Part shown: in pieces, positions 1 to 22,008 of the stretch
Layout: every line of letters begins with the position of its first letter
Numbering within the stretch: the stretch's first letter is position 1
Virus record (IMG/VR): IMGVR_UViG_3300047548_001361
Coordinates: 1-22,008 of that record
Reading direction: 5' to 3' (one strand)
Origin: a virus
DNA: 22,008 nucleotides
Translations under genes and position numbers: made by a program
The notes under the pieces: generated by a model
The model's database searches: none
Seen by the model: the letters and a program-made list of their open reading frames with translations, nothing else
Told to the model about the DNA's origin: nothing

Positions 1-528
1 GTCACAGTAGGTGAAGTTCGATTCAGTTATCTCAATTGCTTTGAACCTAAGGTAATCAATGGCAAAGGTGATCCCAAGTATTCTGTTTCAGTAATCATTC
101 CAAAAAAGAACAAAGCACTCATCGCAAAGTTGAATGAAGCGATTGAAGCTGCAGTTGAAAATGGAATTGAAAACAAATGGGGAGGCAAAAAACCTAAAAA
201 ACTGAAACTTCCATTGCGTGATGGAGATGAAGATCGTGATGACGATTCCAATTACGCAAATTCAATGTTCTTCAACTGTTCAAACACCAACAAACCAGGT
301 GTTGTTGATGCGAACAGAGAAGCTATCATTGATAAGGAAGAAATCTATTCCGGTGCTTATGGTTACATCAATGTTTCGTTTTTTGCTTATGATGCGAATG
401 GCTCACAAGGAATTGGAGTATCATTCAATCACATCATGAAAACAAAAGATGGCGAAAGATTAGCCGGCCGCATCAGTGTTGACGATGCATTCGGTGATAT
501 TGATGTGCCAGGTGCAGACCTTATGTAA
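1..528 (+). CDS. DUF2815 family ssDNA-binding-like protein (5' truncated)
   Basis: The frame is open from base 1 (VTVGEVRFSYLNCFEPK...) to a TAA, so the start lies upstream and 175 residues are visible. The pattern is that of DUF2815: an FSYLNCFEPK opening, a PKYSVSVIIPK strand, then KWGGKKPKKLKLPLRDGDE, a YANSMFFNCSNTNKPGVVD stretch, the EIYSGAYGYINVSFFAYD strand and a GVSFNHIMKTKDGERL(A)GR end. DUF2815 proteins are phage proteins proposed to bind single-stranded DNA and usually lie next to a DUF2800 Cas4-like nuclease and a family A polymerase. The polymerase is present downstream here. A DUF2800 gene just outside the window is predicted, not seen. An internal ATG at 130 is not the start, because conserved sequence precedes it. 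The family call is firm; the biochemical role is inferred. Confidence 0.88.
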   Translation, partial: VTVGEVRFSYLNCFEPKVINGKGDPKYSVSVIIPKKNKALIAKLNEAIEAAVENGIENKWGGKKPKKLKLPLRDGDEDRDDDSNYANSMFFNCSNTNKPGVVDANREAIIDKEEIYSGAYGYINVSFFAYDANGSQGIGVSFNHIMKTKDGERLAGRISVDDAFGDIDVPGADLM

Positions 529-546
529 AATCGGTTAGTAATGGAA

Positions 547-619
547 ATCCATGTATTTTAATTGAGGTAGAATATCTGTACGAAAGCAGATGGTGGAGGT
601 TCGATCCCTCTCATGGATT
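547..619 (+). tRNA. tRNA-like gene with abnormal anticodon loop, isotype unassigned
   Basis: A 7-bp acceptor stem pairs ATCCATG (547-553) with CATGGAT (612-618). The T arm is canonical: GGAGG, loop TTCGATC, CCTCT (595-611). The D arm is TTTT, loop AATTGAGGTA with the GG pair, GAAT (556-573), weak because one pair is T-T and one T-G. The anticodon arm is TCTG(T)/(G)CAGA at 575-590. If T579 pairs with G586 the loop is ACGAAA, six bases. If not, it is eight bases. Neither gives the standard seven-base loop with U33 before the anticodon. The variable loop is TGGT. No CCA is encoded. It sits in the 108-base gap between two genes. It may be a real phage tRNA, a degenerate one or a tRNA mimic. Confidence 0.62.
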
Positions 620-636
620 CTTAAATACACACGCTC

Positions 637-999
637 ATGTTCTTCTATAACCAAGTGAGGTTCGTTGTACGCAAGACGATGAATCAATCGGTGGAAGTGT
701 CATTCAACATTTTCCACAATTTACCAAGAGTTTTTGGATTAGGTTTACAAGAAGTTGTGAATCAGTGGATTCGTTCAACCAAAGATTTTTCTGTTGAAAG
801 TCTTGTAAGATTTATAAGATCAAAAGATCGTTTTTTGGAAATATATACTGATAAAAATGTTCCGTTATTTATGTGTTCAAATTGTAAATCAATTCATATT
901 GGTCATGTGAAAAAATGCAAATGCGGAAATGAAAGTTTCAAAGCTATAACAGATGATCTTGTTACACATGCTCTAATGGCTGTAAATCTTGAAAGATGA
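637..999 (+). CDS. hypothetical protein with C-terminal zinc-ribbon-like motif
   Basis: I do not recognise this 120-residue protein. Residues 80-96 hold CSNC-x10-CKC (C80, C83, C94, C96), a likely single zinc knuckle near the C-terminus. The part before it is predicted mostly helical. The start is uncertain: ATG at 637 gives 120 residues, while ATG at 679 (MNQSVEVSFNIF...) would give 106 and drops a basic N-terminus with little coding character. No clear ribosome binding site precedes either. Its TGA overlaps the ATG of the next gene (ATGA, 996-999), so the two are probably translated together. It follows directly after the tRNA-like element. Confidence 0.7.
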   Translation: MFFYNQVRFVVRKTMNQSVEVSFNIFHNLPRVFGLGLQEVVNQWIRSTKDFSVESLVRFIRSKDRFLEIYTDKNVPLFMCSNCKSIHIGHVKKCKCGNESFKAITDDLVTHALMAVNLER

Positions 1000-1280
1000 A
1001 AATGGTGAGTAAAAATATCAACGGAGTTATAACTGTCAAAGAACTTTTGTTTGCGGCTAATGCAGGTTTAAAAGTATGGATGCAACTTAGCCATTATAAT
1101 CTTCAAGACAGACATAAAAACTTTAATGGGAAAACAAGTTTAGAAAAAGCAAATGAAGGTTGGTATATTGGCAACATAGATATTGAACTAAATGAAAATG
1201 AAGGAAATGAATATGTTGCTTGGGATTTAGGAGATTCAAGACTCGTGATTTACCGTTTAAAAAACATTGATTACGAATAA
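996..1280 (+). CDS. hypothetical protein, 94 aa
   Basis: Small unrecognised phage protein. It starts at an ATG overlapping the previous stop codon by four bases; a second ATG two codons on (MVSKNING...) is possible. The C-terminal half (WYIGNIDIELNENEG, then YVAWDLGDSRLVIYRL) looks like beta strands of a small barrel or sheet. No catalytic motif, cysteine cluster or membrane segment is visible. It belongs to the run of small early genes lying between the DUF2815 gene and the DNA polymerase. Confidence 0.7.
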   Translation: MKMVSKNINGVITVKELLFAANAGLKVWMQLSHYNLQDRHKNFNGKTSLEKANEGWYIGNIDIELNENEGNEYVAWDLGDSRLVIYRLKNIDYE

Positions 1281-1292
1281 AAATAAAAAACA

Positions 1293-1565
1293 ATGATACA
1301 CATTTCAAAAACTCCGAAAGGTTTTCAAGTCACAACCGTTGAAGAACAAAATGGTAAAGTGATCAACAGTTCAAAAGGATTGGACTCAAAAGCTGCTTGC
1401 ATTAAAAATATAAAAGCAAGTGCAGAAGAACACAATACGATGAGTTTGTACTTCCAAGATGATACAGTTAAAAAACCGATTGTATGGTATATGTATCACA
1501 ACAACTTAGCTAAATGGGTTAAAGAAAAATCAAATGAAAAACCTGTAAAACCTTATGTTGTATGA
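1293..1565 (+). CDS. hypothetical protein, possibly YegP/DUF1508-like
   Basis: 90-residue protein. The N-terminal part reads as an F-Q-V-T-T strand, a turn with N-G-K-V-I-N-S-S-K-G, then S-K-A-A-C-I-K-N-I-K-A helix. This resembles the strand-turn-helix repeat of YegP/DUF1508 proteins (query strand, NG-xxI-xSS-xGY, then SKxxxxxxIxxVK). The resemblance is from memory of the pattern and was not tested by alignment. The C-terminal 40 residues do not fit that repeat. There is a 12-base gap before it and no Shine-Dalgarno sequence. The stop overlaps the next start. Confidence 0.68.
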   Translation: MIHISKTPKGFQVTTVEEQNGKVINSSKGLDSKAACIKNIKASAEEHNTMSLYFQDDTVKKPIVWYMYHNNLAKWVKEKSNEKPVKPYVV

Positions 1566-1840
1566 ACAACAATATAGCTATCTTCATGGGTCACAAAACA
1601 ATTCATGAGTATGATAAATCATGGGATGAATTGATTCCGGTGATAGAAAAGATAAGTAAGATTCCATTTGATGGAAGAGATACTTTCTATCCAAGAACTT
1701 TTGGTATGACTGATGAAGAAGGAAATTTCATGTTCAGATTTAACGGACATTGTTTATTTGCTCACAAAGAATTAATAAAAGCGGCATATGCAGCTGTTGT
1801 TGATTTAATTAAAACATATGATAATGGAAAAGACAATTGA
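1562..1840 (+). CDS. hypothetical phage protein, 92 aa
   Basis: Unrecognised by function. It opens MNNNIAIFMGHKTIHEYDKSWDELIPVIEKI as short pieces typical of small proteins common in phages of Bacteroidota: an N-terminal IAIFMG stretch, a SWDELIPVIEKI helix, a FxFNGHCLF strand in the middle and a VVDLIKTYDNG helix at the end. It starts in a four-base overlap with the preceding stop and overlaps the following gene by 23 bases. Role unknown. It is included as a real gene because of the overlap pattern and its even codon use. Confidence 0.75.
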   Translation: MNNNIAIFMGHKTIHEYDKSWDELIPVIEKISKIPFDGRDTFYPRTFGMTDEEGNFMFRFNGHCLFAHKELIKAAYAAVVDLIKTYDNGKDN

Positions 1841-2138
1841 AAAATCACAAGAACAGGCAAACATCATTTTAGCACTTGCATTCTTTGTACAACGTTTAGA
1901 TATTGATTATCTTAGAGAAGCTGAGAAAGATTTTATTAAACAAGCAAGTTGGCAAGAATCAGCTGCTATATTAAATCCATCTTATCCACTTGAAAAGAAT
2001 GAAGTGTTAAGAGAACAAGCAAACGCTTTGAAATCACTTTGTGATTATGCAGATTCACTCAAAAAAATAGATGAGCTGAATAAGAAAATTGCTTTGCGTG
2101 AACAAGCGCTTAACAGAATAAACAGAAATTTCGTATGA
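1818..2138 (+). CDS. hypothetical helical protein
   Basis: 106 residues, predicted almost entirely helical, with heptad-like charged segments at the C-terminus (YADSLKKIDELNKKIALREQ) that suggest a short coiled coil. No cysteines or catalytic motif. The first ATG is at 1818; an ATG two codons downstream (MEKTIEKSQEQ) is an equally good start. It overlaps the preceding gene by 23 bases and the next by four (ATGA). Function unknown. Confidence 0.7.
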   Translation: MIMEKTIEKSQEQANIILALAFFVQRLDIDYLREAEKDFIKQASWQESAAILNPSYPLEKNEVLREQANALKSLCDYADSLKKIDELNKKIALREQALNRINRNFV

Positions 2139-2320
2139 ATATATCCGAACTTCATAAGGAACAACAACTTGAATTCGGTAGTTGGATTCTTGGAGAAATA
2201 TGGCACAGACGTTTGGTAGCTTGTTCAAATAGTTGGTACAGAAACGGAAGGAAAGTATCTATTATTCATCTTCACAAAATGTGGAAAAAACAAATGAGAA
2301 GTGAGAGAACTGTCAATTGA
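2135..2320 (+). CDS. small basic hypothetical protein, 61 aa
   Basis: Short basic protein with several aromatic residues (GSWILGEIWHRRLVACSN, then WYRNGRKVSIIHLHKMWKK). It has four-base overlap with the upstream gene and 20-base overlap with the polymerase gene downstream. It may simply be a linker gene whose translation feeds the GTG start of the polymerase. No domain recognised. Confidence 0.6.
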   Translation: MNISELHKEQQLEFGSWILGEIWHRRLVACSNSWYRNGRKVSIIHLHKMWKKQMRSERTVN

Positions 2321-4280
2321 TATAGAAACATATTCAGAAGAAAAGATTGAAACTGGTGTTCATAAATATGTTGAACATAATTCATTTGAAATTCTTTTGA
2401 TAGCTTACAGGTTTGATGATGAGACGCCACAACTCATAGACCTGGCTATGGGTGATGAAATGCATTATAAGTTTTATGAGTGGTTAACAGATCCATCTAT
2501 AGTAAAGTGTGCATATAATGCAGCTTTTGAAAGAATTTGTTTTGAAAAATATTTTGGTAAGAAGTTAAATATCGATCAATGGAAGTGTACAATGGCACTG
2601 GCTGCTCAAGCGGGTTATCCTTTTGGATTGGATATGGTTGCTAAAGTAATGAGAACAACAGAACAGAAAGACTCAAAAGGTAAAGAACTTATAAAATATT
2701 TTTGTGAACCTTGCAAACCAACAAAAACAAATAAACAAAGAACAAGAAACTATTATAATCACGATTTCAACAAGTGGCTTGATTTCAGAGGTTACTGTGT
2801 GCAAGATGTGTTGACCGAATACAACATCAGAAAAAGATTAGAATGGCTTCCAATATGCGATTTTGAAAAACCTGTTTATGCTCTTGATCAAAAGATAAAT
2901 GATCGTGGAGTAAAAGTTGATACACAATTAAGTGAAAATGCTATTTCAATGAATGATATTTTTGTTGAAGAAGTAAGTAATGAAATAAGAATAAAAACAG
3001 GAATTGAAAAACCTACAAGTGTAGTTCAGATAAAAAAATACATTTTTGATCAAACAGGAGAAACAATAGATTCACTAAGCAAAGAAGCTATGCCTGAAAT
3101 ATTTAAAATGTTTCAAGGTAATGATCATATCACACAGCTGTTGAAAGCAAGGCAACAGATTACCAGAACATCAATAAAGAAATTCCATTCCATACTATCT
3201 TCGGTCTGCGCCGATAGCAGAGTCAAAGGACTTTTCCAATACTATGGTGCCAATAGAACAGGCCGTTTCGCCGGTCGCAGAGTACAGTTGCACAACTTAA
3301 AAAGAAACTCATTAGATGACCTTTCTTTAGCCAGGCAACTACTCTTAGAAAATAAAAAGGACGCGATCTCGCTCATATATGGTGACGTAGGGTATGTTCT
3401 TAGTAATTTAATAAGAACAACGTTTATTGCTGACAAAGGAAAGACCTTAATAGTAAGTGATTTCGCAGCTATTGAAGCGCGTATCACGGCCTGGTTCGCT
3501 GATGAAATGTGGAGAATAAAAATATTTCAAAGTCATGGAAGAATATACGAAGCATCTGCATCTCAAATGTTTGGTGTTGATATTGATTCTATTACATATG
3601 AAGAAAACGGAAAAGTAAAAAAAGGACCTAATTATGAAATGCGATCTAAAGGAAAAGTTGCAGAACTTGCATTAGGTTATCAAGGATCACTCGGTGCTTT
3701 GCAAAGAATGGGTGGTGCTGATATGGGATTGAGTGATGATGAAATGAAACGAATTGTAAAATTATGGAGAAAAGCAAGTCCTAAAATTGTTCGCTTGTGG
3801 TATGATGTTCAAGAATGTGCGATCAGAGCAATACGCGGAGAAGTATGTAAACTTCCCCACGGTTTGAAATTTTGGAAAGCTAATAACAATTTGATGATTC
3901 AACTTCCATCAGGACGAAATCTTGTGTACATAAATGCGAGAGTTTATATAAATGATTTTGGAAGTGAAGGTATAAAATATGAAGGTCTTGATCAAGAAAC
4001 CGGCAAATGGAGTATTCAAGAATCGTATGGTGGAAAATTAGTGGAGAATATTGTACAAGCTACTGCAAGAGATGTGCTTGTTGATTCTATGAAAAGACTG
4101 GACGAACAAGGTTATGATATTATCATGCATGTACATGATGAAGTTGTTCTTGAATCAGATGAAGCTACTTCAAAAGAAGTTGCTGAAATAGTTACGAAAA
4201 TTTTAAAACAAGATATTCCGTGGGCTAAAGGATTGCCTTTGGGAGCAGAAACATTCACAAGTAAATTCTATAAAAAATGA
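2301..4280 (+). CDS. family A DNA polymerase with 3'-5' exonuclease domain
   Basis: 659-residue replicative polymerase of the phage pol I type. The N-terminus carries the DnaQ-like proofreading motif Exo I, SIDIET (D7, E9), near the very start, so there is no 5' nuclease domain. The polymerase half has motif A SDFAAIEARI (D387), motif B K452-VAELALG-Y460, and motif C HVHDEVVLE (H612, D613, E614); the two aspartates would bind the catalytic metals. The start is GTG at 2301: an in-frame TGA at 2295-2297 excludes anything further upstream and SIDIET follows at once, so no sequence is missing. It overlaps the next gene by four bases. It sits in a replication operon with the DUF2815 protein and the primase-helicase, and presumably copies the phage genome. 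Confidence 0.95.
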   Translation: MRELSIDIETYSEEKIETGVHKYVEHNSFEILLIAYRFDDETPQLIDLAMGDEMHYKFYEWLTDPSIVKCAYNAAFERICFEKYFGKKLNIDQWKCTMALAAQAGYPFGLDMVAKVMRTTEQKDSKGKELIKYFCEPCKPTKTNKQRTRNYYNHDFNKWLDFRGYCVQDVLTEYNIRKRLEWLPICDFEKPVYALDQKINDRGVKVDTQLSENAISMNDIFVEEVSNEIRIKTGIEKPTSVVQIKKYIFDQTGETIDSLSKEAMPEIFKMFQGNDHITQLLKARQQITRTSIKKFHSILSSVCADSRVKGLFQYYGANRTGRFAGRRVQLHNLKRNSLDDLSLARQLLLENKKDAISLIYGDVGYVLSNLIRTTFIADKGKTLIVSDFAAIEARITAWFADEMWRIKIFQSHGRIYEASASQMFGVDIDSITYEENGKVKKGPNYEMRSKGKVAELALGYQGSLGALQRMGGADMGLSDDEMKRIVKLWRKASPKIVRLWYDVQECAIRAIRGEVCKLPHGLKFWKANNNLMIQLPSGRNLVYINARVYINDFGSEGIKYEGLDQETGKWSIQESYGGKLVENIVQATARDVLVDSMKRLDEQGYDIIMHVHDEVVLESDEATSKEVAEIVTKILKQDIPWAKGLPLGAETFTSKFYKK

Positions 4281-4696
4281 AAAAAGTACAATTGGAAATC
4301 GTATTTCCTTCAACATTCACTGATCATGATATTGAAACAACAATAGAAGACATTATCAATGATCTTCCTTACAAAAAAAATGTAAGACCAACTATCGAAG
4401 TTAAAGATGGAGTTTTCATTGATATTCTCAATTGGGCAAAAGCAAAAGGAATTTTAGATAATGGTGATGCAAAAACACAAACTGTAAAACTTATGGAAGA
4501 AACAGGTGAACTTGCTCATGGTGTACTCAAGCGTGATATTGAAGAAGTGAAAGATGCAATTGGTGATATGATTGTCGTGCTCACAAGTATTGCGTACTTC
4601 CATGGGCTGACTGTTCCTGAATGTATTCAATCAGCATATGATGTTATAAGTAAGAGAACCGGTAAGATGGAAAATGGAAATTTTGTAAAACACTAA
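4277..4696 (+). CDS. MazG-like nucleotide pyrophosphohydrolase
   Basis: 139 residues. The C-terminal ~90 residues fit the all-alpha NTP pyrophosphatase (MazG-like) fold: helix with LMEETGELAHG (E75, E78, the ExxE metal site), then VKDAIGDMIVVLTSIA (D93, D97, the second metal site). These enzymes hydrolyse (d)NTPs to the monophosphate and pyrophosphate; in phages they may clean the nucleotide pool or lower host alarmone levels. Residues 1-45 are an extra N-terminal segment with strands (VQLEIVF, RPTIEV) that I do not recognise; it could be a separate small domain. It overlaps the polymerase stop by four bases, so it is co-translated with it. A terminator-like hairpin follows. Confidence 0.85.
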   Translation: MKKVQLEIVFPSTFTDHDIETTIEDIINDLPYKKNVRPTIEVKDGVFIDILNWAKAKGILDNGDAKTQTVKLMEETGELAHGVLKRDIEEVKDAIGDMIVVLTSIAYFHGLTVPECIQSAYDVISKRTGKMENGNFVKH

Positions 4697-4716
4697 AGTT
4701 GACGGTTAAAACAAAC

Positions 4717-4747
4717 GGACTTGTGTTTCTACACGGAGTCCTCTTTT
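4717..4747 (+). terminator. probable intrinsic terminator
   Basis: GGACT (4717-4721) pairs with AGTCC (4737-4741); after a T/GG bulge, GTG (4723-4725) pairs with CAC (4732-4734) around a six-base loop. The stem is followed by TCTTTT. It lies in the 65-base gap after the MazG-like gene and would split the replication operon into two transcripts or attenuate it. The T tract is short and the bulge weakens the stem, so attenuation is as likely as full termination. Confidence 0.5.
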
Positions 4748-4759
4748 AAAAATTAAAAG
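4743..4759. repeat. perfect AT palindrome before a start codon
   Basis: CTTTTAA-AAA-TTAAAAG, seven-base arms and a three-base centre, ends two bases before the ATG at 4762 and overlaps the T tract of the terminator-like hairpin. It could be an operator half-site pair, part of a bidirectional terminator, or chance in AT-rich DNA. Confidence 0.4.
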
Positions 4760-4761
4760 TT

Positions 4762-5067
4762 ATGAAAGAAAAATTAAATTGCATGTGTTGCGAAATTGAG
4801 TTTGAAGGAGAACCTCCTCAAAGATGTTGTGATGGTTATATGTGTGGTTGTATGGGTCTACCTATTGAACCCATTATCTGTTCCGAAAATTGTTATCATG
4901 CTTTGTTATATCATAATAAATTCACACATTTTATAGAAGTGTGGCGTTATAAAGGAAAGTATATAACTGAAAATCCTAAACCAATTTGTGAGTTAGAAGA
5001 ATGCTTAGCCAAATCTTTAGAATGGGGTCTTCAAACAGTATATATTTTTAAAATAAAAAGGAAATGA
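4762..5067 (+). CDS. cysteine-rich putative zinc-binding protein
   Basis: 101 residues with eleven cysteines, ten of them in the first 44: C7-x-CC (9-10), CC (22-23), C28-G-C30, C40 and C44. The spacing, with CGCMGLP and CSENCYH pieces, suggests one or two compact zinc-binding knuckles followed by a mixed alpha/beta tail. I know such small Cys-rich proteins as recurrent unknowns in phages; no function can be given. It starts after the terminator-like hairpin, without a Shine-Dalgarno sequence, and its stop overlaps the next start by four bases. Confidence 0.75.
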   Translation: MKEKLNCMCCEIEFEGEPPQRCCDGYMCGCMGLPIEPIICSENCYHALLYHNKFTHFIEVWRYKGKYITENPKPICELEECLAKSLEWGLQTVYIFKIKRK

Positions 5068-5282
5068 AATATAAAATACTAAGATTGGTTTTCCTGCCTG
5101 TAAATAAGCATGAAACATACAAAGAAAAAGATTTGAACGCAAATCAGAAAAGCATTTGTGAGTTGTACAATTCAGAAGAAAATTGTGATGAATTTGAGAA
5201 TAAAGAAATCGCTATCAAAGCTGTAAAGATGCTGAAGTTAAAATGGCCCGCTGAATTATTCACTATTAAAGAATTTATATGA
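5064..5282 (+). CDS. hypothetical protein, 72 aa
   Basis: Unrecognised small protein: an N-terminal strand (YKILRLVFLP), a polar acidic middle and a helix KEIAIKAVKMLKLKW followed by ELFTIKEF. The final strand-like ELFTIKEFI resembles the end of small alpha/beta phage proteins of unknown role. It overlaps both neighbours by four bases, which supports it as a real gene. Confidence 0.65.
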   Translation: MKYKILRLVFLPVNKHETYKEKDLNANQKSICELYNSEENCDEFENKEIAIKAVKMLKLKWPAELFTIKEFI

Positions 5283-5506
5283 GAGATAAAATACTTGAAG
5301 AAGCAGGTTATGAAAACCGCGGAAACTATTGGGCAAAAGTTGAAAAAGGTATTTGTCATCGTGTAATGTTATTCAAAGAAATTGAATATTTACGTCTTAC
5401 ATGCACAGATTTATTAGCTAATGACGGTGAATTCTTGTATGATACAGGCAACTTGAAAATAAATGATGCTGAATTGATTTTCTTAATTAATATTCTGAAC
5501 AGATAA
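5279..5506 (+). CDS. hypothetical protein, 75 aa
   Basis: Small unrecognised protein, with an N-terminal helix (DKILEEAGYENRGNYWAKV) leading into strands and a C-terminal helix AELIFLINILN. It starts in a four-base overlap with the previous gene. An 11-base gap separates it from the next gene. No motif that points to a function. Confidence 0.65.
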   Translation: MRDKILEEAGYENRGNYWAKVEKGICHRVMLFKEIEYLRLTCTDLLANDGEFLYDTGNLKINDAELIFLINILNR

Positions 5507-5517
5507 AAGTACATTGT

Positions 5518-5964
5518 ATGCTCGTTAAAATTGAACAGGTTGTTTCTTTTGGTTTTAAAATAAGTTTCAGTGTTTTTCAAAATCAACTGCACATACGATT
5601 AGAAAAAGATGGTGAAGGGATTACACAGTGTTTGCCATTGCGTGAAGATCATATTAACGAAGATAAAGTTCAGAAGTGTATTGATTACATGTTGAACATG
5701 CTCCTTAGTCAACGTGTGCAAGACAGTTACCAAGGAGTTTCTGCTGATGATGTTCTTTATAAATATCGTGACGGTCAATTGTATTGGCATGGAAAAGATA
5801 AGATACCTGTTACACTGCAGGAAATGGATATTACAAGATTGAAAAGAACAAAGACCTGGCTTGAGAAAAACGAAGACATTAAAAATGAAGCTGTGAAAAA
5901 ATGGATTGTTTGCTTCAGCAATGAAATAAATTTACGAATGCTCAAAGATTTTAAAACCACATGA
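5518..5964 (+). CDS. hypothetical protein, 148 aa
   Basis: Unrecognised. The first ~40 residues look like a beta hairpin (QVVSFGFKISFSVFQNQLHIRLE) with a polar turn. The middle holds two helices (DKVQKCIDYMLNMLLSQ), then a strand pair around YKYRDGQLYWHGKD, and the C-terminal third is helical and charged. It overlaps the primase-helicase start by four bases, so its expression is coupled to that gene. A role in replication is only suggested by position. Confidence 0.7.
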   Translation: MLVKIEQVVSFGFKISFSVFQNQLHIRLEKDGEGITQCLPLREDHINEDKVQKCIDYMLNMLLSQRVQDSYQGVSADDVLYKYRDGQLYWHGKDKIPVTLQEMDITRLKRTKTWLEKNEDIKNEAVKKWIVCFSNEINLRMLKDFKTT

Positions 5965-8402
5965 AACTGAATATTGCAATTGGAAAATCGCGCTTAGATA
6001 AAAAGTGGAAGAATACAGAAATTGAATGGAATGACTTTGTAAAGCGTGTATCTAAAACTCACAGAACTGTTGAAACTGTTGATGAATACGCTTCTTTCAA
6101 ACGTGACCGGCAAGACGAGATCAAAGATGTGGGTGGCTTTGTAGGTGGTTATCTGGCTCAAGGCCGGCGCCTGGTGAGTAGTGTATTGCATCGTCAAATG
6201 ATGACTCTTGATGCTGATGAAGCTACGATTGACTTCTGGCAGAAGTTCTGTCTGCAATACAATTGTGAAGCACTTATCTATTCTACTCATAAGCATACAA
6301 ATGAGAATCCAAGATTTCGATTGGTGATTCCACTTGAAAGAGAAGTATTCCAAGATGAATACTACGCTATTGCCAGGCGTATCGCCGGTGATGTTGGAAT
6401 AGATATGTTCGATGCTACAGGTTATCAACCTCACCGTTTAATGTATTGGCCAAGTACATCATGTGATGGACATTTTGTGTTTGAACATCAAAAAGGAAAG
6501 TTCTTAAATCCTGATGATGTGCTTGCAAGATATGTTGATTGGACTGATGTGAGTGCATGGCCAATTGGAAAACGTGAAAAAAAGATAGCTGATCATTCTA
6601 TTAAAAAACAAGGTGAACCAAGTGAAAAGCCAGGTCTTATCGGTGCTTTCAATCGTGCATATACTATTGAAGAAGCTATAGAAAAATTCCTGAGTGATGT
6701 ATATGAAAAATCTGATATTAAAGATCGTTATACATATAAAGAAGGTTCAACTGCAAGTGGAGTAATTGTATATGACAATAAATTTATTTATTCACATCAT
6801 TCAACTGATCCTACAAATGGTATTCTTTGCAATGCATTTGATATGGTCAGACTTCATAAGTTCGGCATCAAAGATTCTGATGATGAAGAAATTCCTGTAA
6901 ATAAAAGACCAAGCTATCTTGCAATGAGTGAATTTGCAAGTAAAGATAAAACTGTTGCTGTTGAAATAGGACAGGCAAAATTAGATAAAGCTAAAGAAGC
7001 ATTTGAAGAAGCCGGTTTGGTAATTGATGATGAAGTGCCAGATACAAAGAAAGTGAAAGATGCTGATTGGCTTAAGAAAATGGATATTGACACAAAAGGA
7101 AATCTGCATAATACTTTAAATAATATTGCACTGGTGTTAGATCATGATCCCGCATTTAGTGGAAATTTAGTTTATGACGAGTTTGAAGGTTTAGCATTTT
7201 TCAAACGTGCTTTACCATGGCGGAAGATTTGCGAGAATCCTGGGTTAAGTGATAACGATCTTGCTAACATAGAAAATCACATTGAAAGGATTTATAAAAT
7301 AACGACAGGAAGTGAGAAGTTGAAAAAAGGTTTATCAATAATTTTTGAAAAGAACAAAATCCACAGTGTACGAGATTATCTTAGTAAAGTAAAATGGGAT
7401 GGTAAAAAAAGAGTTGATACTTTATTAATCGATTTCATGGGTGCTGAAGATTCAGAATACATGAGAGCAATAACAAGAAAAACACTTGCAGCATGTGTAG
7501 GAATAAAATTTGATAATATACTTACATTGGTTGGTGAAGAAGGTCAAGGTAAAAGTCGTTTGTTTGCAAAACTTGGAGGACAGTGGTTCAGTGATACTTT
7601 CAATCTGCATATGTTACAATCTAAAGAAGCATATGAGCAGATACAAGGTGTGTGGATAATAGAAATTCCGGAACTCTCAGGACTTGCAAAAGCAGAAGTT
7701 GAAAGAGTAAAAGGATTTATATCAGCTACACAAGACCGGTATCGTGGAGCATACGCAAGAATAACGGAAACAAGAAAACGACAATGTGTGTTTGTAGCAA
7801 GTACGAATTTGCGTGATTTTTTAAAGAGTCAAACAGGAAACAGAAGATTCTGGCCGGTAGAAACTTTTATAAATGAACCAAAATATAATGTCCATTTATT
7901 AAAGCAAGAGGATATAGATTTAATATGGGCAGAAGCTGTTATGATATACAATCAAGGTGAAACACTTTATTTAGAAGGTGAAGTATTAAAACAAGCTACA
8001 TTGATTCAAACAGAATTCACAGAAGAAAATCCTTTGATCAGCTTGTTTGAAGAATATCTTAGTATGGATATTCCGAAAAACTGGTATGATCTTTCAAGAT
8101 GGGATAAAATTGAAATCACTCAATTGAAAGAAAACAGAGATGACTATGTGAAAAGAAAACAAGTATGTGCACAAGAATTATGGGAGATTGCGATGGGTGA
8201 AAAAAACAAAATGACGATTTACGATTTGAAAAATATAAAACTTGCAATGAGTAAAATAAAAGATTGGCAACGTTCAAAAGACAATTTACGATTTGGAAAA
8301 TCATATCCAAGACAGCGCGGCGCGTATGTATTTAGTGGTACAGATGACCGGCTAAGTGGTACAAAAGGTGGTACAAGTGGTACATATGAACATTTATTGT
8401 GA
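5961..8402 (+). CDS. primase-helicase, VirE/VapE-type (AEP-like primase plus SF3-like ATPase)
   Basis: 813 residues in two parts. The N-terminal third resembles an archaeo-eukaryotic primase: MTLDADEA with D84 and D86 as the metal pair, then YSTHKHTNENPRFRLVIPL and QPHRLMYWPS. The C-terminal half is the VirE/VapE ATPase: GEEGQGKS Walker A at 525-532 (K531), Walker B-like IIEIPEL at 566-572, and a downstream FVASTN plus NRRFWPVE stretch typical of the family. It would open the origin and prime the DNA for the polymerase upstream. The last ~20 residues (SGT, GGT and SGT units) are encoded by repeat units that continue into the following non-coding gap, so the gene end doubles as part of the putative origin. 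It starts in a four-base overlap with the previous stop. Confidence 0.92.
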   Translation: MKLNIAIGKSRLDKKWKNTEIEWNDFVKRVSKTHRTVETVDEYASFKRDRQDEIKDVGGFVGGYLAQGRRLVSSVLHRQMMTLDADEATIDFWQKFCLQYNCEALIYSTHKHTNENPRFRLVIPLEREVFQDEYYAIARRIAGDVGIDMFDATGYQPHRLMYWPSTSCDGHFVFEHQKGKFLNPDDVLARYVDWTDVSAWPIGKREKKIADHSIKKQGEPSEKPGLIGAFNRAYTIEEAIEKFLSDVYEKSDIKDRYTYKEGSTASGVIVYDNKFIYSHHSTDPTNGILCNAFDMVRLHKFGIKDSDDEEIPVNKRPSYLAMSEFASKDKTVAVEIGQAKLDKAKEAFEEAGLVIDDEVPDTKKVKDADWLKKMDIDTKGNLHNTLNNIALVLDHDPAFSGNLVYDEFEGLAFFKRALPWRKICENPGLSDNDLANIENHIERIYKITTGSEKLKKGLSIIFEKNKIHSVRDYLSKVKWDGKKRVDTLLIDFMGAEDSEYMRAITRKTLAACVGIKFDNILTLVGEEGQGKSRLFAKLGGQWFSDTFNLHMLQSKEAYEQIQGVWIIEIPELSGLAKAEVERVKGFISATQDRYRGAYARITETRKRQCVFVASTNLRDFLKSQTGNRRFWPVETFINEPKYNVHLLKQEDIDLIWAEAVMIYNQGETLYLEGEVLKQATLIQTEFTEENPLISLFEEYLSMDIPKNWYDLSRWDKIEITQLKENRDDYVKRKQVCAQELWEIAMGEKNKMTIYDLKNIKLAMSKIKDWQRSKDNLRFGKSYPRQRGAYVFSGTDDRLSGTKGGTSGTYEHLL

Positions 8403-8679
8403 TATTTGAAGTGGTACAGTTTCTAAAAAAGTGTACCGATGTGAGTACCACCTAAACAACTCTAAACGAATCATTTATGTATTATAAAAATTTTATTGTA
8501 CCACTCAATGTACCACCTAAGTTGTTGATTTATACTATTCTATATCTTAGTGGTACAATATTATATATATTTAAAACATTACCTTCTATTAGACCATATT
8601 TAGACCATCTAATAGCTATTCGACGGTCTAATAGCCGGCCCTATATAGAAAACGCAAAAAAGTGTACCACTGTACCAGG
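8334..8679. repeat. AGTGGTACA iteron cluster, putative replication origin
   Basis: Twelve copies of AGTGGTACA or its complement occur in 346 bases. Forward: 8334-8342, 8355-8363, 8367-8375, 8376-8384, 8410-8418, 8549-8557. Reverse: 8432-8438 (partial), 8444-8452 (one mismatch), 8497-8505, 8509-8517, 8663-8671, 8671-8679 (partial). The first four lie inside the end of the primase-helicase gene, the rest in the non-coding gap before the VRR-NUC gene. Outside this cluster I found only one core TGGTACA, at 2234-2240. The clustered, bidirectional copies next to a replication initiator-type gene and AT-rich DNA fit an iteron origin. An operator array is the alternative. Confidence 0.7.
8586..8634. 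repeat. TTAGACC / CTAATAG inverted and direct repeats
   Basis: CTATTAGACC (8586-8595) and GGTCTAATAG (8625-8634) are an exact 10-base inverted repeat. TTAGACCAT occurs at 8589-8597 and again at 8600-8608, 11 bases apart, one helical turn. CTAATAG recurs at 8609-8615, and AATAGCTATT (8611-8620) is a perfect palindrome at the centre. This second repeat family lies within the iteron region and could be a second protein's binding site or an extrudable cruciform at the origin. Confidence 0.6.
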
Positions 8680-8690
8680 AAGCTGAAATT

Positions 8691-8975
8691 ATGGAAAATA
8701 GCATTGAAAAATATTTGAAACGTAAAGTTGAAAAGAATGGTGGAATATGTTTAAAATTTGTGTCACCAGGATATACAGGAGTTCCGGACCGGTTATGCAT
8801 ATTCAAAAATAAATTCTTTTTTGTTGAAACAAAAGATACAGGAAAAGAATTAAGACCAAGACAATTGTTTGTAAAAAAAATATTGGAATCATTTGGTTTA
8901 AAAGTTTATAAAGCAGATTCAAAAGAAATAGTTAATGAAATACTCTCCAAGGAATTATCAAACATACGGAACTAA
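8691..8975 (+). CDS. VRR-NUC domain nuclease
   Basis: 94 residues, the size usual for stand-alone phage VRR-NUC proteins of the PD-(D/E)xK superfamily. The catalytic core is visible: GVPD (G30-D33) and VETK (E46, K48), followed by LRPRQ (Q58) and a C-terminal helix-strand (VKKILESFGLKVYKADS). The N-terminal helix with E6 probably completes the active site. Stand-alone VRR-NUC proteins are thought to cut branched or flapped DNA during replication or recombination, and often sit directly before an SNF2 helicase, as here; the two genes overlap by 41 bases. A GGAAG sequence 12 bases before the ATG is a possible ribosome binding site. Confidence 0.92.
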   Translation: MENSIEKYLKRKVEKNGGICLKFVSPGYTGVPDRLCIFKNKFFFVETKDTGKELRPRQLFVKKILESFGLKVYKADSKEIVNEILSKELSNIRN

Positions 8976-10326
8976 CAGAATGATTGAACTGCCTGAGTGC
9001 GGTCCATTCATTGATATGGGATTAGGAAAAACTGTTATGACTTTGACAGCTTTAGATCATTTGTTTAAAAATAAAACTATCAAGAAAGTTTTGGTGATAG
9101 CACCTAAGAAAGTCGCTGAGAGCGTTTGGTCTGATGAAATAGAAAAATGGGATCATTTGAATCATTTAACTTTTTCAAAAGTATTAGGAACACAAAAGCA
9201 ACGTGAAAATGGATTGGTTCAAAAGGCGCAGATATATTTGATCAATCGTGAAAATGTCGTGTGGCTTGTAAGTAAATATGGATTGAATTGGCCTTTTGAT
9301 ACAGTTGTTATAGATGAATTGAGTTCATTTAAAAATCACAAGAGCCAACGTTTTAAAGCGTTGAAAATGATCAGGCCATATATCAAACGCGCAATCGGTT
9401 TGACAGGTACACCGGCATCAAACGGTTTACTTGATTTGTGGAGCGAATTATTTCTATTGGACAAAGGTAAAAGATTAGGAACACGTTTTTCAGAATATCG
9501 CGATATGTATTTTCAGCCAGGTTCAAGAGATGGTCATGTTGTATTTAATTATACATTAAAGAAAGGTGACCCGTTACTTGGCGAAGGTTATTACAGAAAA
9601 GAAGTGTTTGATCGTATAAAAGATATTTGCTTCTCAATGAAAACAGAAGATTATATTGATCTTCCTGCATGCATTGATAATGATATATGGTTAGAAATGC
9701 CTGATGATCTTTTAAAGAAGTATAAAGATTTTGAACGTGATCAGGTTTTGCAATTCATAGAAACTGGAAAAGAAATTTCAGCTGTGAATGCTGCAGGTCT
9801 TACAAATAAACTTTTGCAATTTGCAAATGGCGCAATATACGATTCAGAAAAAACCTGGCACCAGGTTCATGATCTTAAATTGGATGAGTTAGAAGAACGT
9901 TTTGAAATGTTAAATGGAAAACCTTTGTTGACTTTCTATTCATTTATAAGTGATAAAGAAAGAATCCAATTGAGGTTTAAAAAAGCCGCAAGAGAATTAA
10001 AAACTCCACAAGATATAAAAGATTGGAATAGTGGAAAAATACAAATGGCAATATGTCATCCAATGAGTGCAGGTCATGGATTGAATCTTCAATTTGGCGG
10101 ATGGAATATGGCTTGGTATGGTTTACCATGGAGTTTAGAACTTTATAAACAAGCTATAAAAAGAATCCATCGTTATGGTGTTGAAAACATTGTAAACAAT
10201 ATGAGATTTCTTTTGAAAGGATCGATGGATTTAGATGTCAGTAATGCTTTAATGGGAAAAGACAATTTACAAAATGCAGTTTTAAAAGCAGTAAAAGCAA
10301 GAATACATGAATACGCAGGTTTATAA
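8935..10326 (+). CDS. SNF2-type DNA helicase/translocase
   Basis: 463 residues, a compact phage SNF2-family ATPase. A Q-motif-like SPRNYQ opens the protein, followed by Walker A MGLGKT (G29-T33, K32), motif II VVIDELSSFK, motif III GLTGTPASNG, and in the C-terminal RecA-like lobe QAIKRIHRYG (motif VI, arginine finger region) after MSAGHGLNLQF (motif V). There are no extra domains. Phage SNF2 proteins beside VRR-NUC nucleases are presumed to remodel or translocate on duplex DNA in replication or recombination. The ATG at 8935 lies inside the nuclease gene; the Q motif begins at residue 4, so this start is well supported. Confidence 0.93.
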   Translation: MKYSPRNYQTYGTNRMIELPECGPFIDMGLGKTVMTLTALDHLFKNKTIKKVLVIAPKKVAESVWSDEIEKWDHLNHLTFSKVLGTQKQRENGLVQKAQIYLINRENVVWLVSKYGLNWPFDTVVIDELSSFKNHKSQRFKALKMIRPYIKRAIGLTGTPASNGLLDLWSELFLLDKGKRLGTRFSEYRDMYFQPGSRDGHVVFNYTLKKGDPLLGEGYYRKEVFDRIKDICFSMKTEDYIDLPACIDNDIWLEMPDDLLKKYKDFERDQVLQFIETGKEISAVNAAGLTNKLLQFANGAIYDSEKTWHQVHDLKLDELEERFEMLNGKPLLTFYSFISDKERIQLRFKKAARELKTPQDIKDWNSGKIQMAICHPMSAGHGLNLQFGGWNMAWYGLPWSLELYKQAIKRIHRYGVENIVNNMRFLLKGSMDLDVSNALMGKDNLQNAVLKAVKARIHEYAGL

Positions 10327-10582
10327 AAAATCCTTATTATATTATCTTAACAATGTTGATTCTGAAAAATTTACAGCGTCAGCAAATGGTCTTTGCATTG
10401 TTATAAGTAAATTCACGAAGAAACAATATCTTAGTTATAATAAACTGATTATAGATTATCCTGAGTTGAAAGCAGACAAGAAATTTTTAGGATTAAGAAG
10501 TCATGAAGGATATAAAGCAAGAACAAAAATATTGGAAAAAGCAATTAAAAAATTGGAACCAAAATGGGTAAACCTGTTTTAA
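10307..10582 (+). CDS. hypothetical protein, 91 aa
   Basis: Unrecognised basic, mainly helical protein, with a possible N-terminal helix YKKSLLYYLNNV, a middle LCIVISKFTKKQYLSYNKLI strand-helix and a C-terminal lysine-rich helix ARTKILEKAIKKLEP. The start overlaps the helicase gene by 20 bases and the end overlaps the next gene by 19 bases. The basic charge would suit nucleic acid binding, but no domain is recognised. Confidence 0.65.
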   Translation: MNTQVYKKSLLYYLNNVDSEKFTASANGLCIVISKFTKKQYLSYNKLIIDYPELKADKKFLGLRSHEGYKARTKILEKAIKKLEPKWVNLF

Positions 10583-10908
10583 GAAAATGCAATACAAAAT
10601 ATTGCAGAAATAAAAGTTTCAAAAAACATTGTCAAAAATGCTATTCAAAATTTTGGAGAGAAAAGAATCCTGTTCTTTACTGTTATCTCACAGTAAAAAA
10701 TAATGCAAAGAGAAGAAAAAAGTTTTTCAGTCTTACTTTTGAAGAATTCAAGGAGTTTTGTATTGAAACAAAATACATGGATAAAAAAGGAAGAACACGA
10801 AACAAATACACGATAGATCGAATAGTAAATGAACTTGGATATATAAGAGCAAACATAAGATGTATAAAGCAAATTGATAACTCAAGAAAACAAGATCTTC
10901 CATTTTGA
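10564..10908 (+). CDS. HNH-like protein with N-terminal zinc motif
   Basis: 114 residues. The N-terminus has C9-x4-C14-x8-C23-x2-C26, a plausible zinc site. The C-terminal part reads YTIDRI (D85, R86) then LGYIRANIRCIKQIDNSRK, which matches the SxDRIxxxxGYxxxNIxxxxxxxNxxK segment of phage HNH endonucleases. The first catalytic histidine pair is not evident where DH would be expected (DR instead), as in several divergent phage members. HNH proteins placed just before the terminases often assist DNA packaging by nicking or cutting; this is inference here. The stop at 10906-10908 is followed in the same frame by another coding-like stretch. Confidence 0.7.
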   Translation: MGKPVLRKCNTKYCRNKSFKKHCQKCYSKFWREKNPVLYCYLTVKNNAKRRKKFFSLTFEEFKEFCIETKYMDKKGRTRNKYTIDRIVNELGYIRANIRCIKQIDNSRKQDLPF

Positions 10909-11124
10909 ACAAAAAGAAAAGAAATAGAGAATCTGTTTCCACACATAAATGGAAAAATAGTAGAAGTCTATATTGGAAAGAACTGCAGCTATTATTTAAC
11001 AGGTATTGTAAAAGAATGGACAGGTCTTTATTTAGTACTTGAATCAGTCAGAATTTGGAATGGCGAAGAAGAAGAAAAAAAGTCTATATATTGTAATTCA
11101 ATACGAAAGATAGAGATAGTCTGA
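10909..11124 (+). CDS. coding-like frame without a normal start codon
   Basis: After the TGA of the HNH-like gene, the same frame stays open for 71 codons to a TGA at 11122-11124. The translation looks like a folded small protein: KEIENLFPHINGKIVEVYIG, then YYLTGIVKEWTGLYLVLESV, then an acidic EEEE turn and a YCNSIRKIEIV end, a strand-rich pattern similar to Sm-like or small beta-barrel phage proteins. No ATG, GTG or TTG occurs in frame. The nearest candidates are ATA at 10924 behind an AAAAGAAAAGAA purine run, or readthrough of the TGA that would extend the HNH-like protein to about 186 residues. A damaged start or a sequencing error is also possible. Codon use matches neighbours. Confidence 0.6.
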   Translation, partial: TKRKEIENLFPHINGKIVEVYIGKNCSYYLTGIVKEWTGLYLVLESVRIWNGEEEEKKSIYCNSIRKIEIV

Positions 11125-11131
11125 TCTTTTC

Positions 11132-11139
11132 TATATTTG
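11132..11139 (+). promoter_or_regulatory. Bacteroidota-type promoter -7 element
   Basis: TATATTTG matches the TAnnTTTG -7 consensus of the Bacteroidota primary sigma factor. It sits 22 bases before the ATG of the small terminase gene, in the only sizeable gap of this region, and would give a leader of roughly 15-16 bases. No good -33 TTTG is seen at the usual 19-23 base spacing. It is a fair candidate for the promoter of packaging and tail genes. Confidence 0.5.
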
Positions 11140-11161
11140 TATTTTACAACACTAAATCTAT

Positions 11162-11779
11162 ATGGCAACTAAAAAAGTAAAATCACAAATCCAGAAAAGA
11201 GCTCCCAAGAAAATACGGGAAAACAAACATGACGGAACAAAATTCAAGTTCAGTTGCAAAGGAGAAGAATTTGAAATGAATGATTCTCAAAAATTGTTTT
11301 GCATGAAATATGTGGAACTGCAATTCAACGGAAGAGCAGCTGCAATAGCAGTTGGGTACGAACCGAATTCAGCACATGTTGCCGCATCCAGGTTGGTAAA
11401 CAATGATAATGTCAAAAGATATATCAATATTTTGAAAGATGATTTGGCATTGCAAATTGGTGTTTCCGCAGCGATGATTGCAAATGAATATAAGAAAATT
11501 GGATTTGCAAATATCAAAAACCTGTATGATGAAATGGGAAATCTTAAATCACCACAGGATTTGGATGATGATACTGCTGCAGCTATTAGTGGAATAGAAT
11601 ATGATGATATTGTAATTGGAAAAGAAAAAGTAGGAGTAACAACTAAGATGAAAAGATATGATAAACTCGTTGCGTTGGATAAGTTAGCTAAGATGACCGG
11701 TGTTGATGGAGTTTTGAAAGTTGCTCAAACAGACACAGAAGGAAATGACATTGTAGAAATCACAAACACAGACGAATGA
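11162..11779 (+). CDS. terS: terminase small subunit (Terminase_2 type)
   Basis: 205 residues. A basic, lysine-rich N-terminal tail (1-30) precedes a Terminase_2-like domain: DSQKLFCMKYVELQFNGRAAAIAVGY (41-66) then helix SAHVAASRLVNNDNVKRYI, the usual helix-turn-helix that recognises the packaging site. A GVSAAMIANEYKKIGFANI stretch and the C-terminal oligomerisation part follow. The protein loads the phage DNA onto the large subunit. It starts at the first ATG behind the promoter-like element and ends in a four-base overlap with the next gene. Its identity is supported by the large terminase two genes downstream. Confidence 0.9.
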   Translation: MATKKVKSQIQKRAPKKIRENKHDGTKFKFSCKGEEFEMNDSQKLFCMKYVELQFNGRAAAIAVGYEPNSAHVAASRLVNNDNVKRYINILKDDLALQIGVSAAMIANEYKKIGFANIKNLYDEMGNLKSPQDLDDDTAAAISGIEYDDIVIGKEKVGVTTKMKRYDKLVALDKLAKMTGVDGVLKVAQTDTEGNDIVEITNTDE

Positions 11780-12099
11780 AAGTAAGAAAATTTGGAGATG
11801 AATCAGAAGGTTTTATGTGTATCAATTGTCCTGGTTGTAAAGAAGAACATGTCATTGCTACTATAAAACCATTTTCAAACGGAGCAAAGTGGAGTTTCAA
11901 TAGTAATTTTGAAAAACCAACTTTTCGTCCATCATTATTAATAAGAACAGGAAAATATGTAGATAAAAACTATTCAGATGAACTTACCTCCTCAATATGT
12001 CATTCATATATAGTAGATGGAAAAATACAGTTTTTGAATGACTGCACACATGAATTGAAAGGACAAACAGTTGATCTATTAGACATAATCAATTTATGA
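11776..12099 (+). CDS. DUF6527 family protein
   Basis: 107 residues. The N-terminus has C15-x2-C18-x2-C21 and H25, a zinc-ligand-like set, then KWSFNSNFEKPTFRPS and in the last third CHSYIVDGKIQFLNDCTHEL followed by GQTVDL. This W-x-FN, PTFxPS, CHxxxxDGxIQFLxDCTH, GQxVxL series matches DUF6527, a family of unknown function common in phage genomes. It sits between the two terminase genes with four-base overlaps on both sides, so it is probably produced with the packaging machinery, but what it does is unknown. Confidence 0.82.
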   Translation: MKVRKFGDESEGFMCINCPGCKEEHVIATIKPFSNGAKWSFNSNFEKPTFRPSLLIRTGKYVDKNYSDELTSSICHSYIVDGKIQFLNDCTHELKGQTVDLLDIINL

Positions 12100-13481
12100 A
12101 GATTAAAATTGATAAACGGAATTTCAATCCGTTGTATTTTGAACTAAAGAAGTTCTTGAATGATAAAAACATCAGGACTATAATAGTATATGGCGGCACA
12201 TCAGCCGCCAAAACTTTTTCTATATGTCAGCACCTGGTGATTGATCTGTTTCAAAATAAATATTCAACAGCTGTTTTCAGAAAGGAATCAACTACTATTG
12301 ATTCAACAGTATATAAAGATTGCAAGACTATTTCCAGCAAGTTTAAGATGCGAAATAAGTTGAAGCATATAAAACACTGTATAAGAAAAAATGAAGACTG
12401 TGAAATAAAATTCTTTGGTCTTGATGATCCTGAAAAAGCAAAAGGTCTTTCATCTTATAAAAAGATATATGCGAATGAGATAAGTAAATTTGACAAAGAA
12501 GATTATGATGAGTTGCTTGATCGTATGCGTGGTATTGAAGGACAACAGCTGATTGTTGATTTCAATCCTATTGATGAGAATCACTGGATGAAAAAGGAAA
12601 TAGATGAAGAACAATGGATTGATTTGAATCACTCATTGCCAGGTGAAAATTCATTTGTTCAGATCAACACTGACGGCGATATGATATTAATAAGGACAAC
12701 GTATCAAGATAACTATTGGGTTGTCGGTTCTCCTTATCCTGGTTATGGTATGATCGATGTGCACGCATTAAAACGTTTTGAAACTCTCAAGAAACGTAAT
12801 CCATCAAGATACAGAGTGAATGCATTAGGAGAATGGGGAGTTGAAGATAATCCTGATCCATGGCTTTATTCATTCGATTATGATGTACATACTGTTGATC
12901 GAATTCCACTTATGCCTTCTTATCCTGTATATTTATCTTTCGATTTCAATAAAGATCCATTCACATGTAATGTGATTCAAATGAGTCCTCATCAAGGACA
13001 TTCTGATTCATTCATACATTTTATAGATCAATATAAAGGAAAAATGACAATCACTGAAATGTGTACACGTATTAAAACAAAATACAAAGGTTGCATACTA
13101 TACGTGACAGGTGATCGTAGTGGAAGTCTTGAAGGAGAAATTGCAAGTGATTCACTTTATGAGTCAGCATATAAAATTATAAAAGGTGCATTGGGAATAA
13201 GTGATAAACAACTTCACATCAACAAAAGCAATATGACTCATGCAAGTTCAAGAGTATTATGTAATGCAATGTTTGAACAATATCCAAATCTTAGATTGTC
13301 AAGAAGTGCATGTCCTGATATTATCAATGATTGTCGTATTGCAAAAAAAGATCCAAAATCAAAAGACCCTCATAAGCTATTAAAAGATCGCGGTATCTAT
13401 AAGATGGACTTATTCGACGGCCTTAGATACTTTTTTCAAACATATTTTAGTAAGTTCGCTGAAACAAATTACTTTAAGTAA
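12096..13481 (+). CDS. terL: terminase large subunit
   Basis: 461 residues, the packaging motor. The N-terminal ATPase domain has Walker A GGTSAAKT (G33-T40, K39) and the probable Walker B/catalytic glutamate in IYANEISKF (E128), followed by a motif III-like IVDFNPID. The C-terminal RNase H-like nuclease shows SFDFN (D283), VTGDRSGS (D340) and DLFDGLRYFF (D438 or D441) as the metal-binding acidic residues. It moves DNA into the procapsid and cuts it. It starts in a four-base overlap with the DUF6527 gene. The following gene begins one base after its stop. No portal gene follows, which is unusual for this family. Confidence 0.95.
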   Translation: MKIKIDKRNFNPLYFELKKFLNDKNIRTIIVYGGTSAAKTFSICQHLVIDLFQNKYSTAVFRKESTTIDSTVYKDCKTISSKFKMRNKLKHIKHCIRKNEDCEIKFFGLDDPEKAKGLSSYKKIYANEISKFDKEDYDELLDRMRGIEGQQLIVDFNPIDENHWMKKEIDEEQWIDLNHSLPGENSFVQINTDGDMILIRTTYQDNYWVVGSPYPGYGMIDVHALKRFETLKKRNPSRYRVNALGEWGVEDNPDPWLYSFDYDVHTVDRIPLMPSYPVYLSFDFNKDPFTCNVIQMSPHQGHSDSFIHFIDQYKGKMTITEMCTRIKTKYKGCILYVTGDRSGSLEGEIASDSLYESAYKIIKGALGISDKQLHINKSNMTHASSRVLCNAMFEQYPNLRLSRSACPDIINDCRIAKKDPKSKDPHKLLKDRGIYKMDLFDGLRYFFQTYFSKFAETNYFK

Positions 13482-13482
13482 T

Positions 13483-13836
13483 ATGGCAAAGATTAATCAA
13501 GGTTGGTTAAGTGCAAGTAAACCAAAATGGGTGGAAGAAAATGATGCATTCTTTTTTAAACTTGGAACTGATGTTATAAATACAGAGTTATCATCAGAAG
13601 ACGGAATGAATATTGCATCTTTGATTAATGAAAAAATAAAACCTTTTAATTCCTGGTCGGTTTATTATTATGGAGATGGTCGTTGGGACTTTTCATCTGG
13701 AAAAGATTTTAAGATGGATAACATGCAACAAGAAGTTTACGACTTAATATCAAAAATACACGGTTATAAATTCAAACTGTCTCCAATAGAAGAAAACAAA
13801 TATTCAATCAATTTTAAAATTTATTCTCTTGTTTAA
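13483..13836 (+). CDS. hypothetical protein, 117 aa
   Basis: Unrecognised. It opens MAKINQGWLSASKPKW, contains WSVYYYGDGRWDFSSGK and ends with a strand-like KYSINFKIYSLV; the aromatic, Gly-containing centre suggests a beta-rich fold. It lies one base after the large terminase and overlaps the next reading frame by eight bases. Position alone suggests a tail or connector role. The absence of a Shine-Dalgarno sequence matches its neighbours. Confidence 0.7.
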   Translation: MAKINQGWLSASKPKWVEENDAFFFKLGTDVINTELSSEDGMNIASLINEKIKPFNSWSVYYYGDGRWDFSSGKDFKMDNMQQEVYDLISKIHGYKFKLSPIEENKYSINFKIYSLV

Positions 13837-14344
13837 AGACAATCCACAATATGAAGTTGCAGTCAGTTCTAATGGAACTGACTTTTACATTTTAAAAGAC
13901 CCGAGTCAATATCACATGAGCAGGTTCTTAGCTGCATCAGCAAATGAACGTTACGCAAAAATTGGATTGACAAGTGAGATATTGGAAGAAATAGAAAACA
14001 ATATTTTAAAAGCTACTGAAGAAAAGAAGTGGGATGAAATAGCAGTTTGGGTTCACAACATACGTGCAAGAAGATCAGACCCTGTTGATGAATTTGCTGC
14101 AATCAAAATGGCTTGTATATATCTTTTGTTGGAAGGTGAAGATCCTAATAAGTGTGAAGCACATTGGACTGAGAGAAAATTTCAAATGGTGAAGAATGAT
14201 CCTGCATTGTTTGATTTTTTTTTGTCAACAGGTTTACAATACACGCCAACATATCAAAGATACTTGAATTCCATTTCCATGACCTCTTTGGAGAGAAGGA
14301 GAAAAGTTCTGGAAATGTTGACACCAGGCACCCGACAGATGTGA
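13829..14344 (+). CDS. putative tail assembly chaperone, first frame
   Basis: 171 residues. The start is taken as TTG at 13829, just inside the end of the previous gene; an in-frame TAG at 13787-13789 bounds it upstream and the first ATG (13910) would remove coding-looking sequence (FYILKDPSQYH). The protein is mainly helical with an acidic middle. It lies directly before the tape measure gene, and a second short frame in the -1 phase overlaps its end, the classical layout of tail assembly chaperones whose longer form is made by -1 frameshifting (the G/GT arrangement). A run of nine T lies at 14215-14223. Function is inferred from position and layout, not from a recognised domain. Confidence 0.68.
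   Translation: MFKDNPQYEVAVSSNGTDFYILKDPSQYHMSRFLAASANERYAKIGLTSEILEEIENNILKATEEKKWDEIAVWVHNIRARRSDPVDEFAAIKMACIYLLLEGEDPNKCEAHWTERKFQMVKNDPALFDFFLSTGLQYTPTYQRYLNSISMTSLERRRKVLEMLTPGTRQM
14215..14223 (+). promoter_or_regulatory. candidate -1 ribosomal frameshift site (T9)
   Basis: In the first chaperone frame this is GA-T TTT TTT TTG, which contains the classical slippery heptamers U-UUU-UUU and U-UUU-UUG. The -1 frame opens right here: its last upstream stop is TGA at 14212-14214. A -1 slip would yield a protein of about 223 residues ending at 14499. No pseudoknot was worked out. A homopolymer sequencing error is an alternative. Confidence 0.45.
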
Positions 14345-14499
14345 TATTGGATTTTTATCAGAAGTATTCTTTTGAAGCATTGTTGATGTGCGAAGGTGAT
14401 CAAGAAAAAGCGGATTACTTTATGGATTGTGCAGTGTATCAATATTTCTATCGTGTGAGACAAAAATTAAAATACTTTCAAAAAACAAATCCAAAATAA
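14341..14499 (+). CDS. putative tail assembly chaperone, second frame
   Basis: This 52-codon frame (VILDFYQKYSFEALLMCEG, then DQEKADYFMDCAVYQYFYRVR) has good coding character and normal codon use. The only start in frame is GTG at 14341, embedded in ATGTGA at the end of the upstream gene, and no ribosome binding site is seen. It is in the -1 phase relative to that gene and stays open upstream to 14215, so it is most easily explained as the extension made by -1 frameshifting. Its TAA overlaps the tape measure ATG (TAATG). Coupled re-initiation at the GTG is the alternative. Confidence 0.65.
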   Translation: MILDFYQKYSFEALLMCEGDQEKADYFMDCAVYQYFYRVRQKLKYFQKTNPK

Positions 14500-17408
14500 T
14501 GCCCGACATATATAAAACGCTTGTTGAAATAGAATATCGTGCAAACGGTGATCAGGCAAATAGAATTCTTGATCAACAATTTCAACGTGTCGCAGTACTT
14601 GAAAAACGATATGAGAAGCTGAACAAAATGCGCGTGAGTTCTCCTTCATTAAACACTGATCCGCGTTTTTTGAAAACTTTACAAGACGTTGAAAAACAAT
14701 TTATCCAAATACGTGGTGAAGCTGCACTGACTATTGCAACAAATGAAAAGTTCAATAAGTCATTAACATCAGTTGTCAGTGATCAGACTGCAGCATCACT
14801 AAGATTAACAGCTTTACAAAAACTCAATCGCACTCTTCCAAATAATCGCATATCAACTGAAATAGCGGGTTTAGAAGGTCAAGGTGCAACATCATTCATA
14901 GATAAATCAGAACTTGTTGGAGGTGCTGCAACTAATCTTATCAATAATCTTTTACAAGCAGAAGGAGTTGCCGGTGATTTAGCAGGAACGATTGGAACGC
15001 TTGGTCCTTTATTTTCAGTAGCTGGTGCAGGCGCTTTACTTTTATTAAAGTATATAACTGATGAAACTGATCAGATGAAAATTGCACGACTGGAAACTGA
15101 AGCACTAAATGAAGCGTTTGGTGCAGGACAAACAGCTGCAGCATCAGCAGGTAACGAGATTGCAAGAATGACACAACTCATTGCTGCAGCAAAACAAGGT
15201 TACATTGACAAGGATGCAGTATTAAAGAAGTATAACGAAACAATTGGAAAAGTAATTGGCAACACTACAACACTTGCTCAAGCCGAGAATCTTTTAAATC
15301 AACAAGGTGAAGCCTATGTAAAAGCTATGCAACTTCGTGCAACTGCAAATGCTTTATTTGCAGTATCACAAAAGAATATTGAAAAAGCGGTTGAAGAAGA
15401 ATTCAAAAAAGGAACACCTGATGTAGGATTTCTACAAAAACTTATAATCGGCACAAGTGCTTTAGGACAATCAATAACAGAAGATGGATCTGGTGCAGCA
15501 GCTTCATTCGATAATTTTCTTGCTAACTATCGTAAACAAGTTCAAGATACACAGAATCGCATTAGTCAAAATAATGCAAATGAGAATAATAAAATTGCAC
15601 AACTTACTTTTCAAAAAGGTCAGGAAACAATCAATGAATTAATTGAATTTGCAAAAGCAAACAAATTAGATATTGAAGAACTTTTGGGATTATCAACTGA
15701 TGATGTAAAGAAAGGATTGAAGGAAGTTGAAAATGTATTTCTTCGTGAACTTACTAATCTAAGAGAAAAAATACAATCAGCATCTATCAAATTGGAAATA
15801 TCACCATCACTGATAGAAGGTAAATTTGAAGCTGATCTTGAAAAGGAATTACAAAGACTTACTGAATTCTTAGAAAAGAAACAACTAACGCAATCACAGT
15901 TTTCAACTCTTAAAGAATTAGCAAAGCAGTTAAATTCTATTGAACTTAAAAAAGCGCTTCAAGATTACAATGACGAAGTAGAAAAAGAAATCAGTAGTTT
16001 TAACGATAAGGTAATAAGTCTGCAAGAACAATCAGTAAAAAACAATATTGCATTCATTGAAGACTTGTATCAAAAGGAAATTGCTACGATAAATAATGAA
16101 GCAGAAAAAACAAGAGCTGAACTTGAAAGACAACGTGTTGAACTAATCAAGAAAGCTGATGAAGATCTTGCAAAATTTACTGATCCTGTTGTTCAGGCTG
16201 CTATTCGTGATAAGATCAATCAGATCAATTTAGCATACAAGCAACTTGAGACTGATGAAGAAACAGAACGTTTCCAAAAACTGGAAAAAGCTGCTGAGAA
16301 AGCATTTGAAACAATCAAAAGAAAAACACAAGAAGCTGCAACAGTAGCTGAACAGTTCAGAAATCGTGAACTTCAAAGAAATATTGAAAATGAATTCAAT
16401 TCATTTATAAGTGGAGGACAATCATTACAAAGAACAAGAACAAATGTAAATCAGTTACAACGCGATGCAGCTATAGATCAATTGCAAATCCAACTGACTG
16501 CATCTGAAAAACAAAGATTACAAAACGCAAACAGAAGAACAACCAGTGAAGAAGAACTGGATAAATTGCAAACTGAAAATGCAAAACTTGATGAGACTAT
16601 TGCAACACTTCGTGCACGCATAGCTGAGTTAACAGGAGCAAAAACAAATGAAGAAACTGAAAGACTTCTTGAAAATCTAAGAAAGGGAATTGAAATTTCA
16701 AATATAATCACTGATGCATTCAGTAGAATAATTGCAGAACAAGAAAGAAACGTTGATCGTGAAATAGCTGTTCAAGAAAAAAGAATTGAACGATTAAAAG
16801 ATGTTGCTGATCGTGGAAACGCTGAAATGCTTGAAATGGAAGAAAAGCGTTTGAGACAAAATCAGGAATTAAAAGAACGTTATGCACGTCAACAACTTGC
16901 TTTGCAACTGATTCAACAAGCAGGTGCGTTGACTCTTGCAATCGCTCAAGCTGCTGCAGTTCCTTTTCCTGCAAACATACCGGCTATCGCTGCAACTATT
17001 GCCGCAGTTGCTGCCGGTATATCAACAATAAAGCAGTTGAATAATCCAGTGCCAGGTTTTAAAGATGGCGTTGTAGATTTTCAAGGAAAAGGAACTACAC
17101 GAAGTGACAGTAATATAGTTGCAATATCAAATCGTGAATCGGTCATGAATGCAACTGCTACTGCAAACAACAAAGAACTTCTGATTCAAATGAATAAAGG
17201 AAGAAAGTTTGTAAGTGTGAATGATTTGGAAAGTTCAAAAGGCAATGGTCAATCAGATTTAAAAATAAAAGAATTAACAGATGAAGTAAAAGAATTACGT
17301 CGCGATGTTCGTGAATCAAAAGGGACACATGTGATAATGGATAAAAACGGAATAGTTGCTATTGTTGAACAGGTGATGAAATCAAATAATTTAAAATGGA
17401 AACTTTAA
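14499..17408 (+). CDS. tail tape measure protein
   Basis: 969 residues from ATG 14499 (MPDIYKTLVEIEYRANGDQ). The frame is open further upstream to an ATG at 14427, but that part overlaps the chaperone second frame and reads as non-coding; the TAATG junction supports 14499. The protein is dominated by long charged coiled-coil stretches, with a hydrophobic segment near residues 145-185 (TIGTLGPLFSVAGAGALLLL) and a second, Ala-rich one near 800-845 (PANIPAIAATIAAVAAGIST), followed by a VPGFKDG and RESVMNATATANNKELL end. This layout is typical of tape measure proteins, which fix the tail length and are ejected through the tail. It implies a tail of roughly 140-150 nm by the usual 0.15 nm per residue rule. 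Confidence 0.9.
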   Translation: MPDIYKTLVEIEYRANGDQANRILDQQFQRVAVLEKRYEKLNKMRVSSPSLNTDPRFLKTLQDVEKQFIQIRGEAALTIATNEKFNKSLTSVVSDQTAASLRLTALQKLNRTLPNNRISTEIAGLEGQGATSFIDKSELVGGAATNLINNLLQAEGVAGDLAGTIGTLGPLFSVAGAGALLLLKYITDETDQMKIARLETEALNEAFGAGQTAAASAGNEIARMTQLIAAAKQGYIDKDAVLKKYNETIGKVIGNTTTLAQAENLLNQQGEAYVKAMQLRATANALFAVSQKNIEKAVEEEFKKGTPDVGFLQKLIIGTSALGQSITEDGSGAAASFDNFLANYRKQVQDTQNRISQNNANENNKIAQLTFQKGQETINELIEFAKANKLDIEELLGLSTDDVKKGLKEVENVFLRELTNLREKIQSASIKLEISPSLIEGKFEADLEKELQRLTEFLEKKQLTQSQFSTLKELAKQLNSIELKKALQDYNDEVEKEISSFNDKVISLQEQSVKNNIAFIEDLYQKEIATINNEAEKTRAELERQRVELIKKADEDLAKFTDPVVQAAIRDKINQINLAYKQLETDEETERFQKLEKAAEKAFETIKRKTQEAATVAEQFRNRELQRNIENEFNSFISGGQSLQRTRTNVNQLQRDAAIDQLQIQLTASEKQRLQNANRRTTSEEELDKLQTENAKLDETIATLRARIAELTGAKTNEETERLLENLRKGIEISNIITDAFSRIIAEQERNVDREIAVQEKRIERLKDVADRGNAEMLEMEEKRLRQNQELKERYARQQLALQLIQQAGALTLAIAQAAAVPFPANIPAIAATIAAVAAGISTIKQLNNPVPGFKDGVVDFQGKGTTRSDSNIVAISNRESVMNATATANNKELLIQMNKGRKFVSVNDLESSKGNGQSDLKIKELTDEVKELRRDVRESKGTHVIMDKNGIVAIVEQVMKSNNLKWKL

Positions 17409-19369
17409 AAGCATATATAAGAAGATACCAACCACTAAATGAAAACGGACAAAACATAAGATATGAAGGAACAAATCCAAATACACTGTCTGTTGTTTTA
17501 GGAAATGTTGACTTCAACGATTATTTTGAAGTCACAAAGGATTTGATAACTGATGAACCTATAACATTCTCATTCAGAATAAAAAATGCTGATGGCGGAA
17601 AAGGAACATCAGGAGTGGAAGCCGGCAGTTCAAGTGAAATAACTTTCATTGGTGAAGCTGCAAAATTTATACAAGACTGGTTGAAAGAAAGTGTGAGCGC
17701 GCACTTGAATGCTATTGAAATAAAATTCGTTGATGTAAGAACAGGTACTGAATATCCTGATTGGATAGTTTACAATTCAGGATTAAAAGATTGCGAAGAT
17801 GATGAAGAATGTATGATAAAAGTAAATCTTCGTCAACGAAATGAAGTTTATGAATGCATCCAAAGAACAAGTATAACAGACAATCATCTTGGATGGTTTC
17901 AACCTGGCACCGATAAACATTTATTGTTTGATTACTGCAACGACTTCAGACCGGCTTTCATATTGACGTTTATGTTGTTCACTTTCAGTTTTCAATATTT
18001 TACTTTATTTGTTATACTTGCTCCTGTTATTTTTATAATACAAACGATTGTTGGTGCTTTGAACGCAATCATACGATTTTTTGGAGGTCGTCCAATAAAT
18101 AATCCTATAACTTTTTCAAATGCAATTGAATTGTATCATCGCATGATCAGATTAATGGCAGGTTGCGGAAGAAGATATATAGGAGTATTATATCGCGATT
18201 ATATTACAAATGTTTGTACAAAATGCGGCGTGACAGTTAATGAAATATCGTTTCCTGTTTTATACGATCCCGCTTCTCCATATTATAACAAAGTGATGAT
18301 AAGTCATACAGTAAAAAAAGGAGTCGATGAATTTGGCACACCTGTTAGATGGATAGCTGATAACGATCCTTTAATGTTTTTAGATCAGCTGCTTGATGAG
18401 TTAAAAGAAACATTCAATTCAAAGTGGTTTATAAAAAACAATATCCTGTATTTTGATCGTAAAGATAAAGTGAATTCATCTTTGATATTCAATTTTGAAG
18501 GCGAGGATAAAGAATTAATCATTGATAAACCTTGTTTCACATGGGATGAACAAAATTCACCGGCTTATGCAAGATGTGAATATGGTCGTGATGGTTTAGA
18601 TGCGCAAGGCAATGAAGCATATCACAGATTTTGTACATTAGTAGAATATAATAAACCGCAAAACCCTTCATTCAAAGGAGAATTAAGAAAGCAACTTTAT
18701 AACTATGGAGCAAACAGATTCAGAACAGATGGAATAGATAAAGATTATCTCGAGAAAGCGTTGGAACCTTTGAAAGCTATATCACTTGCATCGCTCATAT
18801 TGATTCCAATATACAATCAAATAAGAATGAGCGTGATAGGATTAACTGGCGCTTTAATAGTTCAAAATGATACAACAAGTTTGAAAAAAGCATTGATATG
18901 GGATGGAGTTAGTCGTGATCATGCAAGAACAAAATGGATTTATTCATATGGTTCTGGTATGCAACCACCGCCAAATCCAATTTATAATAAAAACGGAGGT
19001 TCGTATCATTCATATCATTCTGAAGATGTTCAATACGATAGTTTTGAAAAAATATCTACCAGGCTTTATAATTATGATCTTGCTTTTGAGGAAATGTTTT
19101 TAAACAATTTATACGATCGTTTTCATCAAATAGATGACCCGCGTCTTAAAGGTTCTTTTTATAAGAAATGGGAATTAACTATGCAGAATTGTGAACAAAT
19201 ACTCAAAAGAATGGGCTTAGAACAAAATGCAACGAATATTTTATTAGAGAATGAGGTACTTTTGAACGGCGGACGCTTTTACAAACGCGGTATCATAGAA
19301 GAATTTGTTGTGGAATATTATTCAAAAGACATTAAAGGCGATCTCATAACCTTGAAAGGTAGAATATGA
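17396..19369 (+). CDS. tail protein with internal hydrophobic hairpin
   Basis: 657 residues, directly after the tape measure gene with a 13-base overlap, so a distal tail or tail-hub/baseplate protein by position. The N-terminal ~140 residues look beta-rich. Residues about 187-229 form an uninterrupted hydrophobic stretch (AFILTFMLFTFSFQYF, then LFVILAPVIFIIQTIVGALN), long enough for two membrane passes, and a weaker one lies near 455-490. A CxxC (VCTKCG) occurs after residue 275. The rest is mixed alpha/beta without a recognised domain. The membrane-like segment suggests it may insert into the host envelope during DNA entry; this is inference. Confidence 0.75.
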   Translation: METLKAYIRRYQPLNENGQNIRYEGTNPNTLSVVLGNVDFNDYFEVTKDLITDEPITFSFRIKNADGGKGTSGVEAGSSSEITFIGEAAKFIQDWLKESVSAHLNAIEIKFVDVRTGTEYPDWIVYNSGLKDCEDDEECMIKVNLRQRNEVYECIQRTSITDNHLGWFQPGTDKHLLFDYCNDFRPAFILTFMLFTFSFQYFTLFVILAPVIFIIQTIVGALNAIIRFFGGRPINNPITFSNAIELYHRMIRLMAGCGRRYIGVLYRDYITNVCTKCGVTVNEISFPVLYDPASPYYNKVMISHTVKKGVDEFGTPVRWIADNDPLMFLDQLLDELKETFNSKWFIKNNILYFDRKDKVNSSLIFNFEGEDKELIIDKPCFTWDEQNSPAYARCEYGRDGLDAQGNEAYHRFCTLVEYNKPQNPSFKGELRKQLYNYGANRFRTDGIDKDYLEKALEPLKAISLASLILIPIYNQIRMSVIGLTGALIVQNDTTSLKKALIWDGVSRDHARTKWIYSYGSGMQPPPNPIYNKNGGSYHSYHSEDVQYDSFEKISTRLYNYDLAFEEMFLNNLYDRFHQIDDPRLKGSFYKKWELTMQNCEQILKRMGLEQNATNILLENEVLLNGGRFYKRGIIEEFVVEYYSKDIKGDLITLKGRI

Positions 19370-21120
19370 AACTTGTAAGAAGTATCACAGAATTGCAGAT
19401 AAATAATTTATGTCGCAACGAAGACTGTTTTGCTGAAACTGTCTTTGTTGCTGAAGACATAAAACTCCAAATAAGAATTCCTAATCAAGTTGAAAATGAT
19501 TATACGGTTGCAGTAAACGTTTTTGATACAGATTTCAATGATACAGGTTCTCTTGATTTTGATTATTTGATTGCAAATGACACAGATGGAAACAGATATA
19601 TAAACATAAGAGCAAAAACAATTCCAAATGAGAGTTGTTTTTATCTTTATGTAAATATATTGAATGGTGAAACATCTATATTTGGAAAGTATACAGAACA
19701 ATATCGCGTAAGAGAAGCAACAGTTGATTGTGTAGCTGTATTCACTGAAGAAAATCCTGCAATATATGTAGGAGGAATACTTCAAACAGAACTTGAAAAA
19801 GAATTCATAGATGGATTATGGGTTTTCTATCTTCCAAACTGTACTGATGCAGTAACGAGTAATGATGATTTCCAACTGCGAAAAATAATAACACCTTCAA
19901 CAGGTTGTGGATTAAATTATAAAAAAATCGAAGGATTTTACAATTGTTTTGATTATGTGACTGAAGAATTCTTTGGTGATTATTCAGAAAAATTAGCAGG
20001 TAATCCTCTTTTGAAACATTCAAAATCTTTTTGGTTACCGGTCAAAATTGAAAAAGCACCGAGCGAAATAAAAGTAAATTACATAAACAAACAAAATCGC
20101 ACAACAAGAAGTGAGATCACACCGTTGTTCGATATACGATCTCAGGTAGTATTGCCTGAATGGAAAGCAAATGAATTCGAAGAAATATTTCTTGCAAAAG
20201 AAGTTTATGTTGATTCAATACAGTATTCATTCGTAGGAGGAAACGTTTTAGAAAAAGATTCGGTTCCATGTTCGTGTTCATATATAGCGAGAGCAAGAGT
20301 TCAACAAAGTACAAAGCAGAATTCATTTTCATGCAATGATCTTTGCGTAAGGTTTTGCTCATTTTATGTTATACCAGGCGGAACCAAAGATCAACCGTAT
20401 TATAATGAGAACGGTGTTTTTATAGGATCTTTGTTTTCTTCTCTTATAAGCTACTTGCAAGGATTATCAGGTGTTGTATCTGTTGAAGATTATAGTATAA
20501 TGAATTTGGATTGTTATCCAACAGCTATTATAAAAATAAATCACACTGGATATATCCCATCATACATATATGCTGGAAACAGATTTACAACAAGTCGTGT
20601 TTTTTCTAAACGCGATGACTGTTTTAAACCAACAACACTTTGTGATGGTATTTCAACATGTCTTCCATCAACTATAACAACAGGTGTTCCATATTCAGAT
20701 GGTTGTGCTGAGGTAATATATATACTTGGAGATGCGTATGAAGAAGGAACAGGTGATGCATTAATATGCAACCTGGTTGTTCTTGATTCATGGGTCGATA
20801 ATGGTTCATCATCATCTATAATAGGTCAAGATGTAACACTTGTTCTTAAAGTAACAGGAACGCCAGGTGCTTACTTTGAACAACCGGTTGCAAGAATAGG
20901 TGGTGGAGGTGATTGCGGTGAATTTGATCCTGGTGATTTTGATTCAACAGAATTTGATGCAGGCTGTGAAGTATCTTGCAGACCTTGTACAACGCAATTC
21001 ATAAACATCGGCGATGGTAATTCGATAAAAATACAACCTGATGGATATATATTGTTCTCAGGAACAAATACTCCTGATGGAGTAGTAGATTATACAGTAA
21101 CATACAATAAAAATTGTTAA
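19366..21120 (+). CDS. putative tail tip / fibre structural protein
   Basis: 584 residues, four-base overlap with the preceding tail gene. Predicted mostly beta, with about two dozen cysteines spread along it (for example CSCSY, CNDLCVRFC, CEVSCRPC), unusual for a cytoplasmically assembled protein and possibly disulfide or metal-stabilised. The C-terminal ~130 residues contain a Gly/Asp-rich linker (GGGGDCGEFDPGDFD) before a last beta domain ending in NC. No named domain recognised. Position between a tail-hub-like protein and an Ig-domain protein suggests a tail-tip adaptor or receptor-contacting part. Confidence 0.65.
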   Translation: MKLVRSITELQINNLCRNEDCFAETVFVAEDIKLQIRIPNQVENDYTVAVNVFDTDFNDTGSLDFDYLIANDTDGNRYINIRAKTIPNESCFYLYVNILNGETSIFGKYTEQYRVREATVDCVAVFTEENPAIYVGGILQTELEKEFIDGLWVFYLPNCTDAVTSNDDFQLRKIITPSTGCGLNYKKIEGFYNCFDYVTEEFFGDYSEKLAGNPLLKHSKSFWLPVKIEKAPSEIKVNYINKQNRTTRSEITPLFDIRSQVVLPEWKANEFEEIFLAKEVYVDSIQYSFVGGNVLEKDSVPCSCSYIARARVQQSTKQNSFSCNDLCVRFCSFYVIPGGTKDQPYYNENGVFIGSLFSSLISYLQGLSGVVSVEDYSIMNLDCYPTAIIKINHTGYIPSYIYAGNRFTTSRVFSKRDDCFKPTTLCDGISTCLPSTITTGVPYSDGCAEVIYILGDAYEEGTGDALICNLVVLDSWVDNGSSSSIIGQDVTLVLKVTGTPGAYFEQPVARIGGGGDCGEFDPGDFDSTEFDAGCEVSCRPCTTQFINIGDGNSIKIQPDGYILFSGTNTPDGVVDYTVTYNKNC

Positions 21121-21123
21121 AAC

Positions 21124-22008
21124 ATGTGGTGTCAGCCTATATCAGTTGCAACTTCTTTATTGACCGGTGAGTCATTAGAAGTTTTTTACAGAAAGTTTCC
21201 AGACTTAACATGGATTCCTTTCTTACCTAATCCCGTAACTCCTAATTTTGATATTTGTGGATTGTTGGAAGGTAATTATGAAATAAGAATTAAAAAAATA
21301 CAAGCTAATGGAAACGCTTGTCGTGAATCAACAAAATCATTCACGATAGGTGATGTTGTGTGCATAGGTATTCCACCGATAACATTTGATTTGCCAAATG
21401 CGCAAATAGGAGTTCCATACAATGTTACAATACCTGTTTCTGGAACACTGCCTATAACTATAGGAAGTATAGTTGCTCCTGCATGGATGACAATGTCAGT
21501 AGTAGGTTCTGATGTAATATTATCAGGCATGCCAACAGGATCAGCAGCTATAGATGTTGATGTTCAATTTACTGTTGATAATTGTGCAGAACTTCCTGTT
21601 AATTTTGCAGATACAATAAATATAACTGCACCTGTGAGTGGATTCTTTCCTGTAGTAACTGAAGTTCCTAATTCAACAAGTCCTATTTGTTACAGAGATA
21701 TACAAATAGATTTCAATGTGGGAAATTCAAATTTTACATATGATATAACACTCATAGGTTTAGAAGGTGTAGATCAACAAGCCTATGATGGATTCTATCC
21801 ATCTGGGCCTCTTCCTCCAATGCCTTATAATATAACAAAAACAGGAGCAGGAAATGCAGCTCTATCTAAACTAAGAGGAACAGTAGGAGGAGGAAATCCA
21901 ATAGGTGTAAGCGGTTTTTCAATTGATATAGTTGAATATTATTTAGGAAGTCCTACAGGAAATGAGTGGTTAGATTTTGTATTCGGCTCATTGAATAACG
22001 ATATTCCT
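21124..22008 (+). CDS. Ig-like domain tail/adhesin protein (3' truncated)
   Basis: From ATG 21124, three bases after the previous stop, the frame stays open for 295 codons to the window end. Residues 1-78 look like a fibronectin III/Ig-type sandwich (ESLEVFYRKFPDLTWIPF, YEIRIKKI). Residues about 84-152 match the putative Ig domain He_PIG: ITFDLPNAQIGVPYNVTIPV, GTLPITIGSI, PAWMTMSVVGSDVILSGMPT, then VQFTVDNC. Another beta domain follows, rich in Gly and Pro. Such domains in phage tail proteins bind host surface carbohydrates or receptors. It is missed by size-ranked gene calling that requires a stop, because it runs off the window; total length is unknown. Confidence 0.82.
   Translation, partial: MWCQPISVATSLLTGESLEVFYRKFPDLTWIPFLPNPVTPNFDICGLLEGNYEIRIKKIQANGNACRESTKSFTIGDVVCIGIPPITFDLPNAQIGVPYNVTIPVSGTLPITIGSIVAPAWMTMSVVGSDVILSGMPTGSAAIDVDVQFTVDNCAELPVNFADTINITAPVSGFFPVVTEVPNSTSPICYRDIQIDFNVGNSNFTYDITLIGLEGVDQQAYDGFYPSGPLPPMPYNITKTGAGNAALSKLRGTVGGGNPIGVSGFSIDIVEYYLGSPTGNEWLDFVFGSLNNDIP

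Follow-up and report, generated by a model that had tools for sequence, protein, structure and literature searches.

Gene content of the replication locus

The analysed sequence (hereafter the window) was an entire virus record of 22,008 bp, which is probably a fragment, and the word counts given for this phage cover that record. The genes were arranged in the order SSB (PF10991), PolA-family polymerase, MazG, VapE, a repeat array, VRR-NUC nuclease and SNF2 helicase, followed by terminase and tail genes; this gene set is a known phage replication module. The VapE-type primase-helicase, which is the proposed initiator, was encoded at 5961–8402 on the plus strand (813 aa; PF05272, 3.6e-67; phrog_256, 8.9e-288). 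The VRR-NUC nuclease gene (8691–8975, plus strand; phrog_93, 2.7e-22) forms the downstream boundary of the putative origin region, and the same gene was the downstream neighbour in most relatives. The VRR-NUC and SNF2 helicase genes overlapped by 41 bp (8935–8975).

VapE comprised an AEP primase N-terminus, a VapE-like AAA+ helicase (aa 474–687) and a winged-helix C-terminus. The N-terminal third was predicted to adopt an archaeo-eukaryotic primase fold (pLDDT 91) and matched the AEP domain of S-2L PrimPol (Z 10.3). Residues 369–788 matched PriRep1 (7PDS, E 5e-64), a protein solved with dsDNA and described as similar to vapE of D. nodosus. Residues 645–813 were modelled using AF2 as a winged helix (pLDDT 87), for which the C-terminus of PriRep1 was the best structural match (Z 14.2), with unrelated winged helices next at Z about 5. 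According to this model, the C-terminal winged-helix DNA-binding domain, the proposed iteron reader, spans aa ~734–790 (8160–8330, plus strand), and its beta-hairpin (wing) spans aa ~767–790 (8259–8330, plus strand; model strands 125–132 and 141–146). A Pfam scan of VapE returned the VapE-like domain and a weak DUF5906 match, and no RepA_N.

The iteron array

The preliminary description had reported a twelve-copy array reaching into the primase-helicase gene, and our recount confirmed it: when up to two mismatches to AGTGGTACA were allowed, twelve sites were located at 8334–8679, six on each strand. Seven of them were exact copies, and no exact copy was found elsewhere in the 22-kb record. Iterons 1 (8334–8342, exact), 2 (8355–8363, exact), 3 (GGTGGTACA, 8367–8375) and 4 (8376–8384, exact) lay on the plus strand within the VapE coding sequence, the last two forming a 9-bp tandem, and were followed by iteron 5 (8410–8418, plus strand, exact). 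The minus strand carried iterons 6 (ATCGGTACA, 8432–8440) and 7 (GGTGGTACT, 8444–8452), with two mismatches each, iteron 8 (8497–8505, exact) and iteron 9 (GGTGGTACA, 8509–8517). Iteron 10 (8549–8557, exact) was again on the plus strand, and iterons 11 (8663–8671, exact) and 12 (CCTGGTACA, 8671–8679) were on the minus strand.

The finer points of the description also stood. Three reverse copies were imperfect and the core GTGGTACA was exact in the other nine; 8367–8375 adjoined 8376–8384; and base 8671 was common to 8663–8671 and 8671–8679. The single core copy reported outside the array was recovered as well, with ten occurrences of TGGTACA in the array and one outside it (position 2234). The nine copies of GTGGTACA in the array segment compared with an expectation of 0.04 and a maximum of two among 2000 Markov segments, and the top count for any 8-mer was four in 1000 random segments. 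Across the whole window, 12 sites with at most one mismatch were found vs 3.1 ± 1.6 in shuffles.

The array of this phage was organised as a 9-bp tandem pair, inverted copies, an AT-rich spacer and a final inverted pair. The spacer (8521–8620; up to 82% A+T per 60 bp), a proposed unwinding element, lay inside the array ahead of the last inverted iteron pair and had iterons on both sides. GC skew, which rose monotonically over the window, was uninformative and gave no support for an origin at the array.

An imperfect palindrome, TTAGACCATCTAATAG/CTATTCGACGGTCTAA, was located at 8600–8631 inside the spacer. Spacer palindromes with perfect arms of at least 10 were detected in 14 of 87 loci vs none after shuffling, the shuffles being mononucleotide ones that ignore dinucleotide bias. 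A conserved spacer palindrome was rejected as a general feature, given that it was not general among the 87 loci. Perfect palindromes occupied the same place of the array in several Clostridium loci, for example TATTAGGCATA...TATGCCTAATA at 4950–5100 of L008.

Iterons translated into the VapE tail

The four copies within the gene were all in frame 0 and coded for SGT, SGT, GGT and SGT, as the preliminary description had stated. The VapE frame extends into the array, and four iterons therefore double as codons of a C-terminal tail, SGTDDRLSGTKGGTSGTYEHLL (8334–8399, plus strand), whose distal part was predicted to be disordered (pLDDT under 50 in the AF2 model, starting at aa 799). In most relatives the VapE stop fell a few codons past the wing, ahead of the array; the frame entered the array in this phage and in several others (L032, L094, L095, L096, L105, L025 and L111). 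At least one exact iteron core lay within the gene in 27 of 87 loci and at least two in 8 of 87, and the window had four. The VapE tails of relatives had no common sequence apart from the word-encoded part. Because of this, and of the disorder predicted for the tail in the window, the iteron-encoded tail is regarded as probably a by-product of an origin adjoining the gene. Iterons that also code for the tail of the initiator itself would represent an origin encroaching on its own gene.

Conserved position and diverged words among relatives

A total of 166 VapE loci, including the window, were collected from IMG/VR, GTDB genomes and named phages; an alignment-based search was needed, since a single-sequence search of IMG/VR with VapE gave nothing usable. 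A gap was scored as carrying an array if a single 8-mer occurred in it at least four times without mismatch, and more often than in every control window of equal length from that locus. Such a dense array lay between VapE and VRR-NUC in 110 of the 143 loci in which these two genes are at least 150 bp apart, counts that are not fully independent because some loci are near-identical prophages, and none of 11,612 control windows equalled it. The comparison of relatives proposed in the preliminary description thus had the outcome expected of a replication origin, with the position kept and the word diverged in these 110 loci, which supports the putative origin reading given there. By the strict definition, 33 of the 143 gapped loci had no array, several full records had none at all, and a local array was absent in all nine loci where VapE abuts VRR-NUC.

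The words varied between phages and included TGTCAACA, TGTTACCA, TGTCTACA, TGTTGCAT, TGTTTACA and TGTTTCCG, among others, with a loose common template of TGT-NNN-C. Neighbouring iterons on the same strand were most often 9 bp apart, both orientations were used, and in 64 of 87 non-redundant loci the A+T content peaked between iterons. On fuller records the word was concentrated in the array (8 of 8 copies in the 56-kb phage phiCDKH02, 8 of 9 in G001, 9 of 12 in G002 and 8 of 8 in G003), and the G002 record contained no copy of the first C. difficile word. Similar arrays followed vapE in a satellite of Streptococcus and in phages of Streptococcus and Paenibacillus, and sampling 398 genomes of a single phylum yielded further cases. 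Where a genome carried two VapE prophages, the words differed in all four array-bearing pairs, too few pairs being usable for a conclusion on compatibility.

Distant arrays with the same template were also detected: TTGTTTAC at about 42.7 kb in the Croceibacter phage P2559Y, about 11 kb from VapE; TGTTCACA in G027, about 2.7 kb downstream; and TTGTTTAY in G031, about 16 kb away. Such distant arrays without a local one fit a site that is read in trans by VapE, rather than a local transcription element.

Several further repeats and VapE relatives were recorded. P2559Y (L310) also carried about 11 copies of GAAACTCC/GGCGGAAAC at 4900–5500, where a putative capsid gene ends. The record of Phocaeicola phage BV739P1 (L332) opened with eight copies of GCAGAAGC (1–400), and no array adjoined vapE. 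The VapE relatives of L283–L288, L340, L343 and L344 mostly ended in YGPQ, with no array adjoining the gene. Bacteroides phage BF503P4 (L330–L331) had a VapE relative and no array detected anywhere in its record; it encodes dCMP hydroxymethylases, and its DNA may therefore be modified.

Natural exchange of the word in C. difficile phages

A natural exchange of words was observed among relatives from C. difficile, the VapE of which is ~47% identical to that of this phage. The DNA of L019 and L021 was about 100% identical both upstream, over more than 4 kb, and downstream, over about 1.8 kb, and diverged only from about −120 to +300 round the VapE stop, a segment comprising the last ~35 codons and the array. 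Within it, TGTCAACA was replaced by TGTTACCA in all nine copies, which occupied corresponding positions. The word of a third C. difficile group was TGTCTACA. L022 and L097 were about 5–10% different along VapE and nearly identical over the C-terminus and the array. The exchanged protein segment was the beta-hairpin of the winged helix, and the preceding helix, SREINDILKGLD, was the same in all three types.

Closely spaced short repeats, direct and inverted, in an intergenic region can be operators, and the array might accordingly be a multi-operator site for a phage repressor, or for a regulator of the nuclease/SNF2 operon or of the replication genes. The immunity region also differs between G001 and G002, and for this reason the comparison was made across 22 C. 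difficile phages. The VapE C-terminal type (last ~35 aa) agreed with the word in all 22, whereas the other common gene families, from about 13 kb upstream to 7 kb downstream, had alleles common to different words; those of the repressor, SSB, polymerase, nuclease and SNF2 helicase did not follow the word. Repressor allele 19 was found with both TGTCAACA and TGTCTACA, allele 33 with both TGTCAACA and TGTTACCA, and one word accompanied at least four repressors. The immunity repressor was rejected as the reader, given that the word did not follow its allele in this panel. Promoter-like sites at the array were also no more frequent than chance (3 found, 2.9 expected), and the homologues whose iteron-reading C-termini are established are initiators (PMC7581432). 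We consider an operator array highly unlikely.

The same panel singled out the C-terminus of the primase-helicase among nearby common proteins; the preliminary description had named the phage's own primase-helicase or another early protein as the putative reader. Under another explanation VapE would be recruited to the origin by a separate reader of the sites, either a host initiator or some other early protein of the phage, and many phages do use a separate origin-binding protein, such as lambda O. This arrangement is very unlikely here: no other gene common to the panel segregated with the word over the interval given above, three words within one host species are hard to explain by a host protein, and the C-terminus of VapE is itself a winged helix with homology to that of PriRep1.

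The exchange of a block round the VapE 3′ end between phages would be expected of a recombination hot spot, and a packaging or partition site was likewise weighed as a role outside replication. The array, however, went with the replication gene and not with the terminase, no ParA/ParB was found among the genes examined, and the concerted change of all copies together with the reader segment goes beyond recombination alone. We therefore regard a non-replication element as extremely unlikely.

One of the 22 phages, L176 (IMGVR_UViG_2512047057_000011), carried a chimeric array past its VapE stop at 5370, in which four TGTCAACA copies matching its own VapE were followed by three TGTCTACA copies of the other type. 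This is a recombination breakpoint caught within the array.

Covariation of words and VapE residues

Among pairs with more than 70% VapE identity, and with overall identity corrected for, word similarity best tracked residues 759–778 (partial r 0.51), an association that 0 of 500 permutations reached and that was significant family-wise; residues 779–796 were also high (0.41). With a 60% identity cut-off, the helicase window 579–598 ranked first and was family-wise significant, followed by 739–758. Over all, mostly distant, pairs, the correlation between word and C-terminus in a Mantel-type analysis was about 0.2, weak and unspecific, and per-column mutual information did not clearly favour any column. 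The 85,974 residue–base tests of a cluster-collapsed scan, none of which survived correction, were headed by Thr at residue 784 with AC at word positions 6–7; together with Leu at this residue and TGTTAC, this association provides examples of a candidate code. C-terminal columns made up 14 of the top 50 tests vs 8.5% of all tests, a modest enrichment. Only the close pairs, the cluster-collapsed test and the natural swap are informative.

Proposed origin and its mechanism

Taking these results together, we consider it very probable that the array is the replication origin of the phage, read by the winged helix of its own VapE, with the hairpin setting the word. Judged from the sequence comparisons, the reader of the word is most likely the C-terminal winged helix. 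Given the linkage of word and C-terminus and the homology to PriRep1, the origin would therefore work like those of the self-loading helicases of SaPI and SCC elements. We infer binding, hexamer loading, melting and origin firing, as well as the reading of its own word by the VapE of this phage, in the following form. VapE hexamers would bind the 9-bp iterons via the C-terminal winged helix, with the beta-hairpin determining which word is read; after loading at both flanks of the AT-rich spacer, they would melt it. VapE would then serve as the replicative helicase and prime through its N-terminal AEP domain, after which the phage SSB and the PolA-family polymerase would take over.

More tentatively, VapE phages that are otherwise identical may exchange a ~400-bp cassette of winged-helix hairpin and array, thereby changing origin specificity according to a partly readable hairpin code; we hold this to be possible but somewhat doubtful. 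The cassette exchange could partly reflect physical linkage. Its benefit would perhaps be escape from origin-directed nucleases or parasites, or avoidance of cross-use of origins.

Comparison with known replication systems

The preliminary description had likened this arrangement to the lambda O gene, in which the iterons lie inside the initiator gene. The comparison holds for the position of the sites but not for the mechanism, which is closer to the self-loading helicases of SaPI and SCC. O lacks a helicase and recruits host DnaB through P, whereas VapE has a helicase of its own, and here the sites enter only the 3′ end of the helicase-encoding gene. The alpha protein of phage P4 is a primase-helicase whose C-terminal DNA-binding domain reads short (octamer) iterons, a likeness to the arrangement proposed here; P4 differs in being a satellite replicon of a different host group.

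SaPI Rep and SCCmec Cch2 each use their C-terminal domain to recognise iterons situated immediately downstream of the gene encoding them (PMC7581432, which cites Ubeda 2007). The system described here resembles them in its homologous AAA+ helicase (the PriRep1 match), its predicted C-terminal winged-helix DNA-binding domain (similar in the model to the PriRep1 C-terminus), its iterons at the end of the initiator gene and its AT-rich segment inside the array. It differs in belonging to the main replicon of tailed phages with an AEP primase fused to the initiator, in having iterons that enter the initiator gene and are translated, and in having words that diversify and are exchanged together with the reader hairpin. 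In the RepA-ori modules of PLE in Vibrio cholerae, the DNA-binding domain and the iterons covary and swap as a module, as in VapE phages; RepA specificity was shown by origin swaps, and origin-directed nucleases may select for exchange (PMC8263062). PLE RepA, in contrast, belongs to the RepA_N family, has an N-terminal DNA-binding domain and no helicase or primase domain, and PLE has ~30-bp iterons and is a satellite rather than a phage.

The principle is thus known, both for an initiator helicase that recognises iterons at the end of the gene encoding it (SaPI/SCC) and for the modular exchange of reader and origin (PLE). The new elements are the spread of this organisation through VapE phages, the exchange of reader and word as a cassette, and the translation of iterons into the disordered tail of the initiator. 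No account of such an origin in VapE phages was found in the literature searched, in which subscription journals were thinly covered, so that a prior description is possible. The proposed reading would provide both an origin and an initiator for a phage replication module that is very common and whose key protein is still annotated as 'virulence-associated protein E', and it supports the view of VapE as a replication initiator. Near-identical phages with different pairs of reader and word offer a natural panel for studying how and why initiators change origin specificity.

The iteron TGTTTACA of several relatives (e.g. L027, L028 and L032) is identical to the forkhead motif of eukaryotes, and the winged helices that ranked next in the fold search included forkhead domains. 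This likeness of motif and iteron is probably a case of convergence.
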